Positions 1 to 64,000 of a DNA stretch of 64,000 bases are shown here, piece by piece. Position 1 is the stretch's first letter, and every line of letters begins with the position of its first letter. A program made the position numbers and the translations under genes. The notes below the pieces were generated by a model. It was not told the DNA's origin and searched no databases. It was given only the letters and a program-made list of their open reading frames with translations. Source of the stretch: Selenomonadales bacterium (GTDB lineage: Bacteria > Bacillota > Negativicutes > Sporomusales > UBA7701); NCBI GenBank assembly GCA_029975165.1, contig JARKPR010000067.1, positions 62,001 to 126,000 of the forward strand, given 5' to 3'.

Positions 1-240
1 GCCCTCGTGCTTGAACTCGCGGCTGACCAGTTTGTAGCTCTCGGTCACAGGCACGACCTTTTCCACCCCCGGCAGCGCCTCGACCGGGAAGCCGTTGATG
101 ACCTTCTTGTCGCCGATGACGCCGATGATGGTGCGGTATCGTCCCTCTGAGAGGTGCACTTTCAGGCCGAGGCCGGTTATTTTCTCCACGACGCGGTTGA
201 TGTCGGCGTCGCTGGCAAGAGGCTGCATTACGATGATCAT
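1..240 (-). CDS. aroF: 3-deoxy-7-phosphoheptulonate synthase (DAHP synthase), N-terminal fragment
   Basis: The 80 N-terminal residues are visible; the gene runs off the left edge. They start MIIVMQPLASDADINRVVEK and contain GRYRTIIGVIGDKK. This is the ferredoxin-like/ACT-like regulatory domain at the front of type I-beta DAHP synthases, which condense PEP and erythrose 4-phosphate at the entry of the shikimate pathway. The ATG at 240 is preceded by a GGGAGG ribosome-binding site. Upstream lies a T-box leader with its own sigma-A promoter, so expression probably responds to charging of an aromatic-amino-acid tRNA. The catalytic barrel lies outside the window, so the call rests on the leader domain and the T-box context. 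Confidence 0.85.
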   Translation of the reverse strand, partial: MIIVMQPLASDADINRVVEKITGLGLKVHLSEGRYRTIIGVIGDKKVINGFPVEALPGVEKVVPVTESYKLVSREFKHEG

Positions 241-276
241 GATTGGTTCCTCCCTTTTTTATTTGAAATGTGCGAA

Positions 277-390
277 GCTGTCTAGAAAGCTTCAGATGCA
301 AGGAACGACGAGGACGTGACGGAGGCGTACTGGAAGTACGTCGGAGGAGCGCCCGCAGGAGTGACGCCGCAGATGAGCTTTCTAGGCAGC
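277..390. repeat. Intergenic palindromic repeat, copy 1 (114 bp)
   Basis: The outer arms GCTGTCTAGAAAGCT and AGCTTTCTAGGCAGC are near-perfect inverted repeats. Inside them are the core motifs CAGATGCAAGG and GACGCCGCAGATG, with a GTAC..GTAC centre. The same core recurs at 742-810, 22736-22863 and 53527-53652 and more loosely at 26693-26873. The copy sits between the T-box terminator and the aroF start, so it is transcribed as part of the aroF leader. Confidence 0.85.
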
Positions 391-411
391 TTCCCCGGTA
401 CAAATGCAAAT

Positions 412-695
412 AACCCCGTCCCTGTACAGGGACGGGGTTTAATATACCCGTGGTACCACCCTGCTTGCTTATAATGGCAAGCCGCTCTCTTCAGGTACGG
501 GACGTGCGTCCGATACCCTAGCCCATGATAACGGTGGCGTTCCGGCGCGGTCTACTCGCCAGTGGCTTTCAACCTGCTGCTCGCGGGTGTATTTCGGTCA
601 GCGCGCCTGCCGGGTCGCACCGACCCCCGGCTCTCTGGGAAACGCCTCTGGCTTACTTCTCCCGCTCATCGCATTTCGCTGTGTTGTTGATAGTA
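412..695 (-). promoter_or_regulatory. T-box leader of aroF, probably tyrosine-specific
   Basis: On the minus strand the T-box core AGGGTGGTACCACGGG lies at 447-462. It is followed at 412-440 by a GC-rich terminator hairpin (ACCCCGTCCC / GGGACGGGGT type stem) with a T-rich run. The 5' part has the typical stem I features: an AGTA turn near 652-658, an AGAGAG element, and a GAA-containing specifier region. The best specifier candidate is UAC (Tyr) at 589-591, followed by A. Uncharged tRNA should favour the antiterminator and allow aroF transcription. The T-box identity is firm; the amino acid is tentative. Confidence 0.92.
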
Positions 696-725
696 ACTAT
701 AGCAAAAGACAACCGCAATTGTCAA
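696..725 (-). promoter_or_regulatory. Sigma-A promoter of the aroF T-box leader
   Basis: On the minus strand TTGACA (720-725) and TATAGT (696-701) are separated by 18 bp, immediately upstream of stem I of the T-box. Confidence 0.8.
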
Positions 726-741
726 GCCGGAATTTGCACGC

Positions 742-810
742 GACTGTCTAAAAAGCTCCAGAGGCAAGGCAGCCGGGGACCAACGCCGCAGATGGACTTT
801 TTAGGCAGTC
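742..810. repeat. Intergenic palindromic repeat, copy 2 (69 bp, short form)
   Basis: The arms GACTGTCTAAAAAG and CTTTTTAGGCAGTC are inverted repeats around a shortened core that keeps GGCAAGGC and ACGCCGCAGATG. Its right end overlaps the last codons and the TAA stop of mogA (stop at 801-803), so the element forms the 3' end of that gene. Confidence 0.8.
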
Positions 811-1298
811 GCCCCGCTTCCGCATTCGCCGGCCTCGCCCTTCATTATCGCCAGTCCGTGCTCCAGGGCGGGCAGCACGACCTCCAGGCATTCCTTGACC
901 CCTTTGGGGCTGCCGGGGAGGTTGATGATGAGCGTGCGGCCGCGGATGCCGGCCACGGCCCGCGACAGCATAGCCCGCGAGGTCACTTCCAGCGACCTGG
1001 CCCGCATGGCCTCAGGGATGCCTGGCACCTGGCGGTCGATGACCGCCAGCGTGGCCTCGGGGGTGACGTCGCGCGGCCCCAGGCCGGTGCCGCCGGTGGT
1101 GAGGATGAGGTCGACGGCCAGGTTGTCCACCATATTGACGATCTCGCGGCTGAGGGCGTCGCGCTCGTCGGGCACGATAACGTAATGGCGCACTTCGCCG
1201 ATGCCGGCCAGCATGGTGGCGATGGTGCGTCCGCTGACATCCTCGCGTTCGCCGCGGGAACCCTTGTCGCTGGCGGTGATGATGCCGATGTTAAACAT
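801..1298 (-). CDS. mogA: Molybdopterin adenylyltransferase MogA
   Basis: This 165-residue protein starts MFNIGIITASDKGSRGERED and carries the MPT-binding motif TTGGTGLGPRDVTPEA plus NLPGSPKGVKE, as in MogA/MoaB proteins. These adenylylate molybdopterin before molybdate insertion. The ATG at 1298 overlaps the stop of the MOSC gene by 8 nt, so the two are translationally coupled. It is the last gene of the run moaA-moaD-moaC-MOSC-mogA. Its stop codon and last residues fall inside a palindromic repeat (742-810), giving a C-terminal tail (GECGSGATA) that is probably not conserved. The paralogous MoaB role cannot be excluded. Confidence 0.93.
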   Translation of the reverse strand: MFNIGIITASDKGSRGEREDVSGRTIATMLAGIGEVRHYVIVPDERDALSREIVNMVDNLAVDLILTTGGTGLGPRDVTPEATLAVIDRQVPGIPEAMRARSLEVTSRAMLSRAVAGIRGRTLIINLPGSPKGVKECLEVVLPALEHGLAIMKGEAGECGSGATA

Positions 1299-1731
1299 TG
1301 GCCGCCGCCTCCAGCGTATCGCCGACCGCCACCGGCCCGCCGGCCAGCACGACGGCGAAGATTCCCTCCTTGGGCATGACGCAGTCGCCGGCCTGATAGT
1401 AGATGGCACAGCGGGTGTGGCATTCCTTGCCTATCTGGCTGACCTCCAGGAGCGCGTCGCCGATTTTCAGGCGGGTGCCTACCGGCAGCGAGACGAGGTC
1501 GATTCCTTCGGTGGTGAGATTTTCGGCGAAGTCGCCCGGCCCGACGTCGAGCCCTTTCGCGCGCATTTTGTCGATGCTCTCGATGGCCAGCAGGCTTACC
1601 TGACGGTGGGCGAAGCCGGCGTGGGCGTCGCCTGCCAGCCCCTGTCCGGGCAGCAGTTCGGCGCGGCCGACGTTGGTTTTGCGTTCGCCTTTGTTGGCGC
1701 TGGTGCATACGGCGATGATTTTTCCGGACAT
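1291..1731 (-). CDS. MOSC domain protein
   Basis: This 146-residue stand-alone MOSC protein begins MSGKIIAVCTSANKGERK and contains GDAHAGFAHRQVSLL and the cysteine-bearing segment GKECHTRCAIYYQAGDCVMP. MOSC domains bind molybdenum cofactor or transfer sulfur to it; small MOSC proteins are often fused to or adjacent to mogA/moaC in anaerobes. Here the gene lies 11 bp after moaC and overlaps mogA by 8 nt. It probably acts in a late step of cofactor sulfuration or handling; the precise reaction cannot be read from the sequence. Confidence 0.88.
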   Translation of the reverse strand: MSGKIIAVCTSANKGERKTNVGRAELLPGQGLAGDAHAGFAHRQVSLLAIESIDKMRAKGLDVGPGDFAENLTTEGIDLVSLPVGTRLKIGDALLEVSQIGKECHTRCAIYYQAGDCVMPKEGIFAVVLAGGPVAVGDTLEAAANV

Positions 1732-1742
1732 TGTTCGGCCTC

Positions 1743-2225
1743 CTAGCCGCGGTCTTCCCGCAGATAATTGCCGCTCTTGCCGCCCGATTTGGCGGCCAGG
1801 CGGACGTATTCGACGACCATCCCCTTGTCGACCGCCTTGGCCATGTCGTAGATGGTCAGGGCGGCCACGGAAACGGCCGTCAACGCTTCCATTTCCACGC
1901 CGGTCTTGCCGGTCGTCCTCACGGTGGCGACGATGTCGATCGCGCTGGCGGTCTCGTCGACGGCGAAAGCGATGTCGACGCCGGTCAGCAGCAGCGGGTG
2001 GCACATCGGGATGAGCTGCCACGTCTGCTTGGCCGCCATGATGCCGGCCACCTGGGCCACGCTCAGCACGTCGCCCTTGCCGATCGCCCCCGCCTGGATG
2101 AGCGCGAGGGTCGCCGGCAGCAGTCTCACCCGGCCCTCGGCCACCGCTTCGCGCCGGGTCTCGTCCTTGGCCGTCACGTCGACCATCCGGGCCCGGCCGG
2201 CCTTGTTAAAATGGGTAAATTCCAC
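1743..2225 (-). CDS. moaC: Cyclic pyranopterin monophosphate synthase MoaC
   Basis: This 160-residue protein contains the family signatures [31 protein letters not shown] and [19 protein letters not shown]. MoaC converts the MoaA product to cyclic pyranopterin monophosphate, and the MCHPL histidine and the KDE region match the active site. The chosen start is GTG at 2225, with AAAGGAGA about seven bases upstream. It lies 23 bp after moaD and 11 bp before the MOSC gene in one operon. Confidence 0.97.
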
Positions 2226-2248
2226 GCCAGTCTCCTTTCCGCGGTGGC

Positions 2249-2494
2249 TCACGCCTTGGCGGCGAAATCCCGGGGGAAGAGTTCCACCCGGTCGCCGTCG
2301 GCCAGCAGGCGCGACATGGTGCTCTCGTTGCCGTTCACCGCGGCGAGTTTTATTTCGGCGGGGTCGATCTCCAGTTCGGAGAGGAGTTCCCCCAGCGAGA
2401 TGCCGTCCGGGACGTCGGCCGCCATCATACCTGTGTCGGAACCCGCCGACAGGTAGTGCCGGAGCGACGCGTACAAGCGTACTTCGATTACCAA
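2249..2494 (-). CDS. MoaD/ThiS-like ubiquitin-fold protein lacking the C-terminal diglycine
   Basis: This 81-residue beta-grasp protein starts at TTG 2494 ([15 protein letters not shown]) behind GGAGGAAGG. The pattern ..LAAVNGNES...[12 protein letters not shown] matches MoaD. MoaD supplies the sulfur of molybdopterin synthase through a C-terminal Gly-Gly thiocarboxylate, but this protein ends FPRDFAAKA with no diglycine, and no neighbouring frame restores one. It sits between moaA and moaC as a moaD would. No moaE or moeB is visible in the window. Either the protein has another role or the sulfur carrier is encoded elsewhere. Confidence 0.8.
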
Positions 2495-2605
2495 TCCTGC
2501 CCCACAACCTTCCTCCGATGCTTCCTCTTGCAGACGTTACTTAGTACTATTCGGGCAGAAAGGGCTAATTCCTGCCAGTTAATTTCCAAATATTGCTAAT
2601 TAGTG

Positions 2606-3586
2606 TCAGCCGCCGATCTGCGACATGCGGCGCCCGAAGCCCGGATAGCCGCTCGTGCGGCAGAGGGAATGGCCGTCAGGCTTGGCGCGGACGGCCGCGG
2701 CGAACAGCGCCGCCAGTTCGTCGTCGCTGGCCCCCGCCCTGAGCGGCGTTCTGACGTCGATCTCCAGGTCGCTCAGCAAGCATGGCCGGAGACGGCCGTC
2801 GGCCGTCAGCCGCAGGCGGTTGCAGGCGTTGCAGAAATGTTCGCTGATCGGGGTTATGAACCCGAAGGTTCCCTGCGATTTGGGCAGGCGCCAGTAACGG
2901 GCCGGCCCGTTGCCTTTGGCGGTTGCGGGTTCCAGGCGGCCGTGCCCCGCTGCTTCGAGCAGCCGTTTGACGGCGGCGATGTCGGGGCCGGCCTCGAAGC
3001 TTGCGCTGCCGCCCAGCGGCATGCGTTCTATGAAGCGCACCGCTATGGGGTAGCAGTAGACTTGGTCGATGAAGAAGGCCAGGTCGGCGGCGGTCAAGGC
3101 CGCGGTCAGGACGACGTTGAGCTTGAGCGGCGTCAGGCCGGCGGCGAGGGCGCTTTTCACTCCCCGCAGCGTATCTTCGAGCCGGCCGCAGTAGGTCATC
3201 TTGGCGAATTTCGCGGCATCGACGGTGTCGAGGCTGATGTTGACCCGGTCGAGGCCGGCGGCTTTCAGCGCGGGCGCGAACTTGGGCAGCAGGCTGCCGT
3301 TCGTGGTCAACGACAGGTCCTCGATCGTCCCCAGGCGTTTGACGGCGGCGACAAAGTCGACGAAGCCTTTGCGGACCAGCGGTTCGCCGCCTGTCAGCCG
3401 CACGTTCCTGATGCCCTCGCGGCTGAAAACGGCGATAAGGCGCAGCAATTCTTCATAGGTGAGTATTTCGTCGTGGGTCAGCCACTTTACGCCCCGCGGC
3501 GGCATGCAGTATGCGCAGCGGAAATTGCAGCGGTCGGTGACAGACACCCGGAGATAATGGATGGTCCGGTCGTGGCCGTCGCGCAT
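2606..3586 (-). CDS. moaA: GTP 3',8-cyclase MoaA (radical SAM)
   Basis: This 326-residue radical SAM enzyme performs the first step of molybdopterin synthesis, GTP to 3',8-cyclo-dihydro-GTP. The SAM-cluster motif CNFRCAYC (C20, C24, C27) and the second cluster motif CNACNRLRL...RPC near residues 255-273 are both present. The chain ends in the Gly-Gly tail (SQIGG) needed for catalysis. The ATG at 3586 has AAAGGGGCGG upstream; longer in-frame extensions lack a ribosome-binding site and family similarity. The 214-bp gap to the divergent gene at 3801 holds GC-rich inverted repeats near 3700-3735. I could not match them to a Moco riboswitch. Confidence 0.97.
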   Translation of the reverse strand: MRDGHDRTIHYLRVSVTDRCNFRCAYCMPPRGVKWLTHDEILTYEELLRLIAVFSREGIRNVRLTGGEPLVRKGFVDFVAAVKRLGTIEDLSLTTNGSLLPKFAPALKAAGLDRVNISLDTVDAAKFAKMTYCGRLEDTLRGVKSALAAGLTPLKLNVVLTAALTAADLAFFIDQVYCYPIAVRFIERMPLGGSASFEAGPDIAAVKRLLEAAGHGRLEPATAKGNGPARYWRLPKSQGTFGFITPISEHFCNACNRLRLTADGRLRPCLLSDLEIDVRTPLRAGASDDELAALFAAAVRAKPDGHSLCRTSGYPGFGRRMSQIGG

Positions 3587-3800
3587 GATTCCGCCCCTTT
3601 CTCCGTCCTCAGAAAGATGTGTAGGTTGACTTATTCGCCGGCAACGGCCGGATAACCTGCCGCTGCGGGGATGGGAAAAGGGGGAATCGCCGAAAACCTT
3701 GCCGCCGGCAGCAGGATTTTGCCTGCCGGCCGATAATAAATATTTTTGGATATAATCCGCAAAACTATCAATTAAAACCATTTTAAAGGGAGGCTTGGCG

Positions 3801-4472
3801 ATGAAGACCCTCAGATTCCTCGGTCATGCCTGTTTTCTCCTTTCCGACGGCAAGACGTCGATCATTTTCGATCCTTTCCTGACCGGAAACCCCTCGGCAG
3901 CCGCGGAGGCGGCCGCCATCGACTGCCAGTACGTCATGCCCTCGCATTGCCATGGCGACCATTTCGGCGATGCGGTGGCGATCGCCAAACGCACCGGCGC
4001 GACTGTGGTGTCCACCGCCGAAGTGGCCGGCTCCTGCGGCTCCCAGGGCTGCCAGGCCCATGCGATGCACCTGGGCGGCAAGCATGCTTTCGATTTCGGC
4101 TATGTCCGCCTGACGCTCGCTTTCCACGGTTCCGGGGTGCCGGGCGGCCACGCCTGCGGCTTCGTGGTGAACCTCGGCGGCACGACTGTCTATCACGCCG
4201 GCGATACCGGCCTCTTCGGCGATATGGCCCTCATCGGCCGGCTGGAGAAGATCGATTATGCGCTGCTGCCGATCGGCGACAACTACACCATGGGGCCGGT
4301 GGACGCCGTCGAGGCCGTCGCCCTGCTCAAGCCGCGCTTCGTGGTGCCGATGCATTACAACACTTGGCCGCTGATCGCCCAGGACCCGCAGGCGTTCAAA
4401 AAAGATGTGGAACAACGCCTCGGCGTGCCGGTGCTAGTTATGGAGCCGGGCGAAACGGTCACCCTCGAATAG
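3801..4472 (+). CDS. UPF0173 metal-dependent hydrolase (beta-lactamase fold)
   Basis: This 223-residue protein of the metallo-beta-lactamase superfamily has the metal-binding motif SHCHGDHFGD (HxHxDH) near residues 50-59, a later YHAGDTGLFGDM and VPMHYNTWPLI. These match the YtkL/UPF0173 family, whose substrate is unknown. The ATG at 3801 lies seven bases after AGGGAGG; a TTG at 3795 overlaps the spacer and is less likely. It is transcribed away from moaA and is followed directly by a strong terminator. Confidence 0.9.
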   Translation: MKTLRFLGHACFLLSDGKTSIIFDPFLTGNPSAAAEAAAIDCQYVMPSHCHGDHFGDAVAIAKRTGATVVSTAEVAGSCGSQGCQAHAMHLGGKHAFDFGYVRLTLAFHGSGVPGGHACGFVVNLGGTTVYHAGDTGLFGDMALIGRLEKIDYALLPIGDNYTMGPVDAVEAVALLKPRFVVPMHYNTWPLIAQDPQAFKKDVEQRLGVPVLVMEPGETVTLE

Positions 4473-4520
4473 CAGACTGGCGATAAAAAAACCGGCAGAT
4501 ATCACATCTGCCGGTTTTTT
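4473..4520 (+). terminator. Terminator, with a 15-base remnant of the palindromic repeat
   Basis: The hairpin ACCGGCAGAT / ATCTGCCGGT at about 4491-4514 is flanked by an A-run and a T-run, so it can stop both the UPF0173 gene and the converging operon end at 4538. The 15 bases right after the stop codon, CAGACTGGCGATAAA (4473-4487), are identical to the left end of the repeats at 22736 and 53527. This suggests a decayed repeat copy. Confidence 0.85.
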
Positions 4521-4537
4521 CTTATTTGCTGGTTTTG

Positions 4538-5815
4538 TCACCAGGGGTCTGCCAGCCTGCCGTCACGGTCGAAGGCCATTGGGGCGAGCGGACTGGCAAT
4601 TTCCATGCTGGGGTTTGCTGCCGCCTCTGGCAACAACGCTTCGGAGATATACAGCTCGCCCAGCTGCAGGGTGTTTTTGATCCGGACCAGCCGCGCCTGG
4701 GCGGGGTCGGGGACGAAGCAGGTTTTCAGCACCACGCGGACGGCGTCCAGGTCGGTGTCTACGAGCATGGGGATGCGGGCCGACGCCGTCACCGTGGAGG
4801 TGAGGGCGTTGGCGTAGACGGCATCGTAGTCGTATTTGGCGAACAGCCTGCGGGTGGTTACGTCGGCGAGGCCGACGCCGTTGGCGTTGCCGGCGCTTTT
4901 GTCCGTCACGTCCAGTACGGCGATTTTGCTCACTTCGGGCCCGCCGGAGATGAAGGGGGTCGAGTAACGCCCCGTGATGTTGCCGTCGATCCCGCCGCCG
5001 GAGAATTCTTTGCCGATCCAGTCGACCACCAGCACGTCGATCTGCGGGAACATGATGCGGGGCATGTTGGCCTTGGCCTCGATCAGCAGCCGCTGGTCGG
5101 CGGCGATCAGGTCGGCGGCCGGCATGCATTCCACTTTCATGATCTTGTCGTAGGCGTTCTCGACCGTGGCGATGCCGAACAGCACCGGGCACGTGGCCAG
5201 CTTGATGGCCGCCATTTTCACGATGAACTCGGCCATGAGGCCGAATCCGTAGGTGTGGCAGGAGTCGGCCCCTTGCTGCTTGCCGAGGCCGATGGCCAGC
5301 ATTTTGACGATGCCGCTCTCGCTCGGCCCGCGGAATGCGTTATGGGGTTTCACCCTGTTGAGCACGACGATGCCGTCGGCTTCGTAAGCGTGCTTGTCGA
5401 TCAGCACCGGCAAGCCGTTCTCCAGCTTGCCGACCTCGACCGTTTCCATGGAAGAGACGATGGGACAGCCGACCGATTCTTCGGTTACGCCCAGATGGGC
5501 GAGCACTTTGTTCTGCCCGGCGGCAGTGGCGCCGCCGTGGCTGCCCATGGCCGGCACGACGAACGGCTGCGCGCCGCGTTTTTTCAGTTCTTCCACCGTT
5601 ACCCGCGCAAGGGTGGCGACCTGATCCATTCCCCGGCTGCCGACGGTGAGGGCGATCCGCATCCCCGGCTTAACCAGGCGGGAGATTTCCTCCCGGCCCA
5701 GTTCCCGCCGCAGGGCTGCTTCCACATCCTTCACGGCCGGCGCCGGGAAATGCTGGCGGACCTTGGCTACTTTCGGCAACGGCACATCCTTTAGCAGTTC
5801 ATGTATGACGCTCAT
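4538..5815 (-). CDS. LarA-like nickel-pincer isomerase (DUF2088 family)
   Basis: This 425-residue protein resembles lactate racemase LarA and its many paralogues. The segment VNRVKPHNAFRG-type/SGIVKML...GADSCH supplies H158, K171 and H187, and MGSHGGAT supplies H93. Their spacing resembles the catalytic and nickel-binding H108/H174/K184/H200 of LarA. The family interconverts stereoisomers of 2-hydroxyacids using the nickel pincer nucleotide; the LarB/C/E cofactor genes are not in this window. It is the last gene of the sigma-54 operon and probably epimerises the imported hydroxyacid or an intermediate. ATG 5815 has GGAG nine bases upstream; a GTG at 5834-5836 would add seven residues. Substrate unknown. 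Confidence 0.8.
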   Translation of the reverse strand: MSVIHELLKDVPLPKVAKVRQHFPAPAVKDVEAALRRELGREEISRLVKPGMRIALTVGSRGMDQVATLARVTVEELKKRGAQPFVVPAMGSHGGATAAGQNKVLAHLGVTEESVGCPIVSSMETVEVGKLENGLPVLIDKHAYEADGIVVLNRVKPHNAFRGPSESGIVKMLAIGLGKQQGADSCHTYGFGLMAEFIVKMAAIKLATCPVLFGIATVENAYDKIMKVECMPAADLIAADQRLLIEAKANMPRIMFPQIDVLVVDWIGKEFSGGGIDGNITGRYSTPFISGGPEVSKIAVLDVTDKSAGNANGVGLADVTTRRLFAKYDYDAVYANALTSTVTASARIPMLVDTDLDAVRVVLKTCFVPDPAQARLVRIKNTLQLGELYISEALLPEAAANPSMEIASPLAPMAFDRDGRLADPW

Positions 5816-5857
5816 AGCCTTGTTCTCCGTTTTCACCCGGACCGCGGAAAGCGGACG

Positions 5858-6883
5858 TTATTTTTTGTCCAGGCCCAATTCCTTGATGGTCTTGCCGTAG
5901 TCGTCGAAGGCCTGCTTCATGAATTTGCCGAAATCGGCCGCATTCTGGTATTGCACCGGCTGAAGCATGTCCTGCATGGCCTTCTTGAATTCGGCATCCT
6001 CGCAGATTTTCTTGAACAGGTCTTCGTAGTAGGCGATGATTTCCGGCGAGGTGCCTTTGGCGACGGCTATGCCTTTGACCGAGCCCCAGGTATAGAAGTT
6101 GATCCCCTGTTCCTTGAGGGTCGGGATGTTGGGCAGCGCCGGGTCTCTCTCCGGGGTAGCGATGGCGACGGGCCGCACTCTGTTGGCTTTGAGCGGGCCG
6201 ACGACTTCGGCGGGATGGTTGCCGCCCATGACGGTCTGGCCGCCGATGAGGGTCGTCATCGACTGCGAGCCGCCGGCGTGCGGGATGGGCGTCACGTTTA
6301 TGCCGGCTGCCTTGCCGATGCCCCTCATGACCATATCGACGGAGCCGGCGGTGACCGACACCGAAGCGGTTACGGGTTTATTCTCCTTTTTCGACCAGTC
6401 GACGATGTCCTTAACCGACTTGAACGGCGAATTTTCCGGGACGAGGACGACGACCGAGTGGATCGACAGGCGGGCTACCGGCAGCAGGTCCTCGAAGGGT
6501 TTATAATCGATTTTTTCCAGGTGGGGCATGACAAGGTCGCAGCCCGACCCGTAGCCGAGGACGAGGTTGTAGCCGTCCGGCTTGCCGCGGGCTACGAATG
6601 CGGCGCCTTCGACGCCGGCGCCGCCGGGTTTGTTGACGATCTGCACCGGCTGCGGGCAATACTTGGACCACACTTTTTCGACGGCGCGGGCCAGCAGGTC
6701 GGACGACCCTCCGGCCGCGTAGGGAACGACGATAGTGACCGGTTTTTCGGGCTTGAAGGCCTTGCCGGCCTCAGGTTTCTTGTCGCCGCCGGCCGACTTG
6801 CCGCCGCCGCAGCCCGCTGCGAGCACCATGGCGAGCGCCACGACCACCGCAACCAAGATAACCCATTTCTTCTTGCCAAACAT
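5858..6883 (-). CDS. tctC: Tripartite tricarboxylate transporter substrate-binding lipoprotein (TctC/Bug family)
   Basis: This 341-residue extracytoplasmic binding protein has a lipoprotein signal MFGKKKWVILVAVVVALAMV ending in the lipobox LAAGC. It contains VPYAAGGSSDLLARAV and the IVNKPGGAGVEGA signature of Bug receptors, which bind carboxylates such as citrate, tartrate or nicotinate-type acids. The ATG at 6883 follows GGGAGGGG. It is cotranscribed after tctB and tctA, an order with the receptor last. The ligand is unknown; neighbouring aldolases suggest a hydroxy- or keto-dicarboxylate or sugar acid. Confidence 0.95.
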   Translation of the reverse strand: MFGKKKWVILVAVVVALAMVLAAGCGGGKSAGGDKKPEAGKAFKPEKPVTIVVPYAAGGSSDLLARAVEKVWSKYCPQPVQIVNKPGGAGVEGAAFVARGKPDGYNLVLGYGSGCDLVMPHLEKIDYKPFEDLLPVARLSIHSVVVLVPENSPFKSVKDIVDWSKKENKPVTASVSVTAGSVDMVMRGIGKAAGINVTPIPHAGGSQSMTTLIGGQTVMGGNHPAEVVGPLKANRVRPVAIATPERDPALPNIPTLKEQGINFYTWGSVKGIAVAKGTSPEIIAYYEDLFKKICEDAEFKKAMQDMLQPVQYQNAADFGKFMKQAFDDYGKTIKELGLDKK

Positions 6884-6963
6884 TTGATCCCCTCCCTTTT
6901 ATTGTTGGTGATGCCAAACCCGATGTTAAACTTGCCAAGCCTATACTATGCTCGCTGTTTGCG

Positions 6964-8472
6964 TCAGTTCGTTTGCCCGGCGTCCTGCCGCCGGTTCTTG
7001 CGAATATTTATATAGAGCTGGCCGACGAGCACCAGCACGAACAGCGCCATCAGCGTTCCCGAGATCGGCCGGGTGAAGAAAATCGCCGGACTGCCCTGCG
7101 ACATGAGCAGCGATTGCCGCAGGGAGTTCTCGATGAGCGGCGCGAGGATGAACGCCATGATCAGCGGCCCCGGCTCGAAGCCCATTTTTCGGAAGATGTA
7201 GCCTACGATGCCGAAGGCGATGAATACGTAGATGCTGAATACTTCGTTGGCGAGGCTGTAGCAGCCCATGACGGTGAACATGATGATCACGGGGCCCATG
7301 ATCCCGAAGGGCACCTTCAGGAGTTGCACCCATAGGCCGACCAGCGGCAGGTTGAGGATCAGGAGGATGACGTTGCCGATGTACATCGAGGCGATGACGC
7401 CCCAGAAGATGTCGGGATGTTCGCCGATGAGGAACGGCCCCGGCGTAACGCCCTGCACCATGAGGGCGGCGAAAATCATCGCGATCGACGCGTTGCAGGG
7501 TATCCCCAGGGTCAGGAGGGGGATGAAGGACGAGCTCGACGCCCCGTTGTTGGCCGCCTCCGGGCCGGCCACCCCGGCGATGGCGCCGTGGCCGAACTCT
7601 TCCGGGTTTTTCGACAGCCGCTGCTCCATGGCGTACGAGGTCAGCGACGCGACCACCGCGCCGCCGCCGGGGATTATCCCCGTAAAGAAGCCGACCAGCG
7701 ACCCGCGGACGACCGCCCATTTGCTTTCCGCCCAGTCCTGGGCGGTCGGAAACAGCTTGCCGATCTTTTTGGTCACGAATTCCGCGCCGCCCTTTTCCTC
7801 CAGGGTGGTCAAGACTTCGCTCAGCCCGAACATGCCCATGGCCAGGGTGACGAAATCGAAGCCGTCCTGCAGGGCGACGATCCCGAAGGTGAACCGTTCC
7901 TTGCCGGATATCGGGTCGAGGCCGACGTTGGACAGCAGCACCCCGAGAAAAATCATGATCGTCCCTTTGACCGGCGAGCTCCCGGACAGGAAGACGGCCA
8001 GCAGCAGCCCGAACAGCATCAGGGCGAAATACTCCGGCGCCCCGAACCGCAGGGCGAATTCGGCCAGCGGCGGCGCCATGAACGTCAGGCCGACGACGCC
8101 CACCGTGCCGGCTACGAACGAGCCGATGGCGGCTATCGCCAGCGCGGCCCCCGCCCGGCCCTTTTTCGCCATCTCGAAGCCGTCGATGCAGGTGACGACC
8201 GAGGCGGCCTCGCCGGGTATCCGCATGAGGATGGAGGTCGTGGAGCCGCCGTACATGGCCCCGTAATAGATGCCGGCGAGGAAGATGATCGAGGTGGCCG
8301 GCGAATGGAGCGCGTAAACGACCGGCAGGAGGAGCGAGATCGTCGCCGCCGGCCCCAGTCCCGGCAGGACGCCGACGGCAGTGCCCAGAGCGGCCCCCAG
8401 GAAGCAGTACATCAAGTTGTTGGCGGTGAATGCTATCGAAAATCCGCCGAACAGGCCCGCAAAAACATCCAT
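6964..8472 (-). CDS. tctA: Tripartite tricarboxylate transporter large permease TctA
   Basis: This 502-residue polytopic membrane protein has the TctA hallmarks: VLPGLGPAATISLLLPVVY, GSTTSILMRIPGEAASVVT, GIIPGGGAVVASLTSYAMEQ and GIPCNASIAMIFAALMVQG. It forms the transport channel with TctB and receives substrate from TctC, driven by ion gradients. The start ATG 8472 lies 18 bp after the tctB stop, consistent with cotranscription. Confidence 0.97.
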   Translation of the reverse strand: MDVFAGLFGGFSIAFTANNLMYCFLGAALGTAVGVLPGLGPAATISLLLPVVYALHSPATSIIFLAGIYYGAMYGGSTTSILMRIPGEAASVVTCIDGFEMAKKGRAGAALAIAAIGSFVAGTVGVVGLTFMAPPLAEFALRFGAPEYFALMLFGLLLAVFLSGSSPVKGTIMIFLGVLLSNVGLDPISGKERFTFGIVALQDGFDFVTLAMGMFGLSEVLTTLEEKGGAEFVTKKIGKLFPTAQDWAESKWAVVRGSLVGFFTGIIPGGGAVVASLTSYAMEQRLSKNPEEFGHGAIAGVAGPEAANNGASSSSFIPLLTLGIPCNASIAMIFAALMVQGVTPGPFLIGEHPDIFWGVIASMYIGNVILLILNLPLVGLWVQLLKVPFGIMGPVIIMFTVMGCYSLANEVFSIYVFIAFGIVGYIFRKMGFEPGPLIMAFILAPLIENSLRQSLLMSQGSPAIFFTRPISGTLMALFVLVLVGQLYINIRKNRRQDAGQTN

Positions 8473-8490
8473 ATATCAGCCGCCCTCTCC

Positions 8491-8952
8491 TTATAAGAAT
8501 AAATCTTCCAATAAGCCTTCCGGGAGCGCCACGGACAGAAGGTAGACGAAGAGAAAATACATGGCGGCCGTGCCGATGATGGCTATCATCGCCGTCTTCT
8601 TCCATTTCTCCCTTTCGATGAACACCTGCCAGGCGGCAAGAAAGACCAGCGTGGACAGCACGTAACCCAGCGGCTCCATCAGCACCGCGTAGGCCGTCGT
8701 TACCGCGACGGCAATCACCGGCCGCACCAGTTGGCCTTTTTCCCACAGTGCCTGGCAAGCGCCGGCGGGTACGGGGTTGGCAATAATCCACGCCAGGCAC
8801 AGGATAACTATCCCCGCCCCGGAGATGAACGGGAACGCGCCCGGCCCCGGCTGGCCGATGGTGCCGATTTTCAACTGGAACATGCCGTAATAAGCAGAGG
8901 CGAGACCGAGGCAGATCAGGAATAATCCCGCCCTGCGTTCCTGTATCGTCAT
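8491..8952 (-). CDS. tctB: Tripartite tricarboxylate transporter small permease TctB
   Basis: This 153-residue membrane protein has four predicted hydrophobic segments (for example GLFLICLGLASAYYGMFQL and LVFLAAWQVFI). The IGQPGPGAFPFISG motif is typical of TctB. It lies between the DapA-like gene and tctA, as expected for the small subunit. Confidence 0.93.
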   Translation of the reverse strand: MTIQERRAGLFLICLGLASAYYGMFQLKIGTIGQPGPGAFPFISGAGIVILCLAWIIANPVPAGACQALWEKGQLVRPVIAVAVTTAYAVLMEPLGYVLSTLVFLAAWQVFIEREKWKKTAMIAIIGTAAMYFLFVYLLSVALPEGLLEDLFL

Positions 8953-8980
8953 GTTGCTTTCCGCCCTCCGTCCTAATTCA

Positions 8981-9871
8981 TCATTTCAGGAGGCCCATGC
9001 CGACGAGCACCTTGCGGAGCTTCTCCCGCTCCTCGGGCGTCATCGGGCCCACCGGCTCCATGCAGGGGCCGGCGTCGATGCCCAGCATCGTCAGCGATTC
9101 CTTGATGACGGCCGGGAAGGTGCCGATCGTGAAGGCGATTCTGAGCGGGGCGAGCGTGAACTGGGCCTCGAGCGCCCCGGCCAGGTCGCCGGCCAGGTAT
9201 TTGTCGTAGATGTCGGCGCACAGGCGCGGCGCCACGTTGGCGCAGGCGGCGATCGAGCCGGTGGCTCCGTAGCACAGCCCGGCGTAAATAAGGGTGTCGC
9301 GCCCCAGGAGGACGTGGAAGTCTTTGCCGCGGGTGGTGCGGATGTACTCGCCCGTCAGGGTGAAATCGCCGCTCGAATCCTTGACGCCGACGATGTTGTC
9401 GACTTCGGACAGCTTGGCCACCGTGTCGACCGAGAGGTTGACGCCCGTCTTGGGCGGGTTGTTGTACAGCAGGACCGGCAGCTTGGTGCTGGCGGCGATT
9501 TTTTTGTAGTGGCCGACAAGCTGTTCCTGGCTGGGGCTGATGAACATCGGCGTCAGTACCGACACCGCGTCCACGCCGCATTCTTCGGCAATTTTGGTCA
9601 GTTCGATCGACTCTTTGGTGGTGATGGCTCCGGTGCCGGCATAGATCGGCACGCGGCCTTTCGTCTCGTCTACTGATACTTCCCAGATATAGCGGCTCTC
9701 GGCGGGCGTCACGCCGTAGAATTCGCCGGTCGTACCGACGATGAACAAGCCGTGGACGCCACCGGCGATGAGATGGTTGATGAGTTGCCGCATCGCTTTC
9801 TCGTTGAAATCTCCGTCAGCTGTCAGCGGCGTGATGACCGCCGGGATGATGCCTTTTGGTACGAAACCCAC
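8981..9871 (-). CDS. DapA-family (dihydrodipicolinate synthase/N-acetylneuraminate lyase) aldolase
   Basis: This 296-residue class I aldolase has the Schiff-base lysine in GVKDSSGD, the catalytic tyrosine in PVLLYNNPP and the carboxylate-binding loop VGTTGEFYGV. The family includes DapA, NanA, KDG aldolases and related lyases. Because it sits in a catabolic operon with a carboxylate transporter, a lyase or dehydratase acting on a 2-keto acid is more likely than lysine biosynthesis. GTG 9871 is chosen, with GGGGG upstream; farther upstream in-frame codons lack family similarity. Confidence 0.92.
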   Translation of the reverse strand: MGFVPKGIIPAVITPLTADGDFNEKAMRQLINHLIAGGVHGLFIVGTTGEFYGVTPAESRYIWEVSVDETKGRVPIYAGTGAITTKESIELTKIAEECGVDAVSVLTPMFISPSQEQLVGHYKKIAASTKLPVLLYNNPPKTGVNLSVDTVAKLSEVDNIVGVKDSSGDFTLTGEYIRTTRGKDFHVLLGRDTLIYAGLCYGATGSIAACANVAPRLCADIYDKYLAGDLAGALEAQFTLAPLRIAFTIGTFPAVIKESLTMLGIDAGPCMEPVGPMTPEEREKLRKVLVGMGLLK

Positions 9872-9909
9872 AGCCGTTTTCCCCCTTTGTTTTGTCGGAT
9901 GTCGCCGGC

Positions 9910-10872
9910 TCAGCGGCGTGGCGATGCCGGCTTGTTGACCGGCCATGAAGGTGTCTTGCCGCTTATGACTTCGTCGACGCCTATCGCCGCGTGGACCGCC
10001 ATGCGGATGGTGCACTCGGTGGTGAGGGCGGCGTTATGCGGCGTCACGATGACGTTATCCATTGTCAGCAGCGGGTTGTCGCGGTCGGGCGGTTCCTTTT
10101 CGAACACGTCCAGGGCCGCGCCGGCGATTTTCTTCGCCTGTAGCGCCTCGATCAGTTCCGTTTCGGCGACCAGCTCGCCGCGGGCCACGTTGATGAAGTA
10201 TGCCGTGGGCTTCATGAGCGCAAACTCTTTCATGCCCACCAGTTTTTTGCCGGCGAAGGGCAGATGGAGGCTGACGAAATCGGGGCGGGCGAAAATGTCC
10301 TCCCACTTGTCGGTCATCTCCACGCCTTCCGGCGCCTGCGCCTGGGATATATAGGGATCATAGGCGAGGATCTTCATGCCCAGCCCTAATCTGGCCTTGG
10401 TCGCGACCAGGCGGCCGATCTTGCCGAGACCGACGATGCCCAGGACTTTGCCCTCCAAGTCTATGCCGCGGACCTGGTTGCGGATCTCGAAGTTGCCCTT
10501 GCGGAATTCGCGCTCGCAGTAGGTCAGCTGGCGGCCGAGAGCGATCACCAGGCCGACGGCGACCTCCGCCACGGTGTTCGAATTCGATTGCGGCGCGTTC
10601 GTCACCCAGATGCCCAGCCGCTCGGCGGCCTTCAGGTCGATATTGTCGACGCCGACGCCGTGCCGGCCGATGACCTTCAGCTTAGGGGCGGCTTCCATCA
10701 CCTCGGCGGTAAAGGGCGCCGTGCGGGCGACGATGGCGTCGCAGTCGGCGACATCGCGCTTGATCGCGTCGACGGTGATCCCTGTGCCCATCTTTATCTC
10801 GTAGCCCCGCTCGCGCAGATAAGCCTTGCCTTCTTCGGCGATATCCTGGGGAATAAGTACTTTAAATGCCAT
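9910..10872 (-). CDS. 2-hydroxyacid dehydrogenase (D-isomer family)
   Basis: This 320-residue NAD-dependent dehydrogenase resembles phosphoglycerate and hydroxypyruvate dehydrogenases. It carries the Rossmann motif GIVGLGKIGRLVATKARLG and the catalytic Arg (NVARGELV), Glu (DVFEKEPP) and His (VTPHNAA). It lacks the C-terminal ACT/ASB extension of biosynthetic SerA, so it is a short catabolic type. It sits 27 bp downstream of the aldolase stop. It probably oxidises or reduces a 2-hydroxyacid linked to the aldolase products. Confidence 0.93.
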   Translation of the reverse strand: MAFKVLIPQDIAEEGKAYLRERGYEIKMGTGITVDAIKRDVADCDAIVARTAPFTAEVMEAAPKLKVIGRHGVGVDNIDLKAAERLGIWVTNAPQSNSNTVAEVAVGLVIALGRQLTYCEREFRKGNFEIRNQVRGIDLEGKVLGIVGLGKIGRLVATKARLGLGMKILAYDPYISQAQAPEGVEMTDKWEDIFARPDFVSLHLPFAGKKLVGMKEFALMKPTAYFINVARGELVAETELIEALQAKKIAGAALDVFEKEPPDRDNPLLTMDNVIVTPHNAALTTECTIRMAVHAAIGVDEVISGKTPSWPVNKPASPRR

Positions 10873-10899
10873 AGCCGTGTCCTCCTCGCCTGGCGGCGG

Positions 10900-11667
10900 T
10901 TATTTTTTCAGCTTTGCCAGCCTTTCTTTGGCGGCGTTCATCATCAGCGTCGCGTCGTTGGCCAAGAAATTGATCGTCATCCCTTTGGCGATCCACGGCT
11001 CGAGCGCCGCGGTCGACATCAGGTGGATGCCGGAGTATTTGCCGCAGGCCTTCGCCGTGGCGATGACGTGGTCCACCGCCTCGATATAGCGCGGATGGTC
11101 GGTCTGGCCCATGATTCCCAGGCTCTGCGACAGGTCGTTCGGGCCGATGAAGGCCGCGTCGATGCCTTCGATGGCCAAAAACTTGTCGACGTTTTCGACG
11201 CCTTTGGGGGACTCGATCTGCACCATGAGGATGTTCTCGGCGTTGCTGCGCTGCATGTACTCGGTAGCGCTGTCGATCTTCTCGAAGCCGGTGTGGCCGC
11301 GCAGGAGGGAGACGCCGCGGTTGCCGAGCGGGTAGTATTTCGAATACTCCACAAGCGCCTTGGCCTGCTCGACCGTCTCGGTGTTGGGCAGGAGAAGGCC
11401 GGATGCCCCCATCTCCATGTACTTCAGCACGATCTCGCGCCGCGCCTCGGGGACCCGCACCAGCATCGGCATGCCGGCTTCCCTCGCCAGGGCAGCCATG
11501 TTGCCGACCGACTGGTAATCGAAATGGCCGTGCTCGCAATCGACGATGAAGAAGTCGAACCCGCAGACCTTAAGAATTTTGCCGATTTCCGGACTGTCGA
11601 ATACCGTGACCATTGTGCCGATTACTTGTTCGCCGCGCGCCAGACGTTCCTTGATGTTGTTTTTCAT
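10900..11667 (-). CDS. HpcH/HpaI-family class II aldolase
   Basis: This 255-residue metal-dependent aldolase contains FIVDCEHGHFDYQSV, LLPNTETVEQAKALV, IESPKGVENVDKFLAI and AFIGPNDLSQSLG, covering the catalytic His and the Glu/Asp metal ligands. Relatives cleave 4-hydroxy-2-oxoacids such as 4-hydroxy-2-oxoheptanedioate or 2-keto-3-deoxy-sugar acids to pyruvate plus an aldehyde. The ATG at 11667 follows AAGGGG. It is the first gene of the operon and is only about 40 bp from a sigma-54 promoter. Confidence 0.94.
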   Translation of the reverse strand: MKNNIKERLARGEQVIGTMVTVFDSPEIGKILKVCGFDFFIVDCEHGHFDYQSVGNMAALAREAGMPMLVRVPEARREIVLKYMEMGASGLLLPNTETVEQAKALVEYSKYYPLGNRGVSLLRGHTGFEKIDSATEYMQRSNAENILMVQIESPKGVENVDKFLAIEGIDAAFIGPNDLSQSLGIMGQTDHPRYIEAVDHVIATAKACGKYSGIHLMSTAALEPWIAKGMTINFLANDATLMMNAAKERLAKLKK

Positions 11668-11702
11668 CGCCGCACCCCTTCTGTAGTTGATGCCTGTATC
11701 CA

Positions 11703-11720
11703 ATGCAAGGGACATGCCAA
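11703..11720 (-). promoter_or_regulatory. Sigma-54 (-24/-12) promoter of the aldolase-Tct-LarA-like operon
   Basis: The minus strand reads TTGGCATGTCCCTTGCAT, matching the consensus TGGCA-N6-TTGCA with the invariant GG and GC correctly spaced. It lies 36 bp upstream of the aldolase ATG. Confidence 0.88.
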
Positions 11721-11760
11721 CCCGCGAAGCCCCATTTGCGTGCGCTGCCGCCCCAAGGCA

Positions 11761-11831
11761 ATGCAACATTTGCGGCAATAAATGTTGCATTGTTGCGGAT
11801 TATCGGCAGCAATTGTTGCAGCCAGCAGCGC
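11761..11831. promoter_or_regulatory. Upstream activator sites for the PrpR-type regulator
   Basis: Positions 11761-11790 form a palindrome with 11-base perfect arms, ATGCAACATTT and AAATGTTGCAT. Related half-sites TGTTGC and GCAGCAATTGTTGC follow between 11791 and 11822. The cluster lies 40-110 bp upstream of the sigma-54 promoter and just beyond the activator stop codon, the expected place for enhancer-type binding. Confidence 0.8.
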
Positions 11832-11843
11832 TATTGCCAATAT

Positions 11844-13751
11844 TCAAATACTTTTGAGCAAAATATTATAGCGTTTCAGCTTCCGGTACAGGGTCGTGCG
11901 GTCGATGGCCAGCATGGCCGCCGCCTTCGTCTGGTTATAGTTCGCCGCCCGCAGGGCGTTGACGATTCTGGCCTTGTCGTCGTTTTCGTAGCTGTCGGCG
12001 GGCGACGCTTCGCGGATGGCGAATTCGCGGTTCTGGAACAACGCCTTGACGGTGTCGACGGTTACGTGCTTGCCGCGCAGCATGATCACCAGGCGCTCGA
12101 TGAAATTCTTCAGCTCGCGGACATTGCCCGGCCACTCGTACTGCTCGAACAGGGCCGTCGCCTCCTCGTCCAGCACCGGCTCGCGGCCGTAGCGGCTGCC
12201 GAACGCTTTCAGGAAATGGCCGACAAGATACCGCACCTCGCCCTTGCGGTCTTTCAGCGACGGCAGGTTGAGAGACAGCACGTTCAGCCGGTAGTACAGA
12301 TCTTCGCGGAATTCCCCGTCGCGGACCAGCTTGGGGAGGTTTTTGTTCGACGCGGCGATTACCCGCACGTCGACGGGGATGTACTTGTCGTCGCCCAGCC
12401 GCCTGACCTTTCTTTCCTGGAGCACCCTGAGCAGCCGGCTCTGGCCGTATTTGTCCATTTCGGAGATTTCGTCCAGGAAGATCGTGCCTTTGTGGGCCAG
12501 CTCGAACAGGCCCGGTTTCCCCTGCCGCGCCGCGCCGGTGAAGGCGCCCTCCACATAGCCGAACAGCTCGCTTTCCAGCAGGTTGGCCGGCAGGGCCGCA
12601 CAGTTGATGGCGACGAACGGGCGGTTCTTCCTGAGGCTGTAGTTGTGGATGCTTTGGGCGAACAGCTCCTTGCCGGTGCCCGACGGCCCGGTTATCAGCA
12701 CCGTGGCGTCGATGACCGCGAACTCCTGGGCGATGCGCTTGGCTTCGCCGATCTCCGGGGAGATGCCGAGCAGATCGCTGAAATGATACTGGGCCACGAA
12801 CCCGCGCGCGTACAGCTCTTTGCGGATTTTCTCCTCCATCTCGACGATGCGGGAGATGTCCTGAAAGGTTATCATCGCCCCGGTTATCTCGCCGGACACC
12901 TTGATCGGCGCGATGTTCAGCAGGATGTCGACGCCGCTGGCATGCATTATTTCCCCGACGCATTCCCGGCCCGTCTGGATGCTTTCCGCCACCCGCTGGC
13001 CGGGCAGCACGGCGTCGATGCTCATGCCGATGACCGCCTCGGCCGTCCGTCCCAGGATCCTTTCGGCGGAAGGGTTGAACACCCGGATCTTTCCCTCCCG
13101 GTCGACGCTGATGATCCCGTCGATCGAATATTCCACCAGCGCCTGGAACTGCTGCGTCTTTTCCTTTTCGATCGCCCTGGCGGCCGCTACCTTGGCCGCC
13201 TCCAGGAAGGCGGCCCGGAACGACGCCTCCCCCGAGCCCAGCAGGAGCGTTTTCATCCCCCGCGCCGCGGCAAGCTGCGTAGTAAGGATCCCGCCGACGA
13301 CGACATCCACCTTGTCGGCCAGCGCCTGTTCCACGCAGGCCGCAATATCCTCGGTCGTAGCCAGGGGGTATACCTTCAGGTCGAGCGCCATCAGCCCGGA
13401 AAACAGCTCAATATCGTAGATCATATTTTCGAAAGCGGGAAAACCTATTACCGGCGCTTTTTTGCCGGTGATCTGCTTGGCGTCGGACAGCGCCTGCGCC
13501 AAATCCGGCCCGGTTATGGGGACTTCGATCAGCGGGGTGCGGACGCCGGATTTGAGGATCAGTTCGGCCGTGCCGCCGCGGGAGACGATCGCGTCGACCC
13601 CTTCGGCTTCCAGCCGTCTGGCGAGCGCCACGCCGTCGTCGAGGCTGCCGTGGTACAGCTCGACCGCATGGGACAGGTTCAGGTCGGCGACAATCCGCTT
13701 GCCCACGTCGAACATCTTGCTGTTGGGTGCGATGAATGCAATTCTGGCCAC
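11844..13751 (-). CDS. Sigma-54-dependent transcriptional activator with PrpR N-terminal domain
   Basis: This 635-residue activator has four parts: an N-terminal PrpR-type ligand-sensing domain (about 1-190), a PAS domain (about 200-310, YSIDGIISVDREGKIRVFNP), a sigma-54 AAA+ domain (about 330-565) and a Fis-type helix-turn-helix ending (NQTKAAAMLAIDRTTLYRKL). The AAA+ domain has Walker A GPSGTGKE, the GAFTGA sigma-54 contact loop and GTIFLDEISEMD. GTG 13751 is used, with AGGGGTGA upstream; the longer ORF continues into AT-rich sequence without similarity. It lies directly upstream of the operon it presumably activates. Ligand unknown. Confidence 0.93.
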   Translation of the reverse strand: MARIAFIAPNSKMFDVGKRIVADLNLSHAVELYHGSLDDGVALARRLEAEGVDAIVSRGGTAELILKSGVRTPLIEVPITGPDLAQALSDAKQITGKKAPVIGFPAFENMIYDIELFSGLMALDLKVYPLATTEDIAACVEQALADKVDVVVGGILTTQLAAARGMKTLLLGSGEASFRAAFLEAAKVAAARAIEKEKTQQFQALVEYSIDGIISVDREGKIRVFNPSAERILGRTAEAVIGMSIDAVLPGQRVAESIQTGRECVGEIMHASGVDILLNIAPIKVSGEITGAMITFQDISRIVEMEEKIRKELYARGFVAQYHFSDLLGISPEIGEAKRIAQEFAVIDATVLITGPSGTGKELFAQSIHNYSLRKNRPFVAINCAALPANLLESELFGYVEGAFTGAARQGKPGLFELAHKGTIFLDEISEMDKYGQSRLLRVLQERKVRRLGDDKYIPVDVRVIAASNKNLPKLVRDGEFREDLYYRLNVLSLNLPSLKDRKGEVRYLVGHFLKAFGSRYGREPVLDEEATALFEQYEWPGNVRELKNFIERLVIMLRGKHVTVDTVKALFQNREFAIREASPADSYENDDKARIVNALRAANYNQTKAAAMLAIDRTTLYRKLKRYNILLKSI

Positions 13752-13888
13752 AGTGTCACCCCTGAAGAAGTATTTATTGATAATTTCCTTATTTCTACGC
13801 AATTTCCTCCATCCGGCGGCCATTTTATCGCCTGCGGCGTCAACTTCGACGCGGCCGGGCGAAGTTTATAATTTTCTCGATACAAAAG

Positions 13889-13960
13889 TAAGTTAATAAC
13901 GTAATTACCGGCAAATATTAAGTTAATAACGTAACATTTCCCAAGTTATTAAATTAACTT
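13889..13960. repeat. Direct and inverted repeats in the divergent promoter region
   Basis: The 16-mer TAAGTTAATAACGTAA occurs twice, at 13889-13904 and 13919-13934, exactly 30 bp apart (about three helical turns). AAGTTATTAAATTAACTT (13943-13960) is a related palindrome. They lie between the PrpR-type regulator (leftward) and a small Cys-rich ORF (rightward) and look like operators for a dimeric regulator. Confidence 0.75.
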
Positions 13961-14033
13961 AGTTGCTTTTATTGTTTTTTGTAAAGCAAACTTGCTATAC
14001 TATAATCAAGGAACGGAAAGGAGGGTGTTTTCC

Positions 14034-14144
14034 ATGTACGACTGCAATGTAGCCTGCCTCGGACCGGGATGCGAGTTCTGGATTTCCTGCCAGAAATGTA
14101 ATTATGTAAACACCGCTTCCCCCCAGCCAGCGGATAAAAATTGA
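14034..14144 (+). CDS. Small cysteine-rich protein (36 aa), hypothetical
   Basis: A short ORF with a good ribosome-binding site (GGAAAGGAGGG) starts at ATG 14034 with MYDCNVACLGPGCEFWISCQ. It has five cysteines (4, 8, 13, 19, 22) in its first 22 residues and ends TASPQPADKN. A promoter-like TATACTATAAT lies at about 13997-14007, and a strong terminator follows at 14159, so it looks like a complete small transcription unit. Metal binding is a guess; no modifying enzyme is adjacent. It could also be a non-coding leader, but the RBS, promoter and terminator together favour a gene. Confidence 0.6.
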   Translation: MYDCNVACLGPGCEFWISCQKCNYVNTASPQPADKN

Positions 14145-14158
14145 TCAAGGCAAAGTCA

Positions 14159-14190
14159 CCCCCCGCCTTCATATGGGCGGGGGGTTATTT
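14159..14190 (+). terminator. Terminator of the small Cys-rich ORF / end of addA
   Basis: A nine-base stem, CCCCCCGCC and GGCGGGGGG, with loop TTCATATG is followed by TTATTTTAT. It is suited to stop rightward transcription and lies at the 3' end of the converging addAB operon. Confidence 0.85.
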
Positions 14191-14192
14191 TA

Positions 14193-17100
14193 TCAGCCTT
14201 TGTACAGGGGGCAGAGGACCCGGTAGCCGCAGCGCGGGCACCAGGCCGGGCTGCCGGCGTAGTCTTCTTCGGCGGCGTCGCTGGCGATGTGGCGGCAAAT
14301 CGCCGCCAGTTCCCCGGCGGCCGCCGCCAGGGCGGCGGCGTCCACCGGCACGGCCACCGTGACGCCCGGCCGCAGGAAATGGAGCCTGGCGTCCCTGGGC
14401 CGGCCGCGGCCGGCTGCGGCCGCGGCCATGGCGTAGAGGGCCAGCTGGTGGGCGTATTCGTGCGCCTTGGCCGCCGCGTCGCCGGCGGCGACGCGGTCGG
14501 TCTTGTAGTCGATGATGCCGCAGCTGCCGTCGCCGTAGTCGACGAGGCAGTCGACGCGCCCGGTGAAGGCGTAGGAAGCCGGGCCGTCCGGGTCGGGCAG
14601 CAGGTAGGAAAACCGCCACTCGCGCTGCGCGGGGTACCGGGCCGTCTCCCGGAACAGGTCGGCGGCGGCGTAGCGGGCCAGCAGCGGACGCACTTCGGCC
14701 AGCGCCGCTTCGCGCCAGCGCCTGGGGGCCGCTTCGGCCGCCGCCGCCAGCCACTCTTCCGCCGGCCGGCCGGGGACGGCCAGTTCCAGGCAGCGGTGGA
14801 GTACGTCGCCGATTATCCGCGCCGGCGGCTTGGCGGCGTCCGGCCGCCAAGCCTCGCCGGCCGGCGGTTCGGGCAGGGCGGCGATGACGCCGTAGTAGAA
14901 GGCGCGGGGGCACTGGCGGAACAGGCCGATGTCGCTGGCGGTGAAGACTTGTTCCCGGCAGCCGGCCGGCAGGGGCGCGATGCGGGCGGTCAGGTCGGCC
15001 AGCCAGCCGGGGGCGACGGGCGGGGCGGTGGCGGTGGCGGCCGCCGCGCAGGCCGCCGCCGGCCAGGCGGCGGGACCACTGACCCGTAGGGCCGCGCGGC
15101 CGACGGCCAGTTCCGCCGGCAGGGCGGCAAGGTCGTCGAAACGGTAGACCTTGCCCAGCCAGCCCAGCCACGTGCCGAGGGCGGCGTATTCTTTGTCGGT
15201 GGTCACTTTGTCGCCGACGGCGGAGAGGACGAGGTAATCCTTGGCCCTGGTGAAGGCGACGTACAGCACCCGCTTGAGTTCGAGCAGGGCCAGCTTCTTT
15301 TCCCGGCCGGCGATGTCCTCGTATACCGAGGTGGCCGCCAGGTCGGCGCCGCCGGCGGGGACCTTCAGCCCCAGGCCGTGCCCGGCGGAAAACGCCGCCG
15401 GTCCGGTCTCGTCTTTGAAGCGGCGGTGGAGGTCGGGCAGGAAGACGACCGGAAATTCCAGGCCTTTGGCTTTATGGATGGTCATGAGTTTGACGGTGTC
15501 GCCGCCTTCGCTCTCTACCTGGGCCTCCCCTTCGCGCACCTCGCCGGCGACGAGCTTGGCGACGTAGCGCAGGAAATCGCCGAGCGTGGCCGGCCCTTTA
15601 AGGGCGAAGGCGTCGGCCACCGCGACCAGCTTGCCGAGGTTGGCGTATTTCTGCTGGCCCATGAACTGGGTGAGCACGAAGTCCTGGTAGCCCGTCGCGG
15701 CTAAAGCGCAGCGGATGAGGCGGCCGACGCCTACCGCGCCGCGCAGGCCGCGGAGCTTGCCGAGGATCCGCCAGGCCCTGGCGGCAGCCCGGCGCTGTTC
15801 GTCCGGCAGGCCGGCCGCCTCGTGGCGCTCCAGCCCCTGCCAAAGCGTGGGAGCGCTCTGCCTCAGGGCGAGCAGGGCGGCGTCGGACAGCAGGAAGAGC
15901 GGCGAGCGCAGCGCGCCGGCCAGGGCGGTCTGGTGGCCGCAGTTTTCCACCGCCTGTAGGAGGTTGAGGACGTCGATGATTTCCTGGCGGTGGTAGAAGC
16001 CGCGGCCGCCGACGATGTAGTAGGGGATGCCGGCGGTCTGCAGCGCCGCCGCGTAGGTGTCGAGGTCGGTCACGGTGCGGAAGAGGACGGCGATGTCGCC
16101 GTAGCTGACCGGCCGGGGCGCCGTGTCCCGGTCGACGAGCCGCTCGCGGCCGCCGACCATCGCCGCGATCCGGCCGGCGATCACCGCCGCCTCGGCCTTC
16201 CTGCCGTCATCGCCGGCGCCGGTTTTGGCGACGGCGATGAATTCGGCCCGGGCCTCGCCTGCCGGCCCGCCGTCGCGGCGGAAGGGGGCCAGGGGCTGGA
16301 AGGGGATGGTGTCCTCGTCCGTGCCCATCAGGGCGGCGAAGCATTCGTTATAAAGGGCAAGAAGGCTGTCGAGCGAGCGGAAGTTTATGTCCAGGTCGAT
16401 GAGTTCGCCGCCGGCGGCGGCGATGTCGCGGCAGACGCGCGCGAACACGGCCACGTCCGCCCCGCGGAAGCGGTAGATGGACTGTTTGGCGTCGCCGACG
16501 ACGAACAGCTTGCCGCCCCGCAGCGTGTCGGCGTCGCCGCCAGCCACGAGGTAGACGATCTGGCGCTGCAGGTCGTTGGTGTCCTGAAATTCGTCCACCA
16601 TGATGTGGCGAATGCGGCCGAGGTACCGCTGCCTCACCGCCGGATGCTCCTTGAGGAGGCGGGCGGTGCGGACCTCGAGGTCGGTGAATGTGAGGACGCG
16701 CTGCTCGGCTTTGTGTTTGGCCAGCGCGGCGTCGAGGGCGGCAAGCAGGCGATGGAAGGCGGGCACGAGCCCGAGGGCGGCGCGGTCGGCCTTCGCCTGG
16801 CGGAGCCGCCGCAGCGTCGCGCGGAGGGCGGCGACGATTTCCCGGTCGCCGGAGCGGCGGTCGAGGTTGTCGAGATATTCCTTGAGCACGGCGTCGGCGC
16901 TGTCGTCGCCGGCGGCGGCGATGGCGGCCGCCACCTTGTCGCGGTCCCGGGCCAGCCGGTCGACGCGGGCGTACTGGGCGCCGTTCTTTTTAAGCTTGTC
17001 CTTGTAGGCGATCAGTTCGTCGCACAGCTGCAGCAGTTCGTCCCTGAGAGCGGGGATTGCGGCGACCGCCCGGTGGTAAGGCGCGGCCAGCCGTTCGGCC

Positions 17101-17660
17101 AGGCCGTCGTCCAGCGGTCCCTGGGCGGCGATCTTGTCGTAGAGGCCGGGCACGGCGGCGGCGAGGAGGGCCTTGTCGTAGGCGGCCAGCAGGTCGTCCA
17201 GCCAGGCGTCGCCCGCCGCCAGGCCGGCGGCGAATATTTCGCCGAGCGCTTTTTCCAGCAGCAGGGCCGTTTCCGCCTCGTCGAGGACGGCGAAGTTGGG
17301 GTCGAGGCCGGCTTCGACGGGGTTTTCGCGCAGCACGCGGGCGCAGAAGCTGTGGAAGGTTCCGATGGGCGCGTACTCCAGTTCCCCGAGCACCGCCCGC
17401 CAGCGCCGGCCGGCTTCGTCGTCGTCCGCCGCCGCCAGTTCGGCCGCCCGTTTGCGGATGCGGTCCTTCATCTCTTTGGCGGCCTTGTTGGTGAAGGTGA
17501 TGGCCATGATGCCGTCGCAGGCGGCGCGGCCCCGGGCGAGGATGGTGAGGTAGCGCTCCACGAGGACGCGCGTTTTGCCCGCCCCGGCGCCGGCGGATAC
17601 GGCGACGTCGCGGTCGAGCGTTTCGATGGCCCGCGTCTGGGCGGGGGTGAACTCAGGCAT
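14193..17660 (-). CDS. addA: ATP-dependent helicase/nuclease AddA (RexA)
   Basis: This 1155-residue UvrD-type helicase is fused to a C-terminal RecB-family nuclease and forms the AddAB recombination nuclease that processes double-strand ends to Chi. The N-terminus has Walker A SAGAGAGKTRVLVER. Later come VDEFQDTNDLQRQIV, GDAKQSIYRFRGADV and VMTIHKAKGLEFPVVFLPD-type helicase motifs. The nuclease core is GIIDYKTDRV. The C-terminal region also has a Cys before the nuclease (FRQCPRAFYYG) and a final CPRCGYRVLC, the pattern of an iron-sulfur staple more usually noted in AddB. The start overlaps the addB stop by 8 nt. Confidence 0.95.
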   Translation of the reverse strand: MPEFTPAQTRAIETLDRDVAVSAGAGAGKTRVLVERYLTILARGRAACDGIMAITFTNKAAKEMKDRIRKRAAELAAADDDEAGRRWRAVLGELEYAPIGTFHSFCARVLRENPVEAGLDPNFAVLDEAETALLLEKALGEIFAAGLAAGDAWLDDLLAAYDKALLAAAVPGLYDKIAAQGPLDDGLAERLAAPYHRAVAAIPALRDELLQLCDELIAYKDKLKKNGAQYARVDRLARDRDKVAAAIAAAGDDSADAVLKEYLDNLDRRSGDREIVAALRATLRRLRQAKADRAALGLVPAFHRLLAALDAALAKHKAEQRVLTFTDLEVRTARLLKEHPAVRQRYLGRIRHIMVDEFQDTNDLQRQIVYLVAGGDADTLRGGKLFVVGDAKQSIYRFRGADVAVFARVCRDIAAAGGELIDLDINFRSLDSLLALYNECFAALMGTDEDTIPFQPLAPFRRDGGPAGEARAEFIAVAKTGAGDDGRKAEAAVIAGRIAAMVGGRERLVDRDTAPRPVSYGDIAVLFRTVTDLDTYAAALQTAGIPYYIVGGRGFYHRQEIIDVLNLLQAVENCGHQTALAGALRSPLFLLSDAALLALRQSAPTLWQGLERHEAAGLPDEQRRAAARAWRILGKLRGLRGAVGVGRLIRCALAATGYQDFVLTQFMGQQKYANLGKLVAVADAFALKGPATLGDFLRYVAKLVAGEVREGEAQVESEGGDTVKLMTIHKAKGLEFPVVFLPDLHRRFKDETGPAAFSAGHGLGLKVPAGGADLAATSVYEDIAGREKKLALLELKRVLYVAFTRAKDYLVLSAVGDKVTTDKEYAALGTWLGWLGKVYRFDDLAALPAELAVGRAALRVSGPAAWPAAACAAAATATAPPVAPGWLADLTARIAPLPAGCREQVFTASDIGLFRQCPRAFYYGVIAALPEPPAGEAWRPDAAKPPARIIGDVLHRCLELAVPGRPAEEWLAAAAEAAPRRWREAALAEVRPLLARYAAADLFRETARYPAQREWRFSYLLPDPDGPASYAFTGRVDCLVDYGDGSCGIIDYKTDRVAAGDAAAKAHEYAHQLALYAMAAAAAGRGRPRDARLHFLRPGVTVAVPVDAAALAAAAGELAAICRHIASDAAEEDYAGSPAWCPRCGYRVLCPLYKG

Positions 17661-20600
17661 CGTTTTCCCCTCCCCCGGCGCGGCTGTCCTCGGCCCGGTA
17701 GCGGCATATCGCGCGGGCCACGCAGTACGGCGGGCAGTCGGCGGCCGGCCGCACCGGGAAGACCCCGGCCCTGATGCCGGCGCCGTAGCCGGCGACGAGG
17801 CGGCCGATGTCCGCCTGGAGGCTGTCCCATTCCGCGGCGGCGAGGTTGCCGGCCTCCTTGGCGGCGCGGTGGCGAATCCCGTCCGTCAGCTCGGCCCGCC
17901 ACATGCCGCCTTCCTTGGCGGCGTTCTCCACCGAATAATAGCCGCCGCCGGCGACCGTTCCGCCGGCCGGGCAGAGGAATCGTTCCGCCGCCATTATGTA
18001 TAGCGCGGCCTGCAGGTCGAGGCCGGCGGCCAGGTCGCGGAAGCGGGGGGCGTAGCGGCGCTTGTAGTCGATGACTGCCAGTTGGCCGCCGGCGGCGTCG
18101 ACGCGGTCGACCTTGCCCCGCACCTGCAGCCGCTCGTCGCCGGCGGCCAGCGTCAGCGGCTCAGCCACCGAGGCGGGGTCCATGCCCTCGCCGGCCGGCA
18201 GGCCGAAGCCCCATTCCAGGTAGGCGGGCGTGAAGGCCAGGCCGTCGCCGTTCTGCTCGGCGATTTCGTACGCCAGCCAGCGGTTCAGCGTAGCTTCGAG
18301 CCGGCGGCGCCGGAATTCCCACGCTTTGCCGCGGAACATCCTGTCCTGCCCGGCCAGGCGGCAGCACACGGCGTCGAGGGCGGCGTCCAGTTCGGCCCGG
18401 TAGCCGGCCGCCGCCGCGGGCCGGAGCGTTTCGCCGCGGTGGGCGCGCAGGAAGGTCGCCAGCACTTCGTGGTAGATGTTGCCGATAATGTCGAAGCCCG
18501 CCTCTTCTTCTTTCTCCTCCCACTCGCCGAGCTTGAGGGCGTGGGTGGCGAAATAGCGGAAGGGGCACTGGGCGTAGTCTTCCAGGGCGGTGATGCTGAA
18601 CACGGGCGGCGCGGCGCCCCCAACGCCGGCCAGCCCGTTGTACGGGCCCGGCCCCAGGCTGCGCTCCTGTTCGGCGGCGACCCGGCGGGCAAAATCCTCG
18701 TCCACCAGGTTGGCGAAAACGTAGCCGGCGGCCGCGCACGCCTCCGGGCCGGCGGCGGCCCGGCTGTCGAGGAGGGCCTTGCCGGCCAGTTCGCGGGCCG
18801 AGAAAATCTCCCCGTAGACGGCGGGGAAGATGTCGTTGGCGGTGTATTTGCCGCGGGCGACCGCCCCCGGCGCGAACAGGCGCAGCAGTTCGGCGACGTA
18901 CGGCGACGGCAGCGTCTCGGCGTCCTCGCGGCCGCTGATGGTCAGCAGGTCGCCGGCCAGGGCGACGGCGACGGCGAAATACAGGTCCTCTTCCGCCCGC
19001 CGGAACGCGGCCGTGGTCAAGCTCAGGCCGAGGCTGGCCAATTCGCTGCGCTCGCGGTCGTCGTACAGCCAGTTCTCCCGTTCCCGCCGGGGAAATTCGC
19101 CGTCGGTCAGGCCGAGGACGAAGACGGCCCGGAAGGTCACGCCCCGCAGTCCGGCCGGGCTGACGACCTGCACCGCCTGCTCGTTGTAGCCGTCCGGCCG
19201 CAGCGTCTGGCCGGCGACCGCCTGGCGGAAGAAACGCAGGAATTCGGCGGCCGTCAGCAGCCTGTCTGCCTGGCCGGCCAAGGCGAAGCCCTCCTCCATG
19301 GCGTCGAGCGCTTCGCCGCATTTTTCCCAGGCCTGCAGCCCGGCCTGCAGGACAGGCAGCGGCAGCAAGCCGGCTTTATAGGCTTTGCCCAGCGTCGCCG
19401 GCATGGCGAGGGCGGCAAGGACGCTTTTCAGTGCCGCGACGTGGGCGCCGCACGGACCCTGGCGGGGCAGCGACCTCACCAGTAGGGCGAGACTGTCGAA
19501 TCCTGGCCGGGAGGTGACAAGATTTTCGTCGGCCGTGTTTTTATTGAAGACGCCGAACCAGTCGCGCCACGAGCCGATGACCCGGCTCAGGGCCGCCTGC
19601 TCGGCGGCGTCGGCGTCGATGGCGAAGGCGCCGGCCACGAGCGGCGATTTTATCAGGTTGAGGACGGCGGGCCGGGTGCCGCCGTCGGCCCTGACGGCGA
19701 GGATGTTGGCCAGCAGGCGGGTCGGCGGCTGGTCGGCCAGGCCCTCGGCGGCCGCCAGGCTGACCGGCAGGCCGAACTCGCCGCACACCTCGCGGAATTC
19801 CGCCCACTCGCTTGGGTCGCGCACGACGACGGCGACCTCCGCCGGACGGCACGTCCCGTCCAGCAGCAGCTTCTTGATGCGGGCCGCCGCCACTGCCATC
19901 TCCTTGGCGCGGGTCGGGCAGCTCACCGCGGCCACGCCCGGGGCGGCGGCGGCGATGGCCGGCCGGGCCGCGAACAGATTCCGCCGGATGTGGGCGAGGC
20001 TGGCGGCCGTTTGCCGCCCGGCGGCGACGAACACCGGCGTGAACCCCATGCCGACGAGGTCGGTGTAGGTCTGCTCGACGGCGGCGAACACCTCCGGACG
20101 GTTCTTTTCGTAGATGATGCCGATGTCGATGGCCACCGCCTGCTTCAGCTCGTTCACCAGGGCCAGTTGCAACGGCGTGAGGATATAGAATTCGCTGATG
20201 TAGATCTTTTTGTACGGCAGCGCCAGGCCGGCCCGCAGGGCTTCGATGGCCAGGAAATACATTTCCTCGAGGTCGGCCAGCCCGCGCGCGGCTAAAGCCG
20301 CCTGATAGGCCTCGTATATGGCGTGGACCTCGGCGTCTTTGGCCGGGCTGCCGCTGGCCCCTACCGGGAATTCGTCGGGCGGCGCGGCCGTCCGCTTGAT
20401 CTCGGCCAGCAGGCTGGTGACCGTGCCGATATAGCCGGGGAAGGACGCGATGGCGCTGAAGTACGGCAGCGCCTGCCGGCGGCTCAGGTCGGCAAGGACC
20501 TCGGCGACCAAAAGCTCTTGCGTCATCCGGTCCATAAGCCGGCACGGGCGGCTGGCAAGGGCGACGATCTCCTCCACGAGGTCGTCGAAGGCCAGCAGGT

Positions 20601-20784
20601 TGGGGTGGTCGCAGCCGGCCTGCCCCCGGGAGCGCAGGTCGCGGCGGACGATGCCGAGCAGATGGGCGCTGGGCAGAAGAAAGGCTTGTTCTGGGCCGCG
20701 CCCGTCGCCCAGGGCGGCGGCGAACGCGGCGACGAACTCGTCCCGCACCGTTTCCCCCAGGGGGGTGCAATAAAGGGTATGCAT
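17653..20784 (-). CDS. addB: AddB-type helicase/nuclease subunit (RexB-like)
   Basis: This 1043-residue partner of AddA has a C-terminal nuclease core LAVIDYKRRYAPRF and Cys residues in YAQCPFRYFATH and DCPPYCVARAICRYRAED, fitting the iron-sulfur staple of AddB. The N-terminal region (QAFLLPSAHLLGIVRRDL) has no Walker A GKT, so this subunit is probably not an active helicase motor. ATG 20784 (MHTLYCTPLGETV) has GGGAGG upstream; the longer in-frame extension crosses a non-coding gap and was discarded. It overlaps addA by 8 nt. Confidence 0.92.
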   Translation of the reverse strand: MHTLYCTPLGETVRDEFVAAFAAALGDGRGPEQAFLLPSAHLLGIVRRDLRSRGQAGCDHPNLLAFDDLVEEIVALASRPCRLMDRMTQELLVAEVLADLSRRQALPYFSAIASFPGYIGTVTSLLAEIKRTAAPPDEFPVGASGSPAKDAEVHAIYEAYQAALAARGLADLEEMYFLAIEALRAGLALPYKKIYISEFYILTPLQLALVNELKQAVAIDIGIIYEKNRPEVFAAVEQTYTDLVGMGFTPVFVAAGRQTAASLAHIRRNLFAARPAIAAAAPGVAAVSCPTRAKEMAVAAARIKKLLLDGTCRPAEVAVVVRDPSEWAEFREVCGEFGLPVSLAAAEGLADQPPTRLLANILAVRADGGTRPAVLNLIKSPLVAGAFAIDADAAEQAALSRVIGSWRDWFGVFNKNTADENLVTSRPGFDSLALLVRSLPRQGPCGAHVAALKSVLAALAMPATLGKAYKAGLLPLPVLQAGLQAWEKCGEALDAMEEGFALAGQADRLLTAAEFLRFFRQAVAGQTLRPDGYNEQAVQVVSPAGLRGVTFRAVFVLGLTDGEFPRRERENWLYDDRERSELASLGLSLTTAAFRRAEEDLYFAVAVALAGDLLTISGREDAETLPSPYVAELLRLFAPGAVARGKYTANDIFPAVYGEIFSARELAGKALLDSRAAAGPEACAAAGYVFANLVDEDFARRVAAEQERSLGPGPYNGLAGVGGAAPPVFSITALEDYAQCPFRYFATHALKLGEWEEKEEEAGFDIIGNIYHEVLATFLRAHRGETLRPAAAAGYRAELDAALDAVCCRLAGQDRMFRGKAWEFRRRRLEATLNRWLAYEIAEQNGDGLAFTPAYLEWGFGLPAGEGMDPASVAEPLTLAAGDERLQVRGKVDRVDAAGGQLAVIDYKRRYAPRFRDLAAGLDLQAALYIMAAERFLCPAGGTVAGGGYYSVENAAKEGGMWRAELTDGIRHRAAKEAGNLAAAEWDSLQADIGRLVAGYGAGIRAGVFPVRPAADCPPYCVARAICRYRAEDSRAGGGENDA

Positions 20785-20850
20785 GGCAGGTCCTCCCGGT
20801 GTCGTTGCCTTATATATTGGCGTCGGCGGGACGATTGTCCTGCAACGGCA

Positions 20851-20872
20851 AAGGCCCGCGTCAGCGGGCCTT
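20851..20872 (-). terminator. Hairpin after the GNAT gene
   Basis: The stem AAGGCCCGC / GCGGGCCTT with a four-base loop lies five bases after the stop of the acetyltransferase gene. The T-run is weak, so it may also act as a 3' stabiliser. Confidence 0.6.
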
Positions 20873-20876
20873 ATTG

Positions 20877-21329
20877 CTACAGTTCCTTGATCACCGCGAT
20901 CTCGTCGCAGTTGGGGAATTTGGGACAGTTGATGCATTCTTTCCACACCTTCTGCGGGAGCTTATCCTTATCGGCCTCGATGAAGCCCTGCTTGGCGAAG
21001 AACTCCGGCTGATAGGTGAGGGCGAACAGCGTCTTGACGCCCAGTTCCTTGGCTTCCTCGGTAAGCTTGGCCACGATGTCGCGGCCGACCCCCTTGCGGA
21101 CGGCTTCCGGCGCGACGGCCAGCGCCCGGACCTCGGCCAGTTCGTCCCATACGAGATGGAGCGCGCCGACGCCGATGACCTGGCCGTCCTCTTCGGCGAC
21201 GACCATGTCGCGCAGCGTTTCATACAGGACGTTGCGGGCCCGCGGCAGCATCAGGCCTTTTTCGGCGTAGGCGTTGACCAGTTTATGAATAGCCTCGACA
21301 TCTTTGAATGTCGGTTTGCGGTAATGCAT
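20877..21329 (-). CDS. GNAT N-acetyltransferase (short ArgA-like)
   Basis: This 150-residue single-domain acetyltransferase has the acetyl-CoA loop VAPEAVRKGVGRDIV near residues 74-88. It ends with the cysteine-bearing CINCPKFPNCDEIAVIKEL, as in the short N-acetylglutamate-synthase-like proteins of Clostridia and Negativicutes. Acetylation of glutamate for arginine synthesis is possible but not proven, because no arg genes are adjacent. ATG 21329 follows AAGGGGG. Confidence 0.85.
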   Translation of the reverse strand: MHYRKPTFKDVEAIHKLVNAYAEKGLMLPRARNVLYETLRDMVVAEEDGQVIGVGALHLVWDELAEVRALAVAPEAVRKGVGRDIVAKLTEEAKELGVKTLFALTYQPEFFAKQGFIEADKDKLPQKVWKECINCPKFPNCDEIAVIKEL

Positions 21330-21436
21330 CGTATCATACCCCCTTTTGTATGATTATACTAATAAACTAATATTTATTCAATAGTGCGGTGATAATTTTA
21401 TCTTTATAACAACATAAGCATACCCTATGTCGATTT

Positions 21437-21464
21437 GTGAAATATTTTGTCCCCGTTCGGATAT
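21437..21464 (+). promoter_or_regulatory. Possible sigma-28/sigma-D promoter of the chemoreceptor gene
   Basis: GTGAAA (21437-21442) and CGGATAT (21458-21464) are 15 bp apart and resemble the flagellar/chemotaxis consensus TAAA-N15-CCGATAT with mismatches. The position upstream of a chemotaxis protein is suitable, but the match is imperfect. Confidence 0.35.
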
Positions 21465-21487
21465 GCCGTATCGAGGACATGTTACAA

Positions 21488-21521
21488 TTTAAACGTAGTC
21501 ACGGTTTAAACGTAGTCACGG
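21488..21521 (+). repeat. Perfect 17-bp tandem duplication
   Basis: TTTAAACGTAGTCACGG is present twice back to back (21488-21504, 21505-21521). Its period is not a multiple of three and it lies upstream of the preferred start codon, so it is probably in the 5' leader of the chemoreceptor gene. Confidence 0.9.
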
Positions 21522-21550
21522 CAAAATTGTATCAGGAAGAGGGTGTTGTC

Positions 21551-22735
21551 TTGGATACTCTTGTTCGCCTTGCGACCGTCGGCAGTTCGCAAATCGTGGC
21601 CGATGAGCTGCTGGCAGCAGTTCACCAACTGCTGGGCAAGGATGTCGGCGGACGTGCCTACGCCATCCGCGAAGTGTCGGATCATACCGTCGCCGACCTG
21701 TTCGTCTGTCTGCCGACCAGGGTTGAAGAAGCGGCCCAGAAAATACCCCGCGACAAGATCGTCGCTCTGGAGCTCGTTCCCGACGCCTATTTCTACGTCC
21801 AGGTGGCCCTGCTCCCCGCCGGCAGCCAGGTATTCGTGTTCAACAACAACACCGCCCAGGCCGAGGCGATTGCCAAATACTGCCGCCAGCACGGCGTCAC
21901 CCATGTCGAATACATATCCCTGCCCTATGACGAGCTGCCCCCCGAGGAGCTCGCCGACAAGCTGGGGAAAGCGAGGTATGTCATCGGCGCGCAGCGCATC
22001 GTCGGCGCCGGCGGCGTGCTGACGACGAAGTTCGGCGCCGGCCTCCGCGGCGACGCGGCCGTCATCGGCGCCAACCGCATCGCCACCACCGAATCGGTCT
22101 GCGCGCTGATGCGCTGGATCACGCTTTTCAACCACAAGCGGGTCGCCGGCGAGGTCGCCGCCCTGACCGGCCGCCTCAACGGGCGGCTGCAGGAATTCGC
22201 CGCCGCGGCCGGCGAGATTTCCCGCTCGATCACCGCCAATTCGGCGACGATAAACAATGTCGACGGCAGGATGATCGACGAGCTGGCCAGGGTCGAGGAA
22301 ACCGGCCGCCAGTCGCAGGAGCTGGTCGCCGCGACCCGCAACATCGGCGGCATCGCCGCGACGATCAAGAATGTCGCCGACCAGACCAACCTGCTGGCGC
22401 TGAACGCCGCGATCGAGGCTGCCAGGGTCGGCGAGCACGGCCGCGGGTTCGCCGTCGTCGCCCAAGAGGTCCGCAAGCTGGCCGAGGAAACGCGCGGCTC
22501 GACCGACACCATCCGCCAGTCGGTCAGCGAAGTGCAGACGACGGTCGGGAAGATAACCCCCACCCTGGCCGCCCTGGCTGCGGAGATGACCGCCAACCAG
22601 CGGGAGATCGCCAAGATCGCCCAGGCCGCCAGCGGCGAAAGTCAGGCGGTCACCGACATCGCCAAAGCCCTGGACGGCATCCGCGAGATCAGCGACCATT
22701 TGCAGGCCGCGGTGCAAAAACTGACAGAATGCTGA
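21551..22735 (+). CDS. Soluble methyl-accepting chemotaxis-type signalling protein
   Basis: The C-terminal half holds the conserved MCP hairpin ([20 protein letters not shown], then [16 protein letters not shown]), which contacts CheA and CheW. There is no transmembrane segment. The N-terminal about 190 residues ([19 protein letters not shown] to the [14 protein letters not shown] region) form an alpha/beta domain that looks like a ligand-sensing module reminiscent of PrpR_N/response-regulator folds; I cannot name it firmly. TTG 21551 ([11 protein letters not shown]) follows GAAGAGGGTG. The reading frame stays open back to 21437, but that part covers a promoter-like region and a tandem repeat. 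It probably senses a cytoplasmic metabolite. Confidence 0.85.
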
Positions 22736-22863
22736 CAGACTGGCGATAAAGGCCCATCTGCGGCGTTGCTCCTCAGAGCGCTTGCTTGCGTACGTCCCGC
22801 ATAGTACGCGGCGCGGCGCGCTCTTCCGGTGCGCCTTGCATCTGGACCTTTCTCACCAGTCTG
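22736..22863. repeat. Intergenic palindromic repeat, copy 3 (128 bp)
   Basis: The arms CAGACTGGCGATAAAGG and CCTTTCTCACCAGTCTG are inverted repeats. The interior holds CATCTGCGGCGTT, a CGTAC...GTACG centre and GCGCCTTGCATCTGG. It is almost identical to 53527-53652. It begins on the base right after the chemoreceptor stop codon. Confidence 0.92.
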
Positions 22864-22877
22864 ACCCATACACCATC

Positions 22878-22900
22878 AAAGCCCCCGCACGGGGGCTTTT
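22878..22900. terminator. Bidirectional terminator between convergent genes
   Basis: The stem AAAGCCCCC / GGGGGCTTT with loop GCAC and flanking A/T runs lies between the chemoreceptor gene and the converging nth gene. Confidence 0.88.
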
Positions 22901-23538
22901 CATTCGCTCTTTTCGGCGCTGGGGCACAGTTCATTGAGCGGACACGCGGCGCAATCCGGTTTGCGGGCCTTGCAGATTTCGCGCCCGTGCCAGATCAGCC
23001 AGTGGTGGGCGCTGCCCCAGTCGCGGCGCGGCACGGCTTTCATCAGTCCGGCCTCCACCTGCTCGGGCGTCTTGCCCGGCGCCAGCCCCAGCCTGTTGGC
23101 CACACGGAAAACGTGGGTGTCGACGGCGATGGCCGGCACGGCGAACAGTTGGCTGAGGAGCACGTTGGCGGTCTTGCGCCCCACCCCCGGCAGCCGGGTC
23201 AGGTCCGCGAACTTGTCCGGCACTTCGCCGCCGTACTCGTCGAGCAGCAGGGCGCAGGCGGCGATGAGGTTGCGCGCCTTGCCCCGGTACAGGCCGCAGT
23301 CGCGGATGAGCGCCGCCAGGCCTTCCTCCCCCAGGGCGAGCATCTTGGCCGGGGTGTCGTAGGCGGGGAAAAGGCGGGCGGTGATGATGTTGACCCGTTT
23401 GTCGGTGCACTGGGCGGAAAGCACGACCGCGACCAGCAGTTCGAAGGGCGAGGTATAGAGGAGGGCCGTGCTCCTGCCGCCGTAGGCGGCGGCAAGGGCG
23501 GCCAGCATCTTCTCCCGCGTCGCTTTGGTGATGCGCAT
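22900..23538 (-). CDS. nth: Endonuclease III
   Basis: This 212-residue DNA glycosylase/AP lyase removes oxidised pyrimidines. It has the helix-hairpin-helix LPGVGRKTANV with the catalytic lysine, the catalytic aspartate in VDTHVFR, and the 4Fe-4S loop C-x6-C-x2-C-x5-C (CKARKPDCAACPLNELC). The ATG is at 23538, one base after the mocA stop, and the gene may be cotranscribed with mocA and moeA-like genes. Confidence 0.96.
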   Translation of the reverse strand: MRITKATREKMLAALAAAYGGRSTALLYTSPFELLVAVVLSAQCTDKRVNIITARLFPAYDTPAKMLALGEEGLAALIRDCGLYRGKARNLIAACALLLDEYGGEVPDKFADLTRLPGVGRKTANVLLSQLFAVPAIAVDTHVFRVANRLGLAPGKTPEQVEAGLMKAVPRRDWGSAHHWLIWHGREICKARKPDCAACPLNELCPSAEKSE

Positions 23539-23539
23539 G

Positions 23540-24145
23540 TTAGCCTCCGGGATGCAGTATTTCGTAAAGGCGCTTTACTTCTTCATAATCGGCCGGCGTG
23601 TCGATATCCAGGAAAACGGCCGCGTCCGCCACCGGCACGGCCACCACCTCGTCCGGGTGGGCGGCCACGATCGCCCTGGCGCCGGCGTCGCCTTCGAGGG
23701 TCATCATCTCCTGCCGCCAGCGGCCCAGGTCGAACAGCACGGGGTTGCCGCGCCGGCCGCCGGCCACCGGGGCATAGATCGTGCCGCCGCCGGCCCGGTA
23801 GGCCGCGGCCAGGGCATCCAAAAGCGCCGGCGTCACAAAGGGCTGGTCGGCCAGCAGGAATACGGCCGCGCCCGTCTCCGGCCGCAAGGCCGCCACCCCG
23901 GCGCGGAGCGAACTCGCCTGCCCGGTCTGCCAGTCGGGGTTCGGCGCCAGCCGCACCGGCAGGTCCGCGACCGCGGCCGCCACCCCGGCTCCCTGCGAAC
24001 CGGTGACGACGACCACATCGCCAAACGCGCGGCAGGCGGCGGCGGCCGCGTGCCATACCAGCGGCCGGCCGGCGAGCGGCAGCAGCTGTTTCGTCCGCCC
24101 CATGCGCCGGGCGGCGCCGGCGGCCAGCACGACGGCCGCGATCAT
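23540..24145 (-). CDS. mocA: MocA-like molybdenum cofactor nucleotidyltransferase
   Basis: This 201-residue protein of the MobA/MocA family begins MIAAVVLAAGAARRMGRTKQ, the nucleotide-binding signature, with LLADQPFVTPALL later. MocA adds CMP to molybdopterin to form the dinucleotide cofactor used by xanthine-dehydrogenase-type enzymes. Its ATG overlaps the stop of the preceding moeA-like gene as ATGA. The three-subunit molybdenum hydroxylase at 34-38 kb is the likely client. The MobA (GMP) specificity cannot be excluded by sequence alone. Confidence 0.85.
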   Translation of the reverse strand: MIAAVVLAAGAARRMGRTKQLLPLAGRPLVWHAAAAACRAFGDVVVVTGSQGAGVAAAVADLPVRLAPNPDWQTGQASSLRAGVAALRPETGAAVFLLADQPFVTPALLDALAAAYRAGGGTIYAPVAGGRRGNPVLFDLGRWRQEMMTLEGDAGARAIVAAHPDEVVAVPVADAAVFLDIDTPADYEEVKRLYEILHPGG

Positions 24146-25173
24146 GCTTTGCCGAACGGGCAGCAGGGGTACGAACAGCCGCCCTTGCAGGACACGCACA
24201 GGCCGCCGTAGCCGAGGGCGGCGATGTCGCCCTTGCCCAGCCGTTCGCCGGCCAGCACCCGCGGCAGGATAAGGTCGAATACCGTCGTTTTCGAATACAT
24301 GCCGCAGGCCGGCATGCCCATCACGGCCACGTCGCCGAGGTAGGCGAGCATGAACATCGCCCCCGGCAGGACGGGGGTGCCGTAGCTGATCACCTCGGCC
24401 CCGGTGGCGCGGATGGCGTCGGGGGTGACGTCGTCGGGGTCGACCGACATGCCCCCCGAGGCGACGATGACGTCCGCTCCCTGGTTTTTGAAGTCCAAAA
24501 TCGCCGCTTTGATCTGCTTGGGATCGTCGGGCTTGTAGGTCACGCCCAGCAGGGTGGCCCCGTACTCGGCCGCCTTGGCCGCGAATACGGGGGCGAACCT
24601 GTCCTGGATACGGCCGTAGAAGATCTCGTTGCCGGTGATGACGGCGGCCACTTTGAGGCCGCGCATCGGCAGCACCGACACCGCGCCGCCGGCGGGGGCG
24701 GCGATCGCCTCGACCGCGGCGACCATGGCGGCGTCTACGACCAGCGGCACCACCTTGACGGCGGCGAGCAGATCGCCGCTTTTCACCGGGCGGTTGCTGT
24801 GGAGGGTGGAGAAAACGGCGTTCTCGACGCTGTTGATAGCCGTCACCGTCGCCCGGTCGACCTTGAGCAGGCCGTCGGTGGCCGCCGTGAGGTTTACGCG
24901 CCCTTCGGAGGGCGTGGCCGCGGCTACCCCCGGGCCGGCGACCGCCCGGGCGATCCTGGACACGGCCTCGTTTTCGTGCACCTGGCCCTCGGTAAGTTCG
25001 ATGAGGTAAATATGATCTTTGCCGATCGACTTGAGATGGGGGATGTCCTCCTCGCGGATGATATGGCCCTTCTTGAAGGCCGGCCCTTTGTATTCGCCGG
25101 GCACGATCTTGGTGATATCGTGCCCGAGCACCATGCCGACCGCGGCTTCGACCCGCACCTTTTTAATCGCCAC
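24142..25173 (-). CDS. MoeA/CinA-like molybdopterin-binding protein
   Basis: This 343-residue protein has a MoCF-binding domain (VIVASGGMSVDPDDVTPDAI near residues 235-255, then GTPVLPGAMFMLAYLG). The N-terminal half (VGMVLGHDITKIVPGEYKG) is typical of the molybdopterin-binding proteins found with molybdenum hydroxylases. The C-terminus is unusually cysteine-rich (CVSCKGGCSYPCCPFGKA). It probably inserts or handles molybdate or the cofactor for the nearby hydroxylase. GTG 25173 has GGGAGG upstream. It overlaps mocA by ATGA. Confidence 0.85.
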   Translation of the reverse strand: MAIKKVRVEAAVGMVLGHDITKIVPGEYKGPAFKKGHIIREEDIPHLKSIGKDHIYLIELTEGQVHENEAVSRIARAVAGPGVAAATPSEGRVNLTAATDGLLKVDRATVTAINSVENAVFSTLHSNRPVKSGDLLAAVKVVPLVVDAAMVAAVEAIAAPAGGAVSVLPMRGLKVAAVITGNEIFYGRIQDRFAPVFAAKAAEYGATLLGVTYKPDDPKQIKAAILDFKNQGADVIVASGGMSVDPDDVTPDAIRATGAEVISYGTPVLPGAMFMLAYLGDVAVMGMPACGMYSKTTVFDLILPRVLAGERLGKGDIAALGYGGLCVSCKGGCSYPCCPFGKA

Positions 25174-25200
25174 CGTTCCTACCTCCCGCAAAGCAAGTAA

Positions 25201-25231
25201 TAAAAAGGCCGTTTTCCGACAGAAAACGGCC
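25201..25231 (-). terminator. Strong intrinsic terminator between UPF0210 and the moeA-like gene
   Basis: On the minus strand a ten-base perfect stem GGCCGTTTTC / GAAAACGGCC is followed by TTTTTATTA. It ends the ACT-UPF0210 unit only 28 bp before the moeA-like start. Confidence 0.9.
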
Positions 25232-25283
25232 CGGGCCTGTCTAAATTAAATTATAGGATACCTGGCGGGGAAAGTAAAGGCGG

Positions 25284-26648
25284 CTAGTTGGTCATGCTGC
25301 GCACTGGGGCGGGAATGCGGCCGCCGCGGGCGATGAAGTCGTCGGCCTTGAACCTGCTGACCGGCAAGATCGGGCTGTGGCCGAGCAGGCCGCCGAATTC
25401 CACCCGGTCGCCGACCTTCTTGCCCGGCACGGGGATGATGCGCACGGCGGTCGTCTTGTTGTTGACCATGCCGATGGCCGCCTCGTCGGCGATGATGGCG
25501 GCGATGGTGGCCGCCGACGTGTCGCCGGGGACGGCGATCATGTCGAGGCCCACCGAGCAGACGCAGGTCATGGCCTCCAGCTTTTCCAGCGACAGGCTGC
25601 CCCGTTCCACGGCGGCGATCATGCCGGCGTCCTCGCTCACGGGGATGAACGCCCCGCTCAGGCCGCCGACGTAGGAAGAGGCCATGATGCCGCCCTTCTT
25701 GACGGCGTCGTTCAGCAGGGCCAGCGCCGCCGTCGTGCCGGGGGCGCCGCAGCTCTCCAGGCCCATCTCCTCGAGGATATGGGCCACGCTGTCGCCGACC
25801 GCCGGCGTCGGCGCCAGCGACAGGTCGATGATGCCGAACGGCGCGTTCAGGCGCCGCGACGCTTCCTGGGCGACCAGTTGGCCGACGCGGGTGATCTTGA
25901 AGGCGGTGCGCTTGATTGTCTCGGCCACAGTGCCGAAATCGGCGCCCCGCGCCTCCTCCAGCGCCCGCTTGACGACGCCGGGGCCGCTTACGCCCACGTT
26001 CACGGCCGTTTCCGGCTCGCCCACGCCGTGGAAGGCGCCGGCCATGAAGGGGTTGTCCTCCGGCACGTTGGCGAATACCACCAGCTTGGCGCAGCCGATG
26101 GCGTCGCGGTCGCGGGTCAGCTCGGCCGTCGCCTTGATGACCCCGCCCAGCTCCCGCACGCCGTCCATATTTATGCCGGCCTTGGTGGACGCCAGGTTGA
26201 CCGACGAGCACACCCGCTCGGTCGTGGCCAAAGCGGCCGGGATGGAGCGGATGAGGATGCGGTCTCCCTGGGTATAGCCCTTCTCCACCAGGGCCGAGAA
26301 GCCGCCGATGAAGTTCACGCCGACCGTCTTGGCGGCCGCGTCCATGGCTTCGGCCACCGGCACGAAGCTGTCGGTGCGGCAGCTTTCGGCGACGATGGCG
26401 ATCGGCGTCACCGAGATGCGCTTGTTGATGATCGGGATGCCGTACTCGGCCTCGATGTCCTCGCCGGTCTGCACCAGCTTCTCGGCGGTGCGGGTTATCT
26501 TGTCGTAGATGTTGCGGCAGAACACCTTGATATCGGGATGGCCGCAATCCCGCAGGCTGATCCCGAGGGTGATCGTCCGCACGTCAAGCCTGTTTTCCGC
26601 AATCATCCGGTTTGTTTCCAGGATGTCCTGAACAGATAGCATAGGCAT
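25284..26648 (-). CDS. UPF0210 (PFL-like) protein
   Basis: This 454-residue conserved protein includes [36 protein letters not shown], a [15 protein letters not shown] segment and [20 protein letters not shown]. These match the UPF0210 family, which is widely paired with a small ACT-domain protein and is of unknown function. ATG 26648 follows AAGGGGGG. The ACT partner is just upstream, but a 181-bp palindromic repeat lies between them. Confidence 0.9.
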
Positions 26649-26692
26649 AGGCTAGCCCCCCTTAGCAGCACACTGTAATGTAGCGGAGTGAA

Positions 26693-26873
26693 GGCTGTTC
26701 AGAAACGAGCATAGCAAGGCGCACCGGAAGAGCGCGGCACCGTTTCCTCCGCGACCAAGTATGCATACATGGTTTGCAGAGAAGAGGTGTAACAGCATCG
26801 CGACGCGTACACGGGACGTACGCTAGCAAGCGCTCTGAGGAGCAACGCAGCTAGGCGAAGTTTATCAACAGCC
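26693..26873. repeat. Intergenic palindromic repeat, copy 4 (181 bp, extended form)
   Basis: The arms GGCTGTTCAGAAAC and GTTTATCAACAGCC are inverted repeats. The interior shares AGCAAGGCGCACCGGAAGAG and CAAGCGCTCTGAGGAGCAAC with copies 3 and 5 (in reverse orientation), with about 60 extra bases near the centre. It separates the ACT and UPF0210 genes. Confidence 0.85.
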
Positions 26874-26877
26874 GTAA

Positions 26878-27147
26878 TTATATGCGGTGCATGGCTTTGA
26901 AAATGTCCTCGTGCTGCACCTTGATCTCGAGGCCCATGGCCTGCCCCTTGTCCTTCAAGAGCTGCTGCAGTTCCTTGAGGTTGATCGCGGCCCCGCTCAT
27001 GTCGGCGATCATGACCATGTTGAAGAAGCCGTTGACGATATTCTGGTTGATGTCGAGGATGTTGACGCTGTTGGCCGCCAGCGCCGCGCTGACCATGGCG
27101 ACGATGCCCACCCTGTCCCGGCCGATGATGGTTATGACGACTTTCAT
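26878..27147 (-). CDS. ACT domain protein (UPF0237)
   Basis: This 89-residue single ACT domain begins MKVVITIIGRDRVGIVAMVS, a ligand-binding regulatory fold. The family partners with UPF0210, which follows. Its ATG at 27147 is preceded by GGAG, and a promoter is visible upstream. It presumably acts as the sensor of the pair; its ligand is unknown. Confidence 0.92.
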   Translation of the reverse strand: MKVVITIIGRDRVGIVAMVSAALAANSVNILDINQNIVNGFFNMVMIADMSGAAINLKELQQLLKDKGQAMGLEIKVQHEDIFKAMHRI

Positions 27148-27222
27148 ATGCTCCACTCTCCAGCGCGCAAATAATAGTCCGCCAGGCAACGATTTTTGTC
27201 TGGCGGTATCGTATTGACTAAT

Positions 27223-27250
27223 ATTATACCTTTTTTGCGGGAAAAGCCAA
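27223..27250 (-). promoter_or_regulatory. Promoter of the ACT-UPF0210 unit
   Basis: On the minus strand TTGGCT (27245-27250) and a perfect TATAAT (27223-27228) are 16 bp apart. A seven-base inverted repeat CCGCCAG / CTGGCGG at about 27180-27206 lies in the 5' leader. Confidence 0.65.
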
Positions 27251-27268
27251 GAGGCTTGGCGGATTTTC

Positions 27269-28051
27269 CTATTTTCCCGCGAAGGTTAACGTCGCCCGCC
27301 GCATGCTGCCGACGACGACGCCGCTTACCGCCGGGTGCCTGGCGGCCAGCACGGCCGCGGCCAGCTCGGCGGCGCGGCTCCTCGCCCGCCCTTCGGCCTT
27401 GTTTATGAACGGGACGACGCTGGCCCCCGGCGGGCAGTTATGGAGATAGCCCTCGGGATGCAGCAGGAGCTTGGCGATCATGGCGGCGGTGACGGCCGCC
27501 CCTTCGGCCGCGCCGGCGAGTTCGGCCGCCCGTGCCGGGCGGTGGACCCAGTCGCCGGTCAGCGGCCGGCCGATGGCGTCCGCGCCCACGACCGGGATGA
27601 GCAGCTTCGTGGCGGACGGCACCACCGGCTCGTAGGCAAGATGCCCCTTGAGCGGCAGCCCGGCCGAGCCGTCCCCTTCGACGACGAACCGGGCGGCGGG
27701 GTGTTCGGCGGCCACGGCGTCCAGCCACGCGGGCTCCAGCCCGGCCAGCTTGCTCACGACTCCGGCCACCACCTCCCGCGCCAGGGTCACGATCCCCGGG
27801 TACCCGCTCCCGGCGGCGACGGCCTGCCGGCATTCCTCCAGGCTGCGGACGAGAACGGCGCGGTGGCCGTCGCCCTCCGGGGCTAACAGCTTGGTGGTGG
27901 TGGCGGCGAAGACGGGCGTCCCCGCCGCCTTGAGCCCGGACACCAGGTAGTACATCAGGCTGGTTTTGCCGCCGCCGCCGACGATGGTGATTATGCCCGC
28001 AGGCGGCACGAGGTTTTGCCAGACGGGATGCAAGCCGCTATTCCTCGTCAT
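27269..28051 (-). CDS. yqeC: YqeC, selenium/molybdenum hydroxylase accessory protein
   Basis: This 260-residue P-loop protein has Walker A IVGGGGKTSLMYY near residues 22-34 and FVVEGDGSAGLPLKGH. YqeC is a recognised companion of selenium-dependent molybdenum hydroxylases. It overlaps the cyclase gene by 14 nt at the end of the large hydroxylase operon. Its usual partner yqeB is not seen in the window. The gene supports the idea that the hydroxylase subunits upstream use a labile selenium ligand. Confidence 0.9.
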   Translation of the reverse strand: MTRNSGLHPVWQNLVPPAGIITIVGGGGKTSLMYYLVSGLKAAGTPVFAATTTKLLAPEGDGHRAVLVRSLEECRQAVAAGSGYPGIVTLAREVVAGVVSKLAGLEPAWLDAVAAEHPAARFVVEGDGSAGLPLKGHLAYEPVVPSATKLLIPVVGADAIGRPLTGDWVHRPARAAELAGAAEGAAVTAAMIAKLLLHPEGYLHNCPPGASVVPFINKAEGRARSRAAELAAAVLAARHPAVSGVVVGSMRRATLTFAGK

Positions 28052-28823
28052 AGGCGACGACGCGGCAGATCGACGACTCGCCGCCCTCGAACCGCCAGGG
28101 ATAGCAGCCGATGATCAGGCGCTTGCCGAGGACCTTCTGGACTTCGCCGCCGATGTTCTCGATGTGGATGATGTCGTAGGGGAAGAGGTCGACGTGCATG
28201 AGCTGGTAGTGGTCGGGCGGGAAGATGTCGTCGATGCCTTTGCCGTATTTTTCCCGGAAATACCGCTCGCACTCGGCGGCCTGCCGCGGGCACCATTCGC
28301 GGATCTTGGTGTTCATTGGGTGGTCGGCCGAGCCGGCGTCGACGGCCAGGTATTTGAACTTCATCTTCCGGCACCAGGCCGAGAATTCGCGGGTCGGGCC
28401 GGGGTGCTTGACCATGTAGCGCACCTCGTCGGCCGCGGGCTGATCCCAGCCGTATTTGTAGTAGCCGGTGTAGATGACGAGGATGTCGCCTTCGCGCACG
28501 TCGGCCCGCTCCATGATGTCCTTGGAGGTGTAGATGCCGTAGTCTTCCGCGATGTCGCTGACGTCGACGACCACGCCGGGGCCGACGAGGTCGGTGAGGG
28601 GAATGGAGGCGATATCCCGGCCGTGGGTGCAGAAGTGGAGCGACCCGTCGAGGTGGGTGCCGACGTGGTTGGAGGTCGTGATGACCTGGCCGTTGGCGCC
28701 GTTCGAGCTGAGGCGCTTGAAGAACTTGATCTGCAGCGGCTCGTACGTCGGCCACGGCGGCGTCAGATGGCTGAGCTTCTGCGTGAGGTCGTACATCCTG
28801 ACTTTGTCCCAGTTCTTGACCAT
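28038..28823 (-). CDS. Cyclase-family metal-dependent hydrolase (kynurenine-formamidase/isatin-hydrolase fold)
   Basis: This 261-residue protein has the metal site HVGTHLDGSLHF (H53, H57, D59, H63), which is the HxGTHxDxxxH signature of the cyclase superfamily. Members hydrolyse amide and cyclic amide bonds (N-formylkynurenine, isatin) with Mn or Zn. The ATG at 28823 (MVKNWDKVRMYDL) has GAGGG upstream; the frame stays open much further upstream but crosses the DUF1116 gene in another frame. In this operon a ring-opening or deamidating step on a pyrimidine or cyclic ureide is plausible, not proven. Confidence 0.88.
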   Translation of the reverse strand: MVKNWDKVRMYDLTQKLSHLTPPWPTYEPLQIKFFKRLSSNGANGQVITTSNHVGTHLDGSLHFCTHGRDIASIPLTDLVGPGVVVDVSDIAEDYGIYTSKDIMERADVREGDILVIYTGYYKYGWDQPAADEVRYMVKHPGPTREFSAWCRKMKFKYLAVDAGSADHPMNTKIREWCPRQAAECERYFREKYGKGIDDIFPPDHYQLMHVDLFPYDIIHIENIGGEVQKVLGKRLIIGCYPWRFEGGESSICRVVAYDEE

Positions 28824-28867
28824 GATGATCCCTCGCTTTGCTGGCGATATTTTTGGCCTTCTATTTC

Positions 28868-30286
28868 CTACTTCGCCCGCGCCGCCAGCGCCAGCAGCGC
28901 CTTGTCGAAGCACTCGCGCGGCGGGCGGACCACGCCGGCCCCCACCTGGCCGACCCCCGGCTCGCGGTGGGCCATGCCGGTGTTGATGACCGGCAGCAGC
29001 CCGGTCGCCACCACGCGGCGGACGTCGATGGCCGTGGGCGTGCCGCGGAAGTTGAGATTGGGGATGGTGTAGCTGCCGTTCTCGGCCAGGGTGATCTCGT
29101 ACATCTGCGTCGTATACGCCAGCGCGTCGGCGGGGGTGCCGCCCACGAACTGGACGATGGCCGGCGCTCCGCCCATGGCGAAGCCGCCGATGCCGTAGGT
29201 CTCGGTTATGGCGCTGTCGCCGAGGTCGGGATTGGCGTCGGCCGGGCCGTAGCCGGGGAAGAACAGCCCCTCCACCGCCTGGGCCGGCCCGGTGAACCAC
29301 GTGTTGCCGGGGCAGCCGCTCACCCGCACGCCGAACTCCACGCCGTTGCGGCACATGGTGGTGACGACGGACGAGCCTGCGATGCCGTGGGCGGCGTCGA
29401 GGGCCGCCTTGGCCGCCGGCATGGACAGGTTGAGGAAGAAGTGGTCGTTGGCGTGCATGAACGCCAGCACGCGGGCCGTGACCGCGGGCGCCAGGCCGGC
29501 CTTGGCGAGGCCGGGGGCGACGGTGCGGATGAAGAGGCTGGTGCCGGCCTTGTTGCGGTTGTGGCCCTCGTCGCCCATGTGCAGCGCCTGAGCGATCATC
29601 GTCCTGAGGTCGATGCCGCCGGTATGGGCGAGGGCGGCTTTGAGGGCGGGCGCGAGCTCGTCCCTCATCCAGCGCAGCCGGTCGATGACCTCGGCGCCGA
29701 ACGCACCGAACCGCAGCACCTTGCCGAGCCCTTCGTTGAGCGGGCAGTAGCTGCGGTTGCCGCGGGCGGCGTTTTCCACCACCCACACCGGCATGGACGC
29801 CGACACGATGCCGGCCATCGGGCCGACCGCGCCGTGCTCGTGGCAGGGCGCGAACGTTATTTTGCCCGCGGCGGCCAGCGCCGCGGCCTCCGCCTCGTCC
29901 GCCGCCAGCCCTTCGAAGATGAGGGCGCCGATCACCGCGCCCCGCATCGGCCCGGCCATCGCCTCCCAGCGCACCGGCGGACCGGCGTGGAGGATGGTGG
30001 TCGGCGTCATCCCGGGAATGGCGTCCACGGCGGCGAGAGCGAGGTCGGTGAGCACCGGCCGCGCGGCGAGGATGGCCGCGACCGCGGCCGCGTTGGCCGC
30101 CTCGGTCTCCGGCCGATCGCTGAGGGCGTCCAGGGCGGCGATTAGCTCCGGCCGGCCGCCGGCGGGCGGCCGCCAGTCGAGCTGGGTGACCGGCACTTCC
30201 TGGGCGGCCAGGTCGTCCCGGAAGAGCGGTGCCCCGACGTTGATCACCGTTAGTTTGCGCTTGAACAGTTCGTTTATCGCCGTCAT
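28868..30286 (-). CDS. DUF1116 protein (YlbE/AllG-like subunit of a carbamoyltransferase)
   Basis: This 472-residue protein starts MTAINELFKRKLTVINVGAP and includes GDEGHNRNKAGTSLFIRTV and PAQAVEGLFFPGYGPADANP, typical of DUF1116. In E. coli the YlbE homologue, with FdrA and the DUF2877 protein YlbF, forms oxamate carbamoyltransferase (AllFGH). Its ATG overlaps the fdrA stop as ATGA, so the two are coupled. Together with fdrA and DUF2877 it completes the three-protein set in this operon. The actual substrate here is open. Confidence 0.9.
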   Translation of the reverse strand: MTAINELFKRKLTVINVGAPLFRDDLAAQEVPVTQLDWRPPAGGRPELIAALDALSDRPETEAANAAAVAAILAARPVLTDLALAAVDAIPGMTPTTILHAGPPVRWEAMAGPMRGAVIGALIFEGLAADEAEAAALAAAGKITFAPCHEHGAVGPMAGIVSASMPVWVVENAARGNRSYCPLNEGLGKVLRFGAFGAEVIDRLRWMRDELAPALKAALAHTGGIDLRTMIAQALHMGDEGHNRNKAGTSLFIRTVAPGLAKAGLAPAVTARVLAFMHANDHFFLNLSMPAAKAALDAAHGIAGSSVVTTMCRNGVEFGVRVSGCPGNTWFTGPAQAVEGLFFPGYGPADANPDLGDSAITETYGIGGFAMGGAPAIVQFVGGTPADALAYTTQMYEITLAENGSYTIPNLNFRGTPTAIDVRRVVATGLLPVINTGMAHREPGVGQVGAGVVRPPRECFDKALLALAARAK

Positions 30287-31767
30287 TTTCTCACCTCCCG
30301 GGTGACGATGGCGGTGGCCAGGTACGCGCCGCGCGCGTTGCTTTTGGCGAGTATCGCCCCGGCGGCGGCCAGCTTGCTCTCCTGGTCGGCCTTGCCCTGC
30401 CGGTCGGCGTCGGTGCCGCAGACATAGGCGATGACGTGGACGTGCCGGCCGGCGGCGCGGGCGATTTCCCTGGCCTCGACGATGGCCGGGGCGGTGACGC
30501 CGGCGGGATCGGGATGGGCGCCGTAGCCGAGCACGATGTCGAGCAGGATGACGGCCACGGCCGGGTCGCCGGCGGCCGCGAGGATATGGGGCAGCCGCAG
30601 CGACGGCTCGATCATGGGGTGGGGCTTGCCTTTGGTATATTCGTCGGCGCCGAGGTCGACGAACAGGTGCCTGGCGCCCGGCGACAGCCCGGCCGCCTCC
30701 GCGCACAGCGTGCCGCCGCAGAACAGGCCGCGGATGGTATCCTGCTGCGGGGCCAGCTTGGTCCTGGCCAGCGCCGCCATCGACGCCAGCTTTTCGTGCC
30801 TGCATTGGGGCGCCGCCGGCTGGCCGCCTGCGGCCAGCGTCACGGCCGCCCGGGCCGCCTCTTCGAGCGTGGCGGCGAAATACGCGCCCGCGGCCGGCGG
30901 GCCGGCGGCCTCGCCGCCGGGAAAGCAGACCACTACCGGCTTGGGGCAGGCCGTGACCGCCGTCATGATTTTCGCGGCCACGGCCGGCGCCGGCGGCTTG
31001 GAAACGAGGACGACGACCGACGTGGCTTCGTCCCTGGCCAGCGCCGCCAGGCAGTCGAGCATCATGATGCCGCCGACCGCCGCGCTCAGGTCGCGGCCCC
31101 CGGTGCCCAGCACCTGGGATACGCCGCCTCCCAGGCGGTCGATGTGCACCGTCACTTCCTGGGTGCCTGTGCCGGAGGCGCCGACGACGCCGATGCCGCC
31201 CCGCCGCACGGCGTTGGCGAAGCACAGGGCGACGCCGTTTACGATCGCCGTGCCGCAGTCCGGCCCCATGACCAGCAGGCCCTGCTCGTGGGCCGTCTTT
31301 TTCAGTTCCACTTCATCTTCAAGCGACACGTTGTCGCTGAACAGCATGACGTTGAGGCCCTGGCGCAGGGCGGCTCTCGCCTCGCGGGCCGCGTATTCGC
31401 CCGGCACGGAGATGACGGCGAGGTTGGCGTCGGGTATGCTGCGGGCCGCCGCCGCCAGGGTCGTGAAGGCGGCCGCCGTTTTCTTCTCCCCGGCCTGCCT
31501 GGCGGTCGCCCCGGAGAAAACCTCCAGCGCCGCGACGCAGGCCGCTTCGCTCTCGGCCTTCACGGCCACCACCAGGTCGTCGGCGCCGGCCGCGGACGCT
31601 TCCGGGCCCAGCAGGCCGACGCCGGCCAGCAGGTCCTTGTTCAGCGGCGTGGCCATCACGGCCACAGCCTCGGCGACGCCGGGCAGGGCGGCCATCTTGC
31701 GGGCGAGCGCCATCAGGGTGACTGAGTCGTAGTAAGTGTTTTTTCTTATCGCCACGTGGACTGTCAT
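30283..31767 (-). CDS. fdrA: FdrA-like protein (acyl-CoA synthetase fold, carbamoyltransferase subunit)
   Basis: This 494-residue protein has the succinyl-CoA-synthetase-like Rossmann domain (RRGGIGVVGASGTGTQEVTV) and FdrA segments such as VMGPDCGTAIVNGVALCFAN. FdrA homologues (AllF) are required for oxalurate phosphorolysis to oxamate and carbamoyl phosphate. ATG 31767 lies one base from the DUF2877 stop, and the stop overlaps the DUF1116 start, so the three genes form one coupled unit. Confidence 0.92.
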   Translation of the reverse strand: MTVHVAIRKNTYYDSVTLMALARKMAALPGVAEAVAVMATPLNKDLLAGVGLLGPEASAAGADDLVVAVKAESEAACVAALEVFSGATARQAGEKKTAAAFTTLAAAARSIPDANLAVISVPGEYAAREARAALRQGLNVMLFSDNVSLEDEVELKKTAHEQGLLVMGPDCGTAIVNGVALCFANAVRRGGIGVVGASGTGTQEVTVHIDRLGGGVSQVLGTGGRDLSAAVGGIMMLDCLAALARDEATSVVVLVSKPPAPAVAAKIMTAVTACPKPVVVCFPGGEAAGPPAAGAYFAATLEEAARAAVTLAAGGQPAAPQCRHEKLASMAALARTKLAPQQDTIRGLFCGGTLCAEAAGLSPGARHLFVDLGADEYTKGKPHPMIEPSLRLPHILAAAGDPAVAVILLDIVLGYGAHPDPAGVTAPAIVEAREIARAAGRHVHVIAYVCGTDADRQGKADQESKLAAAGAILAKSNARGAYLATAIVTREVRK

Positions 31768-31768
31768 G

Positions 31769-32659
31769 TCATTCCTCCCTTTCGCCGGCGAATTTGCCGC
31801 CGATGGCCAGGCCGGTGAGGAGCCCGGCCGCGAGGTCGGTGCCCGAGCTCGCGCCGCCGGCCAGCACCGGCAGCGCGGCGGCGGCCACGTCGGCCGGCGA
31901 CCCGGCCGTCAGTGCCGCCAGCAGGGCCACTACCCCCGCCCGCGTGCGGCCGCGGGCGGCATGGGCGAGCATGGCCCGGCTCACCGTCGTCGTCGCCGCC
32001 CCGGCCGCCAGAGCGGCGGCGGTTTCGCGGCAGCGGCGGCCGAACGGGCCGGCCGGCAGATTGAATATTATCATCAGCCCGGCGAGAAAGTCGTCGCCGG
32101 CCGGCGTCAGCCCCGGCCCCAGCCCGACCAGCCGCCGCCCGGCGGCGGCGAAGTCCTGTTCCCCGGCGCCGAGGAGGGCGGCCAGGGCCGCGGCCCGCGC
32201 GGCAAGCTCCCGTTCGGGAACGGTGCCGGCCGTGCCGGTGACGAACCCCTTGAGGCCGCCGTCCCGGCCGGCGGCGACGATGGCCGCCCGCAGCGCGTCC
32301 AGGTTGGCTGCCAGGCGAATACGCCCGGCCGCGCCGGCGGGGAAGGGCGGCAAGGCCGCCGTCCACGGCCGCACGGCCGCCGCCTTCACCGGCACCGGGC
32401 CGCAGACCAGGCCGCAAGCCGCCGTCGCCACTTCGTCCCCCGGCTTTATGCCGATGCCGTCCAGCGCCGTTCCCGCCGGCCGGCGGACCCGCACCGTGGC
32501 CGGCGCGTCGTCGAGCTCCTCCGCCGCCAGGCAGTACAGGCTGTCGTCCTGACCGGTGAAGTTTATCGCTTTGGCGAACACGCTGTGGACGCGGCCGCGG
32601 AAGGGCCGCCCGAACAGCGCGTCCCCGGCCGCCGCGTCGACTGTCAATGCTTCCAGCAA
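31769..32659 (-). CDS. DUF2877 protein (YlbF/AllH-like subunit)
   Basis: This 296-residue protein contains the DUF2877 signature GLGPGLTPAGDDFLAGLMI near residues 180-200. It corresponds to the third component of the FdrA-type carbamoyltransferase. The start is TTG 32659, six bases after AGGAGG. It follows the permease gene with an intervening hairpin (32684-32701). Confidence 0.88.
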   Translation of the reverse strand: MLEALTVDAAAGDALFGRPFRGRVHSVFAKAINFTGQDDSLYCLAAEELDDAPATVRVRRPAGTALDGIGIKPGDEVATAACGLVCGPVPVKAAAVRPWTAALPPFPAGAAGRIRLAANLDALRAAIVAAGRDGGLKGFVTGTAGTVPERELAARAAALAALLGAGEQDFAAAGRRLVGLGPGLTPAGDDFLAGLMIIFNLPAGPFGRRCRETAAALAAGAATTTVSRAMLAHAARGRTRAGVVALLAALTAGSPADVAAAALPVLAGGASSGTDLAAGLLTGLAIGGKFAGEREE

Positions 32660-32683
32660 AAAAGCCTCCTGATAGAAGAGAGA

Positions 32684-32701
32684 GCCCGCGTAAGCGCGGG
32701 C
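32684..32701 (-). terminator. Hairpin/attenuator between permease and carbamoyltransferase genes
   Basis: A perfect GCCCGCG / CGCGGGC stem with a four-base loop, followed on the minus strand by TCTCTCTTCT. The run is not pure T, so it may be a partial terminator that lowers expression of the downstream genes. Confidence 0.6.
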
Positions 32702-32722
32702 CCCAGGCCGCGGCCTGTCCCT

Positions 32723-34024
32723 TTATTGCTTTTGGTCGGCCGCGTCGTCGCCGTCGTTGGCCCAGCCCATGCGGTTGAACAACTCGAACAGCAGGCTGAC
32801 GCCGATGGCGACGACCGTACCGAGGGCCATGCCGGTCAGTTCGACGGTGCCGATTTTGACGGCCGCTTTGCTGACGCCGGCGATGAGTACGACCGAGGTC
32901 AAAATGAGGTTTTTGGATTTGGTGTAGTCGACCTTCTTCTCGATCAGCATGCGGATACCGGCGGCGGCGATGACGCCGAACAGCAGGATGCAGACGCCGC
33001 CCATGACCGGCACGGGGATGCTGCGGATGAGGACCGAGAACTTGCCGATGAAGGATATGGCGATGGCGATGACGGCCGCGCCGCCGATGACCCAGGTGCT
33101 GAAAACCTTGGTGATGGCCATGACGCCGATGTTCTCGCCGTAAGTGGTGTTAGGCGTGGCGCCCGCGAAGCCGGACAGGATGTTCGATATGCCGTCGCCG
33201 AGCAGCGACTTGTCCAGGCCGGGGTCCTTGATCAGGTCGCGCTCGACGATGTTGCCGGTCACGACCAGGTGGCCGATGTGTTCGGCGAGCACGACCAGGA
33301 AGGCGGGCGCGATCATGAGGATGGCGTTGATGTTGAAGATCGGGGCGTAGAAGGTCGGGGCCGTCAGCCAGGGGGCGTCCAAAATCGCGTTCACGTTGAC
33401 GATACCCATCGCCAGCGACAGGGCGTAGCCGGCGATGACGCCGATGAGGACGGGGATGACGGCCAGGAAGCCGCGGAAGAGCACCGAGCCGAGGATGGTA
33501 ACGCCAAGGGTGAACATCGACACGGTGACCGCCGTGGCGTACGGAATATTGAGTTGCTCGATGGTCTTGCCGGTCAGGCCGGCCATGTCGGTGGCCACCG
33601 GGGCGAGCTCCAGGCCGATGATGGCGACGATGGCGCCCATGGCGGCCGGCGGGAAGACGACGTCCAGCCAGCGCACGCCGGCCACGCGGATAATGAAAGA
33701 AACGATGACGAAAAAGACGCCGAACACGATAAACCCGCCCTGGGCGGCGTTGTACCCGCCGAGGCCGGGCACGGCCATGACGGCGAAGACGGGGGCGATG
33801 AAAGCGAAGCTGGAGCCGAGATAGGCCGGGATGCGCCCCCGGGAAAAGAAGAGGTATACGAGGGTGCCGATGCCGTTCATGAGCAGCGAGGTGGCCGGGT
33901 CGACCTTAAACAGGAACGGGACTAGCACGGTGGCGCCGAACATGGCAAATAAGTGCTGCAGGCTTAAGGGGATGGTCTGGGCGAGGGGCAAGCGTTCTTC
34001 GACTTGAATGATTCGTCTTTCCAT
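32723..34024 (-). CDS. uraA: Uracil-type NCS2 permease
   Basis: This 433-residue nucleobase:proton symporter of the NCS2 family has about 14 hydrophobic segments. TM8 carries AEHIGH (E248, H252) and TM10 carries NTTYGENIG (E297). The 4- and 49-residue spacings equal those of E241, H245 and E290 in E. coli UraA, the residues that bind uracil. Xanthine/urate members have different TM8/TM10 signatures, so uracil or a close analogue is the better prediction despite the xanthine-dehydrogenase-type genes upstream. ATG 34024 has AAAGGTGA upstream; a GTG at 34034-34036 would add four residues. Confidence 0.9.
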   Translation of the reverse strand: MERRIIQVEERLPLAQTIPLSLQHLFAMFGATVLVPFLFKVDPATSLLMNGIGTLVYLFFSRGRIPAYLGSSFAFIAPVFAVMAVPGLGGYNAAQGGFIVFGVFFVIVSFIIRVAGVRWLDVVFPPAAMGAIVAIIGLELAPVATDMAGLTGKTIEQLNIPYATAVTVSMFTLGVTILGSVLFRGFLAVIPVLIGVIAGYALSLAMGIVNVNAILDAPWLTAPTFYAPIFNINAILMIAPAFLVVLAEHIGHLVVTGNIVERDLIKDPGLDKSLLGDGISNILSGFAGATPNTTYGENIGVMAITKVFSTWVIGGAAVIAIAISFIGKFSVLIRSIPVPVMGGVCILLFGVIAAAGIRMLIEKKVDYTKSKNLILTSVVLIAGVSKAAVKIGTVELTGMALGTVVAIGVSLLFELFNRMGWANDGDDAADQKQ

Positions 34025-34084
34025 ACTTTGAGTCACCTTTCTCTGCTATGTATTTGTTTTATATAATGGCCGCCGCCCGGCGGC

Positions 34085-36436
34085 TCAGGGAGCGCGGCGG
34101 ACGAACTTCTCCCCGGCCTGCTTGCTTTTCAGGGCGGCGAGGACTTTCTCCGCCGACAGCGGCAGGTCCCTGATCCGCACGCCGATGGCGTCGTATACGG
34201 CGTTGGCGATCGCCGGCGCCGTCGGCACCATCGTCGGCTCGGCGATGCCCTTGACGCCGAAGGGGCCGTCGGCCTGGGGCGATGTCTCCAGCAGCACGAT
34301 GTCCATCTGCGGCGTGTCGGTGGCGGTGGGGATTTTATAGTCCACGAAGTCGCTGTTCAGGTACTTGCCCTCGGCCAGCGCCAGGCGCTCGTACAGCGCC
34401 GCGCCCAGCCCCTGGACGATGCCTCCCTGCACCTGGCCGATGGCCAGGGCCGGGTTGATGACTTTGCCGACCTCGTATGCGGCCGTCACCTTGAGGACGG
34501 TTATTGCCCCCGTCCGGAGGTCGACTTCGACGTCGGCCACTTGGGTGCCGTATGTCCAGAAGGGCGCCGGCCGTTCGCCCTGGCCGGTTTCCCGGTCGAG
34601 GCCGGTGATGCCGGCGGGAACGAACGCCCCCCGGCCGACGACCGGGCCGCCGATCGCCCCGCCGGGCAGCAGGCAGCCCATGGCTATGGCGCTCACCGCC
34701 AGAGCGCGGGCCGGGTCGGTGCGCGGGAAAATCCGCCCGTCCTCGATGGCGAGCTCCGTCGCCGGCACGGCCAGCACCTGCGCGGCCACGGCCAGCAGTT
34801 GGGCTTTGGCGTCCCGGGCCGCCGCCAGCACGGCGTTGCCGGCCGAATAGCTGATGCGGCTGGCGACCGTTTGCCACTCGTAGGGCGTGTAGTCGGTGTC
34901 GGGCAGCGTGACGACGACGTCCGCCACCGGCACGCCCAGTTCCTCGGCGGCGATCTGGGCCAGCGCGGTCAGCGACCCCTGGCCGATTTCCATCGCCGTC
35001 GTCAGGATGTGGACGGTGCCGTCCTCGTTGAGCTTCAGCACGGCCGAGGACTGGGCGTCAGGCGGCATGGAGGGCGCCTTGAACATGCAGGCCAGCCCCC
35101 GGCCGCGCGCCTTGCGGGCGCCGGAGGCCGGCGGCTTGGGGCCGCCCCAGCCGCACCTGGCGGCCACGGCGTCGATGGTGTCGACCAGCGTCGCCCCGGA
35201 CATCGGCCCGCCGAAAGCGGCCGGGCTGCCGTCGCGCAGGGCATTCAGCCGCCGGAAGGCCAGCGGGTCCAGGCCCAGCTTTTCGGCGAGCATATCCATC
35301 TGCTGCTCGATGCCCCAATGGATCTCCGGCATGCCGAAGCCGCGCATCGGCCCGCCGACCGGATGGTTGGTGTACACGCAGCAGGAGTCGGTTTTGATGT
35401 TGGGGATCTCGTACGGCCCGGACGAGCAGTAGCCGCCGCTGCGGGCGATGTTCACGCCGTACTCGGCATAGGCGCCGCCGTCCCAGAACAGTTCGGCCTC
35501 CATAGCCGCGAGGCGCCCGTCCCCGCCCGCCCCCGTCTTCAGCCTGGCCACCAAGCCCTGGCGCACGAAGGTGCCGCGGAAGACCTCTTCGCGGGTGAGG
35601 GTAAGCTTGACGTGATGCCCCGGCAGGCGCAGGGCGAGCGGCACCACCAGCGCCTCGCACGTCAGCCCGGCCTTGCCGCCGAAGCCGCCGCCCACGTAGG
35701 GGGTGATGACGCGAAGCTTTGTCATCGGCAGGCCGAAGGCGGTGGCGATCAGCTTGCGCACCGCGTTGGGCGACTGGCTGGAGGACCACAGCGTGAGTTT
35801 GCCCGCCCGGTCGAAATTGGCCGCCGCCGCATGGGGCTCGAGCTGGGAATGCTGGATATGGGGCACGGTGTAAGTGTTCTCGACGACGGCGGCGGCCGCC
35901 GCGAAGCCTTTGTCCGTGTCTCCCTTGCGCAGCCGGAAGCGGTTGGCGATGTTGGTGCCCGGCACCGGGTAGATGAACGGCGCGCACCGGTACGTGCCGA
36001 GGTTCTCGTGCAGCAGCACGTCTTTATTGCCGGCCCCTGCGACCGGGTCGAAGATGCCTGGCAGCGGCTCGTAGGCGACGACGATTTTGCCGATCGCCTC
36101 GGTGGCCGCGGCGGCGCTGTCGGCCGCCACGCCCGCCACCGGCTCGCCGACGAAGCGGACCCTGTCGACGGCGTACACGGTGCGGTCGGCCAGATAAAGA
36201 CCGAGATATTGCGGGCAGTCCTTGCCGGTGACGATCGCCCTGACGCCCGGCACGGCCATGGCCGCCGCCGTATCGATGGCGACGATCCGCGCGTGCGGGT
36301 GGGGGCTGCGGAGGATTTTGGCATGCAGGAGGGTCGGGCCGAACTGGATGTCGTCGACGAACTGGGCCGCCCCGGTCACCTTGTCGACCGCGTCCTGGCG
36401 CGGCACGCTCCTGCCGATGGCCTTGCCGTCAGCCAT
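34085..36436 (-). CDS. Molybdenum hydroxylase large subunit (xanthine dehydrogenase family, molybdopterin-binding)
   Basis: This 783-residue catalytic subunit has cofactor and substrate motifs YVGGGFGGKAG, the MRGFGMPE loop and a catalytic Glu in FGVKGIAEPTMVP. It works with the 2Fe-2S and FAD subunits encoded directly upstream to hydroxylate a heterocycle. The nearest label is xanthine dehydrogenase, but specificity cannot be read off, and the uracil-type permease next door suggests a pyrimidine or cyclic ureide. The start ATG 36436 follows GGGAGG and overlaps the 2Fe-2S gene by 8 nt. Confidence 0.93.
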   Translation of the reverse strand: MADGKAIGRSVPRQDAVDKVTGAAQFVDDIQFGPTLLHAKILRSPHPHARIVAIDTAAAMAVPGVRAIVTGKDCPQYLGLYLADRTVYAVDRVRFVGEPVAGVAADSAAAATEAIGKIVVAYEPLPGIFDPVAGAGNKDVLLHENLGTYRCAPFIYPVPGTNIANRFRLRKGDTDKGFAAAAAVVENTYTVPHIQHSQLEPHAAAANFDRAGKLTLWSSSQSPNAVRKLIATAFGLPMTKLRVITPYVGGGFGGKAGLTCEALVVPLALRLPGHHVKLTLTREEVFRGTFVRQGLVARLKTGAGGDGRLAAMEAELFWDGGAYAEYGVNIARSGGYCSSGPYEIPNIKTDSCCVYTNHPVGGPMRGFGMPEIHWGIEQQMDMLAEKLGLDPLAFRRLNALRDGSPAAFGGPMSGATLVDTIDAVAARCGWGGPKPPASGARKARGRGLACMFKAPSMPPDAQSSAVLKLNEDGTVHILTTAMEIGQGSLTALAQIAAEELGVPVADVVVTLPDTDYTPYEWQTVASRISYSAGNAVLAAARDAKAQLLAVAAQVLAVPATELAIEDGRIFPRTDPARALAVSAIAMGCLLPGGAIGGPVVGRGAFVPAGITGLDRETGQGERPAPFWTYGTQVADVEVDLRTGAITVLKVTAAYEVGKVINPALAIGQVQGGIVQGLGAALYERLALAEGKYLNSDFVDYKIPTATDTPQMDIVLLETSPQADGPFGVKGIAEPTMVPTAPAIANAVYDAIGVRIRDLPLSAEKVLAALKSKQAGEKFVRRAP

Positions 36437-36902
36437 TGCCCTCGCCTCCCCCGGCAACGGCCATTATGGCCTTGACGATGTTTTCGTAGCCGGTGCAGCG
36501 GCAGAGGTTGCCGCTGATGAATTCCTTGACCTCCGCCTCGGTGGGGTGGGGGTTCTGCATGAGCAGCGCCTTGCCCATGAGGATCATCCCCGGCGTGCAG
36601 TAGCCGCATTGCAAGGCGAAGTTGTCGATGAAGGACTGCTGCAGCCTGTCGAGCCCGTCCGGGCCGCCCAGCCCTTCGATGGTCACGACCGCGGCGCCGC
36701 TCAGTTCCACCGCCAGCACGAGGCAGGAATTGACCGGCTTGCCGTTCAGCAGCACGGTGCAGGCGCCGCATTCGCCGGCGTCGCAGCCGCGCTTGGCGCC
36801 GGTGAGGCCCAGGTCCTCGCGCAGCACGTCGAGCAGCGTGCGCTCGGGCGACGGCGTCAGCGTATGCGGCCTGTTATTCACGGTAAGCGTTACCGTCTTC
36901 AT
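36429..36902 (-). CDS. Molybdenum hydroxylase 2Fe-2S subunit
   Basis: This 157-residue protein has a plant-type 2Fe-2S cluster (CDAGECGACTVLLNG...C) and a C-terminal all-helical second 2Fe-2S cluster (QCGYCTPGM...CRCTGYENI). It passes electrons from the molybdenum to the FAD subunit. Its ATG overlaps the FAD-subunit stop as ATGA and its stop overlaps the large subunit start. Confidence 0.97.
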   Translation of the reverse strand: MKTVTLTVNNRPHTLTPSPERTLLDVLREDLGLTGAKRGCDAGECGACTVLLNGKPVNSCLVLAVELSGAAVVTIEGLGGPDGLDRLQQSFIDNFALQCGYCTPGMILMGKALLMQNPHPTEAEVKEFISGNLCRCTGYENIVKAIMAVAGGGEGNG

Positions 36903-37744
36903 GGCCGCGCCCCCTCCTCGCCCAGCGCCAGCAGCGCCTGTTCGACCAGGGCGGCCACAAGCTCGCGCCGGTACTCCGCCGTGCCGCGCACGTCGGTGAT
37001 CGGTTTCGCTTCCGCTCTTGCCAGGCGGGCGGCCTCGGCCGCCGTAGCGGCTGAAAGGCCCTCGCGGGCCAGCAGGCGCTCGGCCTCGCGGACGCGGACG
37101 ACCGTCGGCGCCACCGCCCCGAGGGCGATGCGCCAGGCGCCCCCGGCGGCGAACACGGCCGCGCTGGCCGTCGCCAAATCGAGCGACGGGCGGCGGGCTT
37201 TGCGCAGGTATACGCCCCGGCTGCCGCTCTCCGGGCGCGGCAGGACGACGGCGCTCACCACTTCGCCGGTGAGGAGGACGGTGCGGCCGGGACCGGTGAT
37301 GAACCGCTCGACCGGGACCAGCCGGTCGCCGCGGGCGCCGTGGATTTTTATCTTCGCGCCCAGCACGACCAAAGCCGGCACAGTGTCGGCCGCCGGCGAG
37401 GCGTTGCAGAGGTTGCCGGCCAGCGTGGCGCGGTGGCGGATCTGGACGGACGCCACGCTGTGCATCGCCTGGCGGAGGACGCCGTATTCGGGATAAGCGG
37501 CGAGGAACCTTTCGCCTTCGCCCAGCGTCACCGCCGCGCCGATCTCCACGCTGTCCTCGGTCGCGGCGATCTGCTCCAGGCCGGAAACGGTTTTGATATT
37601 CAAAAGATGGTGCGGTTGCTGGCGCCCCTTGCGCATCTGGACCAGGAGATCGGTGCCGCCGGCCAGTATCCGGGCCGATTCACCGTAGGCGGTGAGGAGC
37701 GACGTGACCTCGGCCAACGATTGCGGCTCATGGTATGCAAACAT
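36899..37744 (-). CDS. Molybdenum hydroxylase FAD-binding subunit
   Basis: This 281-residue CODH/XDH-type flavoprotein has the FAD motif ARILAGGTDLLVQMR near the N-terminus and TLAGNLCNASPAADTVPAL. ATG 37744 (MFAYHEPQSLAEV) follows GAAGGTGA. It is the first gene of an operon extending through the hydroxylase subunits, permease, carbamoyltransferase genes, cyclase and yqeC (down to 27269). The longer open frame upstream lies over a terminator and operator and is not coding. Confidence 0.95.
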   Translation of the reverse strand: MFAYHEPQSLAEVTSLLTAYGESARILAGGTDLLVQMRKGRQQPHHLLNIKTVSGLEQIAATEDSVEIGAAVTLGEGERFLAAYPEYGVLRQAMHSVASVQIRHRATLAGNLCNASPAADTVPALVVLGAKIKIHGARGDRLVPVERFITGPGRTVLLTGEVVSAVVLPRPESGSRGVYLRKARRPSLDLATASAAVFAAGGAWRIALGAVAPTVVRVREAERLLAREGLSAATAAEAARLARAEAKPITDVRGTAEYRRELVAALVEQALLALGEEGARP

Positions 37745-37762
37745 GCCATCACCTTCCCTATA

Positions 37763-37794
37763 GCATAAATATACGTCATTAGTAATATTTATGC
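37763..37794. promoter_or_regulatory. Palindromic operator candidate of the hydroxylase-permease operon
   Basis: Perfect ten-base arms GCATAAATAT and ATATTTATGC are separated by 12 bases, 19-50 bp upstream of the first gene of the operon. The AT-rich symmetry fits a dimeric repressor site; the regulator is not in the window. Confidence 0.6.
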
Positions 37795-37806
37795 AATCAG
37801 TCTCGT

Positions 37807-37830
37807 AAAAAGCAGCCTCGGAAAGGCTGC
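37807..37830 (-). terminator. Intrinsic terminator at the head of the hydroxylase operon
   Basis: On the minus strand GCAGCC / GGCTGC with a seven-base loop is followed by TTTTT. It lies just before the operator region, so either it ends an upstream transcript or acts as an attenuator. Confidence 0.75.
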
Positions 37831-37918
37831 GTATTGTGATGGATGTTCCCCCAGATGTCGACGTTGAAAGCGGTTTATTCACTTGTGACTGCGATATATT
37901 GGTATTCGCAGGCCGGAC

Positions 37919-37945
37919 AAAAAAATCCTGCCGCCGGGGCGGCAG
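37919..37945 (-). terminator. Terminator of the thioredoxin-reductase-like gene
   Basis: On the minus strand CTGCCGCC / GGCGGCAG is followed by GATTTTTTT, 33 bp after the stop codon of the flavoprotein gene. Confidence 0.88.
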
Positions 37946-37977
37946 TTTCATGGAAAAACCCTATCGGCAGGCGATTT

Positions 37978-38883
37978 TCACTGCTTGCGAAGCAGGTATT
38001 CGTATGCCGCCAGGGCCGCTTTCGCTCCGTCGCCGGCGGCGATGATGATCTGCTTGTCGGGTCCGCTCGTCACGTCGCCGGCGGCGAACAGCCCCGGCAC
38101 GCCGGTCGCGGTGCGGCAGTCCACGGCGATTTCCCGGTAGGCGTTGAGCGCGGTGGCGCCGGCGGCGAATTCGCTGTTGGGATCGAGGCCGATCTCCACG
38201 AACACGCCCTGGACCGCCAGCTCTCGCTCGGCGCCGTCGCGGGCCGCGACCACGAACCTCTCGACCGTCTCCCCGCCGTAGATGCCGCGGGCCACATAAC
38301 CCTGCAACACCTCCACCCCGGCGGTCGTCCGCAGCTTCTCCACCACCACCGGGTCGGCCCGGAATTCGCCGCGCGCCACCAGGTACACCTTGCTGGCGAC
38401 CGCCGCAAGCTCGATGGCCGCCTGCAGGGCGGAATTGCCGCCGCCCACCACCGCCACCGCTTTGCCCGCGTACAGCGGTCCGTCGCAGGTGGCGCAATAG
38501 CCGACGCCGCGGCCGGTGTACTCCACCTCTCCCGGCACCCCCAGCCGCCGCGGGCGTTTGCCGGAGGCGACGATCACCGTCTTCGCCCGGTGCTCGCGAG
38601 CGCCGCACCACACGCGGAATGTGCCGTCCGCCGCCTGTTCCAGCTTCGTCACCTCATCGTACACGATGTTCGCCGGGTACTTCTTCACGTGCTCCTCGAA
38701 CTTGCCGATCAGTTCCGGCCCGGTGATGTACTGGTAGCCCAGGTAATTCTCGATCTCCCGCGTCCAGATCATTTGCCCGCCCAGATCACTGGTGATGAGC
38801 AGGGCATCCATCAGCTTGCGGGCGGCGTAAACCGCGGCCGTCATCCCGGCCGGTCCGCCGCCGATTATTATCAGGTCGTGCAT
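37978..38883 (-). CDS. trxB: Thioredoxin reductase-like FAD/NAD(P) oxidoreductase
   Basis: This 301-residue flavoprotein has the FAD motif LIIIGGGPAGMTAAVYAARK, the redox-active pair in YCATCDGPLY (CxxC), the nucleotide-binding GGGNSALQAAIELA and the C-terminal LFAAGDVTSGPDKQI. It could reduce thioredoxin or an alkyl hydroperoxide/glutaredoxin-like partner; low-GC anaerobes often encode several such paralogues. ATG 38883 has GGGGTGAGG upstream. No thioredoxin gene is adjacent. Confidence 0.9.
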   Translation of the reverse strand: MHDLIIIGGGPAGMTAAVYAARKLMDALLITSDLGGQMIWTREIENYLGYQYITGPELIGKFEEHVKKYPANIVYDEVTKLEQAADGTFRVWCGAREHRAKTVIVASGKRPRRLGVPGEVEYTGRGVGYCATCDGPLYAGKAVAVVGGGNSALQAAIELAAVASKVYLVARGEFRADPVVVEKLRTTAGVEVLQGYVARGIYGGETVERFVVAARDGAERELAVQGVFVEIGLDPNSEFAAGATALNAYREIAVDCRTATGVPGLFAAGDVTSGPDKQIIIAAGDGAKAALAAYEYLLRKQ

Positions 38884-38983
38884 GCGCCTCACCCCTGCGT
38901 CGTTTCTCGCGGTGCCGGCTTGCGTGCCGGCCGGTAATCTGCTAGTATTTGTACAGAAGTTCGATAGTTCGAGGTGAGACAGC

Positions 38984-39193
38984 GTGATAACCCCGGAAAC
39001 CATCGCCCGCATCAATGAGCTGGCCCGCAAGCAACGCGAGCAGGGCCTGACGGAAGCGGAAAAAGACGAACAGGCCAAGCTTCGCCGCCTTTACGCCGAT
39101 AACATAAAAGGCCAGGTCAGAGCCGCCCTCGACGCCGCCCGCCAGGACGCGCACCCGGCGGACTGCGGCTGCGGCTGCCATCACAAGCACTAG
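38984..39193 (+). CDS. DUF896 family protein with His/Cys C-terminal tail
   Basis: This 69-residue protein has the DUF896/YnzC signature (INELARKQREQGLTEAEKDE), a two-helix cytoplasmic protein of unclear function. It ends with CGCGCHHKH, a likely metal-binding extension not expected in typical members. GTG 38984 follows GAGGTGA. It is followed by a strong terminator. Confidence 0.88.
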   Translation: MITPETIARINELARKQREQGLTEAEKDEQAKLRRLYADNIKGQVRAALDAARQDAHPADCGCGCHHKH

Positions 39194-39228
39194 CACCGCC
39201 TATTCCCATAATATGTTTAATAAACAGT

Positions 39229-39267
39229 AAAGGAGCCGGGACGATTTGTCCCGGCTCCTTCTTTTTC
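39229..39267 (+). terminator. Terminator between convergent DUF896 and DUF1540 genes
   Basis: A 13-base stem AAGGAGCCGGGAC / GTCCCGGCTCCTT is followed by CTTTTTC. Its symmetry may allow it to serve both genes. Confidence 0.9.
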
Positions 39268-39270
39268 GCC

Positions 39271-39660
39271 TTATTGCGGTGCAAACGTGTTGCAGTCGGT
39301 GTCGGTCGTTTTCGCCGCGTGCGCCCCGTTGACTTCGATGGCGGACGCGTGGCAGTAGTTGCCTGACTTCCAGTACTTGCAGTTGTCCACGTAGCATTCC
39401 ACCGACGGCGTTATCTGGGTGCCTGCGGCGAACGCCGCCTTCGCCGTGCCGCCGATATTGGCGTTATGCAGCGCTCCCGCGTAGTCGCCGATACCCTTGC
39501 CGGCGTGGAAGGACTTGCACTGCGTGTCGGCGGACGAGGCCGACTGGCCGCCGCGTTCATCGTTGTAAATGGCGATCTTCGCCGCCATGCACTGGTCGCC
39601 CGGCATCCAGTGCGTGCACTGGTCGACGCTGCACTTCACGAGCGGATTGACGGTAGACAC
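39271..39660 (-). CDS. Tandem DUF1540 cysteine-rich protein
   Basis: This 129-residue protein has two copies of a cysteine-rich module: CSVDQCTHWMPGDQC with a following DTQC, and CYVDNCKYWKSGNYC with DTDC. These match DUF1540, a small metal-binding domain frequent in spore formers. The GTG at 39660 follows AGGTGA. Function unknown; a spore or stress role is possible. Confidence 0.88.
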   Translation of the reverse strand: MSTVNPLVKCSVDQCTHWMPGDQCMAAKIAIYNDERGGQSASSADTQCKSFHAGKGIGDYAGALHNANIGGTAKAAFAAGTQITPSVECYVDNCKYWKSGNYCHASAIEVNGAHAAKTTDTDCNTFAPQ

Positions 39661-39743
39661 AAAATCACCTCTTTCTTTTTGTTAGTTTTCGACCGCAGCC
39701 GCATCTTTATCCGCAGCGGCGAAGAAAAAATGGCCCCCGCCCG

Positions 39744-39980
39744 CTACACCTCGACCGGCTCCCAGGCTACCCGGATATCGTAGCCGCATGCCGGGCAATA
39801 GAGGAGATGCACGCACTGGGTGTCCGGTTCGCCCCCCTGCAGGGAAGCTGCGTCCATATACGGACTGTAGGGGCCGAAAAAGCTTTCCAGCGCCCCGCCG
39901 TCGGCGAGCGGCCGGCCGCAGCGCGGACAGCTCGCCGTTATCGCCGTCAGGGCGTTGCAGACCGGACACACTTTCGCCAT
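39744..39980 (-). CDS. Zinc-ribbon protein, hypothetical
   Basis: This 78-residue protein has CPVC, CPRC and a later CVHLLYCPAC, i.e. two zinc-ribbon-type knuckle pairs. ATG 39980 follows GGGAGGAGG, so the gene is credible despite its size. No function can be assigned. Confidence 0.75.
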   Translation of the reverse strand: MAKVCPVCNALTAITASCPRCGRPLADGGALESFFGPYSPYMDAASLQGGEPDTQCVHLLYCPACGYDIRVAWEPVEV

Positions 39981-40077
39981 ATCGCCGCCTCCTCCCGGAA
40001 AACTCTTGGGTGGTCGCCCGCATATTATATTACAGAATATAATTACCGCAAACTAACAAGGAGGTGTGAACTAGGCC

Positions 40078-42450
40078 ATGCAATCTTCCAGTCCTGTCGG
40101 TGTCAGCCGCCTTCTGGCCTCAGTCGTCGCCGTGGCACTCGGTTACGTGATTTTCGGCGGGCTGACGTCCCTCACGCTGGAGGCGCCGCGCATAGTCGCT
40201 CTGCACACGATTTTTGAGGTGGTCAACATCGTCTTCGGCTGCATAATCTTCTTCATCGCCTGGTACGGGACCGGGCCCACCCGTATCGGGGTAGCCGTCG
40301 TCAGTCTGGTTGTCGTCAGCTCGGTCATCCTCTCCCTCGTCCATTTGATCGCTTTCCCGCAAACGCCTCCTGCAGGCGGCGGAGAAGTGAGCCATATATG
40401 GGTCACCGCCTGGTTGTTCTCCCGCTTCGTATGGTCGTTCGGCCTGCTGCTCGCCGCCACCCTGCTCGGCAACAACGGCATCACCCAGCCCGCGTCGAAC
40501 AGAGCGCTCCTGGGCGGCACCGTCCTGGCCGTCGGCGGCCTCGTGGCCGACATCGTCATCGCCCCGGACTTCTGGCCCTACCTCTATAACATCGGCAGCG
40601 ACCATCCTCTGACCGTTTTCGGTTTGTACGCAGCTTGCGGCGCCGACATCCTGACGTTCATTATTCTGCTCTGCCGGCCGGCTAATAATGTAGGCACCCT
40701 GCCGTACCTGGCGCTGGCTTTCGGGGCGCTGGCCGACCTGAGCTTCGCGGTCGCCGGCCACTCCCTGACGAGCCTCAACATCGCCGCCCATCTGTTCACC
40801 GCCCTCGCCAATCTTTATATCCTGCGCACCCTGTACGTCGCCCTCATCCGCCGGCCCTTCGAGCAGGCCATGGCTCTCAAGGAAGAGATGGAGCGCCTGG
40901 CGGAAAACAACGCCCGCCTGTATCGGGAATCGGAGGGGCAGCGCAATCTGTTCGAAGACATCCTCGCCAAAGTCGGCATGATCATTTCCTCCCAGCTCAA
41001 CCTCCGCGAGACGCTCGACGCGATCGCCGATATGGTCGCCGACATGATGCGGGCCAGACAGTGCGCCATCGCCCTGTTCACCGAGGACCACTCCGCCCTC
41101 AAGGTGGTGGCGACCTACGGCATCAACACGCCGCCGGAATACCTGCCGCTCGAGAACAGCCTGGCCGCCCAGGTCTGCAAGGCGAACACCGCCCTCATCG
41201 TCGACGACCTGCTCCTCCAGCCGGAGCTCTTCCGTCCCCAGCTCGTCTTCACCAGCATCCGCTCCATCGTCGCCGCCCCGCTGGTCAACGACCACGAGAT
41301 CGTCGGCGTCGTCGAAGCGTATTCCAGCGAGAAGGGCGCTTTCTGCCAGCGCGACGCCCTCCTCCTCCAGGCGCTCGGCTACCAGGCGGGGGCGGCGGTG
41401 GCCGGCGCCACCCTCCACGAGCAAACGAAGGCCCGGCTCGACGAAGAGCAGTATTTGTACCGCATCGCCCAGACGGTCACGAGCACCATCGGCGCCGACA
41501 CTATCCTCGAGCAGAGTCTGCCGCTGGCCGCCCAGGCCCTGACCGCCGATTTCGCCCTCGCCTATCTCGCCGCCGGGCCGGCGAACACGACCATGACGTT
41601 CAAGACGGCGGTCGGGCTGAGCTTCCGTCCCACCGACTTCGCCCTCGACGCTTTTCCCGCGCTGGCCGCCCTCGCCGGCACCTCGAGCGCCACCGTCGTG
41701 CCGTCGGGAAAATCGCCGCCGCTGGCGGGATTGTGCGACGACTGCGCCACCGGACCCGTAATGGTCATGCCCCTGCCGGTCAACGGGCGCCTGCTTGGCC
41801 TAATCCTCCTCGGCTGGCAGCGCCGCGTCGACGGCGACGGGCTCAAAAAGCGGGCCGCCTTCGCCACCCTCATGGCTCAGCAGATCGCCCTCGGCCTGGA
41901 GAACGCCATGCTCTACAACCAGGTAAAGGCCATGGCCCTGTCCGACGGGCTGACCGGCCTGGCCAACCGCCGCAACTTCGACCTTTTCCTCGACGCCGAG
42001 CTGCGGCGGGCCGTCTCCCTGAAACGCCCCCTCAGCCTGATCATGCTCGATCTCGACAAATTCAAGGCCTACAACGACACCTACGGCCACCTTACCGGTG
42101 ACAAGCTGCTGTCCCAGCTGGGCGAAATCCTCCGCCAGACCGCGAGGACGATCGACTTCCCCGCCCGCTATGGCGGCGAGGAATTCTCCGTCATCCTGCC
42201 GGAATGCGGCAGTTCCGAGGCCGTCGCCATCGCCGAGAAGGTCCGCCTGGCCGTCGAAGCGGGGGTGTTCCCCGACAGCGCCGGCACCTTTACCGCCCGC
42301 ATCACCGCCAGCATGGGGGTGGCGACGTACGACCCCGCCATCAGCGCCATGCCGCCTGACGCCGCCAGTTTCATCGCCGCCGCCGACTGCGCCCTCTACC
42401 AGGCGAAGCAGAACGGCCGCAACCGGGTGGTCGCCGCGCCGCTCATATAA
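40078..42450 (+). CDS. Membrane-anchored GAF-GGDEF diguanylate cyclase
   Basis: This 790-residue sensor has an N-terminal membrane region (about residues 1-260, several TM helices, MASE-like), a GAF domain (about 295-440), a second GAF-like region and a C-terminal GGDEF domain. The active site is GGEEF, and RTID five residues upstream of it fits the inhibitory RxxD I-site. It should make cyclic di-GMP in response to an unknown membrane or cytoplasmic cue. ATG 40078 follows AAGGAGGTG. Confidence 0.93.
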   Translation: MQSSSPVGVSRLLASVVAVALGYVIFGGLTSLTLEAPRIVALHTIFEVVNIVFGCIIFFIAWYGTGPTRIGVAVVSLVVVSSVILSLVHLIAFPQTPPAGGGEVSHIWVTAWLFSRFVWSFGLLLAATLLGNNGITQPASNRALLGGTVLAVGGLVADIVIAPDFWPYLYNIGSDHPLTVFGLYAACGADILTFIILLCRPANNVGTLPYLALAFGALADLSFAVAGHSLTSLNIAAHLFTALANLYILRTLYVALIRRPFEQAMALKEEMERLAENNARLYRESEGQRNLFEDILAKVGMIISSQLNLRETLDAIADMVADMMRARQCAIALFTEDHSALKVVATYGINTPPEYLPLENSLAAQVCKANTALIVDDLLLQPELFRPQLVFTSIRSIVAAPLVNDHEIVGVVEAYSSEKGAFCQRDALLLQALGYQAGAAVAGATLHEQTKARLDEEQYLYRIAQTVTSTIGADTILEQSLPLAAQALTADFALAYLAAGPANTTMTFKTAVGLSFRPTDFALDAFPALAALAGTSSATVVPSGKSPPLAGLCDDCATGPVMVMPLPVNGRLLGLILLGWQRRVDGDGLKKRAAFATLMAQQIALGLENAMLYNQVKAMALSDGLTGLANRRNFDLFLDAELRRAVSLKRPLSLIMLDLDKFKAYNDTYGHLTGDKLLSQLGEILRQTARTIDFPARYGGEEFSVILPECGSSEAVAIAEKVRLAVEAGVFPDSAGTFTARITASMGVATYDPAISAMPPDAASFIAAADCALYQAKQNGRNRVVAAPLI

Positions 42451-42479
42451 CAACCGCCATAGGATATAATAATACCGCC

Positions 42480-42512
42480 AAGGCCGCAGGCGTACCTGCG
42501 GCCTTCTGCTTT
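42480..42512 (+). terminator. Terminator after the GGDEF gene
   Basis: An 11-base stem AAGGCCGCAGG / CCTGCGGCCTT with loop CGTA is followed by CTGCTTTAG; the T-run is modest. Confidence 0.75.
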
Positions 42513-42606
42513 AGGCTGACGATAGGCTCAAGTGCGGCCTCCCCAGGAGGGAAAAGCCTCCTGCCATAGAAGTATACAGGAAAAATCCGGGGTAGGAGGA
42601 ATAACC

Positions 42607-44205
42607 TTGCGCACCAAGCTGCTCGCCTTGACGCTCGTCCTGGCCATCGCCGCCACGGCAACGGCCGGCTGCATGACCGCCAAAAAGCCGGCCGGCAAAT
42701 ACCTCCGCTATTCGGCCGGCACTGAGCCGGAAACCCTCGACCCGCGCAAATCCACCGGCTCGCCCGAGGCGATAATCGAGGCCCAGCTCTTTGAAGGCCT
42801 CACGGTGCTCGACGGCAGGGACGCGCCGGTCGCCGGCGTCGCCGAGAAGTGGGACATATCGGCCGACGGCCTCGCCTACACCTTCCGCCTCCGCATGAAC
42901 GCCCGCTGGTCGAACGGCGACCCGGTCACCGCCCGCGACTTCGAATACGCCTGGAAGTCGGTCCTCAACCCGGCCTTCGGCGCCAAATACGCCTACCAGC
43001 TCTACTACCTCAAAAACGGCGAAAACTACAACAAGGGGCTGGCAACCGCGGACAGCGTCGGCGTGAAGGCGCTCGACGACCACACTCTGCTGGTCGCGCT
43101 GGAAAAACCGACCCCCTATTTCCTCACCTTGACCGCCTTCCATACTTATTACCCCGTCCACCGGGCAACGGCCGCCGCCGGCGACAACTGGGCCGCCGAC
43201 CCCGCGACGCTCGTCGGCAACGGCCCTTTCAAGATAACGAGCTGGGTCCACAACAGCAAGATCGAGTTCGCCAGAAACGATTTCTACTGGGACGCCGCCA
43301 GGGTCAAAATGGCCAAGATGGAGTTCGTGCTCACCGACAGCGCCACCACCGAGCTCAACATGTTCGAGAACAACCAGATCGACATGGGCGGCAACGTGCC
43401 GGCAAGCGAGATACCCCGCCTGCTGAAGGAAGGCAAGCTCAAAATCGAGCCGCTGCTGGCCACCTATTTCTTCAGCTTCAACGTCGCGAAGGCGCCCTTC
43501 GACAACGTCAAGGTCCGCAAAGCCTTCACCCTCGCCATCGACCGCGCCGCCATCGTCAAGAACGTCACCAGGTCGGGCCAGCAGCCCGCCCTGGCCTGGG
43601 TCCCCCCCGGCCTCGCCGACGCCGCGCCGGGCAGCGACTTCCGCCAGGCCGGCGGCAGCTACTTCGCCGACAACGATGTGGCCACGGCCCGCCGCCTGCT
43701 GGCCGAGGCCGGCTACCCCGGCGGCAAGGGCCTGCCGCCGGTCACGCTCATCTACAACACCAGCGAGGGCCACAAGGCGATCGCCGAGGCGGTGCAGGAG
43801 ATGTGGCGCAAGAACCTTGGCGTCGACGTCGCCATCGCCAACCAGGAATGGAAGGTGTTCATCAACGCCCGCACGAAGGGCGATTATCAGGTGGCCCGCC
43901 ACGGCTGGACGGGCGACTACCTCGACCCCATGACCTTCATCGATATGTTCACCGCCGACAGCGGCAACAACGACCCCCAGTACAAAAACCCCGTCTACGA
44001 AAGCCTCGTCAAGCGGGCCAAGGAGAGCAACGACCAGCAGGTCCGCATGCGGCTCATGCACCAGGCCGAGAAGCTGCTCATGGACGACGCGGTCATCGCC
44101 CCGGTCTACTATTACACCAACGCCGTCCTCGTCAAGCCGAACGTCAAGGGCTACGTACGCTCGATCACCGGTCTGTTCTACTTCAAGGAAGCCTACTTAG
44201 AATAG
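42607..44205 (+). CDS. oppA: Peptide/oligopeptide ABC transporter substrate-binding lipoprotein
   Basis: This 532-residue extracellular solute-binding protein (family 5) has a lipoprotein signal LRTKLLALTLVLAIAATATA followed by GC. It contains YSAGTEPETLDPRKSTGSPE and GLTVLDGRDAPVAGVAEKWD, the typical N-terminal signature. TTG 42607 follows GGAGGA. It is the receptor for the permease and ATPases encoded at 44544-48390 and has its own terminator, which should make it more abundant than them. Confidence 0.94.
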   Translation: MRTKLLALTLVLAIAATATAGCMTAKKPAGKYLRYSAGTEPETLDPRKSTGSPEAIIEAQLFEGLTVLDGRDAPVAGVAEKWDISADGLAYTFRLRMNARWSNGDPVTARDFEYAWKSVLNPAFGAKYAYQLYYLKNGENYNKGLATADSVGVKALDDHTLLVALEKPTPYFLTLTAFHTYYPVHRATAAAGDNWAADPATLVGNGPFKITSWVHNSKIEFARNDFYWDAARVKMAKMEFVLTDSATTELNMFENNQIDMGGNVPASEIPRLLKEGKLKIEPLLATYFFSFNVAKAPFDNVKVRKAFTLAIDRAAIVKNVTRSGQQPALAWVPPGLADAAPGSDFRQAGGSYFADNDVATARRLLAEAGYPGGKGLPPVTLIYNTSEGHKAIAEAVQEMWRKNLGVDVAIANQEWKVFINARTKGDYQVARHGWTGDYLDPMTFIDMFTADSGNNDPQYKNPVYESLVKRAKESNDQQVRMRLMHQAEKLLMDDAVIAPVYYYTNAVLVKPNVKGYVRSITGLFYFKEAYLE

Positions 44206-44218
44206 CGTGCTGTGCGAC

Positions 44219-44244
44219 GCTGCACCCGCCCGGTGCAGCTTTTC
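44219..44244 (+). terminator. Terminator/attenuator after oppA
   Basis: The stem GCTGCACC / GGTGCAGC with loop CGCCC is followed by TTTT, 14 bp after the oppA stop. Read-through would reach oppBCDF. Confidence 0.8.
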
Positions 44245-44354
44245 TCTGCCGCGATTGCGCCACTCGGCAAGCAAGCAGGCAAAATAGCGCCGGTTGGGCC
44301 GCAGGCACATTGCGATTTGCGAAGGGCGCTACGCGCCGTCGGCGAAGCATAGCA

Positions 44355-44436
44355 GCGCCGCACCACGCGAGGACAGGGAAGTCCGAGCGAGGAGCCCTCG
44401 GCCGTGGATGGCCGTAGGCGACGGTGGCCGCGGCGC
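44355..44436 (+). other. Structured intergenic element in the opp operon (three hairpins in an outer stem)
   Basis: The arms GCGCCGC (44355-44361) and GCGGCGC (44430-44436) enclose three consecutive hairpins: GGAC/GTCC (44371-44384), CGAGG/CCTCG (44388-44400) and GGCC/GGCC (44400-44413). A further GGCGC/GCGCC hairpin lies at about 44325-44337. The element fills most of the 338-bp oppA-oppB gap and contains no ORF with an RBS. I do not recognise a known RNA family; a structured leader, RNase-processing site or mobile repeat are all possible. Confidence 0.55.
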
Positions 44437-44543
44437 ACGACTGCCGCCCGCTCTGTCATAAAATACATGCGTTGGCGGCACGAGGATAAAGCGCTGCCGA
44501 CAGAGAAAAGGTAATAGATAACCGCAAGAGGAGGTCGGCCGCC

Positions 44544-45476
44544 TTGGTGCAGTATACCTTCAACCGCTTCCTGTCCATGCTGCTCGTCCTGTTCGTCATC
44601 GCCTCGGTCACGTTCGCGCTCATGCACGCCATCCCCGGCGGCCCCTTCACCGCCGAGAAGAACCTGCCGGAAGCGGTGCTGAAAAACCTCAACGAGCGTT
44701 ACCACCTGAACGACCCCCTGTGGAAGCAATATACCGACTACCTGGCCAACGTCGCCCGCGGCGACTTCGGCCCGTCTTTCAAGTACGAGGCCCGCACCGT
44801 CAACGACATCATCGCCGAGAGCTTCCCCGTCTCGGCCGAGCTCGGCCTCACGGCCGTCCTCATCGCCCTCGCCGGCGGCATCCCCATGGGGGTGATCGCC
44901 GCCCTCCGCCAGAACCGCTGGCCCGACTACCTGTGCATGTTCGCCGCCACTATCGGCATCTCGGTGCCCGGCTTCATCCTCGCCACCCTGTTCATCTATC
45001 TCTTCGCCCTGAAATTGGAGCTGCTGCCCGCCGCCATGTGGGAGGGCCCCGAATTCGTCATCCTGCCGGCCGCGGCCCTGGCCGCCTTCCCGATGGCCTT
45101 CATCGCCCGCCTCACCCGCTCCAGCATGCTCGAGGTGCTGGGCCAGGACTTTATCCGTACCGCCCGCGCCAAAGGGCTGTCGGCCTTTACCATTGTCCGC
45201 AGGCACGCCCTGAAAAACGCCATCATCCCGGTCGTCACCTATCTCGGTCCCCTGCTGGCCGCCATCCTGACCGGCAGCTTCGTCATCGAGTCGATTTTCG
45301 CCATCCCCGGCCTCGGCCGCCACTTCGTCACCAGCATCTACAACCGCGATTATACTGTCATCCTCGGCATCACCATTTTCTACAGCACCCTGCTGGTCAC
45401 GCTCAACTTCCTCGTCGACCTCGCGTACGCCTGGCTCGATCCCCGCATCAAGCTCGGCGGCGGGAAGGGGGAATGA
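44544..45476 (+). CDS. oppB: ABC transporter permease OppB
   Basis: This 310-residue six-helix membrane permease contains the EAA-type loop FIRTARAKGLSAFTIVRRHA and the GSFVIESIFAIPGLGRHFV segment of OppB/DppB proteins. TTG 44544 (with GTG 44547 as an alternative) follows GAGGAGG. It pairs with OppC, whose start overlaps its stop. Confidence 0.95.
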   Translation: MVQYTFNRFLSMLLVLFVIASVTFALMHAIPGGPFTAEKNLPEAVLKNLNERYHLNDPLWKQYTDYLANVARGDFGPSFKYEARTVNDIIAESFPVSAELGLTAVLIALAGGIPMGVIAALRQNRWPDYLCMFAATIGISVPGFILATLFIYLFALKLELLPAAMWEGPEFVILPAAALAAFPMAFIARLTRSSMLEVLGQDFIRTARAKGLSAFTIVRRHALKNAIIPVVTYLGPLLAAILTGSFVIESIFAIPGLGRHFVTSIYNRDYTVILGITIFYSTLLVTLNFLVDLAYAWLDPRIKLGGGKGE

Positions 45477-46384
45477 CCGTGGCCGCGCCCGATTTCACCC
45501 CGCTACGCGCCGACGACGCGGCGACCGGCCCCGTCCGGCCGCCCACGACCTACTGGCAGGACGCCTGGCGGCGACTTAGGGGCAACCGGCTCGCCATGGC
45601 CGGCCTGGTCGTCATCGTCCTCATCGCCCTCCTGGCCGCCTTCGGCCCCCTTTTCTCCCCCTATTCCTACTCCGACCAGGTTCTGGCCGACGCCAACCAG
45701 CCGCCCTCGGATGCCCACTGGTTCGGCACCGACAACCTCGGCCGCGACCTTTTGACCCGCGTCCTGTACGGCGCCCGCATATCCCTGTCCATCGGCATCG
45801 TCGCCAGCCTGCTGAACCTGACGATCGGCGTCGTGTACGGCGGCATCGCCGGCTACTGCGGCGACCGGATCGACAGCGTCATGATGCGCATTGTCGATAT
45901 CCTCTACGGCATCCCCCTCCTTCTGTACGTCATCCTCCTCATGGTCGTCCTCAAGCCCGGCCTGACGAATATCTTCATCGCCCTCGGCATGGTCTACTGG
46001 CTGGGCATGGCCCGCATTGTCCGCGGCCAGATCCTGGCCATCAAGGAGCAGGAATACGTCCTGGCCGCCCGCCTCGTGGGCGCCGGCCCCTGGCGCATCA
46101 TCCTCCGCCACCTCGTCCCCAACAGCATGGGGCCGATTATCGTCACCATGACCCTCTCCATCCCTGAGGCCATTTTCACCGAAGCCTTCCTCAGCTTCAT
46201 CGGCCTCGGCGTGTCCGCCCCCATGGCCAGTTGGGGCGTGCTGGCCTCGGAAAGCCTCGCCGGCCTCCGCTCCTACCCCTTCCAGCTCGCCTACCCCGCC
46301 CTGGCCATCAGCGTCACGATGCTCGCCTTCAACTTCCTCGGCGACGGCCTCCGCGACGCCCTCGATCCGCGGATGCGCAAATAG
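45473..46384 (+). CDS. oppC: ABC transporter permease OppC
   Basis: This 303-residue membrane permease contains HWFGTDNLGRDLLTRVLYGA, a hallmark of OppC/DppC, and the EAA loop KEQEYVLAARLVGAGPWRII. The ATG at 45473 overlaps the oppB stop (ATGA). Confidence 0.95.
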   Translation: MTVAAPDFTPLRADDAATGPVRPPTTYWQDAWRRLRGNRLAMAGLVVIVLIALLAAFGPLFSPYSYSDQVLADANQPPSDAHWFGTDNLGRDLLTRVLYGARISLSIGIVASLLNLTIGVVYGGIAGYCGDRIDSVMMRIVDILYGIPLLLYVILLMVVLKPGLTNIFIALGMVYWLGMARIVRGQILAIKEQEYVLAARLVGAGPWRIILRHLVPNSMGPIIVTMTLSIPEAIFTEAFLSFIGLGVSAPMASWGVLASESLAGLRSYPFQLAYPALAISVTMLAFNFLGDGLRDALDPRMRK

Positions 46385-46399
46385 GACAGGAGGTGCCCC

Positions 46400-47412
46400 G
46401 TGCAGCCTTTGCTTAGCGTCGAAAACCTGAGCGTCAACTTCCGTACTTACGCCGGCACCGTCCGGGCCGTGAGGGACGTCAGCTTCACGCTGGCCGCCGG
46501 GGAAATCCTCGGCATCGTCGGCGAATCGGGCTGCGGCAAAAGCGTCACCGCCAGCTCGCTCCTCGGCCTCATCCCCTCGCCGCCGGGGGAAGTAGCCTCC
46601 GGCCGCATCCTGTTCGACGGCCAAGACATCGTCAAAATGGACGAGGCGGCGCTGCGCAAACTGCGCGGCAACGCCGTCAGCATGATCTTCCAGGACCCCA
46701 TGACGTCGCTCAACCCCGTGCTCACCGTCGGCAGCCAGCTCGGCGAGTGCTTCACCGCCCACCAGCGGCTGGACGGCAGGACGGTCCGCGAACGGTCGGC
46801 CGAGCTCCTGCGGCTGGTCGGCATCCCCGCCCCCGAGGCGCGGCTCGGCCAGTATCCCCACCAGCTCAGCGGCGGCATGCGCCAGCGGGTCATGATCGCC
46901 ATGGCCCTGGCGATGAACCCCCGCATCCTCATCGCCGACGAGCCCACCACCGCCCTCGACGTTACCATCCAGGCCCAGATCATCGACCTGATGAAAAAGC
47001 TCAATAGCGAGCTCGGCACGTCGATAATCCTCATTTCCCACGACCTCGGCGTCGTCGCTGGCCTGTGCGAAAAAGTCCTCGTCATGTACGCCGGCCAGGT
47101 CGTCGAGGCGGCGCCCGTGGCCGAGCTTTACACCCGGCCTCTCCATCCCTACACGCTGGGGCTGCTCCACTCCGTGCCGCGGCTGGACGCCGTCCGCACC
47201 CGCCTCGCCTCGATCGACGGCCAGCCTCCCGACCTCATCGCCCCGCCGGCCGGCTGCGCGTTCGCGCCCCGTTGCCGCTTCGCCATGGTCGCCTGCCGCG
47301 AGGCGCCGCCCCTCATCGCCGCCGTCCCCGGCCATCAGAGCCGCTGCTGGCTGGCCCACCCCGACTGCCCCCAGCCCCTGGCGGGCGGCCCGGCAAAGGA
47401 GGCTGAGCCGGC

Positions 47413-47416
<4 letters not shown>
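46400..47416 (+). CDS. oppD: Oligopeptide ABC transporter ATPase OppD
   Basis: This 338-residue ATPase has Walker [17 protein letters not shown], the signature [19 protein letters not shown] and Walker [14 protein letters not shown]. The C-terminal FAPRCRFAM...C motif marks the OppD/DppD subfamily. GTG 46400 follows AGGAGG. The gene overlaps oppF by 4 nt. Confidence 0.96.
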
Positions 47417-48390
<974 letters not shown>

Positions 48391-48407
48391 CTACCGGCAT
48401 CCCCAGG

Positions 48408-48431
48408 CCGCGGCGGCGCGCTCCGCCGCGG
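48408..48431 (+). terminator. GC-rich hairpin after oppF
   Basis: A perfect nine-base stem CCGCGGCGG / CCGCCGCGG with a six-base loop, 18 bp after the oppF stop. It lacks a T-run. Confidence 0.55.
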
Positions 48432-48488
48432 CGGCACTCCGGAAGCGGGACGGTATCGGTCCCATAGTCAGAATTTTGCATTTTTTCC

Positions 48489-48518
48489 TTGACACCAACT
48501 GAGCGCCTATGACATAAT
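48489..48518 (+). promoter_or_regulatory. Promoter of the iron-hydrogenase-like gene
   Basis: TTGACA (48489-48494) and CATAAT (48513-48518) are 18 bp apart, a good sigma-A match, about 270 bp upstream of the coding start. Confidence 0.75.
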
Positions 48519-48521
48519 TTA

Positions 48522-48537
48522 TGTATACGCGTATACA
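48522..48537. promoter_or_regulatory. Perfect 16-bp palindrome, operator overlapping the transcription start
   Basis: TGTATACGCGTATACA is a complete palindrome located four bases after the -10 box, where a bound repressor would block initiation. The GTATAC half-site form is reminiscent of GntR-family operators; the regulator is not in the window. Confidence 0.7.
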
Positions 48538-48539
48538 CC

Positions 48540-48675
48540 GTTCAGCGCGCCCGCGGGCAAAGCCGCCTGCGTCTATCCGGCCTAGAAGACTACTCCCCTC
48601 CTGCGGCAACGGGGAAAGAAAACTGATACGGCTCCGGAGAAGCGTGTTGATGCGATGCTGTCAGCACCTTTTTTC
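48540..48675 (+). promoter_or_regulatory. Structured leader ending in an intrinsic terminator (attenuator or riboswitch candidate)
   Basis: Between the promoter and the coding start is a leader with TCCGG / CCGGA pairing around 48577-48637 and an internal CCCC / GGGG hairpin. A terminator hairpin follows, GTGTTGA (48644-48650) with TCAGCAC (48661-48667), then CTTTTTTC. A terminator placed about 115 bp before the start codon inside a leader implies conditional read-through. I could not match the sequence to a known riboswitch class. Confidence 0.55.
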
Positions 48676-48790
48676 TTGGCGGCGGGAAAATTTCTTCGTC
48701 CGGGCAGGGAAAAAAAGCGCAGGAAAAGAGTAATCTTGGCATAATTAATCGAAGATAATAAAGACGGAACGTTTACGCCGAGGTGTTCAT

Positions 48791-50176
48791 ATGCCTGCCC
48801 AAGCTCCCCTCAACATCAAGCCCCGCATCCTCTATCAGGTGGCCAAGGCCGCCTGGGAGGGCCGGCTCTTCGAACGGCGCGAGGACATCTGCCGCCTCGT
48901 CTACGAGGAGTTCGCCGACCGCGTGACCCGCCGCCGGGTGGCCAACGAGATCCGCATCGCCATGGGGCTCGACCCTCACGACAGCGACACCGTCCTCGGC
49001 GAACACGATGCCGAAGCCCTCATGGGCATGGCCGGCGAACCGTTCGTGGTCGCCAACCCCGACGCCTGCCGGCATTGCGCCCCCGGCGACCGCAACTGCC
49101 AGCTCAGTTGCCCCGTGGGGGCGATCAGCCGCGACGAAATGGGCCGGGTGCGGATAAACCACGACGAGTGCCTCGGTGAAGGCCGCTGCGTGGAGGCCTG
49201 CTCCTTCGGCGCCCTGGCCGAGAAGTCGAATTTTGTCCCGCTGATAGAGCTCCTCCGTCAGCGGACCCAGCCGGTGTATGCGTCCGTGGCTCCGGCCTTC
49301 GCCGGCCAGTTCGGCCCCGCCGTCACCGCCGGCAAGCTGCGCTCGGCCCTGCTGAAGCTCGGCTTCGCCGAAGTGGTCGAGACGGCCTTGTACGCCGACC
49401 TCATCACGATGAAAGAGTGTTTCGAGTACGACGCGCACGTGCAAACGGAACGGGATTTCCTCATCACCAGTTGCTGCTGCCCGGTGTGGATCAAGCTGAT
49501 CGAGAACAAATTCCCCGAGCTCCTCAGCCACATCTCCCCCTCCGTTTCGCCGATGGTCGCTTCGGCGCGGGTTATCAAGGCGCTGGACCCCGACGCCAAG
49601 GTGGTCTTCATCGGCCCCTGCGTCGCCAAGAAGTCGGAAGCCCTGCTGCCCGGCCTGAAAGGCGCGGTCGACTTCGTCCTCACCTTCCAGGAGCTGACCG
49701 CCATCTTCGCGGCCACCGGCGTCGACCCGGCCGACCAGCCTGACGAAGAAAACTCCCAAGCCTCCTGGGGCGGCCGCGTGTACGGCCGCACGGGCGGCGT
49801 CAGCGCCGCGGTCGCCGCCACGCTCGCCAAGCTCATCCCCCGCCGGGCGGAGAAGTTCGCCGCCCGTCAGGTCGACGGCATCCCCGATTGCCAGAAACTG
49901 CTCGAAAGCCTGAAAGGAGGCGACTTCTCGGCCAATTTCGTCGAAGGCATGGCCTGCAAGGGGGGCTGCGTCGGCGGACCCGGCCGCATCCTGCCGCCGG
50001 AGGAAGGCGCCCGACATGTTAACGCCTACTCCGACAAAGCCGCCAGCCACATCCCGGCGGAAAACCCCCAGGTCTACGCCATCCTCGCCCGGCTCAGCCA
50101 CGAAACCGGCACCCCCGCGCTGACCGGCGAAGGCCCCATCGCCACCCTGCTGGCGCGCAAGCTGGCTGAAGACTGA
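48791..50176 (+). CDS. Iron-hydrogenase-like H-cluster-domain protein with ferredoxin domain
   Basis: This 461-residue protein has a 2[4Fe-4S]-like segment followed by an iron-only hydrogenase large-subunit domain. The H-cluster motifs are recognisable but variant: TSCCCPVW (C228-C230, an extra Cys), GPCVAKKSE (C277) and EGMACKGGCVGGPG (C389, C393). The ferredoxin part is also atypical: C93-x2-C96-x6-C103-x3-C107P, and CLGEGRC with Glu130 where a fourth Cys would be. It may be a sensory or otherwise divergent hydrogenase rather than a classic H2-producing enzyme. ATG 48791 is preceded by GAGGTG. It has its own promoter, palindromic operator and terminator-containing leader. Confidence 0.85.
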   Translation: MPAQAPLNIKPRILYQVAKAAWEGRLFERREDICRLVYEEFADRVTRRRVANEIRIAMGLDPHDSDTVLGEHDAEALMGMAGEPFVVANPDACRHCAPGDRNCQLSCPVGAISRDEMGRVRINHDECLGEGRCVEACSFGALAEKSNFVPLIELLRQRTQPVYASVAPAFAGQFGPAVTAGKLRSALLKLGFAEVVETALYADLITMKECFEYDAHVQTERDFLITSCCCPVWIKLIENKFPELLSHISPSVSPMVASARVIKALDPDAKVVFIGPCVAKKSEALLPGLKGAVDFVLTFQELTAIFAATGVDPADQPDEENSQASWGGRVYGRTGGVSAAVAATLAKLIPRRAEKFAARQVDGIPDCQKLLESLKGGDFSANFVEGMACKGGCVGGPGRILPPEEGARHVNAYSDKAASHIPAENPQVYAILARLSHETGTPALTGEGPIATLLARKLAED

Positions 50177-50258
50177 TATCGGCCTGGCCGATTGCGCGCC
50201 GGAAAATCATAGGGTAAAATTAGATATTGCGGATTTATAACTAAGGGAGGCTGTACTA

Positions 50259-51614
50259 TTGGCTAACAAAAACCCGTTGAAAATCTGTGAAACCGTCCTG
50301 CGCGACGGGCACCAATCGCTCGCCGCCACCCGCATGCGCACCGCCGACATGATCCCGGTGCTCGAACAGCTCGACGAAATCGGCTACTTCTCGCTGGAGG
50401 CCTGGGGCGGCGCCACCTTCGACAGCTGCCTGCGCTTCCTCGACGAAGACCCGTGGGAGCGCCTGCGCACCATCAAGAAGCACCTGAAGAAGACCCCCGT
50501 GCAGATGCTGCTCAGGGGCCAGAACGTCCTCGGCTATAACCACTACGCCGACGACGTCGTGAGTGAATTCGTCAAACGCGCCGTCGACAACGGCGTGGGC
50601 GTCATGCGCATCTTCGACGCCCTCAACGACGTCCGCAACCTCGAAGTCGCCATGCGGGCCGCCAAGGAAGCCGGCGCCCACGTCCAAGGCGCCTTCGTGT
50701 ACACTATCAGCCCGTTCCACAAAATCGAGACCTTTGTGAAGGTCGCCAAAGACCTGGCCGAACGCGGCGCCGATTCCATCTGCATCAAGGACATGGCCGG
50801 CCTGCTGGCCCCCTATGTCACTTACGAGCTGGTCAAAACCCTCAAGGCCGAGCTGTCCATTCCCATCCATCTCCACAGCCACTACACGAGCGGCATGGCC
50901 TCGATGAGCTACCTCAAGGGCTCCGAGTCCGGCGTCGACATCGTCGACTGCGCCCTCTCGCCCTTCGCCCTCGGTTCGTCCCAGCCGGCCACCGAGGCGA
51001 TTGTCGCCGCTTTCGAGGGCCAGGAGCGCGACACCGGCCTCAAGAAAGAGACCCTCTACCCCATCGCCGATCATTTCCGCGCCGTGAAAAAATCCGTGGC
51101 CGAAACCTTCAAGCTCAACACCGCCATCGACATCGACACCAAGGTGTTGTCCTTCCAGATCCCCGGCGGCATGTTGTCCAACTTCCTCAAACAGATGAGC
51201 GATATGGGCATGGCCGACAAATATCCCGAGCTCATCGAAGAGATGCCCAAGGTGCGGGCCGACCTCGGCTACCCGCCCCTCGTCACCCCCACCAGCCAGA
51301 TCGTCGGCTCCATGGCGGCCTTCAACGTCATGATGGGTAGATACAAGAACGTTCCCCGCGAGGTCAAGGACCTGGCCCGCGGCAAATACGGCCGCACCCC
51401 GGCGCCGATCTCCGAGGAGGTCAGGAAGATCATCGAGGACGCCGGCGAAGAATTCATCACCCACCGGCCGGCCGACGACATCCCGCCCCAGCTCGAAGGC
51501 CTGAAGCAGGCCCTGGCCGAGAAGGGCTATCCCAACGCCTCGATGGAAGATGTGCTGTCGTACGCCGTTTTCCCCGACGTAGCCCTCAAGTTTTTTGAAA
51601 CGAATCGCAAATAA
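50259..51614 (+). CDS. Pyruvate/oxaloacetate carboxyltransferase subunit (PycB / transcarboxylase 5S-like, no biotin domain)
   Basis: This 451-residue carboxyltransferase domain protein starts KICETVLRDGHQSLAATRM (metal-binding Asp and His) and has VMRIFDALNDVRNLEVAM, KDMAGLLAPYVTYELVK with the carboxylation Lys, and HLHSHYTSGMASMSY. It lacks the C-terminal biotinyl domain, so it needs a separate biotin carrier. It could be PycB, the oxaloacetate decarboxylase alpha unit or the 5S subunit of methylmalonyl-CoA transcarboxylase. TTG 50259 follows AAGGGAGG. Confidence 0.9.
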   Translation: MANKNPLKICETVLRDGHQSLAATRMRTADMIPVLEQLDEIGYFSLEAWGGATFDSCLRFLDEDPWERLRTIKKHLKKTPVQMLLRGQNVLGYNHYADDVVSEFVKRAVDNGVGVMRIFDALNDVRNLEVAMRAAKEAGAHVQGAFVYTISPFHKIETFVKVAKDLAERGADSICIKDMAGLLAPYVTYELVKTLKAELSIPIHLHSHYTSGMASMSYLKGSESGVDIVDCALSPFALGSSQPATEAIVAAFEGQERDTGLKKETLYPIADHFRAVKKSVAETFKLNTAIDIDTKVLSFQIPGGMLSNFLKQMSDMGMADKYPELIEEMPKVRADLGYPPLVTPTSQIVGSMAAFNVMMGRYKNVPREVKDLARGKYGRTPAPISEEVRKIIEDAGEEFITHRPADDIPPQLEGLKQALAEKGYPNASMEDVLSYAVFPDVALKFFETNRK

Positions 51615-51630
51615 GGGCCGCCAAACACCG

Positions 51631-51654
51631 AACCCCCTGGCATGCCAGGGGGTT
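51631..51654. terminator. Bidirectional terminator between convergent genes
   Basis: The stem AACCCCCTGG / CCAGGGGGTT with loop CATG lies between the carboxyltransferase gene and the converging kinase gene. Confidence 0.75.
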
Positions 51655-51669
51655 CGCATCTTTATCTCC

Positions 51670-53325
51670 TTACGGTCTGTAAAAGCAGCTCTTGCCCACG
51701 AACTCGCGCAGAATGGAATTCGCCGGGACATCGTCGTCCGGCAGGACGGTGAAGTAGCTGAGGAAGTTTAAAAGCCGCTGGGCCTCTGAATACACCGGGC
51801 TCTCGGGGCCGATCTTCTGCAGCAGCCCCTCGGCGCAGTTCCGCAGCATCCCCAGCTCGTAGATCAGGGCCGAGTTGAACATGATGTCGGCATCTTCCTG
51901 GAAGGGGAAGATGTTGCGCTCCTCGCCCCGCCGCACCGACGGCCAAATCTCCAGCGTCTTGAGCGCGTCGTGGGCCCGGAACTGGCTGTCGCGCACGATG
52001 CGGCGGATGAGCCGCGTGTCGGTCGTCGGGATACGGTTATGGTTGTCGATCGACAACTGGGTGAGGGCGCTGATATAGATCTTGACCTTCTTGTCCCGCG
52101 GCACCGATCTGGTCAGCCGCTCGTTCAGGCCGTGGATGCCCTCGATGATGAGCGGCTGGTCGGGCTCGAGCTTGATGACGTGGCCGCGGTACTCCCGCTG
52201 GCCGTGCATGAAGTTGTAGGTCGGTATCTTGACGCTGTCGCCTTCCAGCAGGCGGACGAGGTGCTCGTTGAACAGCTCCAGGTCGAGGGCCTCGATGGCC
52301 TCGAAGTCGTAGTCGCCCTTCTCGTCGCGGGGCGTGTGCTCGCGGTCGACGAAGTAGTCGTCGAGCGAGATGGGCACCGGCCGGACGCCGTTGACCCTAA
52401 GCTGCACGTTCAGCCGCTGGGCGAAGGTGGTCTTGCCCGACGACGACGGACCGGCCACGAGGATGACCCGCACCTGGTTGGTGTGTTCGCTGATATAGTC
52501 GGCGATCTGGGCCAGCTTCTTCTCGTGCAGCGCCTCCGCCACCCTGACGAGTTCGGCCATCTGGCCGCGGGCGGCGTATTCGTTGAGATCGGCCACGTAC
52601 GGGCAGCGGAGGATGTTCCCCCATTGCTCGGCCTCCTGGAAGATTTTGAACAGCTTGCGCTGTTCGAAGAACGGCGGCAGGACGTCCGGAGCCTCCTTCT
52701 CCGGGAAGCGCAGGATGAGCCCCGGCGGGTAGAATTTCAGTTCGAACACCTTCAGATAGCCGGTGCTGGGTACCATCGTCCCGAAGAAATAATCGTAAGA
52801 CTCGCCGCAGAAGTACAGGCTCACCTGCTCCCGCTGCACCTGTTCGAGCAGCTTGACTTTCTCCTTCTGGCCGGACGCCTGCGACAGGGCTATGGCCTCG
52901 GCCCGCGGCATCCGCCGGCGGATGAAGGGGCGGTCCTCGCCGACGATCTGGCGCATGCGCTCCTCGATCCGGGCCACATCCTCCGCCGTAAGCTCGCGGC
53001 CTCCCAGGTCGAGTTCGCAGTACAGCCCCTTGCTGAGCGAATGTTCGACTGTCACCTTGCCGTCCGGGAAAAGGTCGCGGGCCGCCACGATCAGCACGAA
53101 CGCCAGGCTGCGGCGGTATATCCGCGCGCCTTCCTCGCTCGTGAGATCGATGAACGTTATTTTGCCGCCGTCCTTTACTACCGTCTGTAGGTCCTTTACG
53201 TCGTTGTCGCCCGCCGCGGCGACGATGGGCGTCGCGAACCGTCCGGCGAAATCGCGGCTTACGGCCATCAAGGTCGTGCCGTCCGCATATTCGCGGCCGA
53301 CGCCGTCGATATATACTCTAGCCAA
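51670..53325 (-). CDS. Uridine-kinase-like nucleoside kinase with TGS domain
   Basis: This 551-residue protein has an N-terminal TGS/threonyl-tRNA-synthetase-like region (ARVYIDGVGREYADGTTLMA; LSKGLYCEL further on) and a C-terminal uridine kinase/PRK domain. The latter has Walker A VAGPSSSGKTTFAQRL near residue 290-305 and ISLDDYFVDREHTP. Such fused proteins are conserved in Clostridia and Negativicutes. TTG 53325 follows AGGAGG at five bases; upstream in-frame residues cover a repeat region and were excluded. The substrate is probably a nucleoside; the role of the TGS half is unknown. Confidence 0.9.
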   Translation of the reverse strand: MARVYIDGVGREYADGTTLMAVSRDFAGRFATPIVAAAGDNDVKDLQTVVKDGGKITFIDLTSEEGARIYRRSLAFVLIVAARDLFPDGKVTVEHSLSKGLYCELDLGGRELTAEDVARIEERMRQIVGEDRPFIRRRMPRAEAIALSQASGQKEKVKLLEQVQREQVSLYFCGESYDYFFGTMVPSTGYLKVFELKFYPPGLILRFPEKEAPDVLPPFFEQRKLFKIFQEAEQWGNILRCPYVADLNEYAARGQMAELVRVAEALHEKKLAQIADYISEHTNQVRVILVAGPSSSGKTTFAQRLNVQLRVNGVRPVPISLDDYFVDREHTPRDEKGDYDFEAIEALDLELFNEHLVRLLEGDSVKIPTYNFMHGQREYRGHVIKLEPDQPLIIEGIHGLNERLTRSVPRDKKVKIYISALTQLSIDNHNRIPTTDTRLIRRIVRDSQFRAHDALKTLEIWPSVRRGEERNIFPFQEDADIMFNSALIYELGMLRNCAEGLLQKIGPESPVYSEAQRLLNFLSYFTVLPDDDVPANSILREFVGKSCFYRP

Positions 53326-53502
53326 TGGAGCCTCCTCAGAATCAGGCGGATCGGCCGCCCGTATTTCGTCCGGCCGGCTTGCCTGTTCACAAACCATTCT
53401 GCGCAGCCGGCGGCCAATTATTCGCGCTATTGTTTCCCCGTCACTTAGTATATCGGATTCACGGCGAAAATGCCATATCGCCGCCGGTCTATAACAGGCA
53501 AA

Positions 53503-53525
53503 AGGAGTGAACTTCCGTTCACTCC
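53503..53525. repeat. 23-bp flanking repeat, left copy (self-complementary hairpin)
   Basis: This 23-base sequence includes GGAGTGAAC and GTTCACTCC around a TTCC centre. An identical copy lies at 53670-53692 on the other side of the palindromic repeat. Confidence 0.9.
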
Positions 53526-53526
53526 C

Positions 53527-53652
53527 CAGACTGGCGATAAAGGCCCATCTGCGGCGTTGCTCCTCAGAGCGCTTGCTTGCGTACATCCCACAGTACGCGG
53601 CGCGGCGCGCTCTTCCGGTGCGCCTTGCATCTGGACCTTTCTCACCAGTCTG
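53527..53652. repeat. Intergenic palindromic repeat, copy 5 (126 bp)
   Basis: It is nearly identical to copy 3 (22736-22863), differing only near the centre, where CGTACATCCCACAGTACG replaces the longer CGTACGTCCC...GTACG. The arms are CAGACTGGCGATAAAGG and CCTTTCTCACCAGTCTG. Confidence 0.93.
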
Positions 53653-53669
53653 ACTTTGTCTACAAGCTG

Positions 53670-53692
53670 AGGAGTGAACTTCCGTTCACTCC
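53670..53692. repeat. 23-bp flanking repeat, right copy
   Basis: Identical to 53503-53525, in the same orientation. The two copies bracket the 126-bp palindrome with a few extra bases in between. Confidence 0.9.
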
Positions 53693-53702
53693 TTCCGGGC
53701 GC

Positions 53703-53885
53703 CTAGCGCTGCCTAAGCATTCGCAGGAAGCGGTAGGCCATGATGGACAGGGGCGCGCGCCGCACGGCGAAGCGCATGCCGAGGAAGAAAAGCATCGTAG
53801 CGCCGATGACATGGACGAGCCAAAAGCCGGTACGGGGAAATTCGAGCGTGGTATCGTCGATCCAGTTCTCGTTGTACTGTCCCAC
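53703..53885 (-). CDS. Small membrane protein (60 aa), hypothetical
   Basis: This protein has one clear transmembrane helix (about residues 23-40, LVHVIGATMLFFLGMRFAV) followed by a basic tail ending RFLRMLRQR. The GTG at 53885 follows AAAGGAGG, a strong ribosome-binding site. No function is assignable. Confidence 0.7.
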   Translation of the reverse strand: MGQYNENWIDDTTLEFPRTGFWLVHVIGATMLFFLGMRFAVRRAPLSIMAYRFLRMLRQR

Positions 53886-53950
53886 GGTATCAGCCTCCTT
53901 TTGGGGCTAGTATAGCCCAAGCAAGCCGTTCTCTCTAGTGGGAATAAGTA

Positions 53951-53974
53951 GAAGCCGGGCTTACGCCCGGCTTC
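53951..53974 (-). terminator. Hairpin after the aminotransferase gene
   Basis: A perfect ten-base stem GAAGCCGGGC / GCCCGGCTTC with loop TTAC lies ten bases after the aminotransferase stop. Confidence 0.8.
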
Positions 53975-53983
53975 AAAAGGCTT

Positions 53984-55225
53984 TTATTTATCCACTTCGG
54001 CCAACGCCTGGGCGATCTTTGTCGGCACGCCCTTGACCTTGCCGGCCGGCAGCGCGCACACCGCCACCCGCACTCCCTTGGCCAGCGGCACGGCGAAGAT
54101 GTTGTCGTCGCGCAGCCTGGTGCAGACCGCGTCGGGGTTCTTGGCCGGGATGGACAGGAAGAAGCCGGCGATGTAAGGCACCATGGCGAGCTTGGCTTCC
54201 CTGGCCTCGGTGGTGAACAGTTCGGCCCGCTCGGCCATCATCTTGTAGTAGGCGGCCCGTTCCTTCTCCAGTTCCGCCTGGGCGGCGGCGTCCTTGTAGA
54301 TGGCGGTCAGCAGTTGCTGGGCGCCGCGGTTGATGTTCGACCAGGTCGCCCGGCTCATGTACTGGTTGATGTTGGCGAATTCGGCGGCGACATCCTGGTT
54401 GGAGGAGATGCCGATCATCGCCCCCGTCCGCATGCCGTACACCGTGTAGCCCTTGGACATGCTGTAGGCGACGATGACGAGGATATTCTCCGGCAGGCCG
54501 CCGAATTTCTTCATGAAGGCCCGGGTCGCGTTCTTTTCGCCGGCGTAGTCCAGATAAGCGACATCGACGAGCAGCGTGATCTTCTTGTCGGCTTTGACCT
54601 TCTTCAGTACTTCGAGGACCTGGTCCCATTCGTCGCCGCTCAGGCTGTAGCCCACCGGGTTGTGGGCCGGCGTGTTCAGGATGACGACGAGGCTGGTCTG
54701 CCTGGCGAGCAGTTCGTTGACCTTGCTTGCAAAGGATTCGATGTTGAACTTGTTGGCGGCGTCGAACAGGGAGAATGTGTCCAGCTTGCGCAGCATCGCG
54801 TCGGACAGCACGCTGTACGGGTCCCAGTACCAGTCGTGGGTCAGGATGGTGTCGCCGAGCTCGGAATAATTCCAGATGGTGTGGTGGATGGCCCCCGAGC
54901 CGCCGGACGTCGATACCGCCTTGGTGTAAGCCTCCGGTTTGTTGTCGCCGAACGCCGCCACCTGGACCATTTCCAGGAAATCGGGCTGGCCGGCGATGCC
55001 GGCGTAAGGGGCGATTTCCGCCATCGGCAGGCTCTTGTAGACCTTCTCCACCGTCGGCAGGACGACCAGCTTCTCGCTGTTGTCCAGCAGCACGCCGATG
55101 GTGGCGTCAACCACGTTCTCCCTGCCCAGTTTGGCCTTGGCGGCGTTGGCGGCCGCGGCCGCCCCGAAGATCTTGTCGGTGGCTGATTTGCCGGCCATAT
55201 GGGAAGCAGCCATGCTATAAGGCAT
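53984..55225 (-). CDS. Aspartate-type PLP-dependent aminotransferase
   Basis: This 413-residue fold-type I enzyme has the PLP lysine in VAYSMSKGYTVYG, the cofactor-contacting NTPAHNPVGYSLSG and STSGGSGAIHHTIWN. It resembles aspartate/aromatic aminotransferases of anaerobes rather than AspC proper. ATG 55225 (MPYSMAASHM) follows GGAGGAAAA. Its amino-donor specificity cannot be read from sequence. It lies upstream of a terminator and downstream of asnS on the same strand. Confidence 0.88.
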   Translation of the reverse strand: MPYSMAASHMAGKSATDKIFGAAAAANAAKAKLGRENVVDATIGVLLDNSEKLVVLPTVEKVYKSLPMAEIAPYAGIAGQPDFLEMVQVAAFGDNKPEAYTKAVSTSGGSGAIHHTIWNYSELGDTILTHDWYWDPYSVLSDAMLRKLDTFSLFDAANKFNIESFASKVNELLARQTSLVVILNTPAHNPVGYSLSGDEWDQVLEVLKKVKADKKITLLVDVAYLDYAGEKNATRAFMKKFGGLPENILVIVAYSMSKGYTVYGMRTGAMIGISSNQDVAAEFANINQYMSRATWSNINRGAQQLLTAIYKDAAAQAELEKERAAYYKMMAERAELFTTEAREAKLAMVPYIAGFFLSIPAKNPDAVCTRLRDDNIFAVPLAKGVRVAVCALPAGKVKGVPTKIAQALAEVDK

Positions 55226-55345
55226 TGTTTTTTCCTCCTCCGTCAATTGTTGTCGTTATTTTAAATGCCAATAGTATTTTAAGATTGGGCACGTTTCCTT
55301 TTTTTCCTGCCGGCCTGCGGGAAAAATCCAGTATACATTGCTTTG

Positions 55346-56638
55346 TTACGGATACATCTTGTGCAGCATCCGCGGGAAGGGGATGGTTTCGCGAATGTGG
55401 TCGAGCCCGCAAATCCAGGCCACCGTGCGCTCGATGCCCAGGCCGAACCCCGAATGGGGCACCGTCCCGAAACGGCGCAGGTCGAGGTACCACTCGAACG
55501 CCTCCCGCGGCAGCTTATGCTCCGCCAGGCGCGCCTCCAGGAGAGCGAGGTCGTCGAGCCTCTGCCCGCCGCCGATGATTTCGCCGTACCCCTCGGGGGC
55601 GATGAGATCGGCCCCCAGCACCACGTTGGCATCGTGCGGATCAGGCTTGAAGTAAAAAGCCTTGATTGCTGTCGGGTAACGATGTACGAACACGGGGGAG
55701 TCGAAGCTGTTGCCGATCATCGTCTCGTGGGGAGCGCCGAAATCGTCGCCCCAGGTGAAGTCTTCGCCCGCGTTCTTCAACAGTGCCACGGCTTCCGTAT
55801 AGCTTATGCGCGGAAAGGGGAGTTTGACGGCCGCCAGCTTGGCCACGTCGCGCTCCAGCGTTTTAAGTTCCTGGCCGCAGCGCTCCAGCACCCGCTGGAT
55901 GACGTAGCACACCATCTCTTCCTGCAGCTTCATATTGTCATCGATGTCGTAATACGCCATTTCCGCCTCGATCATCCAAAACTCCATCAGATGGCGGCGG
56001 GTCTTCGACTTTTCGGCCCGGAAGGTCGGCCCGAAACAGTACACGCGCCCGAGGGCGGCAGCGGTGGCCTCGTTGTAGAGTTGGCCGCTCTGGGACAGGT
56101 ACGCCTTGTCGCCGTGGTAATCGAGCTCGAACAGCGTCGTCGTGCCCTCGCAGGCGGCCGGTGTCAGCACCGGCGCGTCGGCCAGCACGAAATCGCGCTG
56201 ATAGAAAAAGTCACGGAAGGCCTGCTCGATCTCGGAGCGGATGCGGATAATCGCCGTCTGCCGCGGCGTCCGCAGCCACAAATGGCGCCGCTCGGCCAGG
56301 AAGTCCACGCCGTGCTCCTTATGGGTGATGGGATATTCGGCGGCGATGCCCACCACCTCGAGGCCGGTCAGCGTAAGCTCGTAGCCGCCCACCGCCCGCG
56401 GTTCCTCGCGGACGGTGCCCGTCACCTTCAGGGAGCTTTCCTGGGTCAGTGTGCCGGCCAGGGCGAACAGCTCGTCACCCACTTCTTTTTTCACCATCAC
56501 GCCCTGCACCAGGCCTGTCCCGTCGCGCACGATCAGGAAAGAGATCTTTCCCGACGAGCGGAAATTGTACAGCCATCCCTGGACGGTCACCGTCTCGCCG
56601 ATATGGCGGCCGAGATTCTTGATGAGTGCCGTTGCCAA
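55346..56638 (-). CDS. asnS: Asparaginyl-tRNA synthetase
   Basis: This 430-residue class II synthetase has an N-terminal OB-fold ([20 protein letters not shown]), motif 2 [16 protein letters not shown] and motif 3 [15 protein letters not shown]. It charges tRNA-Asn. TTG 56638 is chosen because GAGGGG lies eight bases upstream. The in-frame GTG at 56645-56647 abuts the RBS itself and cannot be used efficiently. Aspartate-specific AspRS is unlikely given the short length and the absence of the large bacterial insertion. Confidence 0.93.
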
Positions 56639-56716
56639 ACAGGCCACCCCTCTTTGTCCAATATGTGTATGTTAGTCTAACCGCGGAACATCTTCCTGAT
56701 TACCCGCTTTAGCGTC

Positions 56717-57190
56717 TCAGGCTTCGGGCTGGGGGTCGATGTTCCGCTTGCCGCTTATCTTGTCCACGCTTATGGCCACGACCACGCAGCCCTTCGCCGC
56801 CGCCGCATCGGCCGGCGTGAACGGCCGCCCGGCGGCGTAGCGTCCCGTAAGGGTGTTCAGCACATCCACCTTCTCCTCGTCCGCCGTGACGAGGCGAGCC
56901 CGGCCGAACACCACGACCGAAGTGTAGCGGGTCGAGCAGCCGCAGGCCTTCTCCGTGAAAAACGCCTTGTCGGTCTGGCTCACCTCGAAGCAGACGCGGT
57001 CGTTGGCGGCGATGTTGTCGAGCTTGTGTCCCTTCGGGGCGCAGTGGAAGTAGATATTGCCGCGATGGAAAACGTAATTGAGGGGGGTTATGTAAGGCTG
57101 CCCGGCAGCGTCGCACGTCGCCAGCCTCCCCTCCGTCCTGGCGGCGAGATACGCGAACGCCTCGCTTTCGCTCAACCACTTCTTCGGCAT
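56717..57190 (-). CDS. Pyridoxamine 5'-phosphate oxidase-like flavin-binding protein
   Basis: This 157-residue split-barrel protein contains EGRLATCDAAGQPYITPLNY and NIYFHCAPKGHKLDNIAAND, typical of PNPOx-like families that bind FMN, heme or F420. ATG 57190 follows GGAGGG. The cysteine-bearing segment EKACGCSTRY is unusual. The substrate is unknown. Confidence 0.88.
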   Translation of the reverse strand: MPKKWLSESEAFAYLAARTEGRLATCDAAGQPYITPLNYVFHRGNIYFHCAPKGHKLDNIAANDRVCFEVSQTDKAFFTEKACGCSTRYTSVVVFGRARLVTADEEKVDVLNTLTGRYAAGRPFTPADAAAAKGCVVVAISVDKISGKRNIDPQPEA

Positions 57191-57305
57191 CGAATCCCTC
57201 CTGAATAACTCATAGTATTATACCTGGATATTATTTCATTCTTTGTCGGCCGCTTTATTCCTGTCGGCCGGCGCGAACATCTGCGAAAACAAGTGCGGAA
57301 ATAAT

Positions 57306-57334
57306 AAAAAGGAAAGCAGGCCTGCCGGCCTGCT
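57306..57334 (-). terminator. Terminator of the SASP gene
   Basis: On the minus strand AGCAGGCC / GGCCTGCT is followed by TTCCTTTTTATT, nine bases after the stop of the spore protein gene. Confidence 0.85.
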
Positions 57335-57342
57335 GTTCACCC

Positions 57343-57606
57343 TTAGCTGCCAAGGTTGCTCTTGGTGGTGAGAGTCTGCTGCCCGGCTTTGCCCTGTTGC
57401 CCGGCGCTGCCGCCCAGCTTGTTCTCCTGGGATTCGATCATCTTGCGGACCATGTGGCCGCCGACGCGCCCGTTGTCCGCCGAGGTCAGGGCACCCTTGT
57501 ACGTGTTCTGGTAATTCTGCAAGCCGAGTTCGGCGGCGGTTTCCATCTTCAGCTGGTCGAGAGCTTTCTTGGCCGCAGGATTGACAGGATTCCGACTCCT
57601 CGACAT
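57343..57606 (-). CDS. Alpha/beta-type small acid-soluble spore protein
   Basis: This 87-residue protein begins MSRSRNPVNPAAKKALDQLK and continues KMETAAELGL, then GRVGGHMVRKMIE, the two conserved SASP motifs including the GPR protease cleavage region (TAAELG). It coats and protects DNA in dormant spores. ATG 57606 follows GGGGAGG. The glutamine/glycine-rich tail is longer than in many SASPs. It is a direct sign of endospore formation. Confidence 0.95.
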   Translation of the reverse strand: MSRSRNPVNPAAKKALDQLKMETAAELGLQNYQNTYKGALTSADNGRVGGHMVRKMIESQENKLGGSAGQQGKAGQQTLTTKSNLGS

Positions 57607-57696
57607 TAAGCAAAACCTCCCCTAAAAGAAATTTGGGTACCCGTTTATAGAATGGCTAAAACGGGCCGTCGCATACATTGAAAAAACTGGCGCGAC

Positions 57697-57725
57697 AAAA
57701 AAGAAGCGGCCCCGAATGGGGCCGC
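57697..57725 (-). terminator. Terminator of the porin gene
   Basis: On the minus strand GCGGCCCC / GGGGCCGC with loop ATTC is followed by TTCTTTTTT, 11 bp after the porin stop codon. Confidence 0.9.
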
Positions 57726-57736
57726 CTGGGCGCCGT

Positions 57737-58651
57737 TTAGAAGTTGAGGTCGAGTTCGGCGCGGAACTGGTCCGGATTGAAGCCGGCTTCGTGGGTGCCG
57801 GTGGCGCTGACTTGCTCGACGAAGTCTTTGTAGACCCACAGGGTGGAATTGTTGGTCGGTTTGTACTTCGCTTCGAGGCGGATGCCCTTGGAGTTGGCCA
57901 GGGCGCCGTTGGTCACCCAGCTATCGTCGACGGCGAACTCATCGACATCGCGGTACGATACGGCGTAGCTGAAGTCGCCTTTTTTGGCCGTCTGGCCAAC
58001 GGTGGCTTTCACGAGGTAGCCGTCGGCGTCACGATAGGTGTTGTTCATGTAGATACCGGACAGGTAGACATTGTCGGCGACCTTGGCGCCGGCGTTGGCC
58101 GACCAGTATTTGTCGTCTTCGCGCTTCAGGTAGCCGGCGCCCAGGTCGAGGCTTTCGACCTTGGTGTCGACGGTGGCGGCGAGCAGATCGTCGTCGCCGG
58201 AACGGCCGCCGAATGCGAACAGGTTGGCCTGGCCGGCCTTCGTGGCCAGCGATACGCCTTCGACGCCGTTGAGGTCAGCCAGCATACCCTGGCCTACGGC
58301 TACCGGCTGGCGGCCGAACTTGGCGTCGGTCTGGCCGAACTTCGTGCCGATGTACATCTGTTCCATGTTGATACCCGCGCCGCTCGAACCGGTGCCGGCC
58401 GGAGCGTACTGGCTGTAGGTGCCGCCGTTCTGTTCGTCGATGCCCATGAGGCGGGCGTGGGCGTACATGCCTTCGCCCATGTCGAAGTCGAAGTTCAGGC
58501 GGATGCGCACGTCCGAGTAATCCTTGGAGTCTTTGGTGGTCTGGATCATCGTCTGGGCGTCGCCGGTGATGACCGGGCCAGCGGCGAAAGCGGTGGCCGT
58601 CGAGACGGTGAGGGCAGCCATGACAGCCGCGGCAAGCAGTCTCTTCTTCAT
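57737..58651 (-). CDS. Outer-membrane beta-barrel porin
   Basis: This 304-residue protein has a Sec signal peptide (KKRLLAAAVMAALTVSTATA followed by FAA) and many alternating amphipathic strands rich in Tyr, Gly and Asn. It ends with an aromatic strand RAELDLNF with terminal Phe, the BAM recognition signature. These are features of porins in diderm Firmicutes. The family name is not certain. ATG 58651 follows GAGGAGG. It has its own terminator. Confidence 0.85.
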   Translation of the reverse strand: MKKRLLAAAVMAALTVSTATAFAAGPVITGDAQTMIQTTKDSKDYSDVRIRLNFDFDMGEGMYAHARLMGIDEQNGGTYSQYAPAGTGSSGAGINMEQMYIGTKFGQTDAKFGRQPVAVGQGMLADLNGVEGVSLATKAGQANLFAFGGRSGDDDLLAATVDTKVESLDLGAGYLKREDDKYWSANAGAKVADNVYLSGIYMNNTYRDADGYLVKATVGQTAKKGDFSYAVSYRDVDEFAVDDSWVTNGALANSKGIRLEAKYKPTNNSTLWVYKDFVEQVSATGTHEAGFNPDQFRAELDLNF

Positions 58652-58990
58652 TGAATTGCCTCCTCAGTTTTTTTGCGGGTGTAGTTTCAAGTCTACCTAT
58701 ATAACCCGCAGCTTCCTGAAGAGCCCTCGGCGTGAGTGTCCATGTTTCCTCACTGTCGGGCTTCCCCATGGGCCGCCGGTTATCTTATAACGCCTTCCCG
58801 CCCCGGTACCGGGCAGTCACCCCGCTGTCCCGGTCCTGCGCAGGCCGCGTTTATAAGCCTTATTATAATAAGCAATATTCGCTTTACTTTACATAATTCC
58901 TTCATAGTTACACGTAATTTTGCCTGTCAATTAATACTATATAGGCTGTTTATCATTAATTTAAGATTACATAATATTATAATTTGCGCA
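58652..58990. other. AT-rich intergenic region upstream of the porin gene
   Basis: About 340 bp between the aspartokinase terminator and the porin start. The distal half is strongly AT-rich (58850-58990), and the proximal half is GC-rich without an RBS-backed ORF. No tRNA, riboswitch or clear operator was recognised. The porin promoter must lie here. Confidence 0.6.
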
Positions 58991-59017
58991 AAAAAAATAG
59001 CGCCGGGCGCTATTTTT
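58991..59017 (-). terminator. Terminator of the aspartokinase gene
   Basis: On the minus strand AATAGCGCC / GGCGCTATT is followed by a run of T. The flanking A/T runs make it strong and symmetric. Confidence 0.88.
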
Positions 59018-59029
59018 TATCGCTGCGGG

Positions 59030-60265
59030 TCAGCCGCCGTTGGCGTTGTCGGGGAAAAAGCGGGCGTGGATAGCGGCGACCGCCTCCTTGACCTTATCGG
59101 CCTGGACCAGGCAGGAGATGCTGATCTCCGAGGTGCTGATGACCTCGATGTTGACGCCGGCGTCGGCCAGCGCCCCGAACATGGCGGCGGCGATACCGGG
59201 GCTGCCGTACATCCCCGCCCCCACTACCGACACCTTGGCCACATTTTCGTCCACCGTCACCCCGAGAACCCCCATATCGCTGCCGACCTTTTCGATGATC
59301 TGCTTGGCCAGGGGCAGATCGGGCTGAGCGATAGTGAAGACGATATCGTTGATATTTTTGTCGGCGTTGCGGATGCTCTGCACGATCATATCAACGTCGA
59401 TATTGGCCTGGGCAAGCGCGGAAAATACCTTGAAGGCGATGCCGGGACGGTCCGGCACTCCCAGAATCGCCACCTTGGCCACATTGGCGTCATGGGTGAC
59501 GCCCCTGACAGTAAACTCTTTTTCTTCCACCGTATACGCCTCCCTGATAATTGTTCCCGATTCGCGGGTGAACGTGGAGCGGACGTGGATCGGCACCCCG
59601 TAGTGCTTGCCCATCTCCACGGCGCGCGGCTGCATCACCACCGCCCCCAGCCGGGCCATCTCGAGCATTTCGTTGTACGTTATCTCCCGCATCCGGCGGG
59701 CCGCCTTCACTACCCGCGGATCGGCGGAATAAACCCCGTCCACGTCGGTGAAGATCTCGCAGACAGCGGCGTTCATCGCGCCGGCCAGCGCGACCGCCGT
59801 CGTGTCCGAGCCGCCGCGTCCCAATGTCGTTATATCGCCGCCCGCGGTCATCCCCTGGAAACCGGCCACCACGACAATTTTCCCCGCGTCGAGCTCCGCC
59901 AATACCCGCTCAGCCTTGACGGCCCTGATTTTCCCTTTGTTGAACGCGCCCGTGGTGGCGATGCCGGCCTGGAAACCGGTCAGCGATACCGCCGGCTGCC
60001 CCAGGGAAGCGAAAGCCATCGCCAAAAGGGCGATGGAAACCTGCTCGCCGGTCGCCAGCAGCATATCCATCTCCCGGCCGTACGGCTTGTCGGTCACCGC
60101 CTTGGCCAATTTGATCAGGTCGTCGGTGGTGTCGCCCATGGCCGATACCACCACCACTACTTTGTCGTCCGGCCCTTTGTCAGCCAGAATCCGTCCGGCC
60201 ACGGCCATAATCTTTTCCGTCGTCGCTACCGAGCTGCCACCAAACTTTTTGACAATCAGCGCCAT
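59030..60265 (-). CDS. lysC: Aspartate kinase
   Basis: This 411-residue enzyme phosphorylates aspartate at the start of lysine, threonine and methionine synthesis. It has the kinase motif KKFGGSSVATTEKI, TTLGRGGSDTTAVALA and FTDVDGVYSADPRV, then two C-terminal ACT domains (about 270-400) for feedback control. ATG 60265 (MALIVKKFGG) is preferred; longer in-frame starts lack similarity. No lysine riboswitch was recognised in the 170 bp upstream, so control is probably allosteric. Confidence 0.93.
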   Translation of the reverse strand: MALIVKKFGGSSVATTEKIMAVAGRILADKGPDDKVVVVVSAMGDTTDDLIKLAKAVTDKPYGREMDMLLATGEQVSIALLAMAFASLGQPAVSLTGFQAGIATTGAFNKGKIRAVKAERVLAELDAGKIVVVAGFQGMTAGGDITTLGRGGSDTTAVALAGAMNAAVCEIFTDVDGVYSADPRVVKAARRMREITYNEMLEMARLGAVVMQPRAVEMGKHYGVPIHVRSTFTRESGTIIREAYTVEEKEFTVRGVTHDANVAKVAILGVPDRPGIAFKVFSALAQANIDVDMIVQSIRNADKNINDIVFTIAQPDLPLAKQIIEKVGSDMGVLGVTVDENVAKVSVVGAGMYGSPGIAAAMFGALADAGVNIEVISTSEISISCLVQADKVKEAVAAIHARFFPDNANGG

Positions 60266-60394
60266 ATCCTGTTCATTCCCTCCGCATCCAAGCGTCCTAT
60301 TGGCAATAGCATTACATATTCTCTGCCGGCGTACATATTCCTCCTGGTAATGCACATTCAGAATATTACGGCTTCGGTCATCGAAATGGCGCCA

Positions 60395-60420
60395 AAATAA
60401 AAACCCGGCCGCAGCCGGGT
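60395..60420 (-). terminator. Terminator of the superoxide reductase gene
   Basis: On the minus strand CCCGGC / GCCGGG with a short loop is followed by TTTTTATTTT, 16 bp after the SOR stop. Confidence 0.85.
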
Positions 60421-60435
60421 AAGCATTGAACAGGT

Positions 60436-60831
60436 TCAGCCTTCTACTTTAATCTCTTTCGAGCCTTCCCACAGGCCATGGATATTACAGTACGACTCGG
60501 CGACCAGCGTCCCCGGCCCGTTCAGCTTAACCGCCGCGGTTGCCGCCGGCTCGCTGAAGGCCGGCCCTTTGTTCGGCCCCTCCACTGACTCGCCGTGCGC
60601 GGCGAATTCGTAGCTGCCGAGCAGATATGCGAACTTACCGCCCTCAGGCTTGAAAAACAGCTTGATATAACGGATATGGTGCTCGGTAGTATTCGGGTGG
60701 GCTATCTCCTTGCCCACCGATACCTGGACGGTGAACTTCTCCCCGGCCTTGACGCTGTCGGGGGCCTCGACGACCGGTACGTGCTTCTCCGTTTTCCAGT
60801 CGGCGCTCTGCACAAGATCGGCAATTTTCAT
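60436..60831 (-). CDS. Superoxide reductase (class II desulfoferrodoxin/neelaredoxin)
   Basis: This 131-residue protein has the iron ligands of the active site: EKHVPVVE (His), HPNTTEHHIRYIKLF (His residues) and SYCNIHGLWEG (Cys and His). It lacks the N-terminal desulforedoxin domain, so it is the one-iron class II type. It reduces superoxide to peroxide without making oxygen, a typical anaerobe defence. ATG 60831 is preceded by GGAGG. Confidence 0.95.
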   Translation of the reverse strand: MKIADLVQSADWKTEKHVPVVEAPDSVKAGEKFTVQVSVGKEIAHPNTTEHHIRYIKLFFKPEGGKFAYLLGSYEFAAHGESVEGPNKGPAFSEPAATAAVKLNGPGTLVAESYCNIHGLWEGSKEIKVEG

Positions 60832-60982
60832 CTTCGTTCCTCCTTCGGCAATCTTTGTATTTTCTATGTATTATTATTATCCACTCACCCGGCAAATTCC
60901 TTCTAATAATTATTATTTTTTAATAATCTTTATCTTTTGTTTCGTTAAACGAAAGCGGCCGCACGGTTTAACCGCAGGCCGC

Positions 60983-61234
60983 CTATTTCCTGATCCTGAT
61001 TATCACCATCGAGCGCGCCACCACGTAGCCGAAGGCAAAAACGCCTCCTACCGTGAAAAAGAAGGCTACCGGCTTGATCATCATAATCTCCGCGCTGCCG
61101 ATCAGGCTGAAGAGCAGTGCCGCCATATAGGCCAGGAACCAGTCCCCATACCGCGGACCGTCGATTCGCGGGGCGATCGCGAGCCACACCAAAAAACCGC
61201 ACGCCACGACATAGGCATTGGGGCCGAACTCCAT
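60983..61234 (-). CDS. Small membrane protein (83 aa), hypothetical
   Basis: This 83-residue protein has three hydrophobic segments (about 6-20, 33-50, 55-75) and a basic C-terminal tail VIIRIRK. It follows another small membrane protein on the same strand by 22 bp with a GGGAGG site. No family recognised. Confidence 0.7.
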   Translation of the reverse strand: MEFGPNAYVVACGFLVWLAIAPRIDGPRYGDWFLAYMAALLFSLIGSAEIMMIKPVAFFFTVGGVFAFGYVVARSMVIIRIRK

Positions 61235-61256
61235 ACAATCCCTCCCTCAAGACCCG

Positions 61257-61517
61257 TTATTTCCGGCCCGCCTTGACAAAGCGCAGTCTCAACCAGGCCG
61301 CGGAAACGAACACCGCCATTTGGACGACCATGCCCAGCACGAACAGCCATGACTGGCGATGATATTCGAAATAATACATCACCGCCACGGCGATCACGAT
61401 GGCGCTCACATAGGGCCAGATCGGTTTGAATGCCCTGGCGCCGCGGATCCTCCTGACACGCGGCATCAGGAACCAGCCGAGCAGGGCGCCCCAAAAGGCC
61501 GGCATCGGTAAAGTCAT
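61257..61517 (-). CDS. Small membrane protein (86 aa), hypothetical
   Basis: This 86-residue protein has a short N-terminal and two later hydrophobic segments (WPYVSAIVIAVAVMYYFEY and LFVLGMVVQMAVFVSAAWL). ATG 61517 has CAGGAGG upstream. It lies between the EamA transporter and the 83-residue membrane protein on the same strand, probably one operon. No family recognised. Confidence 0.7.
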   Translation of the reverse strand: MTLPMPAFWGALLGWFLMPRVRRIRGARAFKPIWPYVSAIVIAVAVMYYFEYHRQSWLFVLGMVVQMAVFVSAAWLRLRFVKAGRK

Positions 61518-61538
61518 GGCACCCTCCTGAAAGTCACC

Positions 61539-62498
61539 TCAAGTATTTCGGGGTCGGGCGGAAATATCCTTCTCCCTCCCTGAGCCGCCCGGCGCCGCAG
61601 AAGCGGTCTGGGTCGTCGTCAGCCATACGCCGCCGATGATCAGCGCCGCGCCGGCCGCCTGCTCGATCGACACTGTTTCGTGCAACAGCAGCGCCGCCAG
61701 CAGCATCCCGGACAGCGGGATGACGTTCATGAACACTGCCGCCCGGCTCGGGCCGATCACCGTCACCCCCTGGTTCCACCAATAAAAGGCGAGGACACCG
61801 CTGCCGAAAACCATATACGCCATGCTCGTCCACCCCAGCGGGCTGAGGGCGATGTCGCCCCTGAACCCCTCGGCCAAGGCCGCCGCAAAAAGCAGCAGCG
61901 ACCCTCCCAGGCTGGCCCACGCCGTCGCTGCCAGCGCCGACATCCCCTTCATCACCCGGCGGCCGACGACCGAATAGATCGCCCACGCCACCGGGGCCGA
62001 CGCCAGCAGGATATCGCCGAGGTTGAAGCTAAGCCCAGTTATCACGGCTAACTGGCCCCTGGTGATGACCACCAGCACCCCGGCCAGCGACGTAGCCACC
62101 CCCAGCATCTGCCTCCCGGTAAGGCGCTCGCGCAGGAACAGCGCCGCCAGGCAGGCGGTCACCACCGGATTGATGGCGGCGAACAGACTCATATTGGTCG
62201 CCGAGGAAAGCTTAACTCCTGTATAGACGAACAGATTATGCCCGAAAATCCCTGTGGCGGCCAGCGCCAGTATACCGGGCAGCTGCCGCCGCCGCGGCAG
62301 GCATCCGGCTCCCTCGACGCGCCATACCAGCGCCAGCAGGATGACGCTCACCAGGGCAAAACGAAAAAATGCGGTGGTAATCGGCGGCAACTCGCTCACG
62401 ACATACTTGGCGGTCACCGCGTTTCCACCCCACATCACGGCAGTCAGGGTCAGCAGTATGAGGACGCCTTTCTCGGTCTGCAGCAAAAAGTGCAGCAA
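61539..62498 (-). CDS. EamA/DMT-family transporter
   Basis: This 319-residue ten-helix protein has two EamA repeats: the first with MWGGNAVTAKYVVSELPPI, the second with PVAWAIYSVVGRRVMKGMS. Members export metabolites or amino acids; the substrate is unknown. TTG 62498 follows GGAGGTGGAG. A polar tail (SAAPGGSGREKDISARPRNT) follows the last helix. Confidence 0.92.
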   Translation of the reverse strand: MLHFLLQTEKGVLILLTLTAVMWGGNAVTAKYVVSELPPITTAFFRFALVSVILLALVWRVEGAGCLPRRRQLPGILALAATGIFGHNLFVYTGVKLSSATNMSLFAAINPVVTACLAALFLRERLTGRQMLGVATSLAGVLVVITRGQLAVITGLSFNLGDILLASAPVAWAIYSVVGRRVMKGMSALAATAWASLGGSLLLFAAALAEGFRGDIALSPLGWTSMAYMVFGSGVLAFYWWNQGVTVIGPSRAAVFMNVIPLSGMLLAALLLHETVSIEQAAGAALIIGGVWLTTTQTASAAPGGSGREKDISARPRNT

Positions 62499-62622
62499 TA
62501 CTCCACCTCCGGGGGGTTGACAAAAGTAACATTATGTTTCAGCTTCTCATATGATGTAGCAGGTGACAGCAAAAAAATTATACCATCTCCCGATAAAAAA
62601 ATAAAGGAGGATACTAAGGCCT

Positions 62623-62955
62623 ATGGACTGCAAATATCCGCACTGGTATCAAGGCGAAGAAATGATGGAGCCGTGCTGCGACGACTATATGGGCAAAGAC
62701 GTCTGCTGCGACGAGCCGATGGCGTACAAGATGTACGACTTCCATCGCGAAAGCTTCAAAGACCGCATCCTGTGCCTGCTGGGCGATGAAGTGCTCTTCT
62801 CCGTCGACGCCCGCTTCTGCGGCCGGGAAAGTTTCTGCGGCACCGTCTGCTACGTAGGCTGCGACTTCATCATCGTCAACGTGAACGTCCGTCACCGTTG
62901 TATATCCATGCATGTTCCCATCAAAATGATCCGTTTCATCGCCCCGTTTAAATAA
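62623..62955 (+). CDS. Cys-rich hypothetical protein, possible spore-coat-type
   Basis: This 110-residue protein is rich in cysteine (CCDDY, VCCDE, FCG, CGTVC, VGC) and has an Sm/SH3-like pattern at the end (FCGTVCYVGCDFIIVNVNV then IRFIAPF). This resembles small spore-coat or exosporium proteins, but I cannot assign a family. ATG 62623 follows AAAGGAGG. Confidence 0.7.
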   Translation: MDCKYPHWYQGEEMMEPCCDDYMGKDVCCDEPMAYKMYDFHRESFKDRILCLLGDEVLFSVDARFCGRESFCGTVCYVGCDFIIVNVNVRHRCISMHVPIKMIRFIAPFK

Positions 62956-63035
62956 CCATTGCTCGGGCGCTGTCTTCACATCCGTTTCGCGGCGGCATAA
63001 AATATAACGACCATCCTTATTGGGGAGGGCTTGCC

Positions 63036-63503
63036 GTGAAAATAAAACGCGACCGTAGGCCGATGACCGTAGACACCGAACACATGCGGCGCCTGCATCA
63101 GGAGGCCTTCGAGCAGCTCGAACTTCTCCGCACCGCCGTCGAAGCCGCCGACCAGGCCAGCGGCACCGCCCGGGACACCCTGGACGATATCGCCGTCGAC
63201 CACTGGAACAGCTACCTAGACGTCCTCCATATGATTACCCTCCATGACGACCTCATGGCGGCAGCATTACGTAAATATGACATGAGTCTGCGTGAAAGCG
63301 ACGGCCTGGACAGCGAACAGGAATACTGCGGCAGTCGCCTGCTCCTCCTGCCTCTTTTGTCAGCCATGAGCCGTCGCCACCGTCGCTTTTCCGACGTCTA
63401 CGGATGGCGGGGTCAGCCGCAGAGCGACTATCTCAAAGAATCCATGACCGCCGAACGGGAACATATGGCCGAGCTAATAATGCTAATTCAACAAGCTATG
63501 TAA
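63036..63503 (+). CDS. Hypothetical helical protein (155 aa)
   Basis: This 155-residue protein, mostly helical and rich in His and Glu, starts MKIKRDRRPMTVDTEHMRRL at GTG 63036 with GGGGAGGG upstream. Heptad-like helices (HMRRLHQEAFEQLELLRTAV; ERRH-type segments near the end) suggest a coiled-coil or helical bundle. No family recognised. A strong terminator follows. Confidence 0.7.
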   Translation: MKIKRDRRPMTVDTEHMRRLHQEAFEQLELLRTAVEAADQASGTARDTLDDIAVDHWNSYLDVLHMITLHDDLMAAALRKYDMSLRESDGLDSEQEYCGSRLLLLPLLSAMSRRHRRFSDVYGWRGQPQSDYLKESMTAEREHMAELIMLIQQAM

Positions 63504-63529
63504 CTGCCTGCAAAGGCAGGTTTTTTTTC
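63504..63529 (+). terminator. Terminator after the 155-aa hypothetical gene
   Basis: CTGCCT / AGGCAG with loop GCAA is followed by G and eight T, starting on the base after the TAA stop codon. Confidence 0.93.
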
Positions 63530-63623
63530 GCCCTGCCGCCGTAACCGGCAAAGCTGCTCCCCGCCAGGAATCAGCCGGCCGGAAAACGAAATACTATATA
63601 AAGATCAGCAAAGGATTGGAAAC

Positions 63624-64000
63624 ATGTTCACTTTCATCCTCCCCGCTGCCGAACAGGCTATCCCGCTCGGCAAACTGCTCCGCCGGCTGGGCTTTTCCCT
63701 CACCCTGCGGCGCAAGCTCAAACAAATCCCCGGCGCCGTCCGCCTTAACGGCCGGCCCGCGCCCTGGCCGTCGCTCGTCATCCCCGGCGACCGTCTCACC
63801 GTCGACTGGCCGGACGAAACGGCCATCGTCCCCCTGCCTCTGCCGCTCGTCATCCGCTACGAAGATGATCACATTCTCGTCGCGGACAAGCCCGCCGGCC
63901 TGCTCGTTCACCCCGCCAGCGGCCCACCCGAACCCACGCTCGCCAATGCCGTCGTCCACCATCTGCGCGCCTGCGGCCAAAGCGGCGCCTTCCACCCCGT
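63624..64000 (+). CDS. RluA-family pseudouridine synthase, N-terminal fragment
   Basis: The first about 125 residues are visible (MFTFILPAAEQAIPLGKLLR from ATG 63624, weak AAAGGAT upstream). An S4-like RNA-binding segment LRRKLKQIPGAVRLNGRP is followed by the catalytic domain start YEDDHILVADKPAGLLVHPA, typical of RluA/RluD enzymes. The window ends at FHPV, just where HRLDxxTSG should follow, so the catalytic aspartate is not seen. Target RNA unknown. Confidence 0.85.
   Translation, partial: MFTFILPAAEQAIPLGKLLRRLGFSLTLRRKLKQIPGAVRLNGRPAPWPSLVIPGDRLTVDWPDETAIVPLPLPLVIRYEDDHILVADKPAGLLVHPASGPPEPTLANAVVHHLRACGQSGAFHP

Follow-up and report, generated by a model that had tools for sequence, protein, structure and literature searches.

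A putative layered control region upstream of a group-B-like [FeFe] hydrogenase gene in a Selenomonadales bacterium

The region preceding a group-B-like [FeFe] hydrogenase gene is best explained, in our estimate at even chances, as a layered control region, in which a distal promoter with its operator (P1), a leader that may act as a switch, and a proximal promoter-like element (P2) would serve a hydrogenase-oadA unit. The initial annotation of the window, i.e., the whole stretch of 64,000 nucleotides that was analysed, had described a promoter, a perfect palindrome over the start site, a leader, and a T-run terminator in front of this gene; all of them are present at the places given, the observation as a whole being confirmed and its interpretation as two control layers, repression and attenuation, partly supported. 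On present evidence, the region belongs to known kinds, namely a GntR-type operator and a terminator/antiterminator leader, and forms no new class; as the operator recurs before other central-metabolism genes, we regard it as real but largely familiar in kind.

From the sequence, its conservation, the sharing of the operator motif, and an alternative pairing predicted in four of five species, we infer repression, a regulator family, a signal, termination, control of read-through, and promoter activity as follows. The housekeeping-type P1 (48489-48518) would start transcription near 48525, and a repressor acting as a dimer or a pair of dimers, most likely a member of the FadR/FCD branch of GntR, would sit on TGTATACGCGTATACA and block the P1 start whenever a C3/C4-acid signal is absent. 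In the P1 RNA, an antiterminator would arise by pairing of the first nucleotides after the operator with the terminator 5' arm, and P1 transcripts would either read through or stop near 48675. The presumably older P2 (48721-48745), located 3' of the terminator, would drive the gene independently.

The hydrogenase gene, its distal promoter, and the operator

48489..48494, plus strand: -35 box of P1, TTGACA; alignable in 5/5 genomes of the genus, weakest in G002
48510..48518, plus strand: extended -10 of P1, TGaCATAAT; ATAATTTnTGTATAC is kept in 5/5 genomes of the genus
48522..48537, plus strand: operator TGTATACGCGTATACA, in which two TGTATACR units abut, over the predicted start of transcription
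48780..48785, plus strand: Shine-Dalgarno sequence GAGGTG
48791..50176, plus strand: group-B-like [FeFe] hydrogenase gene, 461 aa
50259..51614, plus strand: oadA / pyruvate carboxylase subunit B-like gene, on the same strand 82 nt downstream of the hydrogenase gene

The hydrogenase reached 228 bits with PF02906 (cut-off 22.1) and 358 bits with TIGR04105, 'monomeric [FeFe] hydrogenase' (group B), the latter being below the cut-off of 450. It displays the motifs TSCC, PCxxKxxE, and CxxGCxxG at 226, 276, and 389, which we take to be the H-cluster cysteine motifs of [FeFe] hydrogenases. The oadA-like gene is probably the second gene of the same unit. The upstream neighbours are peptide ABC transporter genes, the last of which ends at 48390.

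P1 consists of TTGACA (48489-48494), a spacer of 18 nt, and CATAAT (48513-48518), with the TG of an extended -10 at 48510-48511; between 47500 and 49500 it is the sole sigma-70-like site, with 0.2 expected from shuffles. Its predicted start, taken as the end of the -10 plus 7, lies at about 48525. Perfect 16-bp palindromes occur eight times in the window versus 1.9 expected from composition, so that perfection alone is not rare; the operator sequence itself is, with one match at up to two mismatches in 64 kb and none in 100 shuffles. Within the window alone, therefore, only P1 and the specific operator sequence exceed chance; the comparison with relatives places the operator well above it and the leader moderately so.

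For this comparison, the 30 loci that scored best in a search of 60 genomes (L005-L034) were each taken with 700 nt of upstream sequence. The perfect element TGTATACRCGTATACA, located directly 3' of ATAATTT, was present in all five members of the genus (G000-G004) and in none of the 25 other orthologues, single operator half-sites being found at some loci outside the genus (L014, L016, L017, L020, L028). Each of the five genomes has its only perfect TGTATACNNGTATACA at the hydrogenase gene, and 10 of the 60 genomes had any. Outside the genus, neither a perfect operator (25 upstream loci) nor a matching leader (RNA model, 28 genomes) was found at the hydrogenase gene. The conservation in homologues on which the initial annotation had staked its reading was thus found within the genus (operator in 5/5, leader hairpin in 4/5), and with the operator present and the promoter alignable in 5/5 genomes, the reading withstood this challenge there.

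A stretch just 5' of the P1 -35 box (48471-48487), comprising GAATTTT (5/5) and AT-rich sequence, is conserved in the genus as well and may serve as an UP element or as a second binding site.

Other sites of the operator motif and the candidate regulator

One-mismatch copies of the operator lie just upstream of the gene for pyruvate:ferredoxin oxidoreductase (PFOR) in four of the five genus genomes (G000, G001, G002, G004), each of which holds exactly this one further site at that threshold; PFOR was named by a TIGR02176 family search in G001 and by reading the same N-terminus in the other three. No further site at one mismatch was found in G003, whose genome is about 87% complete. With up to one mismatch, the motif occurs at 10 sites in G000-G005 compared to 0 for a reversed control, and at 25 sites compared to 7 in all 18 genomes of that search; class-wide, 36 of 380 genomes revealed a perfect site, versus 4 with the reversed control.

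The neighbourhoods of 28 operator loci were read. Sites were located upstream of malate dehydrogenase (G036, G053), an adjoining citrate synthase-aconitase pair (G035, G052; L119, L120), sodium:dicarboxylate symporters (L173, named by search, as well as L177 and L181, whose translations resemble it), and glutamate dehydrogenase (L193, likewise named by search). Versions with one mismatch or a 1-nt spacer precede oadA (G006), pyruvate carboxylase (G008), CoA-transferase (G053, G036), and a DASS transporter (G006), and versions with 1-nt spacing precede PEP carboxykinase (L210, L211), aspartase (L205), and isocitrate dehydrogenase (L223), the names of these targets having been assigned by search for one member each. 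Judged by these neighbours, the recurring theme of the putative operator targets is the pyruvate/oxaloacetate/TCA node. Many copies in other genera adjoin genes without an evident link, and the one-mismatch sites L126, L131, L138, and L139 (those of G030 and one each of G008 and G006) have no pyruvate/TCA-type neighbour. The site of G005 sits between biotin carboxylase and an ORF that we take to be uvrC-like; GTATACTGTATAC is present, too, in the gap between hydrogenase and oadA in G005 and G008. Triple arrays of TGTATACN-like units with an 8-bp period were observed in G006 and G008 (L132, L141) before a DASS transporter and pyruvate carboxylase.

Since the motif precedes PFOR in the genus and pyruvate/oxaloacetate/TCA genes in relatives, the hydrogenase operator appears as one site of a central-carbon regulon, of which our literature search, covering the motif as well as GntR/pyruvate/hydrogenase/antiterminator, retrieved no description. 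In this bacterial class, the motif marks out a candidate regulon and links a group-B-like hydrogenase to PFOR and the pyruvate/oxaloacetate node, which allows a proposal for the role of the enzyme, namely a turnover of hydrogen coupled to the oxidation and carboxylation of pyruvate. With operator and promoter kept in 5/5 genomes and the motif recurring before genes of this node, the repressor control suggested at the outset is well supported, and P1 is probably repressed through its operator.

As for the protein, a GntR-family regulator had been guessed, and the site agrees with such a binder as a candidate: the TGTATACA units fit the operator consensus NyGTM-N0-1-KACNy given for the FadR subfamily of GntR regulators in the available part of its description (PMC4494728), with N0. 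We consider it probable that an FCD/GntR protein binds here. According to the accessible part of the report on Atu1419, an FCD protein of Agrobacterium fabrum (VanR branch of the FadR/FCD GntR repressors) with a solved structure including its site, that regulator binds ATGTATACAT, and its site overlaps the -10 box or falls between -10 and -35 (PMC7797058). The unit is similar to ours; as far as that part of the report goes, Atu1419 uses ATGTATACAT in separate, distant palindromes, whereas here two abutting TGTATACR units, 8 bp apart, lie over the predicted start, and its targets belong to hydroxycinnamate degradation, whereas the putative targets here are a hydrogenase and a pyruvate/TCA regulon.

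Among the matches listed for the spacing variants GTATACN1-2GTATAC (nine genomes), 7 of 19 are found no more than 700 bp from an FCD domain (0.09 expected); none of these seven is a hydrogenase site, and one of them (G005:C16) falls within the first codons of a divergent ORF. An FCD-GntR gene of the genus (PF07729 and PF00392; G000:C26:235044-235718) is located between aconitase and RidA/citrate synthase (L227-L231); a search named aconitase at L227 and citrate synthase at L231, RidA being the name that we presume for the remaining neighbour. Orthologues of this gene (at least 66% identity) were present only in G000-G007 of 19 genomes, and genomes devoid of it also carry the motif, for which reason we name the family and not the protein; a more distant FCD relative (33-39%; G000:C26:176513-177124) was found in 19/19 genomes. 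Autoregulation of the FCD gene beside aconitase was set aside, the upstream GTATACATGTATTC falling in the first codons of a divergent ORF. In several families (L219-L226), FCD-GntR genes adjoin GTATACN1-2GTATAC with characteristic flanks (GGTATAC..GTATACC, AATGTATACAGTATACATT), which suggests a flank-coded specificity among the FCD-GntR paralogues.

Rex controls fermentative hydrogenases, and its control would likewise couple the expression of hydrogenase and PFOR. It was rejected, as no Rex-like site (TTGTTAANNNNTTAACAA, up to three mismatches) occurs in the window.

The leader and its predicted alternative pairings

48542..48550, plus strand: 5' strand of the predicted antiterminator, UCAGCGCGC
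48576..48579, plus strand: UCCG of the outer arm, pairing with 48635-48638 in the window's own fold, absent from the four-species consensus
48594..48615, plus strand: central hairpin UCCCC...GGGGA, also a hairpin in the four-species consensus (columns 79-84 with 92-96)
48616..48631, plus strand: conserved linker AAGAAARCTGATACGG between the central hairpin and the terminator
48642..48650, plus strand: 3' strand of the predicted antiterminator, GCGTGTTGA, overlapping the terminator 5' arm
48644..48667, plus strand: terminator-like hairpin of the predicted fold, aligned in four species
48669..48674, plus strand: T-run after the hairpin, uneven in relatives

The leader pairings named in the initial annotation were recovered in the predicted fold, with four pairs of TCCGG/CCGGA and with UCCCC/GGGGA (48594-48598 with 48611-48615), but the stability of the whole fold is no better than that of shuffles at any of the three extents examined in the window (z = 0.38, 0.12, and -0.36). 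The terminator alone is not clearly above chance either, with one site of such kind in 2 kb versus 1.7 expected in shuffles and a z of -1.86 for hairpin plus tail. The T-runs after the stem comprise 6 (G000), 7 (G003), 4 (G002), 3 (G004), and 5 (G001) residues, those of G002 and G004 being short.

Four leaders of the genus align, the linker and the terminator arm being the best-conserved part after the operator in these four of five species and the body being poorly conserved. The fifth species, G001, has kept operator and P1 and lost the leader sequence, which has no match with the RNA model and differs on sight. The covariation comparison proposed at the outset, carried out on these four leaders, revealed only 2 of 20 antiterminator pairs in which both partners had changed, a value reached by 84 of 500 column shuffles; with four sequences, covariation is thin.

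Folding each leader without the 3' arm of the terminator brings the sequence immediately 3' of the operator into pairing with the terminator 5' arm region. Such an alternative pairing, excluding the terminator, is predicted in four of five species (G000, G002, G003, G004), comprising 9, 14, 14, and 21 pairs, respectively; G001 gives 14 pairs in another register. In a sequence-only alignment, columns 22-25 and 27 pair with 132-129 and 127 in 4/4 aligned species, and column pair 26-128 is G-C in G003 and G-U in two others. Compared with 2000 shuffles of the 5' segment, the duplex energy gave p = 0.026 (G000), 0.0005 (G004), 0.0015 (G003), 0.066 (G002), and 0.27 (G001); upon shuffling of the leader after the operator (400 times), the observed pairing was reached by 65 (G000), 1 (G004), 11 (G003), 21 (G002), and 13 (G001). 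Of the antiterminator cells, 75.3% were paired, compared with 71.8% after shuffling of columns (a value as high arose in 10 of 500 shuffles) and 27-43% when slid by one to three columns, a control that favours a structure derived from the same sequences. When strands were paired across species, the own partner was best in 3/5 columns and only 1/5 rows, so that strand-by-strand co-evolution is not demonstrated; a concerted shortening of both strands in G003 was withdrawn, since the alignment does not bear it out. In full-length folding energy, the terminator state and the state with a blocked 3' arm are close in G000 (-47.5 / -45.1) and G003 (-41.4 / -39.9) and further apart in G004 (-51.8 / -44.3), G002 (-45.8 / -35.3), and G001 (-24.2 / -18.8).

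Attenuation, the second layer suggested by the initial annotation, gains from the exclusive antiterminator predicted in four of five species but suffers from moderate significance and uneven terminators. Regulated attenuation at this leader, with termination and a control of read-through, is plausible and falls slightly short of an even chance in our judgement, being weaker than the repressor layer. Leaders with an intrinsic terminator and an antiterminator are a general class in Gram-positive bacteria, in which likewise a 5' RNA strand pairs with the terminator 5' arm and the two structures are mutually exclusive; as a difference from that class, no T-box, riboswitch, or other Rfam family was recognised in the leader described here. 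No leader peptide was noticed on reading it.

The same data bear on a simpler explanation, an operator-controlled P1 without attenuation, in which the leader would be a long untranslated region and its hairpin would terminate weakly or not. G001, retaining operator and P1 after loss of the leader, fits it, as do the terminator and the whole fold at shuffle level in the window and the uneven T-runs; the superior conservation of linker and terminator arm in four of five species and the antiterminator pairing on shared columns in 4/4 speak against it, and we consider it somewhat unlikely. For deciding whether attenuation adds to repression, the genus offers a natural comparison, with four species possessing the leader and one devoid of it.

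A search against Rfam 15 gave no match at gathering score in the leader, in line with the earlier statement that it matches no nameable riboswitch class, and only five weak matches below gathering score, none of them credible, at the five genus loci; a known riboswitch or T-box was accordingly rejected. Elsewhere in the window (425-678, minus strand), a T-box leader was identified (RF00230, 114.1 bits), the only Rfam family above gathering score there. Applied to 28 genomes of the order, the RNA model gave 74-88 bits at its four source sites; with hits on their opposite strands set aside, the best others reached up to 38 bits (G009, G008, G013) and, when read, proved to be two ordinary terminators and a hit that lacks a T-run. 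As no further clear copy was detected in these genomes, the leader was rejected as a repeated genomic element.

An orphan riboswitch, or else a protein-bound RNA, in the 3' part of the leader, sensing a metabolite through the linker AAAGAAARCUGAUACGG and the central hairpin, would account for the good conservation of this linker in four species, mostly single-stranded as it is in the consensus, and for the missing Rfam match. The element is small and variable for a typical aptamer, however, is represented by four sequences with little covariation, and has no match in G001 or outside the genus, which makes this explanation quite improbable. We are equally sceptical that the genus-specific leader, comprising the operator-proximal antiterminator, the central hairpin, and the conserved linker and located directly 3' of the GntR operator, is a new cis-regulatory RNA for a pyruvate-, oxaloacetate-, or hydrogen-linked signal; if true, one metabolic signal would be read twice, at the DNA and the RNA level, before the hydrogenase-oadA unit.

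The proximal promoter-like element

48721..48745, plus strand: P2, AGGAAAA - N11 - GCATAAT (AGGA-N17-TAAT), with a sigma-H-like -35 and spacing

P2, which the initial annotation had missed, falls 3' of the terminator, and the hydrogenase gene need therefore not depend on read-through. Its recurrence was analysed in 37 upstream regions (5 of the genus and 32 others), left from 51 after dropping identical ends; several of these regions belong to species related to one another, and L059 is included with an unresolved start. AGGAAWW-N10-13-RNN(T/A)AA was found in the last 110 nt before the gene in 18/37 regions (shuffles 1.2, maximum 5) and at 220-330 nt upstream in 0/37, and AGGA-N17/18-NAAT in 14/37 (shuffles 1.5, maximum 5). 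At a spacing of 17-18 nt, TAAT occurred as -10 in 7/37 (shuffles 0.4) and NAA in 22/37 (shuffles 3.9); within the genus, only the window has TAAT, while the other four reach just NAA at such spacing. A strict sigma-H -10, GAAT, was rejected for P2, being present in 0/37 regions (shuffles 0.2).

The mapped sigma-H promoters of Sporomusa sphaeroides KIAC are described, in the available part of the report, as AGGA and GAAT separated by 17-18 nt, with pfor and hynA among the carriers of such motifs (PMC12456013). By that description, P2 shares with them the AGGA -35 and the spacing and differs in its -10, which is TAAT/NAAT here. Based on its recurrence, we consider it rather likely that P2 is active as a promoter. 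P2-like elements are also present in orthologues of other families without P1, so that the proximal promoter is most likely ancestral and the distal, repressor-controlled P1 with its leader an addition of the genus.

The location of P2 and its presence in orthologues devoid of P1 would also suit a separate short RNA gene (~150 nt), formed by P1 and the terminator under a GntR-type repressor, with the hydrogenase unit made from P2 only, and the aligned hairpin kept in four of five species points in the same direction. Elsewhere, however, the motif precedes enzyme genes, the leader body is poorly conserved, which is unusual for a trans-acting RNA, and the RNA model has no further clear copy in the 28 genomes of the order, so that we deem such an RNA gene improbable and retain the layered control region as the preferred reading.

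The Shine-Dalgarno site may be covered by a hairpin of CTTGGCATAA and (TTA)CGCCGAGG (48735-48786), which is predicted for four of five genus members; in the window, the hairpin (CTTGGCATAA/TTATGCCGAGG) has a z of 0.08. As its 5' arm coincides with the -10 region of P2, it would form in P1 transcripts only, and could make these long transcripts poorly translated.
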